Shown here: positions 1 through 64,000 of the stretch, piece after piece
Numbering within the stretch: the first letter of the stretch is position 1
How the letters are laid out: each line of letters opens with the position of its first letter
Source of the DNA: Opitutia bacterium
Lineage (GTDB): Bacteria > Verrucomicrobiota > Verrucomicrobiia > Opitutales > Opitutaceae
Direction of reading: 5' to 3'
Length of the DNA: 64,000 nt
Assembly: GCA_016217545.1 (NCBI GenBank)
Contig: JACRHT010000002.1
Span: 124,001 to 188,000, forward strand
Translations under genes and position numbers: made by a program
Notes under the pieces: generated by a model
The model's input: the letters and a program-made list of their open reading frames with translations, nothing else
Database searches by the model: none
Told to the model about the DNA's origin: nothing

Positions 1-1
1 A

Positions 2-280
2 TTCATCGATTGGCTCTTCGAAAAACTGCCGCGCGACACCAGCTCGGTGTTGCTCTCGATCGAACTCGCAGCCGCCGAAAGTGAGATTGAAGCTCGCCTC
101 GCCAGCGAGCAGCGCCAGGGCTTCCGCAAACTCACCGACGTCGCGCTCTACTGGCAGCTGCGCGAAGCCGGGGCCTTCCGCTCGCCCGCGATTCCGCGCA
201 CCGATCTGCGCTTGGACACCGCGCAGCTTTCTCCGGCCGACGCCGCGCGCGCGATCGCGCAGCGCTTCACCCTCGCCTGA
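2..280 (+). CDS. Kinase-like protein, C-terminal part (partial)
   Basis: The reading frame is open from the window edge to a TGA at 278-280; the start lies outside. The visible 92 residues contain a GFRKLTD segment, the phrase LREAGAF and a closing helix with a DLRLDT motif. This pattern resembles the C-terminal lid and tail of small P-loop kinases of the shikimate/adenylylsulfate kinase type, but the P-loop is not in the window, so the substrate cannot be named. The next gene starts 1 base after the stop, which implies cotranscription with the aminopeptidase. Confidence is good for a real gene and low for the exact function. Confidence 0.6.
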   Translation, partial: FIDWLFEKLPRDTSSVLLSIELAAAESEIEARLASEQRQGFRKLTDVALYWQLREAGAFRSPAIPRTDLRLDTAQLSPADAARAIAQRFTLA

Positions 281-281
281 G

Positions 282-1469
282 ATGCTGCCCGACTTCGAAG
301 TTCGTCTACGCGACTACGCCGAAGCGATCGTCCGCGTCGGCGTGAATCTCCAGCCCGGACAGAAGCTCCTCGTCACCGATCCCTACGATCAACAAGGCGT
401 CGCCCGCAGCGCCGAAGTGCTGGTCGAAGCCGTGCAGCGAGCCGCGCTCGCAGTCGACGGAGAGGTTGAAGTGGTCTGGAGCCCAAGGGCCGAAATTCGC
501 GCGATGGCCGAGGCCGACCAGCGCGGCGCCTTCGATCGCCTGGTCGAGCAAAACACCTCGCGACTCGCGCACCATCTCCGTCGCGGCGGCGCGTTTTTCT
601 TTCTCACTGGCAGTCAGCCGCGTCTCATGGACGGCGTGCCCGCCGCACACCTCGCCGCCCAGCACGAGATCGCGTGGCGACACTTCGGTCCCATCGTCCA
701 GCAACTCGTGCGCGGCGCCACCCAATGGTCCATCGCACCCGCGCCCTCACCGACTTGGGCCGCACTGACATTCGCCGACCTCCCGAGCGAGGAGCGCCTC
801 GCCGCGCTGTGGCGTTGCATATTCGACAGCGCACGCGCCACCGGCACCGGAGACACCATCGCTCGCTGGAACGATCACCTCGAACGTCTCGTCGCCACGG
901 CCGGCAAACTGAACGCCGCGCGTCACGCCACGCTCCAGTTCACCGGTCCCGGCACCGATCTCACGGTCAAACTCCCGCCCCAACACCACTGGTGCACCGC
1001 CGCGCAGCACACTAAACGCGGTGTGCGCCACGTGGTCAATCTGCCCACCGAGGAAGTTTTCACCGCGCCCGATTGTCGGACCGCGAGCGGCCGCGTCCGC
1101 GTCGCGCGGCCCGTCTGCCACGCCGGCACCACGATCGAGGGCATCGAACTGGAGTTTCGCGCCGGCCGCGTTGTGGCCTCCACCGCGCGCACCAACGCCG
1201 ACTTGCTCCGTGAACTGCTCGCGACCGACCGTGGCGCCGCGCGACTCGGCGAAATCGCTCTGCTCGCGAGCGAACTCGGCGCCCCGGCGCCGACGTGGCC
1301 GCACGCGCGCCGCGTCTTTCATCACCCGCTGCTTGACGAGAACGCCGCCAACCACATCGCGCTCGGCGAGGCGTATCCATTTTGCCACCGCGGTTGGTGG
1401 AAGCGCGCCGTGAATCGCAGTCTCGTGCACGTCGACCTCCCGCTCGACGCCCGCGTGACGCTCGGCTAG
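282..1469 (+). CDS. M29-family aminopeptidase (thermophilic aminopeptidase type)
   Basis: Predicted cytoplasmic metal-dependent exopeptidase that removes N-terminal residues from peptides. The 395-residue length is normal for family M29 (about 400). Visible family features are the N-terminal DYAEAIVRVGVNLQPGQKL block, the NLPTEEVF motif with a metal-ligand Glu, the GIELEF segment with a second Glu, the ENAANHIALGEAYP block with ligand His, and the C-terminal NRSLVHVDL motif. These are the segments that supply the two-cobalt/zinc site in the family. The ATG at 282 was chosen because it lies just after the previous stop and gives the family-like N-terminus; a longer frame upstream overlaps the kinase gene and has no similarity. 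Confidence 0.85.
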   Translation: MLPDFEVRLRDYAEAIVRVGVNLQPGQKLLVTDPYDQQGVARSAEVLVEAVQRAALAVDGEVEVVWSPRAEIRAMAEADQRGAFDRLVEQNTSRLAHHLRRGGAFFFLTGSQPRLMDGVPAAHLAAQHEIAWRHFGPIVQQLVRGATQWSIAPAPSPTWAALTFADLPSEERLAALWRCIFDSARATGTGDTIARWNDHLERLVATAGKLNAARHATLQFTGPGTDLTVKLPPQHHWCTAAQHTKRGVRHVVNLPTEEVFTAPDCRTASGRVRVARPVCHAGTTIEGIELEFRAGRVVASTARTNADLLRELLATDRGAARLGEIALLASELGAPAPTWPHARRVFHHPLLDENAANHIALGEAYPFCHRGWWKRAVNRSLVHVDLPLDARVTLG

Positions 1470-1506
1470 GGAACAGCGCGCCACCCTTCCCTGTCCATCG
1501 CGTCCC

Positions 1507-2103
1507 GTGCCGGAACCCGACCCCAGTCCCGCCAACGACCCCGACTTGCTCCAGCGCGCCCGCGCAGGCGACCAGACGGCGTTCGGCCAGCTCATGCGCG
1601 CCCACTACGAACCCGTTTTTCACACGGTGTTTGGCATTTTGCGGAATGAACACGACGCCCGCGACGTCACACAGGAGGTTTGGGTCAAGGTCTGGCAGGA
1701 ATTGCCGCGCTTCCGCGGCGACGCGAAGTTCACGACCTGGGTCCATCCCATCGCCGTGCGCAAATCCCTCGATCATCTCCGCAAGCGTCGCCGCTGGTTC
1801 GACCGGTTCCTGCCGTTCGCCAGTGCCGGCGAAGACGCGCCGCCCGAGGCGGTGATGGTTGCGGAGCCGTCGACCGAAACCACCGCCCGCGACGAAGCCG
1901 AGGGCGGCGAACGCCGCGAGCAACTCCAGCGCGCCCTCGAGGCGCTGCCCCCCAAGCATCGCGCCGTCCTCACGCTCCGCGAGGTGCAGGGCCTCACTTA
2001 CGAGGAAATCGCGCAGGCGATGGAGCTGCCCATCGGCACCGTCATGTCGCGGCTCTATCACGCACGGAAAATGCTCGCCCAGAAACTGAAACCTTCCCGA
2101 TGA
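1507..2103 (+). CDS. ECF-type RNA polymerase sigma factor
   Basis: A 198-residue sigma-70 family protein with only regions 2 and 4, as in extracytoplasmic-function sigma factors. Region 2 covers about residues 15-90 (AFGQLMRAHY, then the DARDVTQEVWVKVW core-binding helix, then FTTWVHPIAVRKSLDHLRK). Region 4 covers about 140-195 (ALEALPPKHRAVLTLRE, YEEIAQAMELPIGTVMSRL helix-turn-helix). It starts with GTG. Its stop overlaps the ATG of the next gene in an ATGA, so it is cotranscribed with two small exported proteins and an anti-sigma factor ending at 3551. Residue 79 region reads HPIAV where most relatives have RIAxN, a small oddity. Likely senses envelope stress through the anti-sigma partner (inference). 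Confidence 0.9.
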   Translation: MPEPDPSPANDPDLLQRARAGDQTAFGQLMRAHYEPVFHTVFGILRNEHDARDVTQEVWVKVWQELPRFRGDAKFTTWVHPIAVRKSLDHLRKRRRWFDRFLPFASAGEDAPPEAVMVAEPSTETTARDEAEGGERREQLQRALEALPPKHRAVLTLREVQGLTYEEIAQAMELPIGTVMSRLYHARKMLAQKLKPSR

Positions 2104-2561
2104 AAACCACCCGTCTCACCTTCATCCTGCTGCTCCTTTTCGGTCTGGCACTGGCCCCGGCGGTGCGCGCCCACGCCGCGGAGCGCGTGCGGTTGCACGC
2201 GTTCCTCATCACCGCCTCCCAGGAACGCGACGGGAAGAGCGACCCGCGCCTGGCGGACTACGAGCCCACGCTGCGCCGCCTGATGCGCTTCGAATCCTTC
2301 GAATACCAAGGCAGCGACCGCGGCGAAATCGGGCCGAAGGAAACCGTCACGCTCCTGGTCGGGCAAGGCCACGAACTCACGTTCGAGGCGGGCGACAATC
2401 CCCGCCAGCTCCGCGTCCGTTGGTCCGCCAACATCGGCAAAAAAAACCTGATCAACACCGGCATCACTTTCCGGCGTGCGGGCGTGCCCGCGGTGCTCGG
2501 CGGCCCTCCGACAGGTCGCGTTGCCGGAGAGGTTTACGCCGTTTTCATCGTGGCCGACTAG
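2100..2561 (+). CDS. Exported protein of unknown function in sigma operon
   Basis: A 153-residue protein whose ATG overlaps the sigma factor stop (ATGA), a strong sign of translational coupling. Residues 1-26 form a signal peptide: KTTR positive start, a leucine-rich core, then APAVRAHA with a probable signal peptidase I site. The mature part has no domain I recognise; it is a mixed polar sequence with a beta-rich pattern (ETVTLLVGQGHELTFEAG, RQLRVRWSANIG) and ends in GEVYAVFIVAD. The location predicts a periplasmic protein. Position between the sigma factor and the anti-sigma gene suggests it is a product or a regulator of that sigma regulon, which is inference only. Confidence 0.75.
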   Translation: MKTTRLTFILLLLFGLALAPAVRAHAAERVRLHAFLITASQERDGKSDPRLADYEPTLRRLMRFESFEYQGSDRGEIGPKETVTLLVGQGHELTFEAGDNPRQLRVRWSANIGKKNLINTGITFRRAGVPAVLGGPPTGRVAGEVYAVFIVAD

Positions 2562-2631
2562 GTCGCCGCAGAAAATTGAATAAGCCCGCGAAAACACGCG
2601 TCTCATGAGCAACCCAACACGGGAACAACCC

Positions 2632-3030
2632 ATGAAGACCAAACTCACCACCCTTGCTCTTGCGCTCGTGACTCTTTTCGCCCTCGCCACCCCGCAAACC
2701 GCCAAAGCCAACGACACCGGCGCGGCCATCGGCGGTTTCATCGGCGGCGTCATCGTCGGCAGCGTCCTCGCCGACAACCACCGCGGACCTGACACCGTGG
2801 TTGTCGAGGCCGGGTATCGCGATGGCTACCGCTGCGAAGCGCCCCGCGGTTACTGGCGTGACGTGCACACCCGCGTCTGGGTGCCCGGCTTCTGGACGAT
2901 GGAGCGCGACCACTGGGGCCGGCCCTACCGCCGCTACGTCGAGGGGCACTACGAAGTCCGCGCCGAGCGCGTTTGGATCGCCTACAACGATCACGGCTAT
3001 CACAACAATCGCGGCTATCGCCGCTGGTAA
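2632..3030 (+). CDS. Small exported glycine-zipper protein with YxPGxW-type repeats
   Basis: A 132-residue protein. The ATG at 2632 is preferred over an in-frame ATG at 2605 because it places a clean signal peptide (KTKLTTLALALVTLFALA, cleavage after TAKA) at the very N-terminus. After cleavage comes a glycine zipper, GAAIGGFIGGVIVGSVLA, then an aromatic and basic stretch with VWVPGFW, DHWGRPYRRYVEGHY and VWIAYNDHGYHNNRGY. Similar tryptophan/tyrosine-rich 'PGxW' repeats occur in small periplasmic or outer-membrane-associated stress proteins. It lies 70 bases after the previous gene and 11 bases before the anti-sigma factor, so it is part of the same operon. Function is unknown. Confidence 0.7.
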   Translation: MKTKLTTLALALVTLFALATPQTAKANDTGAAIGGFIGGVIVGSVLADNHRGPDTVVVEAGYRDGYRCEAPRGYWRDVHTRVWVPGFWTMERDHWGRPYRRYVEGHYEVRAERVWIAYNDHGYHNNRGYRRW

Positions 3031-3041
3031 TCTCTGAATCG

Positions 3042-3551
3042 ATGAACTGTCGCAGCGCCCAACAACTGCTGCTGGCCGAAAACGACGGCGTGCTGACTCC
3101 TGCTCAGCACGCCGAACTGGCTTCGCACCTCGCGTCCTGCGCGCCTTGCCGCGCCTACCGCGCCGAACTCGCTGCGGCCATGAATACGCTGCGGACCGAC
3201 GTGGCGGCGGTGCCGCTGCCGGACGTCGACGCTGAGTGGCGCGCCGTCCAAACACGAATCAATGCGACGAGCAGCGCCTCCGCGCCGCGCCGCGAAAAAC
3301 TTCGTCTTGCACCGATCGTCTGGATTTCCGCACCGCTCGCCGCGGCCGCCGCCGTGGCACTCGCGCTGTTCGTCGGCCGAACGGTGCCGGGCGGAAACTT
3401 GGCCAACGCCGGTGGCACCGAATTCGCGGCTCGCGCCGACTACGTCGAGGTGGCGGACCCGAGCGCGACGCCGATCGTCTACTCCGACCAGGAAAGCGGC
3501 TGGCTCGTCGTCTGGGCCGAGAGTGCAGATACGGCCCACACCTCGGGCTGA
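3042..3551 (+). CDS. Anti-sigma factor with zinc-finger domain
   Basis: A 169-residue membrane-anchored anti-sigma factor. The N-terminal cytoplasmic part has the ZAS zinc-binding pattern: Cys-3, then HLASCAPC giving the H-x3-C-x2-C ligands at about residues 30-37, which in this family hold the sigma factor. A single hydrophobic transmembrane segment (IVWISAPLAAAAAVALALFV) follows at about residues 87-106, and the C-terminal 60 residues would be periplasmic. The ATG at 3042 puts the first Cys at residue 3, the usual place. The partner is presumably the ECF sigma factor starting at 1507, from which it is separated by two exported-protein genes. Confidence 0.85.
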   Translation: MNCRSAQQLLLAENDGVLTPAQHAELASHLASCAPCRAYRAELAAAMNTLRTDVAAVPLPDVDAEWRAVQTRINATSSASAPRREKLRLAPIVWISAPLAAAAAVALALFVGRTVPGGNLANAGGTEFAARADYVEVADPSATPIVYSDQESGWLVVWAESADTAHTSG

Positions 3552-3557
3552 TCCGAC

Positions 3558-4007
3558 CTAGAGTTTCTTCCGGAAACTCAACTGGGTTTTCGTCACCGCG
3601 TATCCCAGCCGCTCGTAGAACCGGTGCGCGTCGAGCCGCACCTGATTCGAGCGCACGCCCATGAGCGTCAGGCCGTGCCCGCGCGCCCACTCCTCTGCGG
3701 CGCGAACCAGCGCCGCACCGACGCCGCGTCGTCTTTCCGCAGCCGTCACAACCAAGCCGACGATCTCACCGCGCGGATCTGATTCCAGCAGCTTGGTCGC
3801 CTGCACTTGAATCCAGCCAACCACGCAGCCACCGCGCTCCGCGACGCGGACGGCTTGATCGTCGTCCGCCAAAATACGAGCGAGCCGCCGGCTGACCTCT
3901 TCAGTCGCGCCCGCATAACCGAGTTCGAGAACGAGCCCGCACAATGCCGGCACATCGGCCGCGGCGGCCGGGCGGATGATGACCGGCTCGTCGCCTAAGG
4001 GAGCCAC
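3558..4007 (-). CDS. GNAT-family N-acetyltransferase
   Basis: A 149-residue acyl-CoA-dependent acetyltransferase, the usual GNAT length. The acetyl-CoA pyrophosphate loop is visible as [12 protein letters not shown] (pattern R/Q-x-x-G-x-G/A) at about residues 85-96, preceded by the beta4 strand EIVGLVV and followed by [18 protein letters not shown], the typical motif B end. The start is a GTG at 4007, inside the end of menB (13-base overlap), because no ATG lies upstream before the conserved IIRPA strand. The substrate cannot be predicted. It is convergent with the anti-sigma gene, 6 bases away, and is probably cotranscribed with menB. Confidence 0.8.
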
Positions 4008-4828
4008 GGAAACTGCTCGGCCTTCGGTTTCCGTTTCTCCTTCTGCGCAGTCATGAACTCCTTCGCCTCCTCGGTCATGTAGTAGAGCATGGTGGCGTTG
4101 CCCGCGAGTTCCTGCACGCCGCTCTGGCCGTCGAGTTCGGCGTTGAAAGCCGACTTCAAGCAGCGGATCGCGAGCGGGCTGCGCTGGAGGATATCCTTCG
4201 CCCAAGCGACGCCTTCGGCTTCGAGTTCGGCGACGGGGACAACTTTGTTGACGAGTCCCATCGTGAGCGCCTCCTGCGCGTTGTATTGCCGACAGAGGAA
4301 CCAGATTTCGCGCGCCTTCTTCTGGCCAACCATGCGCGCCAGATAGCTCGAACCGAAACCGCCGTCGAAGCTGCCCATCTTCGGGCCGACCTGGCCGAAG
4401 ATGCCGTTGTCCGCCGCGATCGTGAGATCGCACATCACGTGGAGCACGTGGCCGCCGCCGATCGCGCAACCGGCGACGAGCGCGATCACGACCTTCGGCA
4501 TCGAGCGAATCAGCTTCTGCACCTCGAGAATGTTCAAGCGCGGCACGCCTTTGGCATCGATGTAGCCGCCGTGTCCGCGGACCGATTGGTCGCCGCCGGC
4601 GCAGAAAGCGTATTTGCCATCCTTGGCCGGGCCGGCGCCGGTGAGCAGCACGACGCCGATCTTCTGGTCTTCGCGCGCATCGAGCAGCGCATCGTGCAAC
4701 TCGAACACCGTCTGCGGACGGAACGCGTTGCGCTTCTCGGGCCGGTTGATCGTGATTTTCGCGATGCCGTCGGCCTTTTGATAGATGATGTCCTCGTAGT
4801 TCTTGGCGGTTTTCCAGGCGGGAATCAT
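3995..4828 (-). CDS. menB: 1,4-dihydroxy-2-naphthoyl-CoA synthase
   Basis: Crotonase-fold enzyme that closes the second ring of the naphthoquinone in menaquinone biosynthesis, converting o-succinylbenzoyl-CoA to 1,4-dihydroxy-2-naphthoyl-CoA. It is 277 residues, as expected. Family features are [13 protein letters not shown], the oxyanion-hole motif [11 protein letters not shown], the second oxyanion segment [24 protein letters not shown], the MenB-specific [21 protein letters not shown] block, and the C-terminal tail [24 protein letters not shown]. The ATG at 4828 gives the standard N-terminus. No other men genes are in the window, so it is a dispersed pathway gene, possibly in operon with the overlapping GNAT gene. 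Confidence 0.95.
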
Positions 4829-4840
4829 GCCCCCAACGTT

Positions 4841-4900
4841 CGCGAAAACAGCTGAGCGGCAAACGTTTTCGCGGGTGCGCCCGTTTTTTACGAGCGGGCG
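4841..4900. promoter_or_regulatory. Two consecutive inverted repeats between menB and kup
   Basis: The 143-base space between the divergent menB and kup genes contains two adjacent inverted repeats. The first pairs 4841-4849 (CGCGAAAAC) with 4865-4873 exactly, with a 15-base loop. The second pairs 4878-4883 (CGCCCG) with 4895-4900 and has a T6 run in its loop. They could be a regulator-binding site or leader structure of either gene. I do not recognise a riboswitch class here, although kup genes are sometimes controlled by c-di-AMP riboswitches in other phyla. Confidence 0.4.
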
Positions 4901-4971
4901 TCAAGCGGTAAGTCGTCGCCGGAGAAAACGGCTGGCGAGCGGCGGCGGGTTGCCCAACAGTCGCCGGTTCA

Positions 4972-6852
4972 ATGCAAGCAGAAGGTAAAGGCCATGCTGC
5001 CGCAGCGGGTGCGGGACTGACCCTGGGCGCGCTCGGTGTCGTGTTCGGCGACATCGGCACGAGCCCGCTGTATGCGTTGCGCGAGTGCATGAACTACCTG
5101 CCGCCCGTCGACCGCGCCCAAGGCGTGCTCGGCGCGCTCTCGCTGGTCTTCTGGGCAATGGTGCTCGTCGTGATCGTGAAGTATCTCGTGTTCGTGACGC
5201 GCGCCGACAACCGCGGCGAAGGCGGCATCTTTGCGTTGCTCGCGCTCGGCCACGGCCAGCGGCAACGCGCCAAGATGGGGGTGATGACCGTCCTCATCCT
5301 GCTCGGCGCGGCGCTGCTCTACGGCGACGGCATCATCACTCCGGCGATCTCGGTCATGGGCGCGGTGGAGGGCATCAACACGTTCACGCCGGGCTTCGCG
5401 AGTTGGGTGCCGTTCTTGTCCGCGATCATCCTCGGCGGCCTGTTCGCGGTCCAATTCAAGGGAACGAAAAGCATCGGACGCATCTTCGGCCCCGCGATGT
5501 TGATCTGGTTCATCGTGCTCGGGCTGCTCGGTGTCTGGCACGTGATCGACAATCCCGCCGTGTTCGTCGCGCTCGATCCCCGGCTGGGCATCCGACTGCT
5601 GCTCTCGCACCCGCAGGAATCGGCCGGACTGCTCGGTTCCGTCGTGTTGGCGATCACGGGCGCCGAGGCGCTCTACGCGGATATGGGGCACTTCGGCCGG
5701 CGTCACATCGCGCAGGCGTGGTATTTCTGCGCGTTTCCCGGGCTCGTGTTGAACTATTTTGGGCAAGGCGCCCGCGCCCTCGCCCACCCGGACGACACGA
5801 CGCACACGTTTTTCGCCCTCGTGCCGGAAGGCGCTCCGCGTCTCGCGCTCACGTTGCTCTCGATCGTGGCGGCCATCATCGCGAGCCAGGCGATGATCTC
5901 CGGCGTGTTCTCGCTCACGCGCCAGGCGATCCAACTCGGCTATTTTCCGCGGTTGATGATCAACTACACCAACCCCGACCAATCCGGCCAAATCTACCTG
6001 CCGCTCGTGAACGGCCTGCTCGCCGCCGGCTCGATCTACGTCGTGCTCGCGTTCCGCTCGAGCGAGCGCCTCGCGGCGGCTTATGGCATCGCCGTCACCG
6101 GCACGATGGTCGTGACGACCCTGGCCTTCTACGCCGTGCTGCGCCTGAACTGGAAATGGCCCGTCTGGCAGGCCTCGTTGCTCTGCGCGCTCTTCCTCGC
6201 GATCGACGTCCCGCTCTTCGCCTCGAATCTCCACAAATTCGCCGATGGCGGCTGGTTCCCGGTGCTCATCGCCCTCGGTGTCATCGCGGTCATGCACACG
6301 TGGAAAACGGGCAAGGAGGAGATCTTCCGCCGCATCTACGCCAACGGCGTCACGGAGGACGAACTCCGCTCCATCGCGCGCAGCGAGCACATCACCCGCG
6401 TGCGCGGCGCCGGCGTTTTCATGGCCGGCAATCCCACCGGCACGCCGCTCGTGCTGCTGCACCACCTCAAGGCCAACAAGGTCCTCCACGAGACCGTCGT
6501 CCTGCTCAGCATCGTCACCGAGGAAGTCCCACACATCGCCGACAACGAGCGTCTCACCGTCACCGAAATCGGCCACGGCGTGTGGCGCGCCATCGGCCGC
6601 TACGGCTATATGGAATCGCCCGACGTCTCGCGCCTCATGGAGCAGGTCAAGGCCGCCGGCGTTCCGATCAAGCTCAACGAGGCCACTTACTACTTCAACC
6701 GCGAGATGATCATCACCGGCGGCGAGTCGCGCATGTGGCATTGGGAGAAACGCCTCTATTCGCTCCTCAGCCGCAACGCCCGCCAGGCGCGCGACTACTA
6801 TCGCCTTCCCCCGATGCAAATCATCGAGGTCGGCATGCCCATCCAGCTCTGA
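4972..6852 (+). CDS. kup: KUP-family potassium uptake transporter
   Basis: Inner-membrane low-affinity K+ uptake protein (KUP/HAK/KT family), 626 residues, the normal length. The N-terminus carries the signature GALGVVFGDIGTSPLYALREC, then RGEGGIFALLAL, LLYGDGIITPAISVMGAVEG, and GAEALYADMGHFG. About twelve hydrophobic segments run to residue 450, followed by a 170-residue cytoplasmic tail that includes RVRGAGVFMAGNPTGTP, typical for bacterial Kup. The ATG at 4972 directly precedes the conserved first membrane helix. It is divergent from menB and convergent with the Na+/H+ antiporter gene, from which it is separated by 13 bases; both are cation-homeostasis genes. Confidence 0.96.
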   Translation: MQAEGKGHAAAAGAGLTLGALGVVFGDIGTSPLYALRECMNYLPPVDRAQGVLGALSLVFWAMVLVVIVKYLVFVTRADNRGEGGIFALLALGHGQRQRAKMGVMTVLILLGAALLYGDGIITPAISVMGAVEGINTFTPGFASWVPFLSAIILGGLFAVQFKGTKSIGRIFGPAMLIWFIVLGLLGVWHVIDNPAVFVALDPRLGIRLLLSHPQESAGLLGSVVLAITGAEALYADMGHFGRRHIAQAWYFCAFPGLVLNYFGQGARALAHPDDTTHTFFALVPEGAPRLALTLLSIVAAIIASQAMISGVFSLTRQAIQLGYFPRLMINYTNPDQSGQIYLPLVNGLLAAGSIYVVLAFRSSERLAAAYGIAVTGTMVVTTLAFYAVLRLNWKWPVWQASLLCALFLAIDVPLFASNLHKFADGGWFPVLIALGVIAVMHTWKTGKEEIFRRIYANGVTEDELRSIARSEHITRVRGAGVFMAGNPTGTPLVLLHHLKANKVLHETVVLLSIVTEEVPHIADNERLTVTEIGHGVWRAIGRYGYMESPDVSRLMEQVKAAGVPIKLNEATYYFNREMIITGGESRMWHWEKRLYSLLSRNARQARDYYRLPPMQIIEVGMPIQL

Positions 6853-6865
6853 GCGCGACCGGCGT

Positions 6866-8362
6866 TCAGAGCACGAGGAACGAAAACGCCACGATCAGCG
6901 TCGGCACGAGCGCACCGAGAAAAAGCCCGAGCGGCGACACGCCCTCCGGGAAATAGCGCTGGAGAATCGACTGCCCCGCGGGATTCGGCGCGTTGGCGAT
7001 GACCGTGAGACCGCCGCCCGTGACGGCTCCGGCGACGACCGCGAACTTCAGTTCTTCCGTGAAGCCCGGCACCAGCGTCGCGAGATACGTGATGAGCGCG
7101 TTGTCGTTGAACGCCGTCAGCACCGTCGCCCCGGCAAAGAGCGGCAACTCACCGAGACTCCCGAGCACCGGCTGAATCCACCACGCCTGCAATCCTCCGT
7201 GCACCACGAGACCTGCGAGGAAGAAGCCGACCAGCATCGGCCCGCGCAAATCGAGCCGGCTCTGGTGGTGCGCCGTGGCCTGCGCGAACGCGAGGTAGAA
7301 CAGGAAGCCGCCGATGAACAGCGCCGGATGATGTGCCATCCACACCGTAAAACCGAGAAACGCGAGATGCACCGCCGTCACCCACGCCGGCACCGGCTCG
7401 CCATCCGCGCCCACATCGGCCGCGGGCTGGAGCGCGAGCAGTTCACGACGGAACACGAGGAAATAGACGCCGTTGGACAACACGATGCCGGTGATCGCAT
7501 GCCAGCCAAAGTGCGTGAACATGTAGGCCATGTCCCACTGCCACGCCGCCGCCACCATCAGCACCGGCGGCGCGGCGAAATGCGTCAGCGTGCCACCGAT
7601 GGAGACGTTCACGAACAGCAGGCCGAGCGTGGCGTATTTTAGACGCGCGCTGGGATTCAGCGCGTAGAACTGCTTCCCGAGCAGCAGCGCCGCGATCGTC
7701 ATGGCCGCCGGCTCGGTGATGAACGAGCCCAGCAGCGGCGCGACCGTGAGAATCGAGAGCCACCAGGCGACCGGCCGGCCGCGTCCGAGCGACGCCACAA
7801 GCCGCAAAGTCTGCTCCGCGAGCCGCAGCACGGGGCGGGTCGACGCGAGCGTCATGATGATCACCACGAACAACGCCTCGGTGTAATTCACCGTGTTGCC
7901 CAGATAGTGGATTCCGGTGTCGAGCCCCTTGAACCACACGATCGCGCCGAGCAAGACGACGACCCAGAAACCGAAGATCGCCTCGACCTCGCCGAGAAAA
8001 TGCAGGATCTGCCCCCAGAAACTCACTTCGTCCGGCTGGCCATCGTCATTGTGATCGGCGCGCGCCGGCTTGCGTTCCAAACGCGCCGCATGGCGCTCCT
8101 CGAGCACGTGCGCCCAGTGGCGGATTTTTGCGCTGGCGAAGGTGTGCAGGACCGCCAGCACGAAGATGAGCGTTGCCACGACATTGAACGGCTCCGCCGT
8201 CGCGCGCGCCCTCACCACCTCCCACACCGAAGCGCCCGGCATCGCGGCGTAGCTGTCGATGGCGCGCGGGAAAACTTCCGCCGGAGCGGCCCCAGCCGCG
8301 AAAAGGGAAACCGCCGCGAGCAGCGCAGCGAGAAAGGTGAGGCGAAGCAGTCGGGCGATCAC
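6866..8362 (-). CDS. Putative Na+/H+ antiporter
   Basis: A 498-residue polytopic membrane protein of the bacterial family of putative Na+/H+ antiporters related to the ion-transporter superfamily. An N-terminal hydrophobic segment is followed by a periplasmic stretch and a second helix; a charged loop (DHNDDGQPDEVSFW) then precedes about nine further helices. Conserved-looking polar membrane segments are FITEPAAMTIAALLLG, FVNVSIGGTLTHFAAPPVLMVA and TAFNDNALITYLATLVPG, which resemble ion-binding helices with broken ends in this superfamily. Translation starts with GTG and overlaps the upstream HAD gene by four bases (GTGA), so the two are coupled. Transport function is a family-level assignment. 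Confidence 0.8.
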   Translation of the reverse strand: MIARLLRLTFLAALLAAVSLFAAGAAPAEVFPRAIDSYAAMPGASVWEVVRARATAEPFNVVATLIFVLAVLHTFASAKIRHWAHVLEERHAARLERKPARADHNDDGQPDEVSFWGQILHFLGEVEAIFGFWVVVLLGAIVWFKGLDTGIHYLGNTVNYTEALFVVIIMTLASTRPVLRLAEQTLRLVASLGRGRPVAWWLSILTVAPLLGSFITEPAAMTIAALLLGKQFYALNPSARLKYATLGLLFVNVSIGGTLTHFAAPPVLMVAAAWQWDMAYMFTHFGWHAITGIVLSNGVYFLVFRRELLALQPAADVGADGEPVPAWVTAVHLAFLGFTVWMAHHPALFIGGFLFYLAFAQATAHHQSRLDLRGPMLVGFFLAGLVVHGGLQAWWIQPVLGSLGELPLFAGATVLTAFNDNALITYLATLVPGFTEELKFAVVAGAVTGGGLTVIANAPNPAGQSILQRYFPEGVSPLGLFLGALVPTLIVAFSFLVL

Positions 8363-9000
8363 GCGAGCAAAGGAAGGATTTCGTCGAGGCGGTAAGCGAA
8401 GCGGTGCGCACCGGCCTTCACGGCCGCACGCTCGGCATAGCGCCCAAAGCCGACGAAAACGTCAACCTCGTCGCGCATCTCGAGATCGCTGGCGCCGTCG
8501 CCCACTGCGATCACGCGGCTCGGGCGCAACTCCGCGCGCAAACGGCGCACCACCTCCGGCTTGCCGCCCTTGCGCGATGCCGGGTGAGGCGTGAAACCCG
8601 CGTAGGCTCCTGCCGCGTCGAACCGGAGTTCCACCGCTTCGATGCGCGCGATGCCGAGAAAGTCGGCCAGCGGGCGGATCGCCTGCACGAAGCCGCCGCT
8701 GATGATCAACGGCGTCCAGCCCGCCGCCTTCGCCGCCACCACGGTCGCGGCGGCCGTCGGTTCAATCTCGCGCAGGTAGAGCTCGGCGATGCGCGCGACG
8801 TCGGATTGCGCCGGCCGGATCAGCTCGAGGCGTTTGCCGAAAATCTGTTCGAGCGGGATGCGACCATCCATCGCGTCGCGCGTCATCTGCTCGCTCTGAC
8901 GGAAGCACTCCTCGCCGCGCAAGCGGGCGAATTCGTCCACGCCTTCGATGGCGCTAAGGGTGGAATCGCAGTCGAAGCAGAGGAGTTTCACGTCAGACAC
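8359..9000 (-). CDS. serB: Phosphoserine phosphatase-like HAD hydrolase
   Basis: HAD-superfamily subfamily IB phosphatase of 213 residues, most likely phosphoserine phosphatase, the last step of serine synthesis. Motif I is CFDCDSTLSAIEGVDEFA, with the DxDxT nucleophile aspartates and the Glu of the serine-binding cap. Motif II is LIISGGFVQAI, motif III the Lys in SRKGGKPEVV, and motif IV GDGASDLEM. The start is taken as GTG at 9000 because it immediately precedes the conserved LLCFDCDST strand; an ATG 90 bases upstream would add an unconserved basic extension. Relatives with other substrates exist, so the symbol is tentative. It is coupled to the downstream antiporter. Confidence 0.8.
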   Translation of the reverse strand: MSDVKLLCFDCDSTLSAIEGVDEFARLRGEECFRQSEQMTRDAMDGRIPLEQIFGKRLELIRPAQSDVARIAELYLREIEPTAAATVVAAKAAGWTPLIISGGFVQAIRPLADFLGIARIEAVELRFDAAGAYAGFTPHPASRKGGKPEVVRRLRAELRPSRVIAVGDGASDLEMRDEVDVFVGFGRYAERAAVKAGAHRFAYRLDEILPLLA

Positions 9001-9069
9001 GGTGCTGACGAAAACAGCCGACGACGACCGCGCCGAACTTTTTCCGCGTCTCAGGTTCCCGATTCCGGC

Positions 9070-9100
9070 CAAAGAAAAAGCCCTCCACATCGGGAGGGCT
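9070..9100 (-). terminator. Intrinsic terminator after rpmE2
   Basis: On the minus strand an 8-base-pair perfect stem (9093-9100 with 9079-9086, AGCCCTCC/GGAGGGCT) with a 6-base loop is followed by a T-rich run. It lies 25 bases beyond the rpmE2 stop and separates the ribosomal-protein pair from serB. Confidence 0.85.
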
Positions 9101-9124
9101 TCGGGAAAGTCGCTTCGCGCGCGC

Positions 9125-9379
9125 TTATTTCTTGGCGGCGCCGCGCTTGAACTTCGAGGTGAACTTCTCGACGCGGCCGGCGGTGTCGACGAGGCGCTTC
9201 TCGCCGGTGTAGGCGGGATGCGAATCCATCGTGACGTCGCGGACGATGACGAAGTAGTCCTGGCCGTCGATCTTCTCGGTGCGGGCGGACTTCATCGTGG
9301 ACTTGGTGAGGAAACGCTTGCCCGTGCCGATATCGAGGAAGCAAACGTTGTTCAAAGCGGGATGGCCTTGGGCTTTCAT
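9125..9379 (-). CDS. rpmE2: Ribosomal protein bL31 type B (zinc-free form)
   Basis: An 84-residue large-subunit protein. It shows the type B architecture, with SHPAYTGEKRLVDTAGRVEKFTSKF at the C-terminal half and a VIVRDVTMDSHP core. The four-cysteine zinc site of type A L31 is absent; only one Cys is present. It is 19 bases downstream of rpmJ2 and has its own terminator at 9070-9100. In Enterobacteria the corresponding zinc-free pair is used under zinc limitation, but here I see no Zur box. Confidence 0.93.
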   Translation of the reverse strand: MKAQGHPALNNVCFLDIGTGKRFLTKSTMKSARTEKIDGQDYFVIVRDVTMDSHPAYTGEKRLVDTAGRVEKFTSKFKRGAAKK

Positions 9380-9398
9380 GGCAGGAAATTCGGGTTAA

Positions 9399-9524
9399 TC
9401 AGCCCTGGCGCGCCTTGTAGCGCGGGTCGGTCTTGTTGATGACGTAGATGCGGCCCTTGCGGCGGACGACCTGGCAGTCCGGGTGACGCGTCTTGGCGGA
9501 TTTGATGGAGGAAACGACTTTCAT
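9399..9524 (-). CDS. rpmJ2: Ribosomal protein bL36 (zinc-free form)
   Basis: A 41-residue protein read from the ATG at 9524 to a TGA at 9399. The sequence begins [20 protein letters not shown] and continues [21 protein letters not shown], which is the pattern of the zinc-independent L36 paralogue (YkgO-like): the Cys and His residues of the zinc knuckle are lost and only Cys-17 remains. It is the first gene of a two-gene unit with rpmE2. Its small size makes it easy to miss in automatic ORF calling. Confidence 0.92.
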
Positions 9525-9687
9525 AAAAGCGATAGAAGAAGAGAGTCGCGCGGGGGGGTGTCAAAGGAAATCTCCGGCCGGCGCCGTCTCGTTCGAAAAT
9601 TCCGCAAGAACCTGCGCCTAAACACGTCACCCGGCGGGACTTTTGCCTCGAGACACGCCGCGAGGCGCTCGGGACAGGATGGCGAAA

Positions 9688-10965
9688 TCAGCCGAAAACC
9701 CGCCGCAGCTCCTCGATCGCGCTCTCGGGCATCGGCACGAGCCGGCCCAGTGGCCGCGCGAGCAGCAGCGCCTCGGCGGTCGCCTCGAGCACTTCGAGGC
9801 GATCGAAGGCCTCGAGCAAGGTCCGCCCGACAACGAGGACACCCTCGTTGGTGATGAGCACGGCCGGCGCTCCCTCGAGGGAAACGCGACTCGCGATCTC
9901 GGCGGCATCTTCGACCAGGCGAAGGAACGGCAGCCGCAACACTTGGCGCAGCACGACCGCGCTTTCGGGAATCGTGTTGGGATTGAACGGCTCGTCGGTC
10001 AGGCAGAACGCCGAGGCGTGGATCGGCTGCGCATTGATGATGGCGCCGACCTTCGGATGCCGGGCGTAGATTTCCGCGTGCAGCCGCACCGCGCGGCTCG
10101 GCTTTTGACCGGCCGTGGCGGCGCCGTTTTCGACGCGCACCAAGCCCGGTGCTTCCAGTTCGAGACGATCGCGCCGGCGCGGCGTGATGACGAAGGCATC
10201 GCCCTGCACCCGGGCCGAAAACGCCCCCGCCGTGCTGATCAGCAGACGTTGCGCGTAGGCGCGCTGGACGTAGCGGCAGATGTCGCCGCGGAGCTGCAAC
10301 TCGGTCGTGCCGGGCACATGCGGCGGAAGCGCCGCGAGTTCGGGCATCGTGTCGCGACCGAGCGCCGACGCCGGAGCGACGAGACGCGGGCCGAGGCCGT
10401 TGGCGCGCACGAGCGTTTGCGCCAGAAACTCCAGGGTTTCGAAGCGCTGAAACGCGTCCTGCAGGTCCGAACCGCCGACGACCACGCCGTGATTCTCGAG
10501 CAGCACGCACGCCGCACCGGTCGCGAACGCCGCCGCGATGTTGTCGCCGAGTTGCTGCGTGCCGGGGCAAGCATAGGGAGCGAATACAAGTTTGCCGCAC
10601 ACATCGAAGACGTGCGTCTGCACGCGCGTGTCGGGGAGCTCGCGACAGATCGAGAAGGCGACGAGCGCGCCGGGGTGCGCGTGCACGATCGCCTTCAGGT
10701 CCGGCCGGCGACGATAAATCTCCGCGTGAAACGGCAGCTCCGACGACGGCGGATGCAATCCCTCGGTCTTGCCATCCGGCCACACGCGCACGATGTCGCC
10801 GGCCGTCAAGTTGCCCTTGTCGACGCGCGACGGCGTGATCCAGATGCTACCGTCTTCGTCACGGATCGAGAGATTGCCTCCCGACGTGGTCGTCATGCGC
10901 AGGCGGTAGATGCGCGCCATCGTCGCTACGAGTTGTTCCCGAGGATGCAGCCAGCTGGAGTTCAT
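9688..10965 (-). CDS. Tandem class II aldolase/adducin-domain protein, second domain degenerate
   Basis: A 425-residue protein made of two class II aldolase/adducin domains. The first (about residues 5-205) is complete: SGGNLS, the PSSELPFHAEIY segment with catalytic Glu, the zinc ligands in HAHP, and the later LENHG histidine. The second (about 215-420) aligns by position but reads SRAVRLHAEIY, NAQP instead of HAHP, and TNEG instead of ENHG, so the catalytic Glu and three metal-binding histidines are lost. The first domain should be a metal-dependent sugar-phosphate aldolase or epimerase; the second is probably structural. It lies 160 bases downstream of a second class II aldolase gene in the same direction, at the end of the sugar cluster. 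Confidence 0.8.
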   Translation of the reverse strand: MNSSWLHPREQLVATMARIYRLRMTTTSGGNLSIRDEDGSIWITPSRVDKGNLTAGDIVRVWPDGKTEGLHPPSSELPFHAEIYRRRPDLKAIVHAHPGALVAFSICRELPDTRVQTHVFDVCGKLVFAPYACPGTQQLGDNIAAAFATGAACVLLENHGVVVGGSDLQDAFQRFETLEFLAQTLVRANGLGPRLVAPASALGRDTMPELAALPPHVPGTTELQLRGDICRYVQRAYAQRLLISTAGAFSARVQGDAFVITPRRRDRLELEAPGLVRVENGAATAGQKPSRAVRLHAEIYARHPKVGAIINAQPIHASAFCLTDEPFNPNTIPESAVVLRQVLRLPFLRLVEDAAEIASRVSLEGAPAVLITNEGVLVVGRTLLEAFDRLEVLEATAEALLLARPLGRLVPMPESAIEELRRVFG

Positions 10966-11125
10966 AAATGAAGAGAGTCTGACGAAACGATCGGACGCGC
11001 ACCACGCGCGACGGACGAGAGGGCGTTATACGCCACTGCCCTGCCCGCCGCTAGCTCGACGTCGTTTGACCGTTCGAGACTTTTCCGGCGGTGGCATCGA
11101 TTCGGTCGGCGGCGAAGGTCGCGAC

Positions 11126-11872
11126 TCAGATTCCGAGCACCTTCCGTCGATGATGCTCGTCCGAGCGTCCCGCGATGCGCGCGACCTGCTCAGGGGAAAG
11201 GAACTTCACGGCGCCGACGCTGGCGGCTCCGATGAAGATGCTCGCGGCCTTTTCAGCCATGAGCGTGGCGGCCTTGACGGCCGCGGCGGTCGGGCCGATC
11301 GCGATCAGGCCGTGGTTTTCAAGCAGGATGACTCGCGGGAGCTGCCCGACACGCGCTTGGAATGCGAGTGTCTCGTGGCGGATCGCCCGGGCGAGTTCGA
11401 GTCCCGGGTCGGTGTAAGGCACGAACACGCTCGCCGGCCCGCAGCAGACGATCTCGTCGGGGAAAAGGCGATTCGCCGCAAACGTGCGCGCGTGCGCCGA
11501 GCAAAGCAGTGCGTTGACGGCGATCGGGTGCGTGTGCCCGACGAAGTTCACGCCCGGCAGGCCAAGCAGCCACGCGTGAAACACCGCCTCGACCGACGGC
11601 TTTTTGTCCTGCGGCTGCCGCCGCGAACGCATGAGCGTCGCGTCGACCTCCGCGTCACCGGCCGCCGCGTCGTCGAGCAACGCTATCAACGGCGCGGCGG
11701 AGCAGGTCGTGACGTCCTGCTCCGTCAGCGTGGCCAGCGAGCTGCCGCTGGCCTTCACCAGAAAATCTCCGTGCTCGAGGCGGCACGAAGTGTTGCCCTC
11801 GCCGAGAATGGCGAGCTGGCGCTCGGGAGCGCCGAGTTCCCGCGAAAGATCGAGCAGCGTGGAAAGACTCAC
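11126..11872 (-). CDS. Class II aldolase (rhamnulose/fuculose-phosphate aldolase type)
   Basis: A 248-residue zinc-dependent class II aldolase. The substrate phosphate loop is GEGNTSCRLEHGDFLVKASGSSL, the zinc ligands are in GHTHPIAVNALLCS, and the third His is in LENHGLIAIG. The GEGNTS form of the phosphate loop is common in rhamnulose-1-phosphate aldolases of the RhaD/RhaE group, so cleavage of L-rhamnulose- or L-fuculose-type phosphates into dihydroxyacetone phosphate and lactaldehyde is plausible but not proven. The start is a GTG at 11872, two bases after the stop of the upstream isomerase-like gene, so the two are coupled. No sugar kinase is nearby. Confidence 0.82.
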   Translation of the reverse strand: MSLSTLLDLSRELGAPERQLAILGEGNTSCRLEHGDFLVKASGSSLATLTEQDVTTCSAAPLIALLDDAAAGDAEVDATLMRSRRQPQDKKPSVEAVFHAWLLGLPGVNFVGHTHPIAVNALLCSAHARTFAANRLFPDEIVCCGPASVFVPYTDPGLELARAIRHETLAFQARVGQLPRVILLENHGLIAIGPTAAAVKAATLMAEKAASIFIGAASVGAVKFLSPEQVARIAGRSDEHHRRKVLGI

Positions 11873-11874
11873 GG

Positions 11875-13503
11875 CTAAAATGCGGAACCGTCGGCCTTCG
11901 TGCCGCAAAGCGAAACCTCGACGCCGAGCGCGGCGGCGAGCGCGGCCTTCGTGTAGAGCGCGAGATCGGCTTCGGCCGCGGAGTTGGCGTAGGCGACCTG
12001 GATGTGATTCGCCTTGTGACGCGCCATCATGCGGTCGCGGTCGATGCCATAAGTGACGGCGTGCATGATCGGCCATTGATAAGTGGTCTCCTGCCAGCGG
12101 CGCTCGGTTTCGGCTTCGGGCAGCGTGATGACTTTCGCGCGACCGAGGTCCATCTTCAGCTTGCCCTTTTCGACGAAGAAACGGCTCCAAACGATCTCGC
12201 CGGGCTTCGCGACGCCGCGCAGCGTGCCACCGCCGAGGCGGAAATACATCGCCGGCTGACGGTGCGAGTCGCTGCCCGCCCAGCCGCCGACGTGATGCGC
12301 CGGCGGAGCGCTGCCCGAGATGAGAAACACCCAGACGTATTCCTCGGTGGTGCCCGAGCGGTCGAAGTCGCCCCAACGCAGGTCGTGCAGCGTATTCTCG
12401 ACCGGCTGGCCGAGCGCCTTGTGAACGCGATAGGTCAACAGCCCGTCGAGACCCGCGCATTCGTCGACTTCGTTGAAATGCGGGATCGGCTCGCCGTCGC
12501 GGATGATGCTGCCGTCGGCACGGCGCACGGGCGGGCGGTCGGCATTGTTCAGCGTGCCCTCGACGAGGTCGGACGCGGGCAGCAGGTCCTTCAAACCCTG
12601 CTGGTATTGAATGCCGATCGTGTCGCAGCCGAACTCATCGGCGATGCGCACGGCGGCGATGTAGGTCTTGCACTGCCAAAGCACCTGCCGGCGCGTGAGG
12701 TCGGTTTCCTCGTTCGTGCCGAAGTGGAACTTCAGTCCGCGCTGCACATACCAGTCGAAGACCTCCTGCGCCTCCTGATCCGAGACCTGCGTGGCGCCGT
12801 AGTAGAGCGCGGACTGCGAGAGGCGCTCCTTGAACACGCCGGTGGGGAACAGCAGCTCGTCCGGGATGATCGCGTTGAACATCCCCATGCAGCCCTCGTC
12901 GAAGACGCCCATGATGCTCTTCTTCGTCTGGAGCTCCTTCGCGAGACCGCCCGCGACCTTGCGCGCACGGACCGGCACGCGGCAGCGCGCGAGCGAGCGC
13001 ACGTGGTTGGTGCGGTGCGCGACCTTGCCGGTCTTGAGCCAACGCTCCAATCCTCCGAGAAACGCGGCGTCATCGAAGTTCTCGCTCCACAGCGTCGAGT
13101 AAGCGACGCCCGCCTTGGTGAGCGATCCATTCAAGTTGAGCATGCCGACGAGCCCCGGCCAAGTGCCCGACCAATTCGCCACCGTGAGAATCGGTCCGCG
13201 ATGCGAAACGAGTCCCGGCAGCAAGTGATGCGAATACTGCCAGACGGACTCCGCGACGATCAGCGGCTTCTTCGGATCGATCCGCGCAAAAACCTCGAGG
13301 CCCTCCTTTTGCGAACCGATGAAACCGTGCTGGCGCTTCGCATCATACGGGTGCGCGCGCTCCAACTTGTAACCGAAACGCTTCAACGCCGCGGCCAGCT
13401 GCTTCTCCATCGCCGCTTGCGCGGGCCAGCATTTTTCGTTGGCGGATTGACGCAGGTCGCCGTTCGCGACGAGCAGGACGGTCTTCGAGGGGGTGTTTTT
13501 CAT
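11875..13503 (-). CDS. L-fucose isomerase-like protein
   Basis: A 542-residue protein of the L-fucose/L-arabinose isomerase superfamily, which interconverts aldoses and ketoses with a divalent metal. Diagnostic segments are [20 protein letters not shown], with the presumed Glu ligand, [14 protein letters not shown], the [18 protein letters not shown] acidic segment and the C-terminal [12 protein letters not shown] with a ligand His. The N-terminal third (substrate-binding domain) includes [16 protein letters not shown]. The ATG at 13503 was chosen; a longer frame would run into the operator repeats. It heads a unit with the aldolase 2 bases downstream and is divergent from the AraC regulator. 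The exact sugar is unknown; L-fucose or L-rhamnose-like deoxysugars are likely. Confidence 0.85.
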
Positions 13504-13518
13504 CGCACAGATTGGGTG

Positions 13519-13589
13519 ATGGACATCATAGCCGGCCGGCGTGCCGCTTTGAATGGACAATCCTGACCCGCAGATGGACATTATTGACC
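13519..13589 (+). promoter_or_regulatory. Three direct repeats, probable AraC operator
   Basis: Between the divergent isomerase and AraC genes lie three copies of a motif beginning TGGACA, at 13520, 13554 and 13575. The second and third copies are TGGACAATCCTGACC and TGGACATTATTGACC, exactly 21 bases apart, the usual two-helical-turn spacing of AraC half-sites. The first copy ends less well (ATAGCC). They are all in direct orientation. Confidence 0.7.
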
Positions 13590-13591
13590 GC

Positions 13592-14509
13592 ATGGCTGAC
13601 CGCTACCCGCCCCGCAATCCGCCGCCCTCGCCCGCGATTCTGGACCGCCTGCTCGCATCGCACGTCGCCGGATCTCGTTACATTTTTCCCGACCTCGCGC
13701 CGAAACGCGGCGTCGAGTGGACGGTGGCGTTGGCCGGCCGCGAGCGCTGCAGTCCCGACTATCTCGTCGATCGGCAAAACTATCCATTTCACGTCGTCGA
13801 ACTCGTCGTGCGCGGGAGCGGCACCGTCCGCCTGGGAGACGGCCGCAAGCATCGCGTTGGCCCCGGCACGGTCTTCAGTTGCGCGAGCGATCAGGCCTGC
13901 TGGTTGAAAACCGATCCCAGCGATCCGCTCGACAAATACTTCTTCGCTCTCGCCGGCACCCGGGTTCGCGCGCGTCTCACCGCCGCGCATCTCGCTCCCG
14001 GCACCGTGCGGCACATCGCGCTCCCGGCCGAGGCGATCGCGGTGGCCGAGGATCTGATTCGGGAGGGGCAGCGCCATCACTCGCACACGACCGCGATTTG
14101 CGTGAAGCTGCTCGAACTGCTCCTGCTGCGCTTCGAAGCCGCGCCGGCGGACCGTCCGCGTCCGGACGACGACCGCGCTCGCGCAAACTTCATTCGCTGC
14201 AAGAAACTGATCGAGGAGCGCGCCGCCTCGCTGCAGACGCTCGAAGAACTCGCCGCCCTCGTTCACCTCGACCCGTCGAGCATTTGCCGCCTCTTCCGTC
14301 GCTTTCAGGGCTCAAGTCCCTACCAGGAGCTGACGCGGCGCAAGATGACGCTCGCAGCGGGAATCCTGCTCGAGGAAGGCGGCCTCGTGAAGGAGGCCGC
14401 CGCGCGCGTCGGCTTCGACGATCCCTATCATTTCTCGCGCTGTTTCAAGAGCGTGCATGGCCTCTCTCCGAACGCGTTCTCGGTGCGCTTCGGGGCGCGG
14501 CCGCGGTAA
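13592..14509 (+). CDS. AraC-family transcriptional regulator
   Basis: A 305-residue regulator with an N-terminal cupin-like sugar-sensing domain (residues about 45-150, containing [22 protein letters not shown] and the [13 protein letters not shown] turn) and two C-terminal helix-turn-helix motifs: [26 protein letters not shown] and [22 protein letters not shown], ending in the typical [11 protein letters not shown]. It probably activates the divergent isomerase-aldolase genes in response to their sugar. Two upstream in-frame ATG codons (13553, 13574) fall inside the operator repeats, so the ATG at 13592 is preferred; it is also where conserved-looking sequence begins. Confidence 0.88.
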
Positions 14510-14595
14510 GCACGCGCCCGCGGATCGCGCAAACCGGCGCATCCGGGTTGCGAACGTCGGCGTAACGAGTGGGAACGACCCCACCCGACTCCGTC

Positions 14596-15219
14596 ATGCG
14601 CTACACCATTCATCCGTCCAACCTTCTTGAATGGTTCGCGCTCAAAGCCGGTTCCGTGCCCCGCCCCATTCTCGACACCACGCTCCCGATCATCCAAGCG
14701 CGCGCATTGATGGCCGCAAACAGCTGTGGCGTGCTGCGGAAACTTGCGGAGCGCGACATGACCGCGCCGGAGTTGGCCACCGCCCTCGGCCTCGATCGAG
14801 AGTGCCTTACCCTGTTGCTGCGCGTGATCGCAGGATTGGACTACGTCGCGCGCATCGGCTCCAAGTGGGCTTTGACCACGCATGGCCGGCGCTACTTTGG
14901 TCCCGCCGCGCCCGAAAGCTACGAAGCGTTCGTCGAATACGGCGCGGCGCAGTGGAGATTCGTCGAAGACCTGGAGGACGTTTTGCGCTCCGGGAAAGGC
15001 ATCGACTTTCACGCTCAGCAAACGCCCGCGGAATGGCAGGCCTATCAGCGAAGCATGCTGGAAAACGCCAAGGCGTTCGGATGGTTCGTGGCGCAGCATA
15101 CTCCGGTTCCGAGTGGCGCTCTGTCCTGCCTCGATCTGGCCGGCTCTCATGGCTACGTCGGCGGTTTGCTCTGCGAACGGCGACGGGGCCGCCTCGCTGC
15201 GTCGATCGCGCCTTCTTGA
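14596..15219 (+). pseudogene. Truncated O-methyltransferase-like gene
   Basis: The 207-residue frame matches the N-terminal part of a two-domain SAM-dependent O-methyltransferase: a dimerisation/winged-helix region (RALMAANSCGVLRKLAERDMTAPELATALGLD, YVARIGSKWALTTHGRRYF), then the start of the Rossmann fold with the SAM-binding glycine motif CLDLAGSHGYVGGLL. Directly after this motif the sequence turns into RRRGRLAASIAPS and stops. Relatives continue for about 150 more residues. In the next frame the DNA encodes a short piece that could be a decayed remnant (GGVRLHAGY). I read this as a gene broken by a frameshift and deletion just before the BON gene. A GTG 27 bases upstream is an alternative start. 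Confidence 0.65.
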
Positions 15220-15316
15220 GGAAACCGCCAACCGGCGGAGTTCGGCTCCATGCGGGATACCTACATCACCCCATATTCCGCGCTGCCAGCCGGGCGTATG
15301 CTGCAGCCCAAAACTT

Positions 15317-16060
15317 ATGAAAACCAGAAATCTCTCCCTGCTGCTGGCGGTCGTCGCCACGCCTCTCGCGCTGCTCGCCTCCTCCTCCACCGATCGCAAG
15401 ATCGAGGACGCGGCGAAATCTTCCTACAACTACCGCACGGTCCTCGAGGATCACGTCAAGGTGAAGGCCAACGACGGCGTCGTCACCCTCACCGGCACGG
15501 TGCAGGATCAGGACGACAAGGCCCTCGCGGCGGACACCGTCGAAAATCTTCCCGGAGTCGTGCGCATCAACAACGAGATCAAAGTCGAGTCGGCCTACGC
15601 GGAACATTCCGACGCCTGGATGGCGTTCAAGATCCGCAGCCGCCTGCTCGTGAAGGCCAACGTCAGCGCGACCTCCACCACCGTCGACGTCAAGGACGGC
15701 ATGGTCATTCTCAGCGGCACCGCTGACAACCAAGCGCAAAAGGAACTCACCGAAGTCTACGCCCGCGAGATCGATTGGGTGAAGTCGGTGCAAAACGACA
15801 TCGTGGTGAAAGACAATCCTGCGACGGCGATGACGATGGGCGAGAAAATCGACGACGCCTCGATCACCAGCCAGGTCAAATACGCGCTCCTCAGCCACAA
15901 ATCCACGAGCGCCCTGAAAACCAGGGTCACAACGAATGACTCCACCGTCGTCATTACCGGCGTCGCTTCTTCCGAAGCCGAAAAGTCACTCGTGACCAAA
16001 CTCGCCAAGGACGTTCGCGGCGTGATGAGCGTCACGAACAATATGACGGTCAAGAGCTGA
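15317..16060 (+). CDS. Periplasmic triple-BON-domain protein (paralogue 1)
   Basis: A 247-residue exported protein with a signal peptide (residues 1-21, LSLLLAVVATPLALLA) and three BON domains at about residues 25-95, 97-165 and 175-247. Each shows the family pattern of a helix, then VKVKANDGVVTLTGTV-like beta hairpins and a closing helix with V-x-N. BON proteins such as OsmY bind phospholipid membranes and are typical of osmotic stress responses. The protein is nearly co-linear with a second copy at 21611-22354, also 247 residues, differing at about one residue in four by eye. It is followed by a strong hairpin at 16105-16138. Confidence 0.9.
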   Translation: MKTRNLSLLLAVVATPLALLASSSTDRKIEDAAKSSYNYRTVLEDHVKVKANDGVVTLTGTVQDQDDKALAADTVENLPGVVRINNEIKVESAYAEHSDAWMAFKIRSRLLVKANVSATSTTVDVKDGMVILSGTADNQAQKELTEVYAREIDWVKSVQNDIVVKDNPATAMTMGEKIDDASITSQVKYALLSHKSTSALKTRVTTNDSTVVITGVASSEAEKSLVTKLAKDVRGVMSVTNNMTVKS

Positions 16061-16104
16061 ACGAGATTCTCCTCCTCCCCTCGAGCCGCGCTCGCGCGGC
16101 CAAG

Positions 16105-16138
16105 ATTCCCGCTGCGAGCTCGTGCTCGCCGCGGGAAT
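16105..16138 (+). terminator. Hairpin after first BON gene
   Basis: An 8-base-pair stem (16105-16112 with 16131-16138, ATTCCCGC/GCGGGAAT) continues, after one mismatch, into GCGAGC/GCTCGC with a four-base loop. It lies 45 bases after the stop. The T-run is poor, so it may be a weak terminator or an mRNA-stabilising hairpin. Confidence 0.55.
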
Positions 16139-16183
16139 TCGCGTTTTCGACGCCCTGATCGCTCCTCCCCAATCGCACGTCCG

Positions 16184-16417
16184 ATGAAACGTCCGTTTCC
16201 TCCCGCTCCACGGACTAGGCGCAACGACGCCCTCATCGTCGAGCTGCTGGCGCGGAACGACGAATTGCTCAGCCAGCTGCATGGCGAGCGACGGGCGAGC
16301 ACCTCAGGCGTCAGTGGTTTCTTGCGGGCCCTGATCGGCCAGCACGTCAAACTTGCCCGGCTGCTCCGGGTCCAAATCAACCTATCGAATTTGAACGCCC
16401 CCGCGCCCCGACGCTGA
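16184..16417 (+). CDS. Small basic hypothetical protein
   Basis: A 77-residue frame with an ATG at 16184. It is rich in Arg, has a heptad-like leucine spacing (LIVELLARNDELLSQLHGERR, FLRALIGQHVKLARLLRVQINL) compatible with a short helix, and has no signal peptide or known domain. It sits alone between the first BON gene and an ECF sigma factor. It may be real, but nothing beyond the open frame and the start codon supports it. Confidence 0.35.
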   Translation: MKRPFPPAPRTRRNDALIVELLARNDELLSQLHGERRASTSGVSGFLRALIGQHVKLARLLRVQINLSNLNAPAPRR

Positions 16418-16595
16418 CGGACACCGCTTCCATCACCCGGCCTAACGCTCGCGCGCGAATCTGCGCCCACTCCGATCGTCAACCGCGCTTCACTTCCGCG
16501 GAGTTGGTCGCACCGCTTCGCCCCCGCACGCCGGGTCGGTAGCTCAATACCCCATGCCGCGAGCTTCGCGTCTCCGGTAGAGTTGGAAGGAACTC

Positions 16596-17333
16596 ATGGT
16601 CCTGTTCCGCCCTCCATCCTCCCTTCCTGTCCCGACCCGACCGAACAGCGGAGTGATTTTGACTCCCTCCTCGCTCCACGATGCGGAACTGGTGCGCCGC
16701 TTCCAAGCGGGCGACGAGAGCGCGTTCGGCGAGATCGCCGCCCGGCATCGCGATCGCCTGCTCGCGATCGCCCAGCGCTACCTCGGCAACCGCGCGGATG
16801 CCGAGGAGATCGCGCAGGACACCCTTCTCCACGCCTATCGCGGCCTCGCCTCGTTTCGCGGCGAATCCTCGCTCGCCTCCTGGTTGCACCGCATCGCGTC
16901 GAACCTTTCGTGCAACCGCTACTGGTATTTCCACCGCCGCCGCCGGCACGTCACGCAAGCACTCGACAGCCGCCTCGGCCCCGGTGGCACCTCCTGCATC
17001 GCCGACTTCATCGCCAGCGAGGCCCCCGATCCCGCACGCATGTCGATTCATCGGGAGTTCCTCGCGGAAGTCACCGCCTCCATGCAACGGCTGAGCCCGC
17101 TGCAGCGCGAGATACTCTCCCGCCGCAATCTCAGCGGACATTCCTATGCGCGGATCGCCCGCGAATTTGGCATCTGCATCGGCACGGTGAAGAGCAGGCT
17201 CGCGCGCGCGCGCGGAAGCGTGCGCAAACTCCTCGCGGAAAAATACGCGGCGCCCGAAGTCGGCGCGCCGAACGCCGCGCAATGGTTCGAGCCGCATCGG
17301 CTCACCCACTCCCCGTCGGACGCCGCGCGCTGA
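16596..17333 (+). CDS. ECF-type RNA polymerase sigma factor
   Basis: A 245-residue sigma-70 family protein. Region 2 is at about residues 29-100 (ELVRRFQAGDESAFGEIAARH, NRADAEEIAQDTLLHAYRGL, SSLASWLHRIASNLSCNRYW). Region 4 is at about 160-225 (QRLSPLQREILSRRNL, YARIAREFGICIGTVKSRLARARGSVRKLL). No region 3 or anti-sigma gene is adjacent. The ATG at 16596 gives about 25 extra non-conserved residues; an alternative start near residue 21 is possible. It stands at the head of the 16-26 kb envelope-stress island and is the obvious candidate regulator of that set, which is an inference from position. Confidence 0.88.
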   Translation: MVLFRPPSSLPVPTRPNSGVILTPSSLHDAELVRRFQAGDESAFGEIAARHRDRLLAIAQRYLGNRADAEEIAQDTLLHAYRGLASFRGESSLASWLHRIASNLSCNRYWYFHRRRRHVTQALDSRLGPGGTSCIADFIASEAPDPARMSIHREFLAEVTASMQRLSPLQREILSRRNLSGHSYARIAREFGICIGTVKSRLARARGSVRKLLAEKYAAPEVGAPNAAQWFEPHRLTHSPSDAAR

Positions 17334-17388
17334 TTCGCGACGCTTCGGCGCACGCCGCCGGGACCGACCTGGCATCGCGCGGTGCAGC

Positions 17389-19605
17389 CTACGATACGCG
17401 GACGGTCACCGCGTGCTCCTTGCCGTCGTCGACGAGTTCGATGACGGCTCCCGCCACCGCTCGTCCATCGAGCACGAGCGCTGCTCCGGTCTCCGCCGGC
17501 AGCCGCGTGAATGAAAGACGATACACCGTTTCGCGGTGCCGGTAGTCGATCTTGCAGCCCGTCCACGCCGCCGGCAGCCGCGGTGTCAGACGCAGTTGAT
17601 TTCCTTCGCGCGTCACGCCCAGCAAGGTTTCGAGGAGCAAGCGATACATCCAGCCCGCCGAACCGGTATACCACGTCCAGCCGCCCCGGCCCACGTGCGG
17701 AGCCGCGCCATAGACATCCGCCGCCACGACGTAGGGCTCGACGCGATAGGTCGCGATCCGAGCCGCGGAGTCGCCATGTCGCACCGGATTGAGCAGGTGA
17801 AAAACTTCCCACGCGCGTTCCGTCTCGCCGGCGAGCGCAAAAGCCATCGCGGTCCAGACGGCCGCATGGGTGTATTGGCCGCCATTCTCCCGCACGCCCG
17901 GCGGATAGCCCTTGATGTAGCCGGGGTTCAGCCGGGACTGGTCAAAGGGCGGAGTGAAGAGCCGCACCAAGCCCGCCTCCCGATCCACCAACCGCGCCTC
18001 CACCGCCCGGAGCGCCTGTCTCGCGCGCCCGGGATCGCCGGCTCCGCTGATGACCGACCAACTCTGCGGCAGCGCATCGATCTGGCACTCCTCATTGGCC
18101 GCCGCCCCGAGTGGCGTGCCGTCGTCGAACCACGCCCGCAGATACCAGCGTCCATCCCACGCATGGGCATCGACCTGCCTCTTCAACCCTTCCGCCTCCG
18201 CCTCGCAGCGGTCCGCGAGAGCCGTCTCGCCGCGACTGCGCGCGAGCGGCGCGAAACGCGTCAGCACGTCGTGGAGAAAAAACGCCAGCCACACGCTTTC
18301 GCCGCGGCCGTCGTGGCCGACGAGGTTCATGCCGTCGTTCCAGTCGCCGCCGCCCATCAGCGGCAGCCCATGCGCCCCGAAATTCCCCGCACGTTCGAGC
18401 GCGCGCACGCAATGCCCGTAGAGCGTCGCGGCCTCGTCGGAGCGATGCGGCGCTTCGTAAGTGGACTCCTCCTCGGGTCGTGGCGCCCTCGCCTCCAGAA
18501 ACGGAATCGCCTCGTCCAACACGCCCGTGTCGCCGGTGGCAGCGACGTAACGGCAGGTCGCGTCAACCAGCCAAAGGTAGTCGTCCGAGATGTGCGTGCG
18601 CACGCCCCTCCCGCCGGGCGGATGCCACCAGTGCTGCACGTCACCGTCGCGGAATTGCCGGCCGGCCGCGCGCAGCAGATGCTCGCGCACCAACGCTGGC
18701 TCGGCGTGCAAAAGCGCCATCGCATCCTGCAACTGATCGCGAAAACCGAAGGCGCCCCCGGACTGGTAGAACCCCGTGCGCGCCCACATCCGGCAGGCGA
18801 GCGTCTGGTAGAGGAGCCAGCCGTTGACCATCACGTTCACCGCGGGATCGGGCGTCTCGACGTGCACCGCACCGAGCGTGCGGCGCCAGTATTCCTGTCC
18901 GCGCTCGAACGCCGTCCGCGCAGCGTCGGTCTGGCGGAAGCGCTGGATGAGGCCGCGTGCGTCCGCGAGATTCCGTCCGGCACCGAGCCGGAAAGTCGTT
19001 TCGTGCTCCTGCCCGGGCTCGAGGTCGAACACCACCTGCATGGCCCCGCAGGGATCCAGCCCGACGCCCACCTTGCCGGAGAGGCGCGCGCGCTGCAGCG
19101 CCGCGGGGCGAGCCACGCTACCGTGGCGGCCAAGGAATTCCCGGCGGTCGCCCGTGAACGTGCGGATCGGATCGCTCACATCGAGGAACACGACGCGATC
19201 GGCGAATTCCGGGCTGTAGCCGTTGCGCGCGAGCAGCGCCCCGGTCTTCACCTCCAACTCCGTCTGCACATGCAGCAGCGTCTTCGACCGGAGTTCGCCG
19301 AGGACCCACTCCCAATAACCCGTCACCGACAGGCGGCGTGGACGCTCCGACACGTTGCGCAGCTTGAACGTCATGAATTTCACCGGCGCATCGGTCGCCA
19401 CATGGATCGTCAGCTCAGCGGCTTCGTCAACAGCGCCGCGCAGAAGGACGCCGCCGGTCGTGACGCGGCCGCCGTCGCGGGCGTCATGCAGGTGCGCAAC
19501 AATCTGATCGTGAAGTGAGATTTCGCCCGCGCTCCTGCGCACCGGATTCGGCGCGGACCACGCGCCCGACTCCGTGGTGCGAGGAGCGCGCGGCTCGATT
19601 TCCAT
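17389..19605 (-). CDS. GH94 glycoside phosphorylase-type protein, N-terminally truncated (NdvB-like C-terminus)
   Basis: A 738-residue protein matching the C-terminal GH94 region of cyclic beta-1,2-glucan synthases (NdvB/Cgs) and beta-1,2-oligoglucan phosphorylases. Typical segments are GFRDQLQDAMALL, DVQHWWHPPGGRGVRTHISDD, MGGGDWNDGMN (with the general-acid Asp), ECQIDALPQSWSVISGAGDP, GYIKGYPPGVRENGGQYTHA and HVGRGGWTWYTGSAGWMYR. The N-terminus begins in the middle of the beta-sandwich domain (the LRNVSERPRRLSVTGYWEWVLG strand is at residue about 80), so roughly half of that domain and all upstream NdvB domains are missing. Only 109 bases separate it from the divergent PRC-barrel gene. The frame is otherwise intact; it may be a remnant or a stand-alone catalytic relic. 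Confidence 0.8.
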   Translation of the reverse strand: MEIEPRAPRTTESGAWSAPNPVRRSAGEISLHDQIVAHLHDARDGGRVTTGGVLLRGAVDEAAELTIHVATDAPVKFMTFKLRNVSERPRRLSVTGYWEWVLGELRSKTLLHVQTELEVKTGALLARNGYSPEFADRVVFLDVSDPIRTFTGDRREFLGRHGSVARPAALQRARLSGKVGVGLDPCGAMQVVFDLEPGQEHETTFRLGAGRNLADARGLIQRFRQTDAARTAFERGQEYWRRTLGAVHVETPDPAVNVMVNGWLLYQTLACRMWARTGFYQSGGAFGFRDQLQDAMALLHAEPALVREHLLRAAGRQFRDGDVQHWWHPPGGRGVRTHISDDYLWLVDATCRYVAATGDTGVLDEAIPFLEARAPRPEEESTYEAPHRSDEAATLYGHCVRALERAGNFGAHGLPLMGGGDWNDGMNLVGHDGRGESVWLAFFLHDVLTRFAPLARSRGETALADRCEAEAEGLKRQVDAHAWDGRWYLRAWFDDGTPLGAAANEECQIDALPQSWSVISGAGDPGRARQALRAVEARLVDREAGLVRLFTPPFDQSRLNPGYIKGYPPGVRENGGQYTHAAVWTAMAFALAGETERAWEVFHLLNPVRHGDSAARIATYRVEPYVVAADVYGAAPHVGRGGWTWYTGSAGWMYRLLLETLLGVTREGNQLRLTPRLPAAWTGCKIDYRHRETVYRLSFTRLPAETGAALVLDGRAVAGAVIELVDDGKEHAVTVRVS

Positions 19606-19714
19606 CCCGGAGCGGGTCGCGCGCGGCGGAGGCAATCTCCGCCGTTCCCGCGTTTTGCCGCTCGCGCAACGACACCGTCAGCAAAGTCAGATCCATTCGC
19701 AGGACTCTCAATTT

Positions 19715-20455
19715 ATGTTCCGACATCTCACCCAACTTTACGGCGCCAAACTCGGCGCCTCCGACGGCGACATCGGCCACGTGAAGGATTTCTATTTCGA
19801 CGACCAATCCTGGATCGTGCGCTACCTCGTGGTCGACACGGGTTCGTGGCTCACCGGCCGTCTCGTGTTGCTCTCGCCTCACGCCTTCGCGCCGGAAGCC
19901 CTTGGCAACGCCGTCGCCCACGACCGCAGCCTCGCGGTCAATCTGACGCGAAAACAGATCGAAGGCAGTCCAGCCATCGACACACACCGCCCCGTCTCCC
20001 GCCAGTTCGAGGCCGACTACTACCGCCACTACGGCTGGCCAACCTACTGGGCGGACGGAGGCATGTGGGGTGCGGCCGACTTTCCGACCACCGAAACCGG
20101 CACCGCTCCGGCCGGCCCGCTTCATCACGGACACAACCAGCGTGACGACGTTCACCTCCGCAGCACGAAGGCCGTGACCGGTTACCATCTCCAGGCGACG
20201 GACGGAGAAGTCGGCTCCGTGCGCGACTTCCTGTTCGACGGCAAGATCTGGACCATCCGCGAGCTGATCATCGACACCGGCCACTGGTATGCCCGCCGGG
20301 AGCTTCGCCTGCACGTCTCCAAGGTCGCGCGCGTCAGCTACGAGGAAGCCAGAGTGTTCGTGAACCTGCCCCGCTCCGAACTCCACGCCCCTGCGTCAAA
20401 CGGCGAGGCCAAAGCCCGCACGATCCGTCACTCGGGCACGCAAACCCGGGATTGA
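19715..20455 (+). CDS. PRC-barrel domain protein (two domains)
   Basis: A 246-residue cytoplasmic protein with two PRC-barrel domains. The first (about residues 3-80) shows LYGAKLGASDGDIGHVKDFYFDD and WIVRYLVVDTGSWL; the second (about 150-225) shows GYHLQATDGEVGSVRDFLFDGK and WTIRELIIDTGHWY. The linker between them is His/Tyr/Trp-rich (YYRHYGWPTYWADGGMW). PRC-barrel proteins of this architecture occur with BON, Dps and YqjD genes in stress islands of many bacteria, but no biochemical role is established. The ATG at 19715 precedes the first domain. The flavodoxin gene follows after 18 bases and is probably in the same operon. Confidence 0.9.
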   Translation: MFRHLTQLYGAKLGASDGDIGHVKDFYFDDQSWIVRYLVVDTGSWLTGRLVLLSPHAFAPEALGNAVAHDRSLAVNLTRKQIEGSPAIDTHRPVSRQFEADYYRHYGWPTYWADGGMWGAADFPTTETGTAPAGPLHHGHNQRDDVHLRSTKAVTGYHLQATDGEVGSVRDFLFDGKIWTIRELIIDTGHWYARRELRLHVSKVARVSYEEARVFVNLPRSELHAPASNGEAKARTIRHSGTQTRD

Positions 20456-20473
20456 ACTCACCAGCGCTCCACC

Positions 20474-21070
20474 ATGGCCACTCTCATCGTCATTTATCAC
20501 TCCCTCTCCGGCCACACGAAGCTCCAGGCAGAAGCCGTGCTCCGCGGCGCGCTGAGTGCGCCGGATTGCGTCGCCACACTCTACACGGCTGAGGAAGCGG
20601 CCGCCCACCTCGACGCACTCGACGCCGCCGACGCCATCATCTTCGGCTGCCCGACCTACATGGGCAGCATGTCCGCCGGCATGAAGACCTTCATCGAGGT
20701 CGCCGCGAAAAAATGGTTCACGCTCGCGTGGAAGGACAAGATCGCCGGCGCGTTCACCAACTCCTCGTCGTTCTCCGGCGACAAGCTCAACACCCTCGTC
20801 GGCCTGCTGCTCAATGCCATGCAGCATGGCATGATCTTCGTCGGCCTCGGCCTGATGCCGTCGGCCAACGAGCCCAAGGCCATGAACCAACTCGCCGGCC
20901 CGGGCACCGACGCGCAGAACCGCGTCGGCTCCTACGTCGGGCCCATGGCGACCAGCTTCCAAGTCGCGCCGCCGGCCGCGCCCAGTCGCGGAGACCTCGA
21001 CACCGCCGAAATCTACGGGCGGCGCGTCGCAGTCATCACCGCCCAATTCGTCCGTGGTCGCACGGCATAA
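20474..21070 (+). CDS. Flavodoxin-family NAD(P)H:quinone oxidoreductase-like protein
   Basis: A 198-residue flavoprotein of the flavodoxin-like fold, closest in pattern to WrbA/NQO-type FMN reductases. The FMN phosphate loop is YHSLSGHTK at residues 8-16, the second FMN loop is GCPTYMGSMSAGMKTFIE at about 57-74, and the third is FTNSSSFSGDKLNTL. The protein lacks a signal peptide and would be cytoplasmic. Its place after the PRC-barrel gene and before the second BON gene suggests a role in oxidative or quinone stress, which is an inference. Confidence 0.85.
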   Translation: MATLIVIYHSLSGHTKLQAEAVLRGALSAPDCVATLYTAEEAAAHLDALDAADAIIFGCPTYMGSMSAGMKTFIEVAAKKWFTLAWKDKIAGAFTNSSSFSGDKLNTLVGLLLNAMQHGMIFVGLGLMPSANEPKAMNQLAGPGTDAQNRVGSYVGPMATSFQVAPPAAPSRGDLDTAEIYGRRVAVITAQFVRGRTA

Positions 21071-21097
21071 CCCGCCCGCTCTCCTCCGTCGTTCTCC

Positions 21098-21460
21098 ATG
21101 AAATCCTCCCGCATCCCTCCGTCCACCCCACCGCCTCTCTCGCCGGAAGAAAAAGCCGCCGCCCTCGCACCCGCCGTGAGCGAGGAGAGTCGACCGCTCC
21201 CTGCCGCGTCGCCCGCCCGCGAAGTCGACCGGCAGGACGCCCTGCTCGAATCCTTCTCCGAAGCGAAACGCTGGGATCCCGTGCCCGGATCGAGCGGACA
21301 CCAAGTCCCCGAGGCGCCCAGCGAGGATGAAGATGAGGAAGGTCGCAGCGAAACCGAACAGCGCGTGGACGACGGCATGACCGCCGCCGCACGCGATACA
21401 GTCCGGCAATCCGCCCGCGACGTCGCACAGGAAGATCGCCGCGAGCAAAACACTCCGTAA
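21098..21460 (+). CDS. Hypothetical acidic, proline-rich disordered protein
   Basis: A 120-residue protein of low complexity, rich in Pro, Ser, Glu and Arg (PPSTPPPLSPEEKAAALAP, SEDEDEEGRSETEQRVDDG), with no hydrophobic segment. It is predicted to be largely disordered. It follows the flavodoxin gene by 27 bases and has an ATG start, which favours a real gene in the stress operon, but there is no domain to name. Confidence 0.5.
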   Translation: MKSSRIPPSTPPPLSPEEKAAALAPAVSEESRPLPAASPAREVDRQDALLESFSEAKRWDPVPGSSGHQVPEAPSEDEDEEGRSETEQRVDDGMTAAARDTVRQSARDVAQEDRREQNTP

Positions 21461-21503
21461 GCCACGACGCCGCGCGCGACTGACGTTTCATCCTCGATCG
21501 CAC

Positions 21504-21591
21504 GGTGGGGCAACGCCCCATGGCCGCTCCCGCGCTTCGCGGGCAGCACGCGGTAGGGCAACGCCCCATAGGCGCGCCTGCCCTTCGCGAG
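21504..21591. repeat. Two tandem copies of a 40-base palindromic repeat
   Basis: Positions 21504-21543 and 21552-21591 are two imperfect copies of a repeat built around GGGCAACGCCC, itself a short palindrome with GGGC/GCCC arms, followed by CCAT and a GC-rich arm ending in CTTCGCG. They lie just upstream of the second BON gene. Such short repeats resemble REP-type intergenic elements. Confidence 0.6.
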
Positions 21592-21610
21592 TATCGTTCC
21601 TCCTTCGCCT

Positions 21611-22354
21611 ATGAAAACAAACTACCTGTCCACTTTGCTTCTTCTCAGCGCCAGTCCGCTCGCGCTTTTCGCCTCCACTGAAACCGATCGCAAGATCGAG
21701 GAAGCCGCCAGGGCTTCCTACAATTACCGCACGGTCCTCGAGAACCACGTGCAGGTGAAAGCCGTCGACGGCATCGTCACGCTCACCGGCACCGTCCAGG
21801 ACAAGGACGACAAAGCTCTCGCCGCCGACACCGTCGAAAATCTTCCCGGCGTCAAAGCCGTGAACAACGAGATCACGATCGACGCGACGTATCCCGAACA
21901 CTCGGACGGCTGGATCGCCTTCAAGATCCGGAGCACCCTGCTCGTGAAGAGCAACGTCAGCGCCGCCAACACCACCGTCACCGTGCAGGACGGTGTCGTC
22001 ACCCTCAACGGCACGGCGGACAACCTCGCCCAGAAGGAACTCACTGAGGTCTACGCCAAGGAAATCGACTGGGTGAAATCCGTGAAGAACAACCTCGTCG
22101 TCACCGACAAACCCGCGCCCGCCTCCACCCTCGGCGAGAAGATCGACGACGCCTCGATCACCAGTCAGGTGAAGTTCGCCCTCCTCAGCCACAAGTCGAC
22201 GAGCGCACTCAAGACCAAGGTGACCACCAACGACGGTGCCGTCGTCATCACCGGCGAAGCGTCGTCGGACGCCGAGAAATCTCTCGTCACCAAACTCGCG
22301 AAAGACATCCGCGGCGTGAAGGCCGTCAGCAACAACATGTCGGTGAAGAGCTGA
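21611..22354 (+). CDS. Periplasmic triple-BON-domain protein (paralogue 2)
   Basis: A 247-residue exported protein, the paralogue of the gene at 15317 and of identical length. The signal peptide is residues 1-21 (YLSTLLLLSASPLALFA). Three BON domains follow, sharing long identical stretches with paralogue 1, for example in KALAADTVENLPGV, QKELTEVYA and GEKIDDASITSQVK. Divergence is concentrated at the N-terminus and in the first half of domain 2. Conservation of frame and length suggests both copies are functional. It is followed by a perfect hairpin at 22374-22407 and by dps. Confidence 0.9.
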   Translation: MKTNYLSTLLLLSASPLALFASTETDRKIEEAARASYNYRTVLENHVQVKAVDGIVTLTGTVQDKDDKALAADTVENLPGVKAVNNEITIDATYPEHSDGWIAFKIRSTLLVKSNVSAANTTVTVQDGVVTLNGTADNLAQKELTEVYAKEIDWVKSVKNNLVVTDKPAPASTLGEKIDDASITSQVKFALLSHKSTSALKTKVTTNDGAVVITGEASSDAEKSLVTKLAKDIRGVKAVSNNMSVKS

Positions 22355-22373
22355 ACGCTCTCCCCGCCCCCGC

Positions 22374-22407
22374 GTCCGGCGCCGCCACTCGCGCGATGGC
22401 GCCGGAC
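22374..22407 (+). terminator. Perfect hairpin after second BON gene
   Basis: A 10-base-pair perfect inverted repeat (22374-22383 with 22398-22407, GTCCGGCGCC/GGCGCCGGAC) with a 14-base loop lies 19 bases after the BON stop. There is no T-run, so it may be a Rho-independent terminator of weak type or an RNA-stability element, like the hairpin after the first copy. Confidence 0.55.
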
Positions 22408-22453
22408 TTCGTGTCTCCGTCCGCCCGCTCCACCTTTTCCCTCCATCGCTCCC

Positions 22454-22984
22454 ATGAAATCTCTCCTCGGACTCGCCGAACCTGCCCGCCTCGAAGTCGG
22501 CCGCCTCCTCAATCTTCTGCTCGCCGACGAAACGATGCTCTACATCACCACCCGTGACTACCACTGGAACGTCACCGGCCCGTGTTTCGCCAGCCTGCAC
22601 CAGCAATTCGAAACCCAGTATGAGCAGATTGCCGACTGGATCGACCAGATCGCCGAGCGCGCCCGCGCCCTCGACGTCGGCGCCTGCGGCAACTGGGCCG
22701 AGCTGACCGACGCCGCGCGTTGCTCCGCCACCGCGGGAATCGAGTTGTCCGCCGAGGAGATGATCACGGCACTGCTCGCCCTCCACGAATCCCTGATCGC
22801 CCAGCTCCGGACCGACAGCGACGCCTGCACCACGCAGCACCATGATGCCGGCACCGCGGACTTCCTCACCGGCTTGATGGAAAAACACGAGAAGACCGCC
22901 TGGATGCTGCGCGCACAGCTCGAAGGCGCGGAGCCAGAGGCCACCGCTCGTCCCAAGCGCAAACTCCAATCCACCGCCTCATGA
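22454..22984 (+). CDS. dps: Dps-family ferritin-like protein
   Basis: A 176-residue Dps/ferritin-like protein, expected to form a twelve-subunit shell that oxidises iron and protects DNA. The first helix contains the DYHWNV motif with ferroxidase His, followed by [27 protein letters not shown], which supplies the acidic ligands of the inter-subunit site. Length and helical pattern fit the family. The lysine/arginine-rich tail (ARPKRKLQS) could bind DNA. The stop overlaps the next ATG (ATGA), so it is coupled to the small membrane protein gene. Confidence 0.9.
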
Positions 22985-23187
22985 ACAAGCCCTTCTCCGC
23001 CGCGCTGCTGGTTATCGGCTGCATTCTCCTCATCTACGGCCTGAGTTCCGCCGACTCCCTCGGCTCGCAATTCTCGCGCTTCTTCACCGGCGCCCCCACC
23101 GACAAGACCATCTGGCTGTTGATCGCCGGAGCGGCCGCCGCCGTCGTCGGTCTGGTCGGGCTCTTCCGCGGCAGCCGACTACCATGA
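22981..23187 (+). CDS. Small membrane protein, DUF3185 type
   Basis: A 68-residue protein with two transmembrane helices ([15 protein letters not shown] at residues 7-21 and [19 protein letters not shown] at 45-63) separated by a short loop with the [20 protein letters not shown] segment. The pattern matches the DUF3185 family of small inner-membrane proteins of unknown function. It overlaps dps by 4 bases and the following gene by 4 bases, so all three form a tightly coupled unit. Confidence 0.75.
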
Positions 23188-23357
23188 GCCTTCCTCCTCT
23201 CCTCAGCTACGCGGTCAGTTTCCTGATCATCGCACTGATCGCCGGCGTGCTCGGCTTCGGCGTCGTCGCCGGCACCGCCGCCACGATCGCCAAGGTCATC
23301 TTCCTCGTGTTCCTCGCCCTCTTCATCATGTCGCTGTTCCGCGCGCGGAACCCCTGA
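23184..23357 (+). CDS. Small membrane protein, DUF1328 type
   Basis: A 57-residue protein read from the ATG at 23184 (overlapping the previous stop in ATGA) to a TGA at 23355-23357. It has two hydrophobic helices ([18 protein letters not shown] and [20 protein letters not shown]) and ends in FRARNP. This is the pattern of the DUF1328/YtjA family, common in gammaproteobacterial and other stress regulons. It is too short for most ORF filters but clearly a gene. Confidence 0.85.
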
Positions 23358-23376
23358 CCCACACCCGCCATTTCCC

Positions 23377-23694
23377 ATGAAAACCCAACCCGAATCCACG
23401 ACTCAGTCACCTGAGCAACTCCTCAACGATCTCCGCGCCCTGGTGGTCGAGACCGAAAAAATGCTCGCTGGCTCACTCACCGAGCAAGCGGGCGACGCCG
23501 TCGGTGCGCTGCGCGCCCGCTACGACGCCGCCCAGGAGCGCCTCGGCGAACTCTATGCCGGCGCCAAGACCCGCCTCGCCGCCGGCGCCAAATGCACCGA
23601 CGAAGCGATCCGCTCGCATCCTTACGAATCCATCGCGATCGCCGCCGGCGTCGGCCTGCTGCTCGGCGTGTTGCTCGGCCGCCGCGGCCACTAA
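23377..23694 (+). CDS. ElaB/YqjD-type membrane-anchored protein (DUF883)
   Basis: A 105-residue protein with an amphipathic helical N-terminus (residues 10-70, with the DLRALVVETEKMLAG segment), a C-terminal SHPYESIAIAAGVGLLLGVLLGRRG transmembrane segment, and an RRGH end. This is the ElaB/YqjD family, inner-membrane proteins that tether ribosomes in stationary phase in E. coli. It precedes the YqjE-like gene by 19 bases, the same order as the E. coli yqjD-yqjE-yqjK operon. Confidence 0.88.
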   Translation: MKTQPESTTQSPEQLLNDLRALVVETEKMLAGSLTEQAGDAVGALRARYDAAQERLGELYAGAKTRLAAGAKCTDEAIRSHPYESIAIAAGVGLLLGVLLGRRGH

Positions 23695-23713
23695 CCTCCG
23701 GAGCATCGCTGCG

Positions 23714-24103
23714 ATGGCCTCCGACCCGCCGGCTTCGGCCGGTTTTATCGATTCACTCCGCGCGCTCGGCGATGGTCTCGTCGCCGGCGCGTTGGAGCGG
23801 CTCGAGCTGTTTGCCGTCGAACTTCACGAGGAAAAACTCCGTCTCATCCAGACGTTCATCTGGATTTGCGCCGCCGCCTTCGCCGGGATGATGGCAATCG
23901 CTTTCGCCAGTCTCACTCTGGTTTACGTCTGCCCCGAGAGCGCCCGGTCGTCTGTCCTCGCCGGACTGACGGTCTTCTACGTCGCCGTCTGCGCGACGAT
24001 CATTCTCCTCCTGCGTCGTTTTCTCCTCCGCCAACCGCGCCCCTTCGCCGCAACGCGGCAGGAAATCGGCGTCGACCGCGCATGTATCCGCAACAGGAAC
24101 TAG
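23714..24103 (+). CDS. YqjE-type phage-holin-family membrane protein
   Basis: A 129-residue protein with an N-terminal amphipathic helix (SLRALGDGLVAGALERLELFAVELHEEKLRLI) and two transmembrane helices (FIWICAAAFAGMMAIAFASLTLVYV and VLAGLTVFYVAVCATIILLL). This is the YqjE/putative actinobacterial holin-X type. It is coupled to the YqjD-like gene upstream. The ATG at 23714 was chosen because it follows a short gap and starts directly before the conserved amphipathic helix. Confidence 0.8.
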   Translation: MASDPPASAGFIDSLRALGDGLVAGALERLELFAVELHEEKLRLIQTFIWICAAAFAGMMAIAFASLTLVYVCPESARSSVLAGLTVFYVAVCATIILLLRRFLLRQPRPFAATRQEIGVDRACIRNRN

Positions 24104-24393
24104 ACCGCCTCGCCGCGCACAAGGTCGCGCTGCGTCTCAAAATCGCCCGGCGCCGCGACTCCATCGCGCGCGCCACGCGCGGCGTGACCCGGCCGCTCGC
24201 GTGGATCGATCGGATGCTGCACTGGTGGCGCCAGACGCCGCCGCTGCTCCGGATCGCCTTCGTGCCTTTGGCCGGGGCGTTGGGTCGCGTGCTGCTCCCG
24301 CGTCATCGCACGCTCGGCCGCCTGCTCCGCTGGGGCCCGGCCGTGCTGTCCGGGCTGCGACATTTCCTCCGGCCCAGCGACCGCGCGGCGTGA
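24082..24393 (+). CDS. YqjK-like small basic protein
   Basis: A 103-residue, very basic protein (RRRDSIARATRG, RHRTLGRLLR) overlapping the YqjE gene by 22 bases in another frame. It contains a moderate hydrophobic stretch (PPLLRIAFVPLAGALGRVLL). Its position after YqjD and YqjE matches YqjK in the E. coli operon, although sequence similarity to YqjK is not obvious. The ATG at 24082 is preceded by no clear ribosome site, consistent with coupling. Confidence 0.6.
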   Translation: MYPQQELDRLAAHKVALRLKIARRRDSIARATRGVTRPLAWIDRMLHWWRQTPPLLRIAFVPLAGALGRVLLPRHRTLGRLLRWGPAVLSGLRHFLRPSDRAA

Positions 24394-24424
24394 ACCTCCG
24401 CGGTCGCGCCGCACGCGCTGGACC

Positions 24425-25852
24425 ATGATGACGCTGCTTCTCATCGGTTACTTCGCGACTTGGGGCTTCATTCCCCACTTGCTGCTGCGCCAGAAGCGTC
24501 CAGCGGCCACGCTGGCCTGGTTGTGGGCCATCCTTTTCATCCCGTTCCTCGGAGCCTTCGCGTATTTCGCCATCGGCACGGATCGCTTGCATCGCCATCG
24601 GCTCAAGCGCCGGAGTTTCTTCTCCGCCCGCGCAACGCGCCAGGCTGCGCCGGCCAGCGCCACCGACGAAGCCACCGCCGCGCTACTGCAGACCCTGCCG
24701 CGCCGGGATCGGCAATTCCTCCAACTGTTGTCGCGAATCAATCAGCTGCCCGCCAGCTCCACCACCAGCCTGCGACTGCTGTGCGACGCCGCGGAATTTT
24801 ATCCGGCACTAGAGCAACGAATCCGCGAAGCCCGGCACCACATCCACCTTGAGTTCTACATCTGGGAGGCGGATGAGACCGGCGAACGCTTTCTGCGCTT
24901 GCTGGCGGAAGCCGCCCGACGCGGCGTGATCGTGCGCCTGCTCCTCGATGGCGTCGGATCGCACGGCCTGCCGCAGGAGCAGCTCGCGGACTACGAGGAC
25001 GCCGGAGGGAATTTCTCGTGGTTCCAAAGTCTCGCACCCCTGCGCATGCGTTTTTTCATGAACCTGCGCAATCACCGCAAACTGCAGATCATCGACGGTC
25101 GCATCGCCTTCGTCGGCGGCATGAACATCGGTCGAGAACACGAGGCCGTCGATCCGGTGCTGGGGAGCTGGCGCGACGTGCAGGTGGAAGCGTGCGGCGC
25201 CATCGTCGGCGAATTGCAGGAGGTGTTCGCCGACGACTGGTTCTTCGCCACCGGGGAGAAAATCTCCGAGGACTGCTACTACGCTCCGGCGTCCGAACCG
25301 CCGCGCGATGCAGCGCACATCGTCCTCGGCGGCCCTGACCGGCGCAACGAGCCGATCAACCGCTCCATCGTCAGTCTGCTCAACGAAGCAGGCGAACGAG
25401 TGTGGATCGCGACCGGCTATTTCGTGCCCGATGGAATTGTGCTTTCCGCCCTCGAACTGGCAGCCAGTCGCGGCGTCGACGTGCGACTTCTCATCTCGGG
25501 CCGGTCGGACCATCCCTGGCTCGTGACCGTCGGTCGCTCGTCCTACGAGCAACTGCTCGCCGCCGGCGTGCGCATCTTCGAATACTCCGCAGGCATCCAT
25601 CACGCCAAGCTCGCGCTGGTCGATGAGCGCTGGGCAATGGTCGGCTCGGCCAATCTCGACTACCGATCGATGCGGCTGAACTTTGAACTCAACCTCCTCG
25701 TGCACTCGCACGAGCGCAATGCGGAGCTGGCTGGCATCTTCGAGCGCGACTTTCGCCTCAGTCGGGAAATCGACCCCGCGGCGTTCTCGCGCCGTCCGTT
25801 CCGGCAGCGCCTTGCCGAAGCGGCGCTCCGCCCCTTTTCACCCGTGTTGTGA
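24425..25852 (+). CDS. cls: Cardiolipin synthase (phospholipase D superfamily)
   Basis: A 475-residue inner-membrane enzyme that condenses two phosphatidylglycerols to cardiolipin and glycerol. Two N-terminal transmembrane segments (LLIGYFATWGFIPHLLL, LAWLWAILFIPFLGAFAYFAIG) are followed by two phospholipase D repeats. The first HKD motif is NHRKLQIIDGRIAFVGGMN (about residue 217), the second IHHAKLALVDERWAMVGSANLD (about 395). The length is typical of ClsA. It is the last gene of the stress operon chain; cardiolipin rises during osmotic stress, which fits the neighbours. Confidence 0.95.
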   Translation: MMTLLLIGYFATWGFIPHLLLRQKRPAATLAWLWAILFIPFLGAFAYFAIGTDRLHRHRLKRRSFFSARATRQAAPASATDEATAALLQTLPRRDRQFLQLLSRINQLPASSTTSLRLLCDAAEFYPALEQRIREARHHIHLEFYIWEADETGERFLRLLAEAARRGVIVRLLLDGVGSHGLPQEQLADYEDAGGNFSWFQSLAPLRMRFFMNLRNHRKLQIIDGRIAFVGGMNIGREHEAVDPVLGSWRDVQVEACGAIVGELQEVFADDWFFATGEKISEDCYYAPASEPPRDAAHIVLGGPDRRNEPINRSIVSLLNEAGERVWIATGYFVPDGIVLSALELAASRGVDVRLLISGRSDHPWLVTVGRSSYEQLLAAGVRIFEYSAGIHHAKLALVDERWAMVGSANLDYRSMRLNFELNLLVHSHERNAELAGIFERDFRLSREIDPAAFSRRPFRQRLAEAALRPFSPVL

Positions 25853-25940
25853 AACGCGCCGCCGGCTTCGCGGCGCCGCACCGCGACCACGAGCCAGCTG
25901 CATGCTCGCTCACGTGCGGGTGGCGCGCACGACCGCGGCA

Positions 25941-26495
25941 TCACCGGACAGGCCGACCCGATCTCCGCCGGGCAATTGTCGGCGCGGCAGCCGTCTCCGC
26001 CAACCATTGCCGGACCCGCGCCTCGATCTGCCGCGCGGTCATCTTGTCCGCGCTCTCGAAGCTGACGGTGCGTGGATCGTGTTTCAGGAGAGCGAGCCGC
26101 GTCCGCAATTCGCCCTTGGCCTCGCCGGGACCGAAAATCAGGACGGCTTGCGCGCCGCGAATGCACGCGATGACGGCGTCGTAGTAGACGTTGAGCTGGC
26201 TCGTGAGGCGTCGCTCGCGGCTGTCGTCCGCCGGCACCAACTGCGGCTCAAAGCGAGTGGTCGAGCGAAGACCGCTCAACCGTCCCGGCTGTTTGTCGAC
26301 GTGCGAAAGCACCAGAGTCGTGCTCGTCCCGATGTCCGCCACAAAGACTATCGCGGCTCTCCGCCGATCGATCCAGACGCCGACGCCGATCTTGGAGCCG
26401 ACTTCCACGGGGGAAGTCGTTCGTGGATTCCGCCGTCGAAGTGAGGCCGGAGCGGCTGCGCGCAGCGGCTTCCGGGAAGCAGGTAGCGTTGTCAT
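25941..26495 (-). CDS. Conserved protein of unknown function
   Basis: A 184-residue protein. After a basic N-terminus it has GVGVWIDRRRAAIVFVADIG, then RRLTSQLNVYYDAVIACIRGAQAVLIFGPGEAKGELRTRL and ESADKMTARQIEARVRQWL. I recall similar proteins, beginning with a 'VGVWIDHREAVIV' strand and containing the same 'IFGPGEAKGEL' and 'ADKMT' segments, as an uncharacterised bacterial family; the fold has been likened to translation-factor-like (eRF1/host attachment) domains, but no function is established. It is convergent with cls. The ATG at 26495 is the likely start, though the first 30 residues look unconserved. Confidence 0.65.
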   Translation of the reverse strand: MTTLPASRKPLRAAAPASLRRRNPRTTSPVEVGSKIGVGVWIDRRRAAIVFVADIGTSTTLVLSHVDKQPGRLSGLRSTTRFEPQLVPADDSRERRLTSQLNVYYDAVIACIRGAQAVLIFGPGEAKGELRTRLALLKHDPRTVSFESADKMTARQIEARVRQWLAETAAAPTIARRRSGRPVR

Positions 26496-26896
26496 GTTGT
26501 GCCTTGGTTGATGGTGGTTTCTCCCACGTCGCGAGATCGTTCACCCAACGAATCCCTCTTGGATAACCATACACCGTTCCCTCGCGAACGCGACTGCCGT
26601 GCATCGCAGGTCGGAGCTGCAACCAATCCCCTGCGCGATCGCTGAAATAAAATCGGCTCAAGCTGTTCGCCGGGCAACCGGATGTCCGAGCCGGGTGCGC
26701 AGTCTTCGTGTTTTGCGCGGAACTGAATTGAGTTGGATCGTGAAACCCCCTGCGTCCGCCGTGTCAGTCGTCACGCCTTTGAAATCCAGCGAGGGCGTGA
26801 AAACGAGAAAGCCAACCTCGCTGCGTCCTCCGGCCCGGCTCCTGCGGGCGACTCGGATCTCGATGGACCGGCCGCGCGACCTCTGCCCCTGATCCA
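26496..26896. other. 400-base intergenic gap, no gene seen
   Basis: Between the conserved unknown gene and the next gene there is no frame with protein-like composition, no terminator-quality hairpin and no repeat that I can see. It should hold the divergent promoters of the two flanking genes. Confidence 0.5.
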
Positions 26897-27484
26897 ATGA
26901 AAACCACCGCCAAATCAGGATTGAGCTTCACCGCGCCGGGCGCTCGCTCGCGTCCCACCGCTGGCTTTGCGAGCCTGATCGAAGCCGAGCGCGACCTGCA
27001 GAATTTCATCCGGGATTGCATTTCACTCCTGAAGGGAAGCGACGCCTCTGCCCTCACGAACATTCTGAGGCGCCAGGAAGACCGAAGCGGATCGGTCGTT
27101 ACTCTGCTGGAAAGACGCTGCCTGCTGTTCCCCCATCCGCTGCGCTTCCTCACGCTCTTCTTCAGCGCTCCGTCATCGGCGGCAGTTTCACCGCACCCCA
27201 CCACCAAGCCCGAGGGAATGCTGACTCAATTGCGGACGTTCCACGAGGCACTCGCCCGGCGGATCGATGCGCTCCTGCCCAAAACGGCGACCAACTTTCA
27301 CGCCCGGATGCATCTGGAGGAAGCCTCTCAGGCTCATCGTGAGATGGCCCAAAATCTCATCGCTGCGTCCATGACGCGTGAAGTAGCCCATGGACCGAAG
27401 CCCGCGCTACCGACACCTGCTTTGGCGCGCTGGGAGAGCGAAGGCGGCGCACTGCGCGCCGACTCTCTCTCCGTCAGACCATGA
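26897..27484 (+). CDS. Hypothetical protein, helical
   Basis: A 195-residue protein starting with ATG at 26897. The middle part (FASLIEAERDLQNFIRDCISLLKG and EGMLTQLRTFHEALARRIDALLP) and the HLEEASQAHREMAQNLIAASM helix suggest an all-helical, possibly four-helix-bundle protein; no signal peptide. No family is recognised. It is flanked by the gap upstream and the tRNA-Arg gene (opposite strand) downstream. Confidence 0.6.
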   Translation: MKTTAKSGLSFTAPGARSRPTAGFASLIEAERDLQNFIRDCISLLKGSDASALTNILRRQEDRSGSVVTLLERRCLLFPHPLRFLTLFFSAPSSAAVSPHPTTKPEGMLTQLRTFHEALARRIDALLPKTATNFHARMHLEEASQAHREMAQNLIAASMTREVAHGPKPALPTPALARWESEGGALRADSLSVRP

Positions 27485-27580
27485 ATCGTCCCGCGTTCTT
27501 GGTCCGGTGTGCGCCCCGCGCGCGAAAAGCTTCGAGTGAAGCCATACCCAGCCATCACTGGTTGCCGGGCGGACAAACAA

Positions 27581-27614
27581 CAAGCCCCGGAAACCATTGG
27601 TTTGCCGGGGCTTG
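27581..27614 (-). terminator. Intrinsic terminator after tRNA-Arg
   Basis: On the minus strand a 10-base-pair perfect stem (27605-27614 with 27581-27590, CAAGCCCCGG/CCGGGGCTTG) is followed by the T-rich run TTGTTTGT. It starts 5 bases beyond the tRNA 3' end. Confidence 0.85.
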
Positions 27615-27618
27615 AAAG

Positions 27619-27695
27619 TGGCGCAGCCGTAGGGAGTCGAACCCCAAACCTTCTGATCCGTAGTCAGATGCTCTATCCAATTGAGCTACGGCTGC
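27619..27695 (-). tRNA. tRNA-Arg(ACG)
   Basis: A 77-nucleotide tRNA including an encoded CCA. The acceptor stem is GCAGCCG/CGGCTGC, the D-arm contains TAGCTCAATTGGATAGAGCA, the anticodon loop is CTACGGA between CTGA/TCAG, giving anticodon ACG (presumably read as ICG), and the T-arm has GGTTCGACTCC. It is followed by an intrinsic terminator and precedes nothing else on its strand. Confidence 0.97.
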
Positions 27696-27759
27696 GTAAC
27701 AGAGCGGCGAACTAAGCGAACTTCGCCACCGGGCGGCAAGCAGAATTTTTCTGAGAACC

Positions 27760-29475
27760 TCACGGCGCGATCCGCCAGTCGAGCAACTCGATCTGCAGCT
27801 GCTTGCGGCCGGCGTAGAAATTCCAGTTCAGCTGCACCGCGAGTTCGAGCGGCTGGCCGACGGGCGGCAGTTTCTCCGCCAGTTTCCACGCCACGCCGCT
27901 GAGGCGCCGACCGCGCGTGTCCTCGGCGGTGAACCGGAAATGCTGCTCCTTGAAAACCTCCGGCCGCGTGCGCAGGCGCAAGCCCCGCACGCCGAAAATC
28001 GGCTCCGGATTGCCTTGGCCGAACGGATGCAGCTGGTCGAGTTCGTCCATGAGCCGCTCGGTGACCTGCTGCCCGTCGAGCCAACCGGCGAGTTCGATCA
28101 CGGGCTCGCACGCGTCGAGGCCGCGGCGCTCGCGGATGACGGCGTTGAACTGCGTGCGAAATTCCTCGAGGCGCGTCTTGCGCAACGAAACGCCGACCGC
28201 CATCGGATGACCGCCCCAGCTTTCGAGGTGCGACTGGCAGCCGCTGAGCAACTCCACGAGATTCACGCCGGTCACGCCGCGACCGGAGCCCTTGGCGAGA
28301 TCGCCTTCGTTGCCGAGCACGATGGCGGGACGGTTGAACTTGCGCGAAATCCGCCCGGCCACGATGCCGACCACGCCGGGGTGCCAGCCTTCGTCGAAGA
28401 GCACGAAGCCGCACGCATCGGCGAACTGCTTCTCCACGTAAGCCTCCGCCTGTTCGGTGATGAGTCGCTCGATTTCCTGCCGCTCCTTGTTGAGATCGTC
28501 GAGTTGCTTCGCGATGTCGCGACAGAAGACCGGATCGCCGCTGAGCAACAAATCCACGGAGAGCGACGCGTCGGCGAGGCGTCCACTGGCGTTGATGCGC
28601 GGCCCGAGGCGGAAGGAAATGTCGACGGGCGTGAGACCGTTTTCAGGCTTCAGGCCCGCCACGGACATCAGCGCGCACAAGCCCGGACGCTGCGTGCCCG
28701 CGAGCACCTGCAGGCCGTGCTTGGCGAAAATGCGGTTCTCGCCCGCGAGCGGGACGAGGTCGGCGATCGTGCCCATCGCGACGAGGTCGAGGTAGTCGCG
28801 CAGGCGGATTTCCATCACACCGGGATAGTTTTGCGCGCGCAGGCTCTTGAGCAGGCCGTGCAGGAGCTTGAAGACGAGGCCGACCGTGCAGCAGTGCCGC
28901 CACGCGTGGTCGCCTTCGGCGGCGTGCACGTGCGGGTTGATCAGCAGGGCGTCGAACGTCGGCGTTTCCTTCGAGCGGTGGTGGTCGACGACGATCACGT
29001 CCACGCCGAGCGTGCGCAGGTGCGTGACCTCTTCGTGCGAGTTCGTGCCGCAATCGAGGGCGATGAACAGGTCGGGCTTGGCCGTCTCGAGCGCGCGGTC
29101 GATCGCGTTACGCGTCAGGCCGTAGCCTTCCTCCAAGCGGCGCGGCACGACGTAGCGCGGTTGGAGGCCGAGGCGACGCAGGACGTCGACGAGCAGGGCG
29201 GTGCTGCTCACGCCATCGACGTCGTAATCGCCCAGCACCATCACGTTTTCGCGCCGCTCGATCGCCCGGATGATGCGCGCCACCGAAGCGTCGAGATTGG
29301 CGACGAGGAAAGGATCGGCGAGCGTCGCCAGCGCGGGTTGCAGGAAGCGCGTCGCTGGCTCCGGCTCGAGGTGGCCGACGCGCACCAGCAATTCAGCCAC
29401 GATCTCGCTCGTGCCGAGTTGGCGCGCGAGGGCTGCCACGCTTTCCGCGTGGACCGGCGTATAATTCCAGCGCAT
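27760..29475 (-). CDS. recJ: Single-stranded-DNA-specific exonuclease RecJ
   Basis: A 571-residue 5'-3' single-strand DNA exonuclease used in mismatch repair and recombination. Motifs of the DHH phosphoesterase family are present: motif I GDYDVDGVSSTALL, motif II ALDCGTNS, motif III VDHH, and the DHHA1 glycine-rich segment SGRGVTGVNLVELLSGC with GGHPMAVGVSL. The C-terminal OB-fold holds PFGQGNPEPIF. The ATG at 29475 is preferred over a GTG 21 bases upstream because it directly precedes the conserved W-x-Y start. It follows secDF by 80 bases on the same strand. Confidence 0.95.
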   Translation of the reverse strand: MRWNYTPVHAESVAALARQLGTSEIVAELLVRVGHLEPEPATRFLQPALATLADPFLVANLDASVARIIRAIERRENVMVLGDYDVDGVSSTALLVDVLRRLGLQPRYVVPRRLEEGYGLTRNAIDRALETAKPDLFIALDCGTNSHEEVTHLRTLGVDVIVVDHHRSKETPTFDALLINPHVHAAEGDHAWRHCCTVGLVFKLLHGLLKSLRAQNYPGVMEIRLRDYLDLVAMGTIADLVPLAGENRIFAKHGLQVLAGTQRPGLCALMSVAGLKPENGLTPVDISFRLGPRINASGRLADASLSVDLLLSGDPVFCRDIAKQLDDLNKERQEIERLITEQAEAYVEKQFADACGFVLFDEGWHPGVVGIVAGRISRKFNRPAIVLGNEGDLAKGSGRGVTGVNLVELLSGCQSHLESWGGHPMAVGVSLRKTRLEEFRTQFNAVIRERRGLDACEPVIELAGWLDGQQVTERLMDELDQLHPFGQGNPEPIFGVRGLRLRTRPEVFKEQHFRFTAEDTRGRRLSGVAWKLAEKLPPVGQPLELAVQLNWNFYAGRKQLQIELLDWRIAP

Positions 29476-29555
29476 GGCCTGATGGGCGCACGCCACCTCG
29501 GCCGACTCCGCGCTTGCGGGAACCAGCTGAGGCGGACGCGTTGCGCCCGGTCAGC

Positions 29556-32108
29556 TTATTCCGAAGCGCGGGAGGAGCCGGCCCACTCGTATTTGGGCGC
29601 GATGTCGTGGTGAGCCTCGACGTGTTTGCGGTCACCCTTGTGCCACCAGTAGAAGACCTGGGCGGCGATGAAGATGGCCGAGAACGTCGACGTGACGATA
29701 CCGACGAGGAAGGTGAAGGCGATGTCGTGCAACTGGCCGCCGCCGAAGATCCACAGCGACAGGGCCGCGAGGAACGTGGTCGTCGCCGTCATGATCGTGC
29801 GGGCGAAGACCTTCGTGATGGCGTGATTGATGATGTCGCGGAGATTGCCGGTTGGGTTGAGCTTCAGCTCTTCGCGGATACGGTCGAAGACGACGACCGT
29901 TTCGTTGATCGAGTAACCCGCGACGCACAGGATCGCCGCCACCATGGGCGCGGAGAACTTGTGGCCGAAGAGCACGAAGATGCCGATATTCATCAGGATG
30001 TCGTGCAGCGTCGACGCCATGGCGCCGATGCCGAAGCCGAATTCGAAGCGGAAGGCGATGTAGAGCAGGATGACCACCATCGAAACGCCGACCGAGAGGA
30101 TGGCGTTCCACTTGATCTCCTTGCCGATGGTCGCACCGATCTGGCTGCCGCCCGCTTTCACGAGGCCGGCGGCCGGGTAGGCCTTTTGCAGGGAGGAAAG
30201 AAGCTGGTCGGACTTGCCGTAGGCCGTCTCGAACTTGAGCTGCTCCCGGCCGCTGCCAAGGTCACTGGCGTAGGTGATGTTCACCTCGCCCACCCCGCTC
30301 TGCTCGGCGACTTTGCGGATCGCGGCGGTGTCGATCTTGGTGGTGAAGTTGGCGGTGATCTGGTCACCACCGGCGAAGTCGATACCGTAGATGCGGTCGC
30401 CTTGATAGACCACGTAGGCGAGGCTGACGACCACGAGTGCAACGGAGCCAATCGCGGCGGGCTTGCCGTATTTGACGAAGTCGACCTTCAGGTCGCCCAG
30501 CATGCGGCGCATGGTGATCTTCTGGAGGCCCGCATCGACGAGCATCTCCATAAGCATGTGGCCGGTGATCAGCACCGAGAACAGCGTCGAGATGACACCG
30601 ATGAGCAGCGTGAAGCCGAAGCCCTTGATCGGGCCCGTGCCGAGCCAGATCATGATCGCGCAGATGATCAGCTGGACGAAGTGCGCATCGAGAATGGTCG
30701 TGAGCGCCTTTTCGAAGCCGGCTTGGTTGGAGTTGTTCAGCGACTTGCCGACGGACAACTCCTCGCGCATGCGCTCGAAGATCAGGATGTTCGCGTCGAC
30801 CGCCATGCCGATGGTCAGCACGATGCCGGCGAGGCCGGGCATCGTCATGGTGGCGCCGAGCGCGGCCATGGTGCCAAGGATGATGACGATGTTGACCGCG
30901 AGCGAAGCCACGGCGACGAAGCCGCCGGTGGCGTAGAAGGTGACCATGAACGCGCAGACGGCGACGGTGCCGATGAACGCGGCGCGCACACCGCTATCGA
31001 CGGCGTCTTTGGCGAGCGACGGTCCGACTTCGTTCTGCTCCTTGACGACGAGCGGAACGTCGAGCGGGTTGTTCAACACGGCGGCGAGGTCCTGGGCCTC
31101 ACGCTGGGTGAAGGAGCCGGAGATTTCCGCGCTGTCGCTGTTGATCTGCTCGCGAACGGTCGGCGCGGAGTAGAGCTTGCCGTCGAGGACGATCGCGAGG
31201 CGACCGAGGCGGCCGGCGCGCTGGCCTTCGTCGGCGATGGTCTTGGTGACTTGAGCGAACTGCTCTTTGCCTTCTTTGGTGAAGCGAAGGATGATCTTGA
31301 AGCGACCGAACTCATCCATGACCGGATAGGAATCGGCAACGCCGGCACCGGTCATTTCGGGAATGCGCTTGATGAAAAGTTCCTCGACGGCGGTCTCGCC
31401 GCTGCGGCCTTCATTCTCGAGCGCCATCAGCTCGTAGCCAGGGGGAACTTCCTGCGGAGGCGCGGCGTAGGTGTGCACCAGGCGGAAATCGAGGCGCGCC
31501 GGCTTCTTCAGGCTGTTCATCACCTCGGGGTTGTCCTTCGTGCTGATGCCCGCGAGCTGGACTTCGATGCGGGTGTCGCCGACGGCGCGAATGATCGGCT
31601 CGGACACGCCGAGGCTGTTCACGCGGGCGCCGATGATCTCCATCGCCTTGTCGAGCTTCTCCCGGCGGGTGTTCTCGTTGGATTTGGCGGCGACCTGTTC
31701 GTCGACTTCGAGCGTGAAGGCGACACCGCCCTTGAGGTCGAGACCGAGCTGGAGGCGGCCCTTGGAGCGCTTCAGCAGTTCGTCGAGGACGAGGTTGTTG
31801 CGCTTGTCCACGTTCTTGAGATTCTCCTCGAGGCGGAGCTGCGGGAAGAACTGCGACAGATCGATCTTTTCCTCGCGGGCGATCTGCTTGAGCGCGACGA
31901 AGGTGCTGATCTCCTGGCCGCGGGTCTTGGCGTCGGCGATCCGGGCCTCAACCTTGGCCAGCAATTTGCCGAATTCCGCCTGCCGGGCTTCGGCTTCGTT
32001 ACGGACATAGGGGCCGAAGTCGCGGTCCTTCAGCGGGAGCATTGAAGACACTGCCCAAGCCACGATGGCGGCGGACAGGATCAGTTTCCAGAGATGACGA
32101 CTGAGCAT
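29556..32108 (-). CDS. secDF: Fused protein-export membrane protein SecDF
   Basis: An 850-residue fusion of SecD and SecF, which use proton motive force to pull secreted proteins through SecYEG. The SecD part (about residues 1-530) has the first membrane helix, the LQLGLDLKGGVAFTLEV motif, the P1 periplasmic domain and the GMAVDANILIFERMREEL helix with the proton-relay Asp. The SecF part (about 550-850) shows RIYGIDFAGGDQI and GYSINETVVVFDRIREEL with the matching Asp/Arg. The 1-120 stretch contains an extra charged, helical periplasmic segment. It is preceded by yajC (72 bases) and followed by recJ, so the three are likely one operon. Confidence 0.96.
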   Translation of the reverse strand: MLSRHLWKLILSAAIVAWAVSSMLPLKDRDFGPYVRNEAEARQAEFGKLLAKVEARIADAKTRGQEISTFVALKQIAREEKIDLSQFFPQLRLEENLKNVDKRNNLVLDELLKRSKGRLQLGLDLKGGVAFTLEVDEQVAAKSNENTRREKLDKAMEIIGARVNSLGVSEPIIRAVGDTRIEVQLAGISTKDNPEVMNSLKKPARLDFRLVHTYAAPPQEVPPGYELMALENEGRSGETAVEELFIKRIPEMTGAGVADSYPVMDEFGRFKIILRFTKEGKEQFAQVTKTIADEGQRAGRLGRLAIVLDGKLYSAPTVREQINSDSAEISGSFTQREAQDLAAVLNNPLDVPLVVKEQNEVGPSLAKDAVDSGVRAAFIGTVAVCAFMVTFYATGGFVAVASLAVNIVIILGTMAALGATMTMPGLAGIVLTIGMAVDANILIFERMREELSVGKSLNNSNQAGFEKALTTILDAHFVQLIICAIMIWLGTGPIKGFGFTLLIGVISTLFSVLITGHMLMEMLVDAGLQKITMRRMLGDLKVDFVKYGKPAAIGSVALVVVSLAYVVYQGDRIYGIDFAGGDQITANFTTKIDTAAIRKVAEQSGVGEVNITYASDLGSGREQLKFETAYGKSDQLLSSLQKAYPAAGLVKAGGSQIGATIGKEIKWNAILSVGVSMVVILLYIAFRFEFGFGIGAMASTLHDILMNIGIFVLFGHKFSAPMVAAILCVAGYSINETVVVFDRIREELKLNPTGNLRDIINHAITKVFARTIMTATTTFLAALSLWIFGGGQLHDIAFTFLVGIVTSTFSAIFIAAQVFYWWHKGDRKHVEAHHDIAPKYEWAGSSRASE

Positions 32109-32180
32109 GGGTGGTTGTTGTTAAAGGGTAGAATCTGCGCCGCAGCGCAGCGGACGCGGCCGGAGCGCCGCGCGGCCAAC

Positions 32181-32510
32181 TCAGGCGGCGTCGCTCTTCT
32201 TGACGACCGCGTGGACGAAGCCCTTGCCGAGCTCGACCTTCTGGTTGTCGGCGCCGATACGGACGACGAAGCGGTCTTCCTTCACGCTCGTGATCGTGCC
32301 GTAGATGCCGCCGGTGGTGACGATTTCGTCACCGGCCTTCAGCGCCGCGAGCATCTTCTCGTGCTCCTTCTGCTTCTTGCGCTGCGGAGCGATGAGCAGG
32401 AAATACATCGCGCCGAACATGAGCACCAGCGGCAGCATCTGCATGAGCATCGAGGCGCCACCGGGAGCAGCGGGTTGGGCTTGGGCGAGGAAGTAGGAGA
32501 ATTTGGTCAT
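32181..32510 (-). CDS. yajC: Preprotein translocase subunit YajC
   Basis: A 109-residue membrane protein that joins SecD/SecF. The single transmembrane helix is MLPLVLMFGAMYFLLIAPQRKKQKEHEKML at about residues 24-50, followed by the cytoplasmic beta-domain with GDEIVTTGGIYGTITSVKEDRFVVRI. Its location directly upstream of secDF is the usual one. The 84-base space to speA on the other strand should carry divergent promoters. Confidence 0.96.
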   Translation of the reverse strand: MTKFSYFLAQAQPAAPGGASMLMQMLPLVLMFGAMYFLLIAPQRKKQKEHEKMLAALKAGDEIVTTGGIYGTITSVKEDRFVVRIGADNQKVELGKGFVHAVVKKSDAA

Positions 32511-32594
32511 TGAAACTTCGACTGTTTTGAAAAATGAAAACGTCGATTAATCTAACCGCCCCAACAAAAAGCAAGCCTCCGTTCGCACACTTCA

Positions 32595-34535
32595 TTGAAG
32601 AACAAATCCGCCTCCAACTGGTCCGCCGCTCAATCCGAGGACCTCTACGGTTTTAAGCGCTGGGGCGCCAATCATTTCTCCGTCGACTCGGCGGGCTTCG
32701 TCCAGGTCGAGCCCATCGCCGACGGCCGCAGCATCCGCGTGCTCGATGTCGTGGACGAGGCCGTGAGCATGGGCCTCAAGGCCCCGCTCGTCATCCGCTT
32801 CCAGGACAAGCTCCGCCACCGCGTCGTCCAACTCAACGAGACCTTCCGCAAGGCCATCAAGGACGAGGGCTACAAGGGCGAATACCGCGGCGTCTTCCCC
32901 ATCAAGGTCAACCAGCTGCGCGAAGTCGTCGACGAGATCATCGCCGCCGGCAAGGACTTCAACTACGGCCTCGAAGCCGGTTCCAAGCCTGAGTTGATGA
33001 TCGCGCTCGCGATGCACGAGGGCCAGCAACGCCTTATCATCTGCAACGGCTACAAGGACGACGACTACATGCGGCTCGCCCTCCTCGGCCGCAAGCTGGG
33101 CAAGAAGATCATCATCGTCATCGAGCAACTCTCCGAGGTCGACACCGTCATCCGCCTCGCGAAAGAGACCGGCGTGAAGCCCATGATCGGCTTCCGCGTG
33201 AAGCTCCAGACCCGCGGCGAGGGCAAATGGTCCTCCTCCACCGGCGACAACGCCAAGTTCGGCCTCAACACCGCCGAAGTCCTCTTCGCCGTCGAGAAAC
33301 TGCGCGCCGCGAAAATGCAGCAGTCGCTGCGCCTCGTGCATTTCCACATCGGCTCGCAGGTGCCAAACATCATCACGATCAAGGCCGCCGTCACCGAAGC
33401 CGCACGCTTCTACTGCCAGCTCGCCAAAATGGGTTTCCCGATGGGCTACCTCGACGTCGGCGGCGGACTCGGCGTCGACTACGACGGCTCGCGCACGAAC
33501 TTCGAGTCGTCGATGAACTACTCGCTCGACGAATACGCCCGCGACATCGTCTTCAACGTCCGCGAAATCTGCACCGCGATGGACGTGCCGTTGCCCGACA
33601 TCGTGAGCGAGTCCGGCCGCGCCGTCGCCGCGCCGCACTCGATGCTCGTCGTCGAAGTCTTCGAGCGCATCAACAAGCGCGAATCCCTCGGCAAGCAGCA
33701 CCAGCCGAAGTCGACGCACAAGGTCGTCACCGACCTCGAAGTCCTGCTCAAAAACAAGGCCAAGCTCGGCCGCCTCGAGCGCTACCACGACGCGATGCAG
33801 AAGAAGGAGGAGGCCTTCTCGCTCTTCAACCTCGGTTACCTCGACCTCGAAAACCGCGCCGCCGCCGAACAGATCTTTTGGCAAATCTGCGAGCAGATCG
33901 ACAAGGAGGGCAACAAGTCCGGCTACCAGCCCGAGGAGCTGCACGACCTCAAAAAACTCCTCGCCGACCAATACGTCTGCAATTTTTCCGTCTTCCAATC
34001 GCTCCTCGATTCGTGGGCGCTCAAGCAGCTCTTCCCCGTCACGCCGCTGCATCGCCTCAACGAAAAGCCGACCGTCAACGCCATCCTCGTCGACATCACC
34101 TGCGACTCCGATGGCAAGATCGGCAGCTTCATCGATCTCCAGGACCAGAAGGACTACCTCCAGCTCCACCCGCTCAAAAGCGGCCAGTCCTATTACCTCG
34201 GCATCTATCTCACCGGCGCCTACCAAGACATCATGGGCGACCTTCACAACCTCTTCGGCCGCGTGAACGAGGTCCACGTCTTCCTCGAAGACGACGAGCC
34301 CAACGGCTACTACATCGAGGAAGCCCTCGCCGGCTCCCGCGTCGCCGACGTCATCGAGGGCGTGCAATACCAATGGGAAGAACTCTGCCGCCGCGTGAAA
34401 CAGCAAGTCGACCACGCGACGAAAAAGGACCTGATCAAACCGCGCGAAGGCGTGCGCTTGGTCGAGTTCTACGAGTCGCAGATGCTCGCGAAAACTTACC
34501 TGAACATCGTCCCGAAAACCGGGAAGAAGAAGTAA
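32595..34535 (+). CDS. speA: Biosynthetic arginine decarboxylase
   Basis: A 646-residue PLP-dependent enzyme that converts arginine to agmatine, the first step of putrescine/spermidine synthesis. The PLP lysine is in FPIKVNQLREVV, the glycine-rich phosphate site is LDVGGGLGVDYDGS, the SESGRAVAAPHSMLVVEV segment is present, and the active-site Cys is in DITCDSDGKI. The length is typical of SpeA. The start is a TTG at 32595, since there is no ATG or GTG before the conserved LYGFKRWGANHFSV block and the preceding codons are in another frame of the yajC promoter. Polyamine synthesis is presumably constitutive here. Confidence 0.95.
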   Translation: MKNKSASNWSAAQSEDLYGFKRWGANHFSVDSAGFVQVEPIADGRSIRVLDVVDEAVSMGLKAPLVIRFQDKLRHRVVQLNETFRKAIKDEGYKGEYRGVFPIKVNQLREVVDEIIAAGKDFNYGLEAGSKPELMIALAMHEGQQRLIICNGYKDDDYMRLALLGRKLGKKIIIVIEQLSEVDTVIRLAKETGVKPMIGFRVKLQTRGEGKWSSSTGDNAKFGLNTAEVLFAVEKLRAAKMQQSLRLVHFHIGSQVPNIITIKAAVTEAARFYCQLAKMGFPMGYLDVGGGLGVDYDGSRTNFESSMNYSLDEYARDIVFNVREICTAMDVPLPDIVSESGRAVAAPHSMLVVEVFERINKRESLGKQHQPKSTHKVVTDLEVLLKNKAKLGRLERYHDAMQKKEEAFSLFNLGYLDLENRAAAEQIFWQICEQIDKEGNKSGYQPEELHDLKKLLADQYVCNFSVFQSLLDSWALKQLFPVTPLHRLNEKPTVNAILVDITCDSDGKIGSFIDLQDQKDYLQLHPLKSGQSYYLGIYLTGAYQDIMGDLHNLFGRVNEVHVFLEDDEPNGYYIEEALAGSRVADVIEGVQYQWEELCRRVKQQVDHATKKDLIKPREGVRLVEFYESQMLAKTYLNIVPKTGKKK

Positions 34536-34561
34536 GGTAGGGCGAGTCGTCCCGACGAGCC

Positions 34562-35437
34562 GTGCCCTCGAAATCACCTCGCCCGCTCGTTCTCGTCACC
34601 GCTCTGACGTTCGCGTGTGTCCCTTTCGCAGCGGCGAGCGCCAGCGAGCCGACTCCTGCGCCCGCGCCGACGGCATCCGCACCCGCCGCCCCGACCTACG
34701 GCAACGACGCCGCGCACGGCCATACCGCGACCGTGAACGGCATCCGCCTCTACTACGAAACCTACGGCCCGTCCACCGGCGCGCCACTCGTCCTCCTCCA
34801 CGGCAACGGCGGCAGCCTCGCCGCCATGCGCCACCAGATCGATTTCTTCCGCGCCACGCGCCGCGTCATCGCCGTTGACAGCCGCGGTCACGGCCGCAGC
34901 GAAATGGGCGCCACTCCCCTCACCTACGAAAAAATCGCCGACGACGTCGCGGCTCTCCTCGCGCAACTCCACGCCGCGCCCGTCGACATTCTCGGCTGGA
35001 GCGACGGCGGCATCGTCGCCCTCCAGCTCGCCCTGCGTCACCCCGATCGCGTTCGTCGCATCGCGCTCTCCGGCGCCAACCTCGCCGTCGCGGACCTCAA
35101 GCCCGAGGACCTCGCCAGCATGCGCGCCGAACTCGCCAACGTCCGCGCCAAACTCGCCGCCGGCGACCATTCGCCCCGTCTGCTCCAGCTCGAACAACAC
35201 CTCGTGCTCATGGTCGACCAGACGCCGATCACGTCAGCCGACCTGCGTCGCATCGGTTGTCCCGCCCTCGTCATGGCTGGCGAACGCGACATGATTCCCG
35301 AACCGAGCACTCGCGTCATCGCCGCCGGCCTGCCGCACGCGCAACTGCACATTTTCCCCGGCGCCAGCCACGGCGCGCTCCAGGACATCCCCGCCGAATT
35401 CAACCGCGTCGTCTCCGCCTTCCTCGCCGCCCCCTAA
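34562..35437 (+). CDS. Exported alpha/beta hydrolase
   Basis: A 291-residue alpha/beta-hydrolase with a signal peptide (LVLVTALTFACVPFAAASAS) and a Pro/Ala-rich linker (residues 30-50), so it is predicted to be periplasmic. Core features are the HGNGGS oxyanion motif, VDSRGHGRS, the nucleophile elbow GWSDGG, the acid region AGERDMIPEPS, and the catalytic His in GASHGALQD. Substrate is unknown. The start is a GTG at 34562, 26 bases after speA, so cotranscription with speA is possible. Confidence 0.85.
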   Translation: MPSKSPRPLVLVTALTFACVPFAAASASEPTPAPAPTASAPAAPTYGNDAAHGHTATVNGIRLYYETYGPSTGAPLVLLHGNGGSLAAMRHQIDFFRATRRVIAVDSRGHGRSEMGATPLTYEKIADDVAALLAQLHAAPVDILGWSDGGIVALQLALRHPDRVRRIALSGANLAVADLKPEDLASMRAELANVRAKLAAGDHSPRLLQLEQHLVLMVDQTPITSADLRRIGCPALVMAGERDMIPEPSTRVIAAGLPHAQLHIFPGASHGALQDIPAEFNRVVSAFLAAP

Positions 35438-35596
35438 GGTGGTCGCTGCCGTCCCGGCGGCGACAAGCTCACGAACGCCTTCTCGCGAGCGCCGAGCAAG
35501 ATGCTCGCCCCGACGCATCCCCCAATTGAGGGTTGAATCAACGCGGTTTAGCGATTGTTGCGTCGCTCGCTTCGCCTACCGTCTCCGCACCCCGCC

Positions 35597-38500
35597 ATGC
35601 GTCGCCCGTTCCTCGTCCTGCTTGCGCTCACCGCCGCGCTCTCCCTTCGCGCCGAGCGTCTCACGCTCAATTTCAACCCCGACTGGCGCTTCACGAAATC
35701 CGATCCTGCCGGCGCCGCCGCGCCCGCGTTCGACGACGCCGCTTGGGACCGCGTTTCGACGCCGCACACCTTCAACGACGTCGACACCTTCGACAACTGG
35801 TCGCTCCCCGGCCACCGCGGCGAACAGGAGCAATGGTCCGGCCGCACGTGGTATCGAAAGCACTTCACCGCACCCGCAGCGTGGCGCGGGAAGAAAGTGT
35901 TCATCGAGTTCGAAGCCGTCCGCCAAGTCGCCGAGGTTTATCTCAACGGCACGAAACTCGGTGTCGCCAAAGGCGGGTTCACGCCGTTCGGCTTCGACCT
36001 CACGCCGCACCTCCGCTTCGACGCGCCCAACGTCCTCGCCGTGATGGCCGACAATCGGTTCGCGAAGGACCCACTCGACCCGTCGCTCGCGCCGCAAGCC
36101 GCCACGAACGAGAAAACGCACCCGAATCTCGGCCAGCTCTCGCAGCAGTTCAACGAGACCATCCCCGCCACGCTCGACAAACTCCGGGCCGACCAGATCC
36201 CCTGGAATAACCCGCACTGGCACCCCGCACATGGTGGCATTTACCGCAACGTCCGCCTCCACGTCACCGACCCGCTGCACATCACGCTGCCGCTCTACTC
36301 GTTTCTCCAAACCGAGGGCCCCTACGCCTACGCCACGAACGTCACCGCAGAATCGGCCGACCTCGGCATCGAAATCCCCGCGCGCAACGAGCGCACCACC
36401 GACGACTGCTTCACCGTAGCCGCCACACTCGTCGACGCCGACGGCCGCGAAGTCTGGCGCGGCGCCGACGACGTCGCGCTCGCCGCCGGCGAATCGGGCA
36501 CCTTCAAGTTCGCGACAAAACTCGAGCACCCCCGCCTCTGGGAGCCCGGCTACCCGCACGTTTACCGCTGCGTGATCGAGCTCCGCACGAAGGACGCCGT
36601 GATCGATCGCACAGAGATTCCCCTCGGCATTCGCGCCATCCGCTGGGACGCCGCGACCGGTCTCTGGATCAACGGCGCGCACACCAAGCTCCACGGTTGG
36701 GGACAGAAGCCGACCAACGAATGGCCCGGCCTGGGCGCCGCCCTGCCCGATTGGCTGCACGCCTACACCTCGCATCTCATGCGCGACGCCGGCGGCAACT
36801 TCATCCGCTGGGGCCACACGCCCGCCGGTCCCGCGCAAATCCGCGCCGGCGACGAACTGGGAATCGTCACCCTCCAACCCGCCGGCGATGGCGAGCACGA
36901 CACCGTCGGCGGCGCGTGGGCGCTGCGCCTCGCCAACTTCCGCGACGTGCTGATCTATTACCGCAACAATCCTTCGATCTTCATCTGGGAAGGCGGCAAC
37001 CAAAAGGTCACGCGCGAGCACGCCGCGGCGTTGCGCGCGCTCATGGACAAATACGATCCGCACGGCGGCCGCGCCTACGCCCACCGTCGCGCCGATGCGA
37101 TCACCGCCGAGTTCATGGACGTCGGCATCGGCACCGAAGGCGGACGCGAGATCGCGCGCCTGCCCGTCGTCGAAGGCGAATACGACCGCGAGGAATCGCC
37201 GCGCCGCGTCTGGGACGACGCCTCGCCGCCAAATTTCGGCTACCCCGAGGCGAAGGGCCAAACCTACCAGCTCACCTCCGAGCAGTTCGCCGTGAACCAG
37301 GTGAAGCATTTCGTCACCAAGCTCGGCGCCGACAACCACGCCGGCGGTGCGAACTGGATCTTCTCCGACAGCACGAGCGGCGGACGCGTCGCAGTCGAAG
37401 TCGCGCGCGCCAGCGGCGAAGTCGACGGCGCCCGCCTGCCGAAAGAAGCCTACTTCGTCTGCCAAGTGATGTTCACCTACACGCCGCGCGCGCACATCGT
37501 CGGCCATTGGTCGTATCCCGCCGGCACGAAGAAAACCGTCTACGTCGCCGCGAATACCGGCGGCGACGTCGAGTTGTTCGTCAACGGCCGTTCGCTCGGC
37601 CGCGCGCAGCCGGAGAACCGTTTCCTCTACACCTTCCGCGACGTCGCGTTCGAGCCGGGCGAGATCAAGGCCATCGCCTACGACAAAGCCGGCCACGCCA
37701 CCGCGACCGCCACGAAGCGCACGGCCGGCCCCGCCGTCGCCTTGCGCCTCACGCCGATCAGCGGCCCCGACGGCTGGCGCGCGGACGGCGCCGACATCGC
37801 GCTGCTCGACGTCGAGGCGATCGACGCGAACGGCGAACGCGTGCCGACGTTTCAGCAGCGCGTCGAATTCGCCGTCGACGGCCCCGCCGGGTGGCGCGGC
37901 GGCTACAACAGCGGCAAGCTCGATTCGATCAATCACACCTTCCTCGACCTCGAAGCCGGCATCAACCGCGTCGCACTCCGCAGTCAGCCGCAAGCAGGCC
38001 GCGTCACAGTGCGCGCCGCCTCCGCCGGCCTCGCCACCACGTCGCTCACGCTGGAGTCGCGCGCCGTCGCCGCCGACACACCACCCGCGTGGCCGCAGTT
38101 CAACCTGCCCACCACGCCGCAGCGTCAACCCGCCGAACTCGCCCCGCGCGCCGTCGCCGTCGCCGCAATCCCCGCCGGCCAAGCCGGGCGCTTCATCAAA
38201 GCCTTCAACTACACCGGACCGAACGCGACGATCGTCCACGTCGAGACCGACGCCCGCGACGGACGCAACGCCTACGTCGACGTCGAGTCGCCCTTCAAGC
38301 AGCTGCCCGCCTCGCTCGTCGGCGCCGACTGGGTGCAGGTCGACAACCGCGACGCACGCTACCACGCCGTCGACCTCATCGAACTCGCCACCGCCGGTCC
38401 CGCCACCGTGACCATCGCGCACGACGACCGCCTGCCGCGCCCACCGTGGCTCACCGGCTACGCCGCCACCGGCGAGAAACTCGTCGTGAACGGCGTGCCG

Positions 38501-38611
38501 CTCTCGCTCTTCGCCCGCCGCCTCGCCACCGCCGCGAGCCTCACACTCGGGCCGAACACCGAGCAAGCGAACCCCGAGCACGCTGCGATGTATCTGGTGT
38601 TCGTGCGGTAG
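35597..38611 (+). CDS. Exported GH2 glycoside hydrolase (beta-galactosidase-like)
   Basis: A 1004-residue secreted glycoside hydrolase family 2 protein. The signal peptide is MRRPFLVLLALTAALSLRA, then the sugar-binding domain (NFNPDWRFTKSDP, VYLNGTKLGVAKGGFTPFGFDL), the immunoglobulin-like domain, and the TIM barrel from about residue 350. The nucleophile region is PVVEGEYDREESPRRVWD; the C-terminal part includes VELFVNGRSLGRA, a DUF4982-type beta domain. The acid/base position normally NE reads IWEGGNQ here, so the classic catalytic Glu is replaced by Gln. The start at 35597 puts the signal peptide first; an upstream in-frame ATG at 35555 would hide it. Confidence 0.88.
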   Translation: MRRPFLVLLALTAALSLRAERLTLNFNPDWRFTKSDPAGAAAPAFDDAAWDRVSTPHTFNDVDTFDNWSLPGHRGEQEQWSGRTWYRKHFTAPAAWRGKKVFIEFEAVRQVAEVYLNGTKLGVAKGGFTPFGFDLTPHLRFDAPNVLAVMADNRFAKDPLDPSLAPQAATNEKTHPNLGQLSQQFNETIPATLDKLRADQIPWNNPHWHPAHGGIYRNVRLHVTDPLHITLPLYSFLQTEGPYAYATNVTAESADLGIEIPARNERTTDDCFTVAATLVDADGREVWRGADDVALAAGESGTFKFATKLEHPRLWEPGYPHVYRCVIELRTKDAVIDRTEIPLGIRAIRWDAATGLWINGAHTKLHGWGQKPTNEWPGLGAALPDWLHAYTSHLMRDAGGNFIRWGHTPAGPAQIRAGDELGIVTLQPAGDGEHDTVGGAWALRLANFRDVLIYYRNNPSIFIWEGGNQKVTREHAAALRALMDKYDPHGGRAYAHRRADAITAEFMDVGIGTEGGREIARLPVVEGEYDREESPRRVWDDASPPNFGYPEAKGQTYQLTSEQFAVNQVKHFVTKLGADNHAGGANWIFSDSTSGGRVAVEVARASGEVDGARLPKEAYFVCQVMFTYTPRAHIVGHWSYPAGTKKTVYVAANTGGDVELFVNGRSLGRAQPENRFLYTFRDVAFEPGEIKAIAYDKAGHATATATKRTAGPAVALRLTPISGPDGWRADGADIALLDVEAIDANGERVPTFQQRVEFAVDGPAGWRGGYNSGKLDSINHTFLDLEAGINRVALRSQPQAGRVTVRAASAGLATTSLTLESRAVAADTPPAWPQFNLPTTPQRQPAELAPRAVAVAAIPAGQAGRFIKAFNYTGPNATIVHVETDARDGRNAYVDVESPFKQLPASLVGADWVQVDNRDARYHAVDLIELATAGPATVTIAHDDRLPRPPWLTGYAATGEKLVVNGVPLSLFARRLATAASLTLGPNTEQANPEHAAMYLVFVR

Positions 38612-38640
38612 AATTTTCCGGTGGCCCGCGACCTCGACTT

Positions 38641-38714
38641 GTCATTGCGAGGAGCGCAGCGACGAAGCAATCCAGCTGGATCGCCACGGCGCGCTTCGCG
38701 CACCTCGCGATGAC
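38641..38714. repeat. Intergenic inverted-repeat element
   Basis: A 74-base element bounded by 12-base inverted ends (38641-38652 GTCATTGCGAGG and 38703-38714 CCTCGCGATGAC, with a few mismatches), and containing AGCGACGAAGCAATCCAGCTGG. This matches a dispersed intergenic repeat type seen in many bacterial genomes. It lies between the GH2 gene and ppc (convergent) and may act as a hairpin terminator. Confidence 0.7.
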
Positions 38715-38771
38715 AAACGGTAATGGAAGCGCCAGCAGTGAACGATCAGCCGCTCTCGAGCTGCGGCGAAC

Positions 38772-41438
38772 TCACCCCGTATTCTTCAATCCCGCCGCGA
38801 TTCCGCTCACGGTCAGTTCGATCACGCGCTTCGCTTCGCGGCGATCGGCGTCGCTCAACTTGCCGGCGCGCAGGCGGCGAATCATCTCCACCTGCAGGTA
38901 ATTCAACGGGTCGATGTAGGGATTGCGCTGCTTGATCGAGTTCGCGAGCACCGGTTCGCCGCCGAGCAGGTGATTTTGCCCCGCGACCGCGAGCGCCCAT
39001 TTTTCGGTGCGGCGGAATTCCGCGGCGATGCGCTCGAAGATGCGTTCGCGCAACGTCTCGTCCTCGACGAGCCCGGCGTAGACGCGCGCGATGCCGAGGT
39101 CGGCCTTGCCGAGCGTGAGCTGGGTGTTGTCGATCAGGAGCCGGAAGAAAAGCCACTCGCGATACATCGTGCGCAGCTGCTCGAGACCGCCGTCGCGCGC
39201 GGCGTGCTGCTCCAGCGCGGAGCCGAGACCGAACCACCCGGGCAGATTGAAACGGCTCTGCATCCACGAAAACACCCACGGAATCGCACGCAGGTCCGCC
39301 AGCGTGCGCGGGCCGGCTTTGCGGTAGGACGGACGCGAGCCGAGCTTCAATTCGCCGATCTCGTCGATCGGCGTCGCCTGCTGCCAGAAGGTGAGAAACT
39401 CCGCGTCGTGCACGAGCGCGCGGTAAACCTCCGTGCTGTGGGCGCTCATCGCCGCCATGGCCGCCGGCCACGCGGGATCCACGGGGCGCCGCTCACCGCG
39501 TGCGACTTGGGAGCCAAGAATCACACCGTAGGCCATCTGCTCGAGCACGCGATGCGCGATATCCGGATCGTGGTAGCGCGTCGAAAGCACCTCGCCCTGC
39601 TCGGTGATGCGGATGCCGCCGTTGCGCAGACCGATCGGCTGCGCGAGCACGGCCTTGGCCGCCGGGCCGCCGCCGCGCGCGATGCTGCCGCCGCGACCGT
39701 GAAAAAGCGTTAGGCCAATGCCTCGTCCGTGCACCGCCGCCGAAATTGTCTCCTGCGCTTCGTAGAGCGCCCAGTTCGCCGCGAGAAAGCCGGCGTCCTT
39801 GTTGCTGTCCGAGTAGCCGAGCATCACGTGCTGGTGATTGCCCTGCTGCTTCAACCAGCGGCGGTAGACCGTGCAGTCGAACAAGCGCTCCAGCACGCGC
39901 GGCGCATTCTGCAAATCGTCGAGCGTCTCGAACAGCGGCGACACCGGCAGACGCGTGCCTGCGACGGTCTGCAACAGCACGACTTCGAGCAGGTCCGAGA
40001 CCTCGTTTGTCATGCTCACGATGTAGAGGCCGAGCGCCTCGGGCGGGGCGTTGCGCACCGCCGCGAGCGATTCGAGCGCCGCCTTCAAGTCGCCCGTCGG
40101 CTCCGCGGGAGCGGTTGGCGGACGTTTGATCGCCGCACAGAGCACGCGGCACTTCTCATCTTCGCCGAGCGATTCGTAATCGTCGCGTTCGAGCAGCGCG
40201 GCCACGGCGCGCGCATGCCACGCCGAGTGCTGGCGGATGTCCAGACGCGCAGTGTGCAAACCGAAGGTTGCGGCGCGGCTCTTCACGTCCTGCAACGTGC
40301 CTTCGGCGATGACCGCCGCGCGGCTCTGGCGCAGGCTCGCGTCGATCACCTCGAGCGCTTCGCGCAGCTCGGACTCGGTCAGCGGATTCGCCGCATCGCG
40401 CAACCGCGACCGCAGCGTGAAAACCAGCAGACGATACGGCTCGAACTCGTGCCGCGCCTCGATCTCGGGCCAATCCTTCGAACCGGCACCGAGCTTCCGC
40501 GCGACACGCGCCAACGCGAGCGAAGCGGGTTCGCGCAACGACGAAAGCGTGAGCGACCAGCCGAGCCGTTGCAAACCGCGCCCCATCGCGATCAACGCGA
40601 GGTCGCGCTCCATCTTGAGCACGCTGGCAGTCACATCTCCGGTGACGTAGGGATTGCCGTCGCGATCGCCGCCAATCCACGAGCCGAAACGCAACCAGCC
40701 CTGCGGCGGGCGAACGCCCGGGTAGTGCTTCGCCAGCGCCGCGGCAAGGTCGCGCTGCAACTCCGGCATCACGTGATAGAGCGTGCGCTCGAAATACCAC
40801 AGGCCGGTGCGCGCCTCGTCGATGACCGTCGGCGGCGACGGACGCCCGCGATCAGTCAGCCAGAGCGAAACGATCTCGCGCTCGATCTCCGAACTCGTCG
40901 CCATTTCGCCGACCGGCGTGTGTCGCAATACGTCCGCCAAGGCCGCGAGCTTCGTGAGCAGCGTGCGGCGTTTCGCCTCGGTCGGATGCGCCGTGAAAAC
41001 GAGTTCGATGTCGAGCTGGTCGAGGATCGCCTGCACTTCGTCGGCCGGCACGCCGCGGCGCTTCAGCTCCGCGATCGCCGCGGCGATGGATTCCTTGCGA
41101 TTCTCCGCGTCGGCCCGTCGCGCGCGGAGGAGACGGATGCGGAAATTCTCCTCGGCGAGGTTAACGAGTTCGAAGAACAGCGTGAACGCCATCGCCTGAT
41201 TCAGCGCCTGCTTCGGCGTCAGTTTGCGCACGCGCGCGGCGAGTTTCTCCGCCGACGCCGTCTTGCCGGCGCGACTTTCCTTCGCGAGCACGCGCAATTC
41301 CTCGACGAGCCGAAAGGTCGGCGTGCCCTCCAGCCGCTCGATGATGGCACCCAGCCGCGCGCCCAGGGTGCGCACCTCCGCGCGCAGCAGCGGCAGTTCG
41401 TCGATCGCGTGATGGGGCGTGGGCTGAGCGGCGGACAT
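38772..41438 (-). CDS. ppc: Phosphoenolpyruvate carboxylase
   Basis: An 888-residue enzyme that carboxylates PEP to oxaloacetate, refilling the TCA cycle. Catalytic features are VFTAHPTEAKRRT (the catalytic His), GGDRDGNPYV, LGYSDSNKDAGFLAANWALY, FHGRGGSIARGGGP, and the SRPSYRK segment with IPWVFSWMQSRFNLPGWFG; the protein ends in GIAAGLKNTG, the usual C-terminal NTG. The start ATG at 41438 begins MSAAQPTPHH; an upstream ATG adds 12 unconserved residues. It is convergent with the GH2 gene and divergent from the small exported protein gene. Confidence 0.96.
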   Translation of the reverse strand: MSAAQPTPHHAIDELPLLRAEVRTLGARLGAIIERLEGTPTFRLVEELRVLAKESRAGKTASAEKLAARVRKLTPKQALNQAMAFTLFFELVNLAEENFRIRLLRARRADAENRKESIAAAIAELKRRGVPADEVQAILDQLDIELVFTAHPTEAKRRTLLTKLAALADVLRHTPVGEMATSSEIEREIVSLWLTDRGRPSPPTVIDEARTGLWYFERTLYHVMPELQRDLAAALAKHYPGVRPPQGWLRFGSWIGGDRDGNPYVTGDVTASVLKMERDLALIAMGRGLQRLGWSLTLSSLREPASLALARVARKLGAGSKDWPEIEARHEFEPYRLLVFTLRSRLRDAANPLTESELREALEVIDASLRQSRAAVIAEGTLQDVKSRAATFGLHTARLDIRQHSAWHARAVAALLERDDYESLGEDEKCRVLCAAIKRPPTAPAEPTGDLKAALESLAAVRNAPPEALGLYIVSMTNEVSDLLEVVLLQTVAGTRLPVSPLFETLDDLQNAPRVLERLFDCTVYRRWLKQQGNHQHVMLGYSDSNKDAGFLAANWALYEAQETISAAVHGRGIGLTLFHGRGGSIARGGGPAAKAVLAQPIGLRNGGIRITEQGEVLSTRYHDPDIAHRVLEQMAYGVILGSQVARGERRPVDPAWPAAMAAMSAHSTEVYRALVHDAEFLTFWQQATPIDEIGELKLGSRPSYRKAGPRTLADLRAIPWVFSWMQSRFNLPGWFGLGSALEQHAARDGGLEQLRTMYREWLFFRLLIDNTQLTLGKADLGIARVYAGLVEDETLRERIFERIAAEFRRTEKWALAVAGQNHLLGGEPVLANSIKQRNPYIDPLNYLQVEMIRRLRAGKLSDADRREAKRVIELTVSGIAAGLKNTG

Positions 41439-41627
41439 CGGGCACACGTTGCGGTCAGGGCACCGACGGCTCAACGCCGTTCGGAGTCATAGCTGCGCGG
41501 CGGTAATGCAGGTTGCATTCGCCGCGGTGCGCGCCACAGCTCGACCCAACAAGCCAGTCGGCCGGGCCAGGCCACCTGTTTTGGAGAGGGCGTTTCCCTC
41601 TCGCCAAACATCCAACCCCGCCACGCC

Positions 41628-42122
41628 ATGAAAGCAGTTCGCTTCGCCTTGTTCGCGCTCGTCAGCGCTATCGTGTTCGCCACGTCCGCCGCCGCCCAAA
41701 CCTGCACCCGCCCCGCCGTCACCGTCTGGGATACCCAGGTGCAACAGGCAACGGGCGGCTCGGGCAACAAGCTGAGAATCACCCTCCGAGTCTGGCACGA
41801 GCGCATCCAACACGCAGACGGCAACCACTCCTGGTATCTCAACTACTCGGTCGAGGCGCTCGACAAGAATTTCTGGGGCAATTGGAAATGGGCCACCCAG
41901 CTGGCGACGATCACCTACAGTCTCACGGTGATGCAGGGCACCAGTGGCGTCACCGCCACGCACAACGGCACCATTCAGCTCAACCACGCCTCGTCGAAGC
42001 AAGGCATCTTGTTCGACGGCGGAAGCATCTCGCCGTCGCTCGTGCCTCTGGTCGTCAGCGCCACGGTCACCGCGGCGCGCTACGGCGGCAGCAGCGGCAT
42101 CTCGATCACGAACACGCATTGA
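41628..42122 (+). CDS. Small exported protein of unknown function
   Basis: A 164-residue protein with a signal peptide (FALFALVSAIVFATSAAAQ) and a mature part rich in Trp, Asn, Thr and Ser (VTVWDTQVQ, HSWYLNYSVEALDKNFWGNWKWATQL, ITYSLTVMQGTSGV), a pattern of an all-beta secreted domain. Only one Cys remains after the signal peptide. No family recognised. It lies between ppc and hrpB and has its own ATG; it is transcribed opposite to both neighbours. Confidence 0.7.
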   Translation: MKAVRFALFALVSAIVFATSAAAQTCTRPAVTVWDTQVQQATGGSGNKLRITLRVWHERIQHADGNHSWYLNYSVEALDKNFWGNWKWATQLATITYSLTVMQGTSGVTATHNGTIQLNHASSKQGILFDGGSISPSLVPLVVSATVTAARYGGSSGISITNTH

Positions 42123-42158
42123 GCGGCTCCAAGCCGCGCCGGGACTCCTCCCACCGCT

Positions 42159-44705
42159 TCACCGCCACTCGTGGCGCGGGTAGCGGCGGGAGAGCTCGGT
42201 CTTGATTTTCGGATACTGCTCGCGCCAGAAGTTCGACAGGTCGTCCGTCACTTGGATCGGCCGCTGGTTCGGGGCGAGCACTTCGATTTTCACGGCGACG
42301 CGGCCGTGGCCGAGGGTGAATTTCGAGCTGACGCCGTAGAGTTCCTGGATGCGGGCGCTGAGGATCGGCGGACCGTCCTTCTCGTAGCGGACGCGCGCCT
42401 TGCGGCCGTTGGCCATCTCGATGCGCTCGGGCAAATACTCGTCGAGCACCGCGAGTTGCTCCGCCAGCAGCCAGTCGCGGAGGACGGGCATGACGGGTTT
42501 GTCCTTCAACTCGCGCGCACCATAGCTGCCGTAGCAGATCTGCTCGATCAGCGTGGAACGGTCGGCGTCGGTGATCGGGTTGACCTCCAGTTCCGGCCAC
42601 CACTTCGCGAGGCAGTTGACGCGGGTGATCCAGTGTTCAACCGACTCGTTCCACTCGATCAGCTGAATGCGCCCGGCGATCACTTCGCGCGCGAGGATCG
42701 CGGCGGCCTGGCCTTCCGGCGGCTGGTCGGCGGTCTGTTTGGAATCGAGGACGAGATCGCGAAAACGCCTTTCCTTGCGTGCGAGCACGCGGCGTTGCGT
42801 CTCATCGTAAATCACGCCGCCCGCGTCCAGAAAATCCTCGGGGAACAGCTCCTTCAACCAAGCCTCCTCGATCGCGGTATTGAGGTTGAGGATCGTGTTC
42901 ACCTCGCCGCGGCTCTCGATCTCCGTGATCTCGGCGGCGACGAAGAGTGGCGAGTTCTGGATCGCACTTTCGCGCGCGAGCACGCCCTTGCGCGCGTGCA
43001 CGAGTTCGCAGCGCAACGTGCCCTTGTCGAGGCGGCGCGCGAGGTGGTCGCTGAAGCCGAGGAGCACACATTTGCGCACGGCGACGCCGTCGATGCGTTT
43101 CTCGGTGACGTCGAGTTTTTCGGCGGCGGCGATTTCGAGAAACTGCTCGAAGAGCGGACCGACTTGCCGCACCGCCTGCGCGTGGATGCCGAGGCGGCGG
43201 CACGCGTCCATGTTGTAGTTCGCCTTTTCCGCGTAGCGCCACGCGCGCATCAGCAGGAAGAAATCCGATTCGCCCTCGGCGCCGAACAGCTCCTCGCGCG
43301 CCTCCTCGGTGCGGCGCTCGACGCCGCGGAGCAGGAAGTTGCGCCCCTGCGTCAGCGCGGCCATCAGCGCCACGGAGCGAACGCAGCCGTATTCCTGCGC
43401 GGCGAGAAACATGCGCGCGTAACGCGGGTGCATCGGGAAACGCAGCATGCGGCGGCCGATGTCGGTGATGGTTTTCTTCGCGCCATGCAGCGCTCCCAAG
43501 TCCTCCAGCAGCATCTCCGCTCGCTCCAGCGCCTTCGGTTCGGGTTTCTCGAGCCAGGGGAAATTCGCGATGTCGTCGATTCCAGCGGCTTTCAGCGTCA
43601 ACACGACCTCGGCGAGATCGAGGCGCTTCACCTCAGGTAATTCCTGCAGCGGCCGCTGCGCGTGCTCGCGGTCGGTCCAGAGCCGCAGGCAGACACCCGG
43701 CGCCGTGCGACCCGCGCGACCGGCGCGCTGGTCGGACGAGGCGATCGAGATCTTTTCGATGAGCAGCGTGTTGATGCCGCGGTGCGGATCGTAGCGGGCC
43801 ACGCGCGCGAGGCCGCAATCAACGACGGCGGTGACGCCATCGATCGTGAGTGAGGTTTCGGCGACGTTGGTCGAGACGATGATCTTGCGCGTATCGTAGC
43901 GGGCGACGGCACGGTCCTGCGCCTCGGGCGGCAGCTCGCCGTGGAGCGGAAAGCACGCGAAGCCGCGCAGCGCGTGCGAGCCTTGGATTTCCTGCACCGT
44001 TCGCCCGATCTCGAACGCGCCGGGCATGAACACGAGCAGGTCGCCGGTCGTCTGCGCCGCGATGCGCTCGCACTCGCGCGCGGCCACGGCCCAGACGGGA
44101 TCATGCTCGAAGTTGACCGCTTTCGGCAGGTATTCGATTCGCACGGGGAACGTGCGGCCCTGCGACGTGAGCACTTCGCACGGCGCGAGGTAGTCCTTGA
44201 GCAGCGCGGCGTCGAGCGTGGCGGACATCACGACGAGCTTCAGGTCGGGACGGCGCGTTTGCTGGATCTGGATCGCGCGCGCGAGCGAGATGTCGCCGTA
44301 GAGGTGGCGCTCGTGAAACTCGTCGAACACGATCGCGCTGATGCCGCGGAGCGTCGGGTCAAACGACATTTGCCGGAGCAAGATGCCCTCGGTGACGAAT
44401 CGGATGCGCGTCGCCTCGCTCACGCGGGAGTCGAGACGGATTTGGTAGCCGACGACATCGCCGAGCCTCGTGCCGACCTCCTCCGCCACGCGTTTGGCCA
44501 GCATGCGCGCCGCGAGCCGGCGCGGCTGGAGCACGACGACCTCGCCACGCTCGCCCAGCAGGCCGTGGTTGAGCAGCATCTGCGGCACCTGCGTGGACTT
44601 GCCCGAGCCGGTCGGGGCTTGGGCGATCAACCGCCCCTGCGCGCGCAGCGAAGCGACGATCGTCGATTCGAGTTCGTAGATAGGAAGCTGGCGCGGATCG
44701 GGCAT
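42159..44705 (-). CDS. hrpB: ATP-dependent RNA helicase HrpB
   Basis: An 848-residue DEAH-box helicase. Motif I is PTGSGKST, motif II reads FDEFHERH (DEFH), motif III SAT in VVMSATLD, motif V and VI include STNVAETSLTIDGV and QRAGRAGR. A helicase-associated winged helix follows, and the C-terminal HrpB-specific domain ends in RPIQVTDDLSNFW, PKIKTELSRRYPRHEW. The start at 44705 begins MPDPRQLPIYELE, which is where homologues begin; an upstream ATG would add 55 unconserved residues. Its precise substrate is unknown in bacteria. Confidence 0.93.
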   Translation of the reverse strand: MPDPRQLPIYELESTIVASLRAQGRLIAQAPTGSGKSTQVPQMLLNHGLLGERGEVVVLQPRRLAARMLAKRVAEEVGTRLGDVVGYQIRLDSRVSEATRIRFVTEGILLRQMSFDPTLRGISAIVFDEFHERHLYGDISLARAIQIQQTRRPDLKLVVMSATLDAALLKDYLAPCEVLTSQGRTFPVRIEYLPKAVNFEHDPVWAVAARECERIAAQTTGDLLVFMPGAFEIGRTVQEIQGSHALRGFACFPLHGELPPEAQDRAVARYDTRKIIVSTNVAETSLTIDGVTAVVDCGLARVARYDPHRGINTLLIEKISIASSDQRAGRAGRTAPGVCLRLWTDREHAQRPLQELPEVKRLDLAEVVLTLKAAGIDDIANFPWLEKPEPKALERAEMLLEDLGALHGAKKTITDIGRRMLRFPMHPRYARMFLAAQEYGCVRSVALMAALTQGRNFLLRGVERRTEEAREELFGAEGESDFFLLMRAWRYAEKANYNMDACRRLGIHAQAVRQVGPLFEQFLEIAAAEKLDVTEKRIDGVAVRKCVLLGFSDHLARRLDKGTLRCELVHARKGVLARESAIQNSPLFVAAEITEIESRGEVNTILNLNTAIEEAWLKELFPEDFLDAGGVIYDETQRRVLARKERRFRDLVLDSKQTADQPPEGQAAAILAREVIAGRIQLIEWNESVEHWITRVNCLAKWWPELEVNPITDADRSTLIEQICYGSYGARELKDKPVMPVLRDWLLAEQLAVLDEYLPERIEMANGRKARVRYEKDGPPILSARIQELYGVSSKFTLGHGRVAVKIEVLAPNQRPIQVTDDLSNFWREQYPKIKTELSRRYPRHEWR

Positions 44706-44929
44706 GAAAGGCGCGTGACAAAGGCGTGACGCGAAGCGGTTGAGAAGTCGAAAAACCGCGGAGCTGGTCAACGCTCTTTCGCGCGACAGCAACCGCGCAT
44801 CTCGCTCGCGCAGCGCACGTTTTCGGTCCCGGTGCCCCGCGACGGGCTGCGCGGAATTTGTTGTGAACAACCCGTGAGCAAGGTGCCGCTCAGAAGTTAT
44901 TCACCGCACCGCGCCGTGTGCCTAGGTGA
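44706..44929. other. Upstream part of the hrpB-plsC gap, no gene seen
   Basis: This 224-base stretch precedes the structured block. No credible coding frame, terminator or tRNA is visible. It presumably holds the hrpB promoter (minus strand) and the promoter of the structured RNA (plus strand); I could not pick convincing -35/-10 boxes. Confidence 0.4.
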
Positions 44930-45853
44930 GCAACTTGGTGGTAAGAACCGGTAGACTTCCGATGCGAGCGGGCGCACATTATCGCCGTTCCTTGATAGAA
45001 CAGTCGCTGCGCAACGGCATGAAAAACCCGTTGAAGGCGCGACTGGGATAATCCCGGGCAACCGGGGAAAGGGCGATGGCAGCTGGTGCGATCGTCCCCT
45101 CCTCTGCGCATAGCGGAGCGAAGGCATATATCACCAGTTCCTCTGGACGGTGTCGCAACCGATCCAGTCATGCGACTAGGAGCTGTGCGGCGAGGCGCGA
45201 ATTAGAAACCGCGTCCGAGCCGAGTCAGGTCCAAGGCCAGTTTCGGGCCTTGCACCGATGCAGTTACCCAGAGGGTTACGGCTGCTACTGCACGACCAGA
45301 ACGCAGCGATCGTTTCGGGAGAGTTAAAAGCCCTCCAAAAGGCCCGGCTGACGCAATCGGCTGGGCGCGCAAAGAAGCGAGCGCGGCGTGGAGCGGCGCG
45401 GGATGGCAACAACCCGCCAGCCTTCCAAGATGGGGCGGTCCCGCAAACCGGGATCACCCAACTGCAAGTCGAACGCAGCCTGAGAGGTAAGAGGTCAGAC
45501 CCGTCGCACGGGGCCAACGCACCGCCAAAAGTGGTGGCCGTCCCCGTGGTCAAGGTGCCGGTGCGAACTGTATTCTTGCAGGCGTCCCAGCACCCGTCCG
45601 GCGAGCGAACCACCGGCAGGTGGTCACCGAACCGGGCGTAGAGGCCTCACTCGATAGATCCTGTGTCTGAAAGGGCCGGGACGGTCCCGCTATGAGACCG
45701 AGAGCATCGCTTGCCGCGGTGAGTAGCGTCGGGAAACACTTGGCCCGCCAACCGGCGAGAGCGCTTAACAGGTGTGAATGGGAAAGAGCGCGTAGCGAAC
45801 GCCCACCCCCGAATTTGGCCCGGGCTCCGCAAGGAGTCCGGGCCTTTTTCTTT
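44930..45853 (+). ncRNA. Large structured noncoding RNA, candidate new family
   Basis: About 900 bases without a credible protein gene but dense with perfect local helices on the + strand: 45001-45007 with 45039-45045 enclosing 45012-45017 with 45028-45033; 45053-45057 with 45062-45066 closing a GCAA tetraloop; 45083-45088 with 45132-45137; 45143-45147 with 45163-45167; 45233-45238 with 45246-45251; 45439-45443 with 45449-45453; 45500-45504 with 45508-45512; 45609-45614 with 45619-45624. The block ends at a textbook terminator (45817-45853). Signature segments of RNase P, tmRNA, SRP RNA and rRNA are not seen. Size and style recall the ornate large RNAs (GOLLD, ROOL, OLE), but I cannot match it to any. 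The 5' end is approximate. Confidence 0.65.
45817..45853 (+). terminator. Intrinsic terminator of the large RNA
   Basis: A 12-base-pair stem (45817-45828 with 45833-45844; one G-U pair) closes a GCAA loop and is followed by TTTTTCTTT. It is one of the strongest terminators in the window and lies 140 bases upstream of the plsC frame, so it ends a transcript that is not plsC. Confidence 0.9.
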
Positions 45854-45868
45854 AAGTAGAACCCTTTC

Positions 45869-45995
45869 GACAGCGCGCCGGGCAGAAACTTTTGCCCGGA
45901 ACCACGAGCTTAAAAGCTTGGCCCGGCGCGCTGTCCGTGGGTTCGAGAATTTTGCGCCATAGTAGGGCCGGTCTCTCACGGGACCGGCCCTTTTT
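45869..45995 (+). ncRNA. Second structured element, small RNA or plsC leader
   Basis: A 15-base-pair perfect stem (45869-45883 with 45921-45935) encloses a 37-base loop. The 3' half of its 5' strand (45878-45883, CCGGGC) can pair instead with 45894-45899 (GCCCGG), so two exclusive folds are possible. A terminator follows at 45965-45995. This layout is that of a riboswitch-like or attenuator leader, or of an independent small RNA of about 130 bases. No known class is recognised. Confidence 0.55.
45965..45995 (+). terminator. Terminator adjoining the plsC frame
   Basis: A 9-base-pair perfect stem (45965-45973 with 45982-45990, GGGCCGGTC/GACCGGCCC) is followed by T5 at 45991-45995. The first ATG of the plsC frame is at 45997, two bases later, so any plsC transcript must read through or start after this hairpin. 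Confidence 0.85.
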
Positions 45996-45996
45996 C

Positions 45997-46686
45997 ATGG
46001 GCCCGTCGAGCCGCGCGCCGCCGTTGCTTTTCCGCGGCGAGCCACCCATCTTCCACCCTGCTTTGGCGGCCTCCTCCAGTTCTCTCGCTTCGCTGCGCCC
46101 GGTGCTCGCGGGATTGGTGCGGACGTTCAGTGGTGTGCGTCCGGTTCCCGTGGAGGCGTGCCCAAACGGGCCGGCGATCTACTTCGCGAATCACTCCAGT
46201 CACCTCGACTTCGCCACCATCTGGGCCGCGCTGCCCGCCGCGCAACGGATGCGCACGCGGCCCGTCGCCGGCCGCGACTACTGGGAGAAAACCGCGCTGC
46301 GTCGGCGCGTGGCCTGCGATCTGTTCAATGCGATTCTGATCGAGCGCCAGAATGTCAGCGTCGCGGCCAACCCGCTCACCGCGATGCTCAGCGCCCTCGA
46401 CACCGCCGACTCGCTCATCGTCTTTCCCGAAGGCACGCGCAGCCAGGACGGCGTCGTTCACGCATTCAAGCCGGGCATCTTCCATCTTGCGCGCAGCCGA
46501 CCCGCGGTGCCGCTCGTCCCGGTCTATCTCCAAGACCTGAGCCGTATCCTGCCCAAGGGCGATATTCTGCCGGTGCCGCTCATCGCCAGCCTCCACGTCG
46601 GCGCACCTTTGCACTGGCGCGACGGGGAGCCCAAACCGGACTTCCTCGAACGCGCGCGCGCCGCCGTGACGTCGCTCGCCACCTGA
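45997..46686 (+). CDS. plsC: 1-acyl-sn-glycerol-3-phosphate acyltransferase
   Basis: A 229-residue acyltransferase making phosphatidic acid. The NHSSHLDF motif (NHx4D acyltransferase block I) is at about residue 65, followed by GRDYWEKTALRR and the block III FPEGTRS, then KPGIFHLARS. The N-terminus is uncertain: the ATG at 45997 lies immediately after a terminator T-run and has no ribosome site, so translation may start downstream, for example at a TTG at 46063. This gene heads a phospholipid operon with the CdsA- and CDP-alcohol-transferase-like genes. Confidence 0.85.
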   Translation: MGPSSRAPPLLFRGEPPIFHPALAASSSSLASLRPVLAGLVRTFSGVRPVPVEACPNGPAIYFANHSSHLDFATIWAALPAAQRMRTRPVAGRDYWEKTALRRRVACDLFNAILIERQNVSVAANPLTAMLSALDTADSLIVFPEGTRSQDGVVHAFKPGIFHLARSRPAVPLVPVYLQDLSRILPKGDILPVPLIASLHVGAPLHWRDGEPKPDFLERARAAVTSLAT

Positions 46687-46693
46687 TTTGCCC

Positions 46694-47632
46694 ATGCAAC
46701 TCGATCCTCAACTCGTCTGGCTCGTCGGCGGACTCGTCGCGCTGCTCGCGCTCGCTTCGCTGATCACGTTCGTGCTGAAACGCCGATCCGGAGCGGACGT
46801 CACCAGCGTGATCGCCAACCTGGACGCGCGCGTGAAAGCGTGGTGGATCATGGTCGCGGTCTTCGTCGCCGCGCTGGCCGCGGGGCGCATCGGGTCGGTC
46901 GTGCTGTTCGGCGTGCTCTCGTTCCTGGCGTTGCGCGAGTTCATCACGCTCACCCCCACCCGCGCGGCGGATCACCGCACCTTGTTCTGGGCGTTCTTTG
47001 TCGTGACGCCGCTGCAATACTACCTCATCGCGATGTCGTGGTATGGTTTGTTTGCCATCCTGATTCCGGTCTACGCCTTCATCCTCGTTCCGACGCGCAG
47101 CGCGCTCGCCGGCGACAGCGAACGGTTTCTCGAGCGCGCGGCGAAGATTCAATGGGCCCTGATGGTGTGCGTCTACTGCGTGAGCCACGTGCCCGCGCTG
47201 CTCACGCTGCGCATCCCCGGATACGAGGGGCAAAACGGCAAACTGCTCCTCTTCTTCGCGATCGTGGTGCAGTTGAGCGACGTGCTCCAATACGTCTGGG
47301 GCAAGCTGCTGGGCCGAAACAAAATCGTGCCGCAGATCAGCCCGAACAAAACCGTCGAAGGCTTCTGGGGCGGCACGCTTTCGGCGACGGCGATCGGCGG
47401 TGCGCTGTGGTGGGCCACGCCGTTCACGTGGTGGCAGGCGTTGCTGTTCGCCTGGCTCCTCACGTTGATGGGCTTCTTTGGCGGCCTCGTGATGTCGGCG
47501 ATCAAGCGCGATCGCGGCGTGAAGGATTACGGCACGCTCATCGAAGGCCACGGCGGGGTGATGGACCGCATCGATTCGATCTGCTTCGCCGCACCGGTGT
47601 TCTTCCACCTCGTGCGCTACTGCTACACCTGA
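46694..47632 (+). CDS. CdsA/YnbB-type phosphatidate cytidylyltransferase
   Basis: A 312-residue polytopic membrane enzyme that makes CDP-diacylglycerol from phosphatidate and CTP. About eight transmembrane segments are visible. The CdsA signature is complete at the C-terminus: SAIKRDRGVKDYGTLIEGHGGVMDRID. It precedes a CDP-alcohol phosphatidyltransferase of the YnbA type by 15 bases; together with plsC upstream this resembles the enterobacterial ynbAB arrangement. The ATG at 46694 is 7 bases after the plsC stop; a TTG 6 bases upstream is an alternative. Confidence 0.9.
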   Translation: MQLDPQLVWLVGGLVALLALASLITFVLKRRSGADVTSVIANLDARVKAWWIMVAVFVAALAAGRIGSVVLFGVLSFLALREFITLTPTRAADHRTLFWAFFVVTPLQYYLIAMSWYGLFAILIPVYAFILVPTRSALAGDSERFLERAAKIQWALMVCVYCVSHVPALLTLRIPGYEGQNGKLLLFFAIVVQLSDVLQYVWGKLLGRNKIVPQISPNKTVEGFWGGTLSATAIGGALWWATPFTWWQALLFAWLLTLMGFFGGLVMSAIKRDRGVKDYGTLIEGHGGVMDRIDSICFAAPVFFHLVRYCYT

Positions 47633-47647
47633 GTTTCGCGACGAATC

Positions 47648-48262
47648 ATGCCCTCGATCTACGACATCAAACCCGCGTTTCAGAACCTGCTGCGCCCGCT
47701 CACCCGCGCGCTCGCCGCCGGCGGAGTGACGGCCAACCAAGTCACGCTCGCCGCCGCCGCGCTTTCCGTGGCCGTGGGGGCGGCGATCGCGTGGGCGCCG
47801 ACGCAGCGCTGGCCGCTGCTCGTGGTGCCGGGATTTCTGTTCGTCCGCATGGCCCTCAACGCCATCGACGGCATGCTCGCGAGGGAGCACGGCATGAAGT
47901 CCCGCCTCGGCGCCGTGCTGAACGAGATTGGCGACGTCGTCGCCGACTCGGCGCTCTACCTGCCCTTCGCGCTCGTCCCGGGTTTCTCGCCGACGCTGGT
48001 TGTCACGATTGTGATTCTCGCCGTGGTGAGCGAAATGACCGGCGTGGTCGCGGTGCAGATCGGCGCAACCCGGCGCTACGACGGCCCGATGGGGAAAAGT
48101 GACCGCGCGTTTTGGTTTGGCCTGATGGCACTGCTCGCCGGGCTCGGCGTGCCGCTCCAGCCGGTGCTCCCGTTCGCGTTGGCGGTAATGGCCGCGCTGT
48201 TGGGACTGACGATCGTCAACCGCGCCCGGCGCGCGCTGGCAGAGGTCCCTCCTGCGACTTGA
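47648..48262 (+). CDS. YnbA-type CDP-alcohol phosphatidyltransferase
   Basis: A 204-residue membrane enzyme of the CDP-alcohol phosphatidyltransferase family. The motif DGMLAREHGMKSRLGAVLNEIGD has the spacing D-G-x2-A-R-x8-G-x3-D-x3-D, except that the third Asp is Asn (GAVLN). As I recall, YnbA-like proteins carry an Asn at this position, so this may be normal for the subfamily. The other three Asp ligands are present. It lies 15 bases after the CdsA-like gene and its stop overlaps the next start. The alcohol acceptor is unknown. Confidence 0.85.
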   Translation: MPSIYDIKPAFQNLLRPLTRALAAGGVTANQVTLAAAALSVAVGAAIAWAPTQRWPLLVVPGFLFVRMALNAIDGMLAREHGMKSRLGAVLNEIGDVVADSALYLPFALVPGFSPTLVVTIVILAVVSEMTGVVAVQIGATRRYDGPMGKSDRAFWFGLMALLAGLGVPLQPVLPFALAVMAALLGLTIVNRARRALAEVPPAT

Positions 48263-48843
48263 ACGATCTCCCCCAGTCGCAACCGGCCCGCGCCGTTCGC
48301 CGCGAGGCGTTGATCGCGGCGGCGTGGGGCTTCGCCGAGGCGACTTTCTTCTTCATCGTTCCCGACGTTTTCACGAGCCGAGTCGTGCTCCAATCGTCGA
48401 GGCGCGGCCTCACGGCGTGCGTCTGGGCCGTCGGCGGGGCGCTTGTGGGCGGCACGTTGGTGTTTGCGCTGGCGCGCGGCGGCTTCGGCCCGCAACTCGC
48501 CGCGGGATTCGCGCGGCTGCCCGGCATTCATCCCGCGCTGGAAACGACGGCCGCGGCGCTGCTGGCGCAGCACGGACTCGGTGCGCTGTTCCTCGGCGCG
48601 GCCTCCGGCATCCCCTACAAGCTCTTCGCCGTCGAAGCCGCCCGAGCCGACACGCCCTTTGTTACATTTGCGCTCGTTTCGGCGGCGGCACGGCTGGCGC
48701 GGTTCCTCGCGGTCACCGGATTGGCCGGCACGCTCGGCTCCTCGGTGTTCCGCAAGTGCAGTGAGCGCACTAAGTTGGCCGTGCACGCCGTCGGCTGGAC
48801 GGTGTTCTACGCTGGCTATTTCTGGGCCATGCGCAGCCATTGA
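48259..48843 (+). CDS. DedA-like (VTT-domain) membrane protein
   Basis: A 194-residue polytopic membrane protein with the pattern of the DedA/SNARE-associated family (WGFAEATFFFIVPDVF, GALVGGTLVFALARGG, LFLGAASGIPYKLFAVEA, with about five helices). DedA-family proteins are polyprenyl- or phospho-lipid scramblases/transporters, which fits the phospholipid operon. The start is a TTG at 48259, overlapping the previous stop (TTGA), so it is coupled. The assignment to DedA rests on pattern, not on a complete signature. Confidence 0.65.
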   Translation: MNDLPQSQPARAVRREALIAAAWGFAEATFFFIVPDVFTSRVVLQSSRRGLTACVWAVGGALVGGTLVFALARGGFGPQLAAGFARLPGIHPALETTAAALLAQHGLGALFLGAASGIPYKLFAVEAARADTPFVTFALVSAAARLARFLAVTGLAGTLGSSVFRKCSERTKLAVHAVGWTVFYAGYFWAMRSH

Positions 48844-48915
48844 GGTTCCTTCTTGCCAACGCTCCGACCGGGCCGCACCGTGAACCTTTTTCCCTCTCAC
48901 AACGAGCCGCCCGGC

Positions 48916-50745
48916 ATGAACCAGAACATCCGCAATATCGCCATTATCGCCCACGTCGACCACGGTAAAACCACCCTCGTCGACAAGCTCCTCAAGGAGG
49001 GCGGTGCCTACCGCGCCAACCAGCAAGTCGAGGAGCGCGCCATGGACTCCATGGACCTCGAAAAGGAGAAGGGCATCACCATCAAGGCGAAGAACACCTC
49101 CGTCCACTGGCAGGACAAGACGATCAACATCGTCGACACGCCCGGACACGCCGACTTCGGCGGCGAGGTTGAGCGCGCGCTCCGCATGGTCGATGGCGTG
49201 CTGCTGCTCGTCGATGCCTACGACGGCCCGCAGGCGCAAACGCGCTTCGTCCTCCGCAAGGCGCTCCAACACGGCCTCAAGGTCGTCATCGTCATCAACA
49301 AGATCGACCGCGACAACGCCGACCCGGCCAAGATGTATGACAAGGTGCTCGAACTCCTCATGGAGTTGAACGCCACCGAGGAGCAATTCGACGCCCCCGT
49401 CGTCTACGGTTCCGGCCGCGACGGCTACATGATGTATCACCTCGGCGACGAGAAGAAGGACATGACGCCGCTCTTCGAGACCATCCTCGAGCACGTCCCG
49501 CCGCCGTTCGCCAAGCCGAACGAGCCGTTCCACCTGCTCGTCTCCAACATCGACTGGAGCGACTACGTCGGCCGTATCGCCATCGGCAAGATTCTCGGCG
49601 GCACAGGCAAGATCGGCGACACCGTCCACGTCATCCGCAACGCCACCGGCGCGCGCGTGAAGGCGAAAATCACGAAGGTCTTCGAATACTCCGGCCTGGG
49701 CACCAGCGAGTCCGCCGCCGCCACCGCCGGCAACATCGTCGGCCTCTCCGGCTTCGAGGACATCGACATCGGCGACACCATCACCGCCGACGAAAATGGC
49801 CACGCCCTCCCCTTCACCCAGATCGACCCGCCGACGCTCGAGATGCAGATCGGCGTCAACGACGGCCCGCTCGTCGGCACCGAAGGCAAACTCGTCACCT
49901 CCCGTCAGGTCCGCGAGCGCCTCTTCCGCGAAGTGAAGACCAACGTCTCCATCTCCGTCGAAGACTCCGATCGCGCCGGCGTGTTCAACCTCAAGGCGCG
50001 CGGCGCCATGCAGGTCGCCGTGCTCGTCGAAACGATGCGCCGCGAAGGCTTCGAGATCACCGTCTCCCGCCCGACCGTCATCGAGAAGATCGTCGACGGC
50101 AAACGCCACGAACCCTACGAGAGCGTCTGGATCGAAGTGCCCGACGAATGCGTCGGCACGATCATGCAGAATCTCGCCAACCGCAAAGGCCAGATCACGA
50201 ACATGGAGAAACACCACTCCACGACGATGATCGAAGCCACGATCACGACCCGCGGCCTCATCGGCCTCGAGATCGACATCGTCAACGCCACCAGCGGTCG
50301 CGGCGTCATGTCGCACTTGTTCAAGGAATACGGCCCCTACGCCGGCGAAGTGCTCACGCGCCTCACCGGCACGCTCATCGCGACTGAAGCCGGCGAGACC
50401 ACCGCCTACGCCCTCGTGATGTGCCAGGAGCGCGGCAAGCTGTTCGTCAGCCCGGCCGAGCGCGTCTACGAAGGCATGATCATCGGCGAGAACCCGCGTA
50501 ACGAGGACATCGCCGTCAACGCCGTGCGCGAAAAGAAGCTCACCAACTTCCGCTCGCAGGGCGAAGGTGTTGCCGACTCCCTCACCCCGGCCACGAAGCT
50601 CTCGCTCGAGCGCGCGATCGAATACATCGCCGCCGACGAGCTCGTCGAAGTCACGCCGGCCAACATCCGCCTGCGCAAGCGCGTGCTCAAGGAAACCGAA
50701 CGCCGCAAGATCGAACGCGCTTCCCGCAAGGCAAGCGACGAGTAA
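48916..50745 (+). CDS. typA: Ribosome-binding GTPase TypA/BipA
   Basis: A 609-residue translation GTPase that binds the ribosome and is needed for growth under cold, pH or antibiotic stress. G1 is AHVDHGKTT, switch II is [16 protein letters not shown], and the NKIDR motif is G4. Elongation-factor-like domains II, III and V and the BipA-specific C-terminus ([23 protein letters not shown]) follow. The ATG at 48916 gives the standard N-terminus [17 protein letters not shown]; 21 residues further upstream are not conserved. A good terminator follows at 50784-50808. Confidence 0.96.
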
Positions 50746-50783
50746 GCGCACTCGTCGCGCGAACGACGCGTTAACCTGTTCGA

Positions 50784-50808
50784 GGGCGGCCATGCGGCCG
50801 CCCTTTTT
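50784..50808 (+). terminator. Intrinsic terminator after typA
   Basis: An 8-base-pair perfect stem (50784-50791 with 50796-50803, GGGCGGCC/GGCCGCCC) with a four-base loop is followed by a T5 run. It lies 38 bases after the typA stop. Confidence 0.9.
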
Positions 50809-50883
50809 GCTTTGCGCCTAACCGCCGTCGCGAGGATTGCGCCGGCTTCGCGGCAGGAGGCTATCACGAATTCCGGGGGCCGC

Positions 50884-51369
50884 TCACGCCGCCGCGTGAC
50901 GACCCTCCTCCTCCGCAATGCGCGTGATGTGCCGCGCGAACTCCGCGTCCTCGCCTTCCAGCAGCTTGGGCAGCATGTCGCGAAAATCGGCGCGCCGACA
51001 CCACGCGCGCATGTAGTCCTCCCACGTTTGCCACAGGCGCGCCGCCTGCCGGCTCATTTCGTCCTCGTAGACGAGGATGTAGGACCGCTCGAAGAGCGCG
51101 ATGAGGATCTCGAACAGCACGTCCCGTCGTTCGATTTGCTCCGGCGTGAGTTTCTGCGGGATATGCGCCGAGGTCATGAGTCGCAGATCGGCGTGTTCGA
51201 GGACGAGCTTCAGGAACTTGTCGTAGTCATCGGCCAGCTGCAGATAAACCTCCTCGTCGTCGTTCATCCGCTCCTTTCGACGCTCCAGCACGTAAACGAT
51301 GATCGCCAGCGGCAGACCGACGATGGTGACCGCGTAGCTAAGCCCCTCGAGGATCTCCATCCAAGCCAT
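50884..51369 (-). CDS. Small membrane-anchored protein of unknown function
   Basis: A 161-residue protein with one N-terminal transmembrane helix (LSYAVTIVGLPLAIIVYVL) followed by a charged, helical cytoplasmic part with many Trp, Arg, Glu and Asp residues (EEVYLQLADDYDKFLKLVL, WQTWEDYMRAWCRRADFRDMLPKLL). Similar proteins with one helix and an acidic-basic helical part occur widely, but no function is known. It is downstream of the PhnD-like gene, in the same direction and 62 bases away. The ATG at 51369 is used; a second ATG lies three codons further. Confidence 0.75.
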   Translation of the reverse strand: MAWMEILEGLSYAVTIVGLPLAIIVYVLERRKERMNDDEEVYLQLADDYDKFLKLVLEHADLRLMTSAHIPQKLTPEQIERRDVLFEILIALFERSYILVYEDEMSRQAARLWQTWEDYMRAWCRRADFRDMLPKLLEGEDAEFARHITRIAEEEGRHAAA

Positions 51370-51431
51370 GCCACACCATGTTCGGAAAGCGAGGCCGGTC
51401 AAACGACCGCCCCCACCGACCGTCCGGCGGC

Positions 51432-52331
51432 TCAACGCGGGCGGCGCAAATACGCCGCCATCGACTCCGGTCCGGCGAGCGCGAGGATCGGCGCCCACTC
51501 GTTCGGGTCGGGCAGGCGGATCGCATCTGCCGTCTTGAATTCCGACCAGCCTGACTTCAGCGCCGCGAATGCGGCGGGGGACTTCTCCGGTAACCGCATC
51601 AGCGCCTGCCTCAAGGCGGCTCGCGTCTCGGCCGGAAGCGCTCTCCGCACCACGATCGGTCCGAGCGGAATCGCCGGCGATCGCCACAGCACGCGCAACC
51701 GCGCCGCGAGGGCGGGCTCGCGTTTCAGCTGCGCGTCGAACTCGGACTCCGCCAACGCCGCCAAGTCGGCATCTCCCGTGACGACCGCGTCGAGCGCCTT
51801 CGCGTGCGAACCGGCAAACCCGACGCGCGAGAACGCCTGCTCCGCGTCGGCAACGCCCCGCTGCGCCAACGCCAGGCGCGGCACGAGGTCACCGGTGGTC
51901 GATCCCGGAACAACGAGCGCCAAGCGCAAGCCGCGCGCCCACGCGGCGACATCGTCCCAGCTCCCGCCCTGGGCGCTCGGCGCGATGATGACAGTGTTGT
52001 AGCGTTCCGCCGCACGCGCCTTCGTGTCCAGCGCGACGATCGCTTCGGCACGCGCGTCCTTCGCTGCCGCGAGTGCCAGATAGCCGGCGGTGTTGATCAC
52101 GGCGCAATCAACTTCGCCCGCCTCCACCGCTGCCACCAACTCCCACACGCCGGGCAGCACGACCGCTGTCACCGTCTCTCCGAGTTCCCGCTCGAGGTAT
52201 TCCGCGACCGGGCGAATGGCGCCGATGCGGTCAACGGAACCATACTGGTAGGTTCCGAGGCGAAGCGAAGCGTCGGCGTGATCCGCACAAATCGCCACTC
52301 CCAGCAGCAGAAGAACGGAGCGGAGTTTCAC
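51432..52331 (-). CDS. PhnD-type periplasmic substrate-binding protein
   Basis: A 299-residue binding protein of the phosphate/phosphite/phosphonate (PhnD) family. The signal peptide is in LRSVLLLLGVAICADHADA; then LRLGTYQYGSVD, the hinge and ligand-binding parts (GEVDCAVINTAGYLALA, VVPGSTTGDLVPRLAL, SRVGFAGSHAKALDAVVTGDADLAAL) and the C-terminal WRSPAIPLGPIVV. No ABC permease or ATPase gene is nearby, so the partner is unknown. The start is a GTG at 52331. It lies 38 bases downstream of the RND pump gene. Confidence 0.85.
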   Translation of the reverse strand: MKLRSVLLLLGVAICADHADASLRLGTYQYGSVDRIGAIRPVAEYLERELGETVTAVVLPGVWELVAAVEAGEVDCAVINTAGYLALAAAKDARAEAIVALDTKARAAERYNTVIIAPSAQGGSWDDVAAWARGLRLALVVPGSTTGDLVPRLALAQRGVADAEQAFSRVGFAGSHAKALDAVVTGDADLAALAESEFDAQLKREPALAARLRVLWRSPAIPLGPIVVRRALPAETRAALRQALMRLPEKSPAAFAALKSGWSEFKTADAIRLPDPNEWAPILALAGPESMAAYLRRPR

Positions 52332-52369
52332 TCGCCCTAAGAACCGCCTCGCCGATTGGGCGGCAAGGC

Positions 52370-55300
52370 TCAATGCGTCGCGTTCGCCGCCACCGCCTCG
52401 GTCTCTTCCTGGATTTGCCGCGCCTTCACGAGTCCGTGCGCGCTGTGCTTGCCGGTAAACTTCACGCAAGCTTTGTCCATGAGAACGTAGACGACCGGGA
52501 TGACGTAGAGCGTGATGATGGTCGACAACATCAGGCCGCCGACGACCACGATGCCCATCGGATTGCGCGTCTCCGCGCCCGCGCCGTGCGCAAACGCGAT
52601 TGGCACCGCGCCCAGCACCGTGGAAATCGACGTCATCAGAATTGGACGAAAGCGGATCGTCGCCGCTTCGAACGCCGCTTCCGCGGCCCCGACGCCCTTC
52701 TCCACCTGGAGTTGGTTGGCGAACTCGACGATGAGAATGCCATTCTTCGCCACCAGGCCGATCAGCATGATCAGGCCGAACCGGGAAAATAGATTGTCCG
52801 TCATGGCCACACCCCAGAACCGCGTGCAATACAGCACGAGCAGGCCGCCCGCCACGGCGATGAACACGCCGGTGAAGATCGTCGCCGGGTGGATCCACGA
52901 CTCGAACTGCGCCGCGAGAATCAGGAAGGTGAACACGAGCGCGAGAGCGAACAGCACGATCGTGTCGTTGCCGCTCTCCACGAACTCCCGCGTCTCACCG
53001 TCCCACGCATAGGTGTAGGCGGCCGGCAGCAGCTGCGTCGCGGCTTCCTCCATGAACTTTACGCCGTCGCCGATCGTTTTTCCCTCGGCCATCTGGCCGG
53101 AGATCGTGACCGAGCGCAGACGGTTGAAGTGCGGGTAGCTCTCCGGCACCGTGTTCTCGGTCCAGCTCACGAGATTGCTGAGCTGCACCAGCACGCCGTC
53201 GGTGGAGCGCACATAGAGTCGCGCGAGATCGCTAGGCGTGGCGCGGTTCTCGTCGGTGACCTGCACGATCGCGTAATACTGCTGGTTGCCGCGCTGGAAC
53301 TCCGTGACGCGGCGGCCGCCGAGGAGCGATTCGAGCGTCGAGGCGATCGCGCTGATCGGCACCTTCAGATCCGCGGCCTTGGCGCGATCGATGCGCACGT
53401 CGAGCTGCGGCTTGGTCGGCGACGGATCGACGCGCGGCTGGATGAACATGCCGCTATCGCGCATGCGCCCGAGGAACTCGCCACCCAAACGCTGCAACTC
53501 CGCAAAATCGCTGCCGAGCAGCACGAACGCCACGCCGCTGCTGCCGCCGCGCGGCCCGCGGCCGAACGGCCGCACGGGGTTCACGACCGCCTGACCGCCC
53601 GTCACCTCACGCTGGAACTGCCGCCGCAGGTCGGCGACGACTTCCTGCGTTTTTCGCGAGCGTTCCTCCCACGGCTTCAGCGTCGCGAAGATGAACGCCC
53701 GCCCGCCATCGCCGGTGCGGTGAAACGTCCGTTCGATCTCCGGCACCTTCAGCACCATCTGCTCCATGTCGTAGGAGTAGGTGCGGAGATATTCCGGCGT
53801 CGCTCCGATCGGCGCGATGAGGTTGGCGGTGAAGATACCGCGATCCTCCAGCGGCGTCAGTTCGCGCTGGAGCTTGAAATACAACCCGATCCCGGTCGCC
53901 GTGAACAACAGCGCGCCGACGATCACGAGCGTCTGCGTGCGCATCGCGCGGCGCAGTGTGCGTTCGAAGGCACCATTGAGTTTCACGAACAGCGGCTCGG
54001 TCTTCTCGTAGAACCAGCCGTGTTTCGCGTGTCCGTCGACGACCTTCGTCTTCAACAGTCGCGAGCACAGCATGGGCGTGAGAGTCAGCGCCACGAAAGC
54101 GGACACCAGAACCGACACCGCCAGCGTAATACCGAATTCGAAAAACAGCCGACCGGTCTGGCCTGACTGGAACGCCACCGGCAGGAACACCGCTGCGAGC
54201 GTCAACGTCGTCGCGATCACCGCGAACGCCACCTGCCGCGCACCGAAGACCGCGGCGTGAATCGGGCCTTCGCCCTCTTCCATGCGCCGGTAGATGTTTT
54301 CGAGCATCACGATCGCGTCGTCGACCACGAGGCCCACGGCGAGAACGAGCGCGAGCAGGGTGAGCGTGTTGATCGTGAAATTCATCCAGCTCATCACGGC
54401 GAACGCGCCGATGATCGAGACAGGGATCGCCACCAGCGGCACCATCGTTGCGCGCCAGTCGCGGAGAAACAGGAAGATCATCAACACGACCAGAATCGAG
54501 GCCTCGTAGAGGGTCTTGTAGACCTCCTTCACCGAGCGATCGACGAACACGGAACTGTCGAAGCCCACCGAGACCGTGACGCCGTCGGGCAGGTCCTTTT
54601 CGAGTGAAGGAATCATCTCCTTCACGCCGTTGGCTACGTCGAGCACGTTGGCCTGCGCCTGCCGCAACACTTGAGCGCTCACGGTCGGGCGGCCCTTGAA
54701 ATAGCTCTCCGAGCGATACTCCTCCGCGCCCAGTTCCACCCGGCCGACGTCGGAGAACTTCACCTGATGGCCGCCGCGGGTGGCGAGCACGAGATTCTCG
54801 AACTCGCTGATCTGGGTCATTCTTCCCTCGATGCGCACGGGAAACTCGCGCGCCGACGATTCGATGCGTCCGCCCGGGATCTCGATGTTTTGCTGGCGCA
54901 GCGCGTTCTCGACGTCCGCGATCGTGAGGCTGTGGGCGGCGAGGCGATCGCTGTCGACCCACAGGCGCATGGCGTAGCGCGGGCCACGCACGCCGACCGA
55001 GCCGACACCGGGAATCGTCTGGAGGCGCTGGAGCGCAATGCGCTCCACCATCTCACGCACTTCGAGGCGGCTGTAGCGATCGGGGTTGAAGGCGAGCGTG
55101 ATGACCGGCGAAGAGTCGGCATCGGCCTTCGTCACCTGCGGCTCCTCGATTTCCTCCGGCAGACGCCCACGCGCGCGGCTCACGCGGTCACGCACGTCGT
55201 TCGCCGCGTCGTCGACACTGCGCCCGAGACTGAACTCGACCGTGATGCGGGAGACCTCTTCCTGCGAATCGGAACGGATCACGCGGATGCCGTCGATCGA

Positions 55301-55516
55301 CGCGATCTCGCGCTCCAGCGGCTCCGTGACCTTGGCCTCGACCACCTCAGCGGACGCGCCGCGATATTGGGTTTCGACGGTGACGATCGGCGAGTCGATC
55401 AAAGGATACTCGCGCACCGGCAGGCGTGCGAAGCTCAGCAATCCGACCAGCACCACGATGATCGAAGCCACGAGCGCGACAACCGGGCGCCGGATGGAAA
55501 TGTCGGAGAGAATCAT
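52370..55516 (-). CDS. RND-family efflux pump, inner-membrane subunit
   Basis: A 1048-residue proton-driven multidrug pump subunit of the AcrB/MexB type. Two repeats are visible, each with a periplasmic pore domain: the first begins DISIRRPVVALVASIIVVLVGLLSF. The proton-relay aspartates are in GLVVDDAIVMLENIYRRME, and the second repeat contains RFGLIMLIGLVAKNGILIVEFANQL. The gene follows the adaptor by 3 bases. No TolC-like outer-membrane gene is in the window. The substrate is unknown. Confidence 0.95.
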   Translation of the reverse strand: MILSDISIRRPVVALVASIIVVLVGLLSFARLPVREYPLIDSPIVTVETQYRGASAEVVEAKVTEPLEREIASIDGIRVIRSDSQEEVSRITVEFSLGRSVDDAANDVRDRVSRARGRLPEEIEEPQVTKADADSSPVITLAFNPDRYSRLEVREMVERIALQRLQTIPGVGSVGVRGPRYAMRLWVDSDRLAAHSLTIADVENALRQQNIEIPGGRIESSAREFPVRIEGRMTQISEFENLVLATRGGHQVKFSDVGRVELGAEEYRSESYFKGRPTVSAQVLRQAQANVLDVANGVKEMIPSLEKDLPDGVTVSVGFDSSVFVDRSVKEVYKTLYEASILVVLMIFLFLRDWRATMVPLVAIPVSIIGAFAVMSWMNFTINTLTLLALVLAVGLVVDDAIVMLENIYRRMEEGEGPIHAAVFGARQVAFAVIATTLTLAAVFLPVAFQSGQTGRLFFEFGITLAVSVLVSAFVALTLTPMLCSRLLKTKVVDGHAKHGWFYEKTEPLFVKLNGAFERTLRRAMRTQTLVIVGALLFTATGIGLYFKLQRELTPLEDRGIFTANLIAPIGATPEYLRTYSYDMEQMVLKVPEIERTFHRTGDGGRAFIFATLKPWEERSRKTQEVVADLRRQFQREVTGGQAVVNPVRPFGRGPRGGSSGVAFVLLGSDFAELQRLGGEFLGRMRDSGMFIQPRVDPSPTKPQLDVRIDRAKAADLKVPISAIASTLESLLGGRRVTEFQRGNQQYYAIVQVTDENRATPSDLARLYVRSTDGVLVQLSNLVSWTENTVPESYPHFNRLRSVTISGQMAEGKTIGDGVKFMEEAATQLLPAAYTYAWDGETREFVESGNDTIVLFALALVFTFLILAAQFESWIHPATIFTGVFIAVAGGLLVLYCTRFWGVAMTDNLFSRFGLIMLIGLVAKNGILIVEFANQLQVEKGVGAAEAAFEAATIRFRPILMTSISTVLGAVPIAFAHGAGAETRNPMGIVVVGGLMLSTIITLYVIPVVYVLMDKACVKFTGKHSAHGLVKARQIQEETEAVAANATH

Positions 55517-55519
55517 GAC

Positions 55520-56626
55520 TTACTCTCCGATGCGGAATTCCGGGCGAAGCGGACGCGGGTCGAGAACGGTGCCGGGGAAGATCATCAATCCGCCGACACC
55601 CGAGGCGACGACCGATTCGTCGACGCCGAGCGTGTCGGGCTTGAGGGGAATGATCTCAACGAGGCCGCGTTCCCGCAGTCCGAGCGTGACGGGCACCATT
55701 TCCGCGACCTGCTCGGCACCCTTTTTCCGCGCCACTATGATTTGCGTGCCCTTCGGCGTCGTCAGGATCGCGCCTTCCGGCACGGTGAGAACGTTGCGGT
55801 GCACCTGGAGCACGAGGTCGATGTTGGCAAACATGCCGGGTTTGAGGCCCGCGATCTCTTGGCCGATGTAGCCCTTGACCTGTGTCGAACGCGTCTGCCG
55901 GTCGATGACCGAGGCGACGAAATAGACCACGCCCTTGGCCCGCGCCTCGCCGGTCGGCGTCTGAGCACGCAGCAGGAACTCGGAACCTTGTTTCACGCGC
56001 TCGGCGAACCGTTCCGGAACCTGGAACTCCACCTTCATGCGGCTGAGATCGTCGAGCGTCGTGATGACCGTCGCGGCCGTGATGTAGTCGCCCGGGGAAA
56101 TCGTGCGCGCGCCGACGATGCCGTCGAAGGGCGCCTTGATTTCCGTCTTCGCCAAGCGCACGCGCAGCAGCTGCAATTCCGCTTCGGTGGAGGCATGTTC
56201 GGAGCGCATCCGATCGGCCTCGGCCTGGGACATCGACTTGGCCTGGGTGAGATCCTCGGAGCGCTTCAGATTCAGTTCGGCCAACCGGAAACGCGACTCG
56301 GCCTGCGCCGCCTGCGCGCGCAACTCCGCGTCGTCGACCCGCACGAGCACCTTGCCCTTGGACACGGTCTCGCCCTCCTCGAAGAGCACCGCGCGCACCT
56401 GACCGGAAACCTCAGCGCGAATTTGCGCCGTCTCGTTGGACGCGAGCGATCCTACGAGCGAGAGCGACTCGACAAGATCGCGCCGGGCAACGGTGACCAC
56501 CTCCACCGGCTGCTTGGCCTTGGCGGCACCCGCCACCGGACCGGCCGCCTCCTTCTTGGCACAGCCGGCCGCAATTAGGAACCAACCGGCACAGCCGGCA
56601 GCGAACAGTCGGGTAACGGGACGCAT
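55520..56626 (-). CDS. RND efflux periplasmic adaptor lipoprotein
   Basis: A 368-residue membrane-fusion protein that couples the pump at 52370 to an outer-membrane channel. The lipobox is AAGC at residues about 19-22 (WFLIAAGCAKKE). The lipoyl half-motif is VSGQVRAVLFEEGETVSKGKVLVRVDD, then a coiled-coil hairpin (QAAQAESRFRLAELNLKRSED and ASTEAELQLLRVRLAKTEIKAP), the FDGIVGARTISPGDYI lipoyl end, and beta-barrel segments. It is 61 bases downstream of gcvH and 3 bases upstream of the pump gene. Confidence 0.93.
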   Translation of the reverse strand: MRPVTRLFAAGCAGWFLIAAGCAKKEAAGPVAGAAKAKQPVEVVTVARRDLVESLSLVGSLASNETAQIRAEVSGQVRAVLFEEGETVSKGKVLVRVDDAELRAQAAQAESRFRLAELNLKRSEDLTQAKSMSQAEADRMRSEHASTEAELQLLRVRLAKTEIKAPFDGIVGARTISPGDYITAATVITTLDDLSRMKVEFQVPERFAERVKQGSEFLLRAQTPTGEARAKGVVYFVASVIDRQTRSTQVKGYIGQEIAGLKPGMFANIDLVLQVHRNVLTVPEGAILTTPKGTQIIVARKKGAEQVAEMVPVTLGLRERGLVEIIPLKPDTLGVDESVVASGVGGLMIFPGTVLDPRPLRPEFRIGE

Positions 56627-56687
56627 TCGCCCCGAAAGTCAGTCAAAAGCTCCCCTCAGGCAAGGGGGATTCTGTGAACACCGCGTC

Positions 56688-57071
56688 TCAGCCGGCGATC
56701 TTGGCGTAATCGTCGGACGAAAGCAGCGCGTCGGCGTCGGCGGGGTTCGCGAGCTTGAGCTTCAGAATCCACGCGTCGGTGTAGGGCGCGGTGTTCACCT
56801 TCTCCGGATTCGCATCGAGCGCCTTGTTGACCTCGAGCACCGTGCCGGCAACCGGCGCGTAGATGTCCGACGCGGCCTTCACCGACTCGACGACACCGAA
56901 AGTCTCGCCTGCTTTGAGCACCTTGCCGACCGCCGGGAGCTGCACGAACGTGATGTCGCCGAGGCTGCTTTGCGCATAGTCGGTGATGCCGACAAGCGCG
57001 GTGCCATCGGGTGCGACTTTGAGCCATTCGTGGGACTTGGCGTATTTGAGATCGGAGGGGATGTTGCTCAT
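56688..57071 (-). CDS. gcvH: Glycine cleavage system H protein
   Basis: A 127-residue lipoyl carrier of the glycine cleavage system. The lipoylated lysine is in VVESVKAASD at residue about 64; the lipoyl hairpin GDITFVQLPAVGKVLKAGETFG and the C-terminal PYTDAWILKLKLAN segment are typical. The start is ATG at 57071. It follows gcvT by 70 bases in the same direction; gcvP is not in the window. Confidence 0.96.
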   Translation of the reverse strand: MSNIPSDLKYAKSHEWLKVAPDGTALVGITDYAQSSLGDITFVQLPAVGKVLKAGETFGVVESVKAASDIYAPVAGTVLEVNKALDANPEKVNTAPYTDAWILKLKLANPADADALLSSDDYAKIAG

Positions 57072-57141
57072 GAGGGGAGTCGAGTGAGGGTGATCGGGAG
57101 AATTTCCTGCGAGGATGTCGTGCCGCGAACGCAGCGGACAA

Positions 57142-58239
57142 TCAATTTTTCTTCAGCGCAACAAACGGCGGCTTGACCAGCTGCAGCGCGAGCTTCGTTC
57201 CGCGAATATCGACGCTGAGCGCCTCCTTCGCGGCGGCCGCGTCGACGAGCGCAGAGCCGATGGCTTCATTGAGGATCGGTGAAAGCGTGCCGGACACGAC
57301 GCGCCCCACGGTGGCGCCGGCGGCGTTGAGCACGGGCGATTCCGCGCGGACGATGCGGCGATCGCCCGTTTTGAAAAACACGATCTTCTGCTTCGGACCG
57401 GCCGCTTTCTCAGCGGCGAGGACGTCGGAGCCGGTGAACGGGCCTTTGTCGAACTTCACGACCCAGCCGAGGCCGGCGGCGATGGGATTGATGTCCTGTG
57501 TGATCTCGTGGCCGTAGAGCGGGAAACCCGCCTCGAGGCGGAGCGAGTCGCGCGCGCCGAGACCCGCGAGTTCGAGCCCGAGCGGCTGGCCGGCGGCGTA
57601 GACGGCTTCGGCGAGCTTTTCGGTGTCGGCGGCGGCACAATAAAGTTCAACGCCGTCTTCGCCGGTGTAGCCAGTGCGGCTGATGATGCACTTCACGCCG
57701 GCGACCTCGCCGTCGGTGAAATGGTAATACTTCACGTCTGCGAGCACAGTCTTCGTGAGCGTTTGCACGATCTCGACGGCGCGCGGCCCCTGGATGGCGA
57801 GCTGGCCGTAGTCGTCCGAGCGGTTCGTGACGGTGCAGTTGAAGCCCTTGGCCTGTTCCTGCATCCACGCGATGTCCTTGTCGATGTTGCCGGCGTTGAT
57901 GCAGAGGAAGTAGTCGTCCGTGCCGCGCATGTAGACGAGCAGGTCGTCGACCACGCCGCCACTCGGGTAGCACATCGTGGTGTAGAGCACGCGGCCGGGG
58001 AAGAGTTTGCTGCAATCGTTCGAGACGAGGCGCTGGAGGAACTTGAGCGCGTCGGGACCTTTCACGTCGGCCTCGCCCATGTGGCTCACATCGAACAGGC
58101 CGGCGCGCTGGCGCACGGCTTTGTGCTCCTCGAGGATGCTCTTGTATTGGACGGGCATGTCCCAGCCGGCGAAGTCGACCATGCGGCCGCCATTCCGACG
58201 ATGAAACGCGTTGAGGGGAGTCGTTTTCGGAGCGCTCAT
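57142..58239 (-). CDS. gcvT: Aminomethyltransferase (glycine cleavage T protein)
   Basis: A 365-residue folate-dependent enzyme that releases ammonia from the lipoyl-aminomethyl arm and forms methylene-tetrahydrofolate. Key segments are DVSHMGEADVKGPDALKFLQ, YTTMCYPSGGVVDDLLVY, QLAIQGPRAVEI, RTGYTGEDGVELYC and GLGARDSLRLEAGFPLYGHEI. The ATG at 58239 gives the family N-terminus. A longer ATG-started frame upstream adds 24 unconserved residues. It is upstream of gcvH. Confidence 0.96.
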   Translation of the reverse strand: MSAPKTTPLNAFHRRNGGRMVDFAGWDMPVQYKSILEEHKAVRQRAGLFDVSHMGEADVKGPDALKFLQRLVSNDCSKLFPGRVLYTTMCYPSGGVVDDLLVYMRGTDDYFLCINAGNIDKDIAWMQEQAKGFNCTVTNRSDDYGQLAIQGPRAVEIVQTLTKTVLADVKYYHFTDGEVAGVKCIISRTGYTGEDGVELYCAAADTEKLAEAVYAAGQPLGLELAGLGARDSLRLEAGFPLYGHEITQDINPIAAGLGWVVKFDKGPFTGSDVLAAEKAAGPKQKIVFFKTGDRRIVRAESPVLNAAGATVGRVVSGTLSPILNEAIGSALVDAAAAKEALSVDIRGTKLALQLVKPPFVALKKN

Positions 58240-58364
58240 TGGGCCACTAAGCTCCGCGCGTCGCAGCCCGGCAAGGAAACTTTGACCCGTAGGGTAGTCA
58301 TTACGGCCCACAACCCCGGCTAAAAGAAATTGTGTGCCCCCCGGCCGCAGCCCACCTTGGCGCC

Positions 58365-59420
58365 ATGTTCGGCTTCGTCTTCGCGGTCCTGTTCACGCTC
58401 GGCATCTCCTTCTGGTGCTCGTTGCTGGAAGCGCTCGTGCTCAGCACCACCACCGCCGAGGTCGAAGCGCTGAAGCGCGCCAAGCCCGCGCGCGGGGCGT
58501 TGCTGGAGGGATTTCGCACGAACATGGAAGAGACGATCTCATCCATCCTCACGCTCAACACGATGGCGCACACCCTGGGCTCCGTCATCGTCGGCGCGCT
58601 CGGCGCGGATCTGTTCGGCCATGCCTCGCTGGGCTTCATCTCGGGCGGCATGACGCTCGGCATCCTCATCCTCTCCGAAGTCATCCCGAAGAACCTCGGC
58701 GTCGTCCACCGCCCTGCCCTGCAGCCGCACATCGTCTATCCGCTGCTCTGGATGACGCGGGTGCTGCGGCCGATCACCTGGCTCTGCAAGCAGGTCGTGA
58801 AGATCGTGGTCGGCAAGAAGGCGCTGCATCAACAGGCCGACCGCGAGATCATCCTGCTCGCCGAAAAGGGTGCGCAGGAAGGCACCCTTTCGCGCAGTGA
58901 ATCGAGCATCATCACGAACGCCCTTTCGCTCGACGACGTGCGGGTCGAGGAAATCATGACGCCACGCATCGTGGTGACGGCGCTGCCGCGCAATTCCACC
59001 GTGGGCGAAGTCTTCCGCGAATACCCGAACGTGCCGTTCGCCCGCATTCCTGTTTACGGCAAGAACCTCGATGACGTGGTCGGCTTGGTGCGACGCCGCG
59101 ACCTTCTGAAAGCGAAGGCCAACGACCAGGATTTCGAGCTCGTCGAGAAGCTCATGCAGGAGGTGCAGTTCGTCCCCGAAACCGTGACGGTCGCCCAAGC
59201 GCTACAGCAGTTCCTCAAGACGCATCAGCAGATCGCCGTCGTGGTCGACGAATTCGGCGCGACCACCGGCGTGCTCACCATGGAGGACATCATGGAACAC
59301 ATCCTCGGCAAAGAGATCTTCGAGAAGGACGACGTCGCCGTCGACATGCGCGAACTCGCCCGCGCCAAGTCGCAGAAGCTCACCCGCCCGCGCCGCGGCG
59401 AAACGCCAGGCAAATCGTAG
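58365..59420 (+). CDS. CNNM/CorC-type membrane protein (hemolysin family)
   Basis: A 351-residue protein with an N-terminal CNNM/DUF21 membrane domain of about four helices (FVFAVLFTLGISFWCSLLEALVLSTTTAEVE, TLNTMAHTLGSVIVGALGADLFG, LGILILSEVIPKNLGVVH) and a CBS-pair domain (VEEIMTPRIVVTALPRNSTVGEVFREY, FARIPVYGKNLDDVVGLVRRRDLLKA). It is missing the C-terminal CorC_HlyC domain (it stops about 30 residues after the second CBS motif). Relatives act in Mg2+/divalent cation transport. The ATG at 58365 directly precedes the first helix; a GTG at 58332 is an alternative. Confidence 0.88.
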   Translation: MFGFVFAVLFTLGISFWCSLLEALVLSTTTAEVEALKRAKPARGALLEGFRTNMEETISSILTLNTMAHTLGSVIVGALGADLFGHASLGFISGGMTLGILILSEVIPKNLGVVHRPALQPHIVYPLLWMTRVLRPITWLCKQVVKIVVGKKALHQQADREIILLAEKGAQEGTLSRSESSIITNALSLDDVRVEEIMTPRIVVTALPRNSTVGEVFREYPNVPFARIPVYGKNLDDVVGLVRRRDLLKAKANDQDFELVEKLMQEVQFVPETVTVAQALQQFLKTHQQIAVVVDEFGATTGVLTMEDIMEHILGKEIFEKDDVAVDMRELARAKSQKLTRPRRGETPGKS

Positions 59421-59475
59421 TCCGTCAGCACTTCCGTTAATTTTCACCGTTTTCCGCCCTCAGAATTTCCCGCCC

Positions 59476-60306
59476 GTGTCACTACTCGCCTTCTGGGTTC
59501 ACGACCTCAGCCCGTTTCTCATCCGCTTCGGCGACAACTTCGGCATCCGCTACTACGGCCTCGCTTATCTGCTCGGTTTCGTCGCGTGCGGCTGGCTGCT
59601 CCGCAAATATCATCAAGCGGGGCGGACGCCGCTGAACTTCGACGACGCGATGGACCTCGTGCTCGCCGTCGTCGTCGGCACGATCCTCGGGGGGCGACTC
59701 GGATACTTCGTGCTCTATCAACCGCACATCTTCGCGCACGATCCGCTCGCTCTGCTCCGGGTGTGGGAGGGCGGCATGGCGAGTCACGGCGCGTTCCTCG
59801 GCATCGCGCTCGCGCTCGCCTTCTACGCGCGCCGAAGGAAGGTCCCTTTCCTCCACCTGGGTGATCTCGTCGTCAGCACGGCCCCCGTCGGCCTGTTCCT
59901 CGGCCGCGTGGCCAACTTCATCAACGGCGAACTCTGGGGCAAGCCGAGCCGCGTGCCGTGGGCGGTGATCTTCCCGCACAGCGCCGAGCCCGGCATGCCG
60001 GCGCACCTGATCCTGCCGCGCCATCCTTCGCAGCTCTACGAAGCTGCGACCGAGGGATTGCTGCTGTTCGCGTTCGCGCAGTGGCGATTCTGGCAAACCG
60101 ACGTCGTGCGTCGCGAACCGGGGCGGCTGGCGGGCGAGTTCCTGGTCGCCTACGCGCTGGTGCGGATGTTCTGCGAACTCTTCCGCGAGCCCGACGCCGC
60201 GCTGATCCTCGGCCTGAGCCGCGGCACGTTCTACTCGTTCTTCCTGATCGTCGCCGGCCTCGCTCTCATCGCGCTTACTCGGCGACCCGCGACGTCCGCG
60301 AAGTAA
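59476..60306 (+). CDS. lgt: Prolipoprotein diacylglyceryl transferase
   Basis: A 276-residue inner-membrane enzyme that adds diacylglycerol to the lipobox Cys of prolipoproteins. Conserved features are IRYYGLAYLLGF, GGRLGYFVLYQ, WEGGMASHGAFLG (H103-equivalent), the signature GRVANFINGELWGKP and HPSQLYEAATEG. About seven membrane segments. The start is a GTG at 59476, 55 bases after the CNNM gene. Shared operon with that gene is possible. Confidence 0.95.
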   Translation: MSLLAFWVHDLSPFLIRFGDNFGIRYYGLAYLLGFVACGWLLRKYHQAGRTPLNFDDAMDLVLAVVVGTILGGRLGYFVLYQPHIFAHDPLALLRVWEGGMASHGAFLGIALALAFYARRRKVPFLHLGDLVVSTAPVGLFLGRVANFINGELWGKPSRVPWAVIFPHSAEPGMPAHLILPRHPSQLYEAATEGLLLFAFAQWRFWQTDVVRREPGRLAGEFLVAYALVRMFCELFREPDAALILGLSRGTFYSFFLIVAGLALIALTRRPATSAK

Positions 60307-60307
60307 G

Positions 60308-60335
60308 CAAAAAGGCGCGCCAATCGGCGCGCCTT
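60308..60335 (-). terminator. Terminator between lgt and glgC
   Basis: A perfect 10-base-pair stem (60312-60321 with 60326-60335, AAGGCGCGCC/GGCGCGCCTT) with a four-base AATC loop. On the minus strand it is followed by a T-run at 60309-60313, so it is a terminator of glgC; on the plus strand the T-run is short, so termination of lgt would be weaker. Confidence 0.85.
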
Positions 60336-60361
60336 CGGAGAATTCGCGGAGCCCGGCTAGC

Positions 60362-61651
60362 TCAGAGCGTGAAATTGGACGGCACGATGCCGCCCTTCAC
60401 CACGCAGAGCACGCCATCGCGAATCACGATGCCGTGCGGATACTCGCCGTCCGGCTTGCCGTCGGGAGAGAGCGTGACGTTGTCGCCGATGCGCGCGTTC
60501 TTATCGATGATGCTGCGCCGGATCTTGCAGTTGCGCCCGACGCCGAAGTGCGGGCGGCCCGCCTTGCGGTCGGCCTCCTGCTCCACATCGGTCTGATAGT
60601 AGTCGGCGCCCATCATCACGACGTCCTGCAAATCGGAGTTTTCACCGAGGATCGAGCGGATGCCGATCAAGCAATGGCGCAGCCGCGAATCGGTGACGAT
60701 GCAACCGTCGCCGATGACGACGTGATCGATGTCGCAATGGTTGATCTTGGACGCCGGCAGGTAGCGCGCGTGCGTGTAGATGGGGGCGTTGCGATCGAAG
60801 AAGTTGAACGGCGGGAGCGGCTGCGCGAGCGCGAGGTTGGCCTCGAAGAACGCGCGCACCGTGCCGATGTCCTCCCAGTAGCCCTCGAAGATGTAGCTGC
60901 AGAGCTTGGCCTTCCCGAGCAGGGTCGGGATGACCTCCTTGCCGAAATCCTTCATCGTGTTGTCGAGCGCGCGCGAGAGCACGTCGCGGCTGAACACGTA
61001 GATGCCCATCGACGCAAGGCAGCGCTTCTCGCCGGTCTTGTTCGTGCCGAGGCGCGCCTCGAGCGCGTCGCTCATCGCGAGGCCGTTGATGATCGCGGGA
61101 TCCTTGGGCTTTTCGACGAACTCGGAGATCGTGAGATCGTCCGCCACACGCATGAGGCCGAGGCCCTCGACCTTCGAGGTCGCGAACGGGATCGCGGCGA
61201 TCGTGACGTCGGCCTTCGTCTCGATGTGCTGCTGCACGATCTTCGCGAAATCCATCCGGTAGAGCTGGTCGCCGGAGAGGATGAGGATGTATTCGTGCCG
61301 GTGGCTGTTGAAGTGAACGATGTTGCGGCGCACGGCGTCGGCGGTGCCCTCATACCACGCGTTGCTCTTCTCCGTCTGCTCGGCGGACAGGATGTCCACG
61401 AAGCCGCCGTTGAACGCATCGAAGTGAAAGCTCTTCTGAATGTGCCGGTGCAGCGACGCGGTCAGAAACTGCGTGAGCAGGAAGATGCGATTGTAGCCGG
61501 AATTGATGCAGTTGCTGATCGGGATATCGACGAGGCGATACTTTCCGGCCAGCGGCACCGCCGGCTTGCAACGTTCCTTCGTGAGGGGAAACAGCCGCGT
61601 GCCGCGACCGCCGCCCATGATGACGGACAAAACCCGTTTGGAGTCAGACAT
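60362..61651 (-). CDS. glgC: Glucose-1-phosphate adenylyltransferase
   Basis: A 429-residue enzyme that makes ADP-glucose for glycogen synthesis. The nucleotide-binding motif is GGGRGTRLFPLTKERCKPAVPLAGKYRLVDIPISNCINSG, then WYEGTADAVRRN, GDQLYRMDF and GIYVFSRDVL, with the left-handed beta-helix C-terminus (GDGCIVTDSRLRHCLIGIRSILGENSDLQDVVMMG). The ATG at 61651 begins MSDSKRVLSVIMGGG; a longer upstream frame is not conserved. It is divergent from glmS by 66 bases. Confidence 0.96.
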   Translation of the reverse strand: MSDSKRVLSVIMGGGRGTRLFPLTKERCKPAVPLAGKYRLVDIPISNCINSGYNRIFLLTQFLTASLHRHIQKSFHFDAFNGGFVDILSAEQTEKSNAWYEGTADAVRRNIVHFNSHRHEYILILSGDQLYRMDFAKIVQQHIETKADVTIAAIPFATSKVEGLGLMRVADDLTISEFVEKPKDPAIINGLAMSDALEARLGTNKTGEKRCLASMGIYVFSRDVLSRALDNTMKDFGKEVIPTLLGKAKLCSYIFEGYWEDIGTVRAFFEANLALAQPLPPFNFFDRNAPIYTHARYLPASKINHCDIDHVVIGDGCIVTDSRLRHCLIGIRSILGENSDLQDVVMMGADYYQTDVEQEADRKAGRPHFGVGRNCKIRRSIIDKNARIGDNVTLSPDGKPDGEYPHGIVIRDGVLCVVKGGIVPSNFTL

Positions 61652-61717
61652 GGTAAAGCTAAAGGCCTTGCGTATCATTCCGGGCACTTCTCAAATCGCC
61701 AGACAATTTAAACCCTT

Positions 61718-63574
61718 ATGTGTGGCATCGTTGGATACGTCGGAAAAAACAAAGCAGCCCCGCTCATCCTCGAGGGGCTGAAGCGCCTCGAGTATCGAGG
61801 CTACGACTCTGCCGGCGTCGCGGTGTGGCAAAACGGAGGGTTCTCCATCGCGAAAAAAATCGGCCGCGTTGCGGGACTCGAACCCGAGGCGGCGAAGCTC
61901 AAGCTTACCGGAACCTACGGCATGGGCCACACGCGCTGGGCGACCCACGGCGGCGTCACCGACGCCAACGCGCACCCGCACCTCAGCAGCGACGGCAAGA
62001 TCGCGCTGATCCACAACGGCGTCATCGAAAACTACTCCTCGATCAAAAAATTCCTCGCCAGCCGCGGCTTCACTTTCAAATCCGAGACTGACACCGAGGT
62101 CCTCTGCAACGCCATCGCCTACCACTACGCGAAGGAGCCGGTCCCCACCGACCCGACCGAAAGCCGCTTCGTCACCGCCGTGCGCAAGACGCTTCGTCAC
62201 GCCGAAGGCACTTACGGCATCGTGGTCATGGCGGTCGACGTCCCTGGTGAACTCGTCACGGCCCGCAAGGGCTCGCCGCTGATCCTCGGCATCGGCGACG
62301 GCGAGAGCCTGGTCGCGAGCGACGTCGCGGCGATCGTCAGCCGCACGCAGAACGTCGTCTACCTCAAGGACGGCGAGATCGCCCACCTCACGCCGAAGAA
62401 CTTCGCCATCACGACCCTCGACGCCGGTGACGTCTCGCCGGTCATCGACAAGGTCACTTGGTCGATCTCCGACGCCGAGCTTAACGGCTACTCGCATTTC
62501 ATGGAGAAGGAGATTTTCGAGCAGCCCACCGCCCTCGAAAACACGATGCGCGGACGCTTCTCCGAGGACGGCAGCACGGCCCAATTCGGCGGCCTCAACA
62601 TCACCGCGAGCGAGCTGCGCAACTACGAGCGTTTCCAATTCCTCGCCTGCGGCACCGCGCTGCACGCCTGCATGGTGACCGAGCACCAGATCGAACGTTT
62701 CGCCCGCGTGCCCGTCGAGTGCGACTACGCGTCGGAATTCCGCTACCGCAACTCCCCGCTCGATCCCGCGACGCTCTTTTTCACGATGAGCCAGTCGGGC
62801 GAGACCATCGACACGCTCGCCGCGATGCGCGAGGCGAAGCGCAAGGGCTACAAGGTGCTCGCGATTAACAACGTCGTCGGCTCCACCATCGCGCGCGAGG
62901 CGGACGGCGGCATCTACCAGCACGTCGGCCCCGAGGTGGGCGTCGCCTCGACGAAGGCCTTCACCTCCCAATTGCTCATCGGCGCGATGCTCGCGCTCTA
63001 CATCGGCCGCATGCGCGACATGAGCTTCAGCGACGGCGCGCAGATCGTCCAGGCGCTCAAGAGCGCGCCCGACCTCGTGCGGACCGCACTCAAGCAGGCG
63101 GATCACATCCGCGGCATCGCGAAGCGCTACGCGCATTACCACGACATGCTCTTCCTCGGCCGCCTGTCGCTCTTCCCCATCGCGCTCGAAGGCGCGCTGA
63201 AGCTGAAGGAGATTTCCTACATCCACGCCGAGGGCTATCCGGCCGCGGAAATGAAACACGGCCCGATCGCTCTCATCAGCGAGCAGTGTCCGTCCGTCTT
63301 CTTCGTCTCGAGCGGCGAGATGTTCAACAAGGTCTTGTCCTCGATGCAGGAGATCAAAGCGCGCAAGGGAAAGGTCATCGCGGTCTGCACCGACGGTTGC
63401 AAATTGCCCGACGGGCTCGCGGACGAAGTCATCCCGATTCCGGAGTGCCACGAGGCTGTCCTGCCGATCGTCGCCACCATCCCCGTCCAACTGCTCAGCT
63501 ATTACATCGCCGTCGAACTCGGCCGCGATGTCGACAAGCCCCGCAACCTGGCGAAATCCGTTACCGTCGAGTGA
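61718..63574 (+). CDS. glmS: Glutamine-fructose-6-phosphate aminotransferase (isomerising)
   Basis: A 618-residue enzyme that makes glucosamine-6-phosphate, the first step to UDP-GlcNAc. The N-terminal glutaminase domain starts MCGIVGYVG with catalytic Cys-2 after removal of the initiator Met, with HTRWATHGGVTDANAHPH; two SIS domains follow (SQSGETIDTLAAMREAK, VASTKAFTSQLL), ending in LAKSVTVE. The 66-base leader is far too short for a glmS ribozyme. trpE begins 4 bases later, so cotranscription is likely. Confidence 0.97.
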   Translation: MCGIVGYVGKNKAAPLILEGLKRLEYRGYDSAGVAVWQNGGFSIAKKIGRVAGLEPEAAKLKLTGTYGMGHTRWATHGGVTDANAHPHLSSDGKIALIHNGVIENYSSIKKFLASRGFTFKSETDTEVLCNAIAYHYAKEPVPTDPTESRFVTAVRKTLRHAEGTYGIVVMAVDVPGELVTARKGSPLILGIGDGESLVASDVAAIVSRTQNVVYLKDGEIAHLTPKNFAITTLDAGDVSPVIDKVTWSISDAELNGYSHFMEKEIFEQPTALENTMRGRFSEDGSTAQFGGLNITASELRNYERFQFLACGTALHACMVTEHQIERFARVPVECDYASEFRYRNSPLDPATLFFTMSQSGETIDTLAAMREAKRKGYKVLAINNVVGSTIAREADGGIYQHVGPEVGVASTKAFTSQLLIGAMLALYIGRMRDMSFSDGAQIVQALKSAPDLVRTALKQADHIRGIAKRYAHYHDMLFLGRLSLFPIALEGALKLKEISYIHAEGYPAAEMKHGPIALISEQCPSVFFVSSGEMFNKVLSSMQEIKARKGKVIAVCTDGCKLPDGLADEVIPIPECHEAVLPIVATIPVQLLSYYIAVELGRDVDKPRNLAKSVTVE

Positions 63575-63578
63575 AGTG

Positions 63579-64000
63579 ATGCGCGTCGCCCCTTCCCGCT
63601 CCGAATTCCTCGCGCTCAGCCAGCGCGGCAACGTCATCCCGGTTACCGCCGAATTGCTCGCGGATCTCGAGACTCCAGTCTCGGCGTTCGCCAAGCTCCG
63701 CACGAGGGGCCCGGCGTTCCTCCTCGAATCCGTCGAAGGCGGCGAGCACCTCTCGCGCTACAGCTTCGTCGGCTGCAACCCGCGCAAGATCATCTCGGCG
63801 CAAGCCGGCGACGGCGACCCGTTGCAGCAACTCGAGCGCGAGATGAAGCAATACCGTCCCGTCGAATTGCCCGGACTGCCGCCCTTCACCGGCGGCGCGG
63901 TCGGTTACCTCGGCTACGAATTCATCCACGGCGTCGAACGCACAGTGCCGCTCGCCGCTCGCGACGACCTCGGCGTGCCGATGATGTGGTTCATGCTCTG
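63579..64000 (+). CDS. trpE: Anthranilate synthase component I, N-terminal part (partial)
   Basis: The first 140 residues of a chorismate-utilising enzyme. The N-terminal TrpE domain is visible: SEFLALSQRGNVIPVTAELLADLETPVSAFAKL, AFLLESVEGGEHLSRYSFVGCNPRKII (the LLES-type feedback-inhibition element) and FTGGAVGYLGYEF. The gene runs off the window end. The start ATG at 63579 is 4 bases after the glmS stop. Confidence 0.9.
   Translation, partial: MRVAPSRSEFLALSQRGNVIPVTAELLADLETPVSAFAKLRTRGPAFLLESVEGGEHLSRYSFVGCNPRKIISAQAGDGDPLQQLEREMKQYRPVELPGLPPFTGGAVGYLGYEFIHGVERTVPLAARDDLGVPMMWFML

Follow-up and report, generated by a model that had tools for sequence, protein, structure and literature searches.

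A conserved RNA hairpin trailing the MISL RNA in one lineage of the Opitutaceae

The window analysed here, a stretch of 64,000 nucleotides from an Opitutia bacterium, contains a locus with the order hrpB (divergently transcribed), MISL RNA, hairpin element, plsC, cdsA, a CDP-alcohol phosphatidyltransferase gene, a VTT-domain ORF (an assignment below the Pfam cut-off) and typA. The MISL RNA (Rfam RF03079) spans positions 45046-45803 of the + strand with a score of 487.1 bits against a gathering score of 274.6 (E 1.2e-146), and is followed on that strand by T1, a terminator-like hairpin with a T-tract (45817-45849, the hairpin itself at 45817-45844) that has homologous hairpins in relatives. The element lies about 50 nt 3' of the end of the Rfam model, again on the + strand, and its main stem, P1 (5' arm GACAGCGCGCCGGGC, 45869-45883; 3' arm GCCCGGCGCGCTGTC, 45921-45935), starts some 20 nt behind T1. 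The strands GAACCC (45859-45864) and GGGTTC (45939-45944) pair in the window fold to form an outer helix, P0, and the apical part of the hairpin contains CCCGGAACC (45895-45903). The element matched no Rfam family at gathering score, the MISL match stopping at 45803, and a search of 45780-46100 at a loose threshold returned, besides the MISL 3' end, only matches far below gathering scores. A single copy is present in its own genome, and a phage collection searched with 45046-45996 gave no match; on these two grounds a mobile or phage origin of the element was rejected.

Folding of 45856-45995 yielded -77.9 kcal/mol (z -7.8), and none of 200 shuffled sequences was as stable. The perfect 15-bp stem described in the earlier note on this DNA is present as P1 and carries a clear covariation signal. 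In an alignment of 27 element sequences (A3), built with MAFFT without structure and omitting L040, whose letters are identical to those of L042, P1 pairing is retained in 97.8% of 405 cells; compensatory changes, found in 14 cells (0/500 shuffles) and five of the 15 pairs (1/500 shuffles), exceed the shuffle controls, and the element is a conserved structured RNA. The upper six pairs of P1, those which the earlier note took as able to exchange partners, show changes on both sides in 6 cells (0/500 shuffles) and 2 pairs (85/500 shuffles). The pair table of P1 further holds 44 G.U cells against 9 unpaired ones and, since these G.U cells would be mismatches on the opposite strand, the selected molecule is the + strand RNA. 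Support for the outer helix is modest: a P0 of at least 5 bp can be drawn in 14 of the 27 sequences, and its mean length lies above that of a flank-swap control, 8 of 300 swaps reaching the same value. Runs of four to seven T's begin 2 nt past P1 in six of the 27 loci and 7 nt past it in a seventh; the window has no T-run there. The analysis shows the element to be a rod-like + strand RNA hairpin made up of P1, of the apical CCCGGAACC and, in roughly half the sequences, of P0.

This apical sequence is exact in 24 of the 27 sequences. Its mean identity, computed over 24 sequences after removal of L043 and of L052 and L063, whose MISL is cut or partial, is 0.97, against 0.31 and 0.38 in the apical segments that flank it and 0.85 across MISL; 8.7% of 9-column MISL stretches are conserved as strongly. 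Base pairing between the loop and MISL was also considered. The best MISL site is GUUUCGGG, in a hairpin loop; the idea was rejected, as nearly all MISLs that lack the trailing hairpin retain GUUUCG too and 33 of 150 permuted loops reach an equal score.

A DNA search of 57 genomes recovered the element in genomes of the window's own genus, behind MISL. MISL itself was detected in 34 of 61 family genomes, and the 30 MISL loci fetched comprised five with the element and 25 without. The covariance model R1, built from eight element sequences and applied to 252 family genomes, gave matches in 48 of them at E<=0.01, of which 28 score 42 bits or more; reverse-strand matches of the near-palindromic element are excluded from all counts. 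These 28 strong genomes span five genera (g1, g10, g48, g58 and g67), and the 20 matching genomes outside them score about 18-31 bits. One weak match, L068, comes without MISL and was judged false by eye. On contig C5 of genome G011, a degenerate MISL that scores 103 bits and so misses the cut-off precedes a degenerate hairpin of 30.6 bits (L067, L077); L067 seems to be a decayed copy of the element, and the MISL and hairpin of this genome appear to be decaying together. Of 372 genomes of the order, 12 gave a match at E<=1e-6, and every one belongs to the family. MISL, which was matched in 23 of 288 genomes at phylum level at E<=0.001 (22 above the cut-off), has a wider distribution than the element. 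An exact-pattern scan of genome contigs returned 13 stretches, ten of which, in records labelled Opitutaceae, Opitutia, Lacunisphaera or Verrucomicrobia, are all preceded by a T1 hairpin; because the pattern is exact, divergent copies such as L054 would be missed. The remaining three (L084, L088, L089) come from other phyla, have no T1 hairpin and were read as chance matches.

Within the family the element is tied to MISL, and to one lineage of it. In 26 of the 28 strong genomes the element is preceded, at a distance of about 50 nt and on its own strand, by a MISL at gathering level. One of the other two, G174, has one element copy (L052) cut at a contig end within T1, together with a MISL and element match on another contig. 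The other, G183, carries on contig C109 a MISL that seems to lack approximately model positions 296-751 and an imperfect T1, whereas its hairpin (L063) persists and includes a compensatory U-A pair; a fault in the assembly may account for the loss from this MISL. In a tree of 50 MISLs, from which L052, L063 and L043 were left out, a branch with support of 100/100 separates the 25 element-bearing sequences from the rest, and 26 element-bearing sequences still group together on a second tree to which L043 and six paralogs were added. These trees place the hairpin as a single change, kept with the MISL copy located between hrpB and typA. The element occurs in all 20 searched genomes of g10, g48, g58 and g67 that have a full-length MISL, and R1 found no match in four g58 genomes without MISL (G175, G177, G182 and G187). 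Seven genomes of the window's genus carry a strong element, all with a full-length MISL at that place; of the others, G001 has only a paralog-like MISL, and G011 the degenerate MISL and element described above. Paralogous MISLs (L070, L076 and L110-L113, from G004, G001, G171, G179, G078 and G178) sit at another genome site, with neither hrpB nor typA within the available flank, and end in a GGAGCGCGCGGCGA-like 3' sequence instead of AAGAGCGCGUGGCGA. The element is absent from these six paralogs and from the 25 element-less MISL loci, where the best R1 score is 10.9 bits.

The sequence behind the element is far less constant. According to searches with four proteins (tblastn), 20 of the 28 loci have typA behind it, five have plsC-cdsA, and three have neither in the available flank, which is short in two of these three. 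In the nearest sister genome, G007, the element and a second terminator-like hairpin with a T-run (T2; 45964-45995 in the window, + strand) are followed about 271 nt on by typA, not by plsC. When the 160 nt that follow the element were run through a simple search for terminators, a strong T2-like hairpin was detected only in the window and G007 (2/28 loci), with one weak match in L048. The earlier note had placed a terminator directly against the first ATG of plsC: the 12-pair terminator-like hairpin (45964-45991) is present, its T's reach 45995, and ATG 45997 stands beside it, but this ATG does not hold up as a conserved plsC start. The plsC-like acyltransferase ORF (PF01553, 45997-46686, + strand, start uncertain) has more distant counterparts, 67-69% identical and also located behind the element, in four g58 genomes; their proteins begin about 31 codons further in, at a position matching approximately residue 32 of the window ORF (~46090), and ATG 45997 therefore need not be the plsC start. 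Among 13 genomes of the genus the window's plsC was matched at E<=1e-20 only in its own, and six of the 12 others carry a strong element. Comparison of 46090-48915 with relatives shows that the plsC-cdsA cluster separates the element from typA both in the window and in the four g58 genomes and is absent in G007, a pattern suggestive of gain or loss of the cluster at this locus. About 35-65 nt before typA lies a block, CTTGCCAA..GCACCGT (48852-48881, + strand), whose CTTGCC block occurs in the window and in at least 16 relatives; in the window it remains in front of typA, on the far side of the plsC cluster. This block may be promoter-like, and a sigma-70 scan did not flag it.

These observations bear on the proposal, made in the earlier note, that the element is a bistable leader, an attenuator or riboswitch expression platform controlling plsC and the phospholipid operon behind it. 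The window does offer what such a reading starts from: the internal GCCCGG (45894-45899, + strand) is indeed complementary to CCGGGC in the 5' arm (45878-45883), T2 immediately precedes ATG 45997, and plsC-cdsA follows the element in five of 28 loci. The covariation analysis that the note had suggested, together with the folding energies, did not bear out two competing folds as a conserved feature, however, since the alternative helix shows no both-side changes, 472 of 500 shuffles pair at least equally well, and the helix is energetically minor: its average cost is 13.4 kcal/mol (4.1 in the window), and its mean pair probability is at most 0.026 across all 27 sequences. A transient hairpin may nonetheless form during transcription. 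A further candidate helix, between the internal CCGG and the 3' arm, was likewise dismissed for want of compensatory changes. Moreover, the alternative fold would rearrange P1, and no pairing was seen that would dissolve T2, which is itself restricted to two loci; the downstream gene is not constant and the plsC start is not conserved. The analysis corrects what is a tempting identification of a riboswitch ahead of a lipid gene, and we consider regulation of plsC by such a switch very improbable.

Two further readings deserve more weight. The hairpin might be a small RNA in its own right, transcribed from a separate promoter and binding target mRNAs through its exposed CCCGGAACC loop, with MISL as no more than a neighbour; the sharp contrast in conservation between the loop and the segments beside it, and the retention of P1 in G183 next to a partial MISL, are in keeping with this. 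A promoter scan of the T1-P1 interval gave no match, however, the scan knowing sigma-70-type sites only, T1 leaves about 20 nt of room, and in 26 to 28 of the 28 genomes MISL stands in front of the hairpin, so that we regard a separate small RNA as unlikely. It is also unlikely, and we rank it lower, that the element is a mere back-up terminator or RNase III-like processing stem behind T1 with a loop that has no partner. P1 is long and GC-rich, and the T-runs found close behind it in seven loci would suit a terminator, but many loci have no T-run right behind P1, and a bare terminator leaves unexplained why CCCGGAACC persists amid variable apical segments. Given the narrow T1-P1 gap and the lack of a sigma-70-type match, we favour, in descending order, a 3' module of the MISL transcription unit, an independent small RNA, a back-up terminator or processing stem, and a switch.

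The module reading, to which we give about an even chance, holds that the element belongs to the MISL transcription unit as a clade-specific 3' hairpin module and is transcribed when polymerase passes T1. It takes up the suggestion of the earlier note that the element and the large RNA form one unit read in steps. The element lies behind T1 and follows one MISL lineage; co-transcription is what position and co-occurrence suggest. The one-unit idea fits best because the element tracks that lineage and not a downstream gene, and read-through is the simplest transcription route in view of the short gap and the absence of a sigma-70-type match. RNA polymerase would read through T1, and the longer RNA would end with the hairpin, which would close or protect the 3' end; a T-run comes after P1 in some species, and T2 after the hairpin in the window. 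Two forms of MISL would result, a short one ending at T1 and a long one extending past the hairpin, the latter presenting the conserved loop to a putative protein or RNA partner. Several points count against the module: retention of P1 in G183 would speak for independence if no assembly fault is involved, the loop's conservation is matched by 8.7% of 9-column MISL stretches, its complementarity to MISL does not exceed that of permuted loops, P0 has weak support, and a promoter other than the sigma-70 type may exist in front of the element.

The tail of T1 contains on average 5.4 T's in 8 positions in element-bearing loci against 6.4 in element-less ones (27 vs 25 loci, L052 excluded; p = 3.6e-5, a value that is too small because the loci are related). 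This trend towards a T-poor T1, which would favour read-through, fails for the window itself, since T1 there, as in G007, has 7/8 T's, equal to element-less loci. The base of T1 reads GGCCCGG/CCGGGCC in nearly all element-bearing loci, letters that recur in the trailing hairpin, and mostly differs in element-less loci, where sequences such as GGCCCCGG are found.

Carried further, the module reading would mean that in one Opitutaceae clade a large structured RNA has acquired an extra domain, transcription past T1 producing a long MISL isoform that ends in a CCCGGAACC-loop rod and docks a clade-specific protein or RNA partner, with the ratio of the two forms set by T1 read-through; we offer this extended scheme tentatively and think it rather improbable as a whole. 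MISL was reportedly described in a 2017 survey of '224 candidate structured RNAs'. It is named as a chemical-mapping example in PMC10925082, and a term search of the accessible text of PMC12286853, on cryo-EM of ornate RNAs, gave no mention of it. Neither RF03079 nor a description of the hairpin was found in the literature searched, whose coverage excludes most subscription journals. MISL is a large RNA for which little literature was found, and the hairpin provides a handle on its biology, through whatever binds the loop and through the question of why only the hrpB-typA copy bears it, with the paralogous MISLs as internal controls.

Compared with known systems, the element shares its locus and strand with the MISL RNA (RF03079) and follows one lineage of it, but it lies outside the Rfam model, behind T1, and is missing from the element-less loci and the paralogs. 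Like intrinsic and tandem terminators it has a GC-rich stem, closely followed by a T-run in some species; unlike them it combines a conserved apical sequence with compensatory changes and often has no T-run directly after the stem. The window resembles an attenuator or riboswitch platform in having a hairpin and then a terminator-like hairpin before an ORF, whereas the element lacks a competing fold that is conserved, is not followed by a constant gene and has no conserved terminator.
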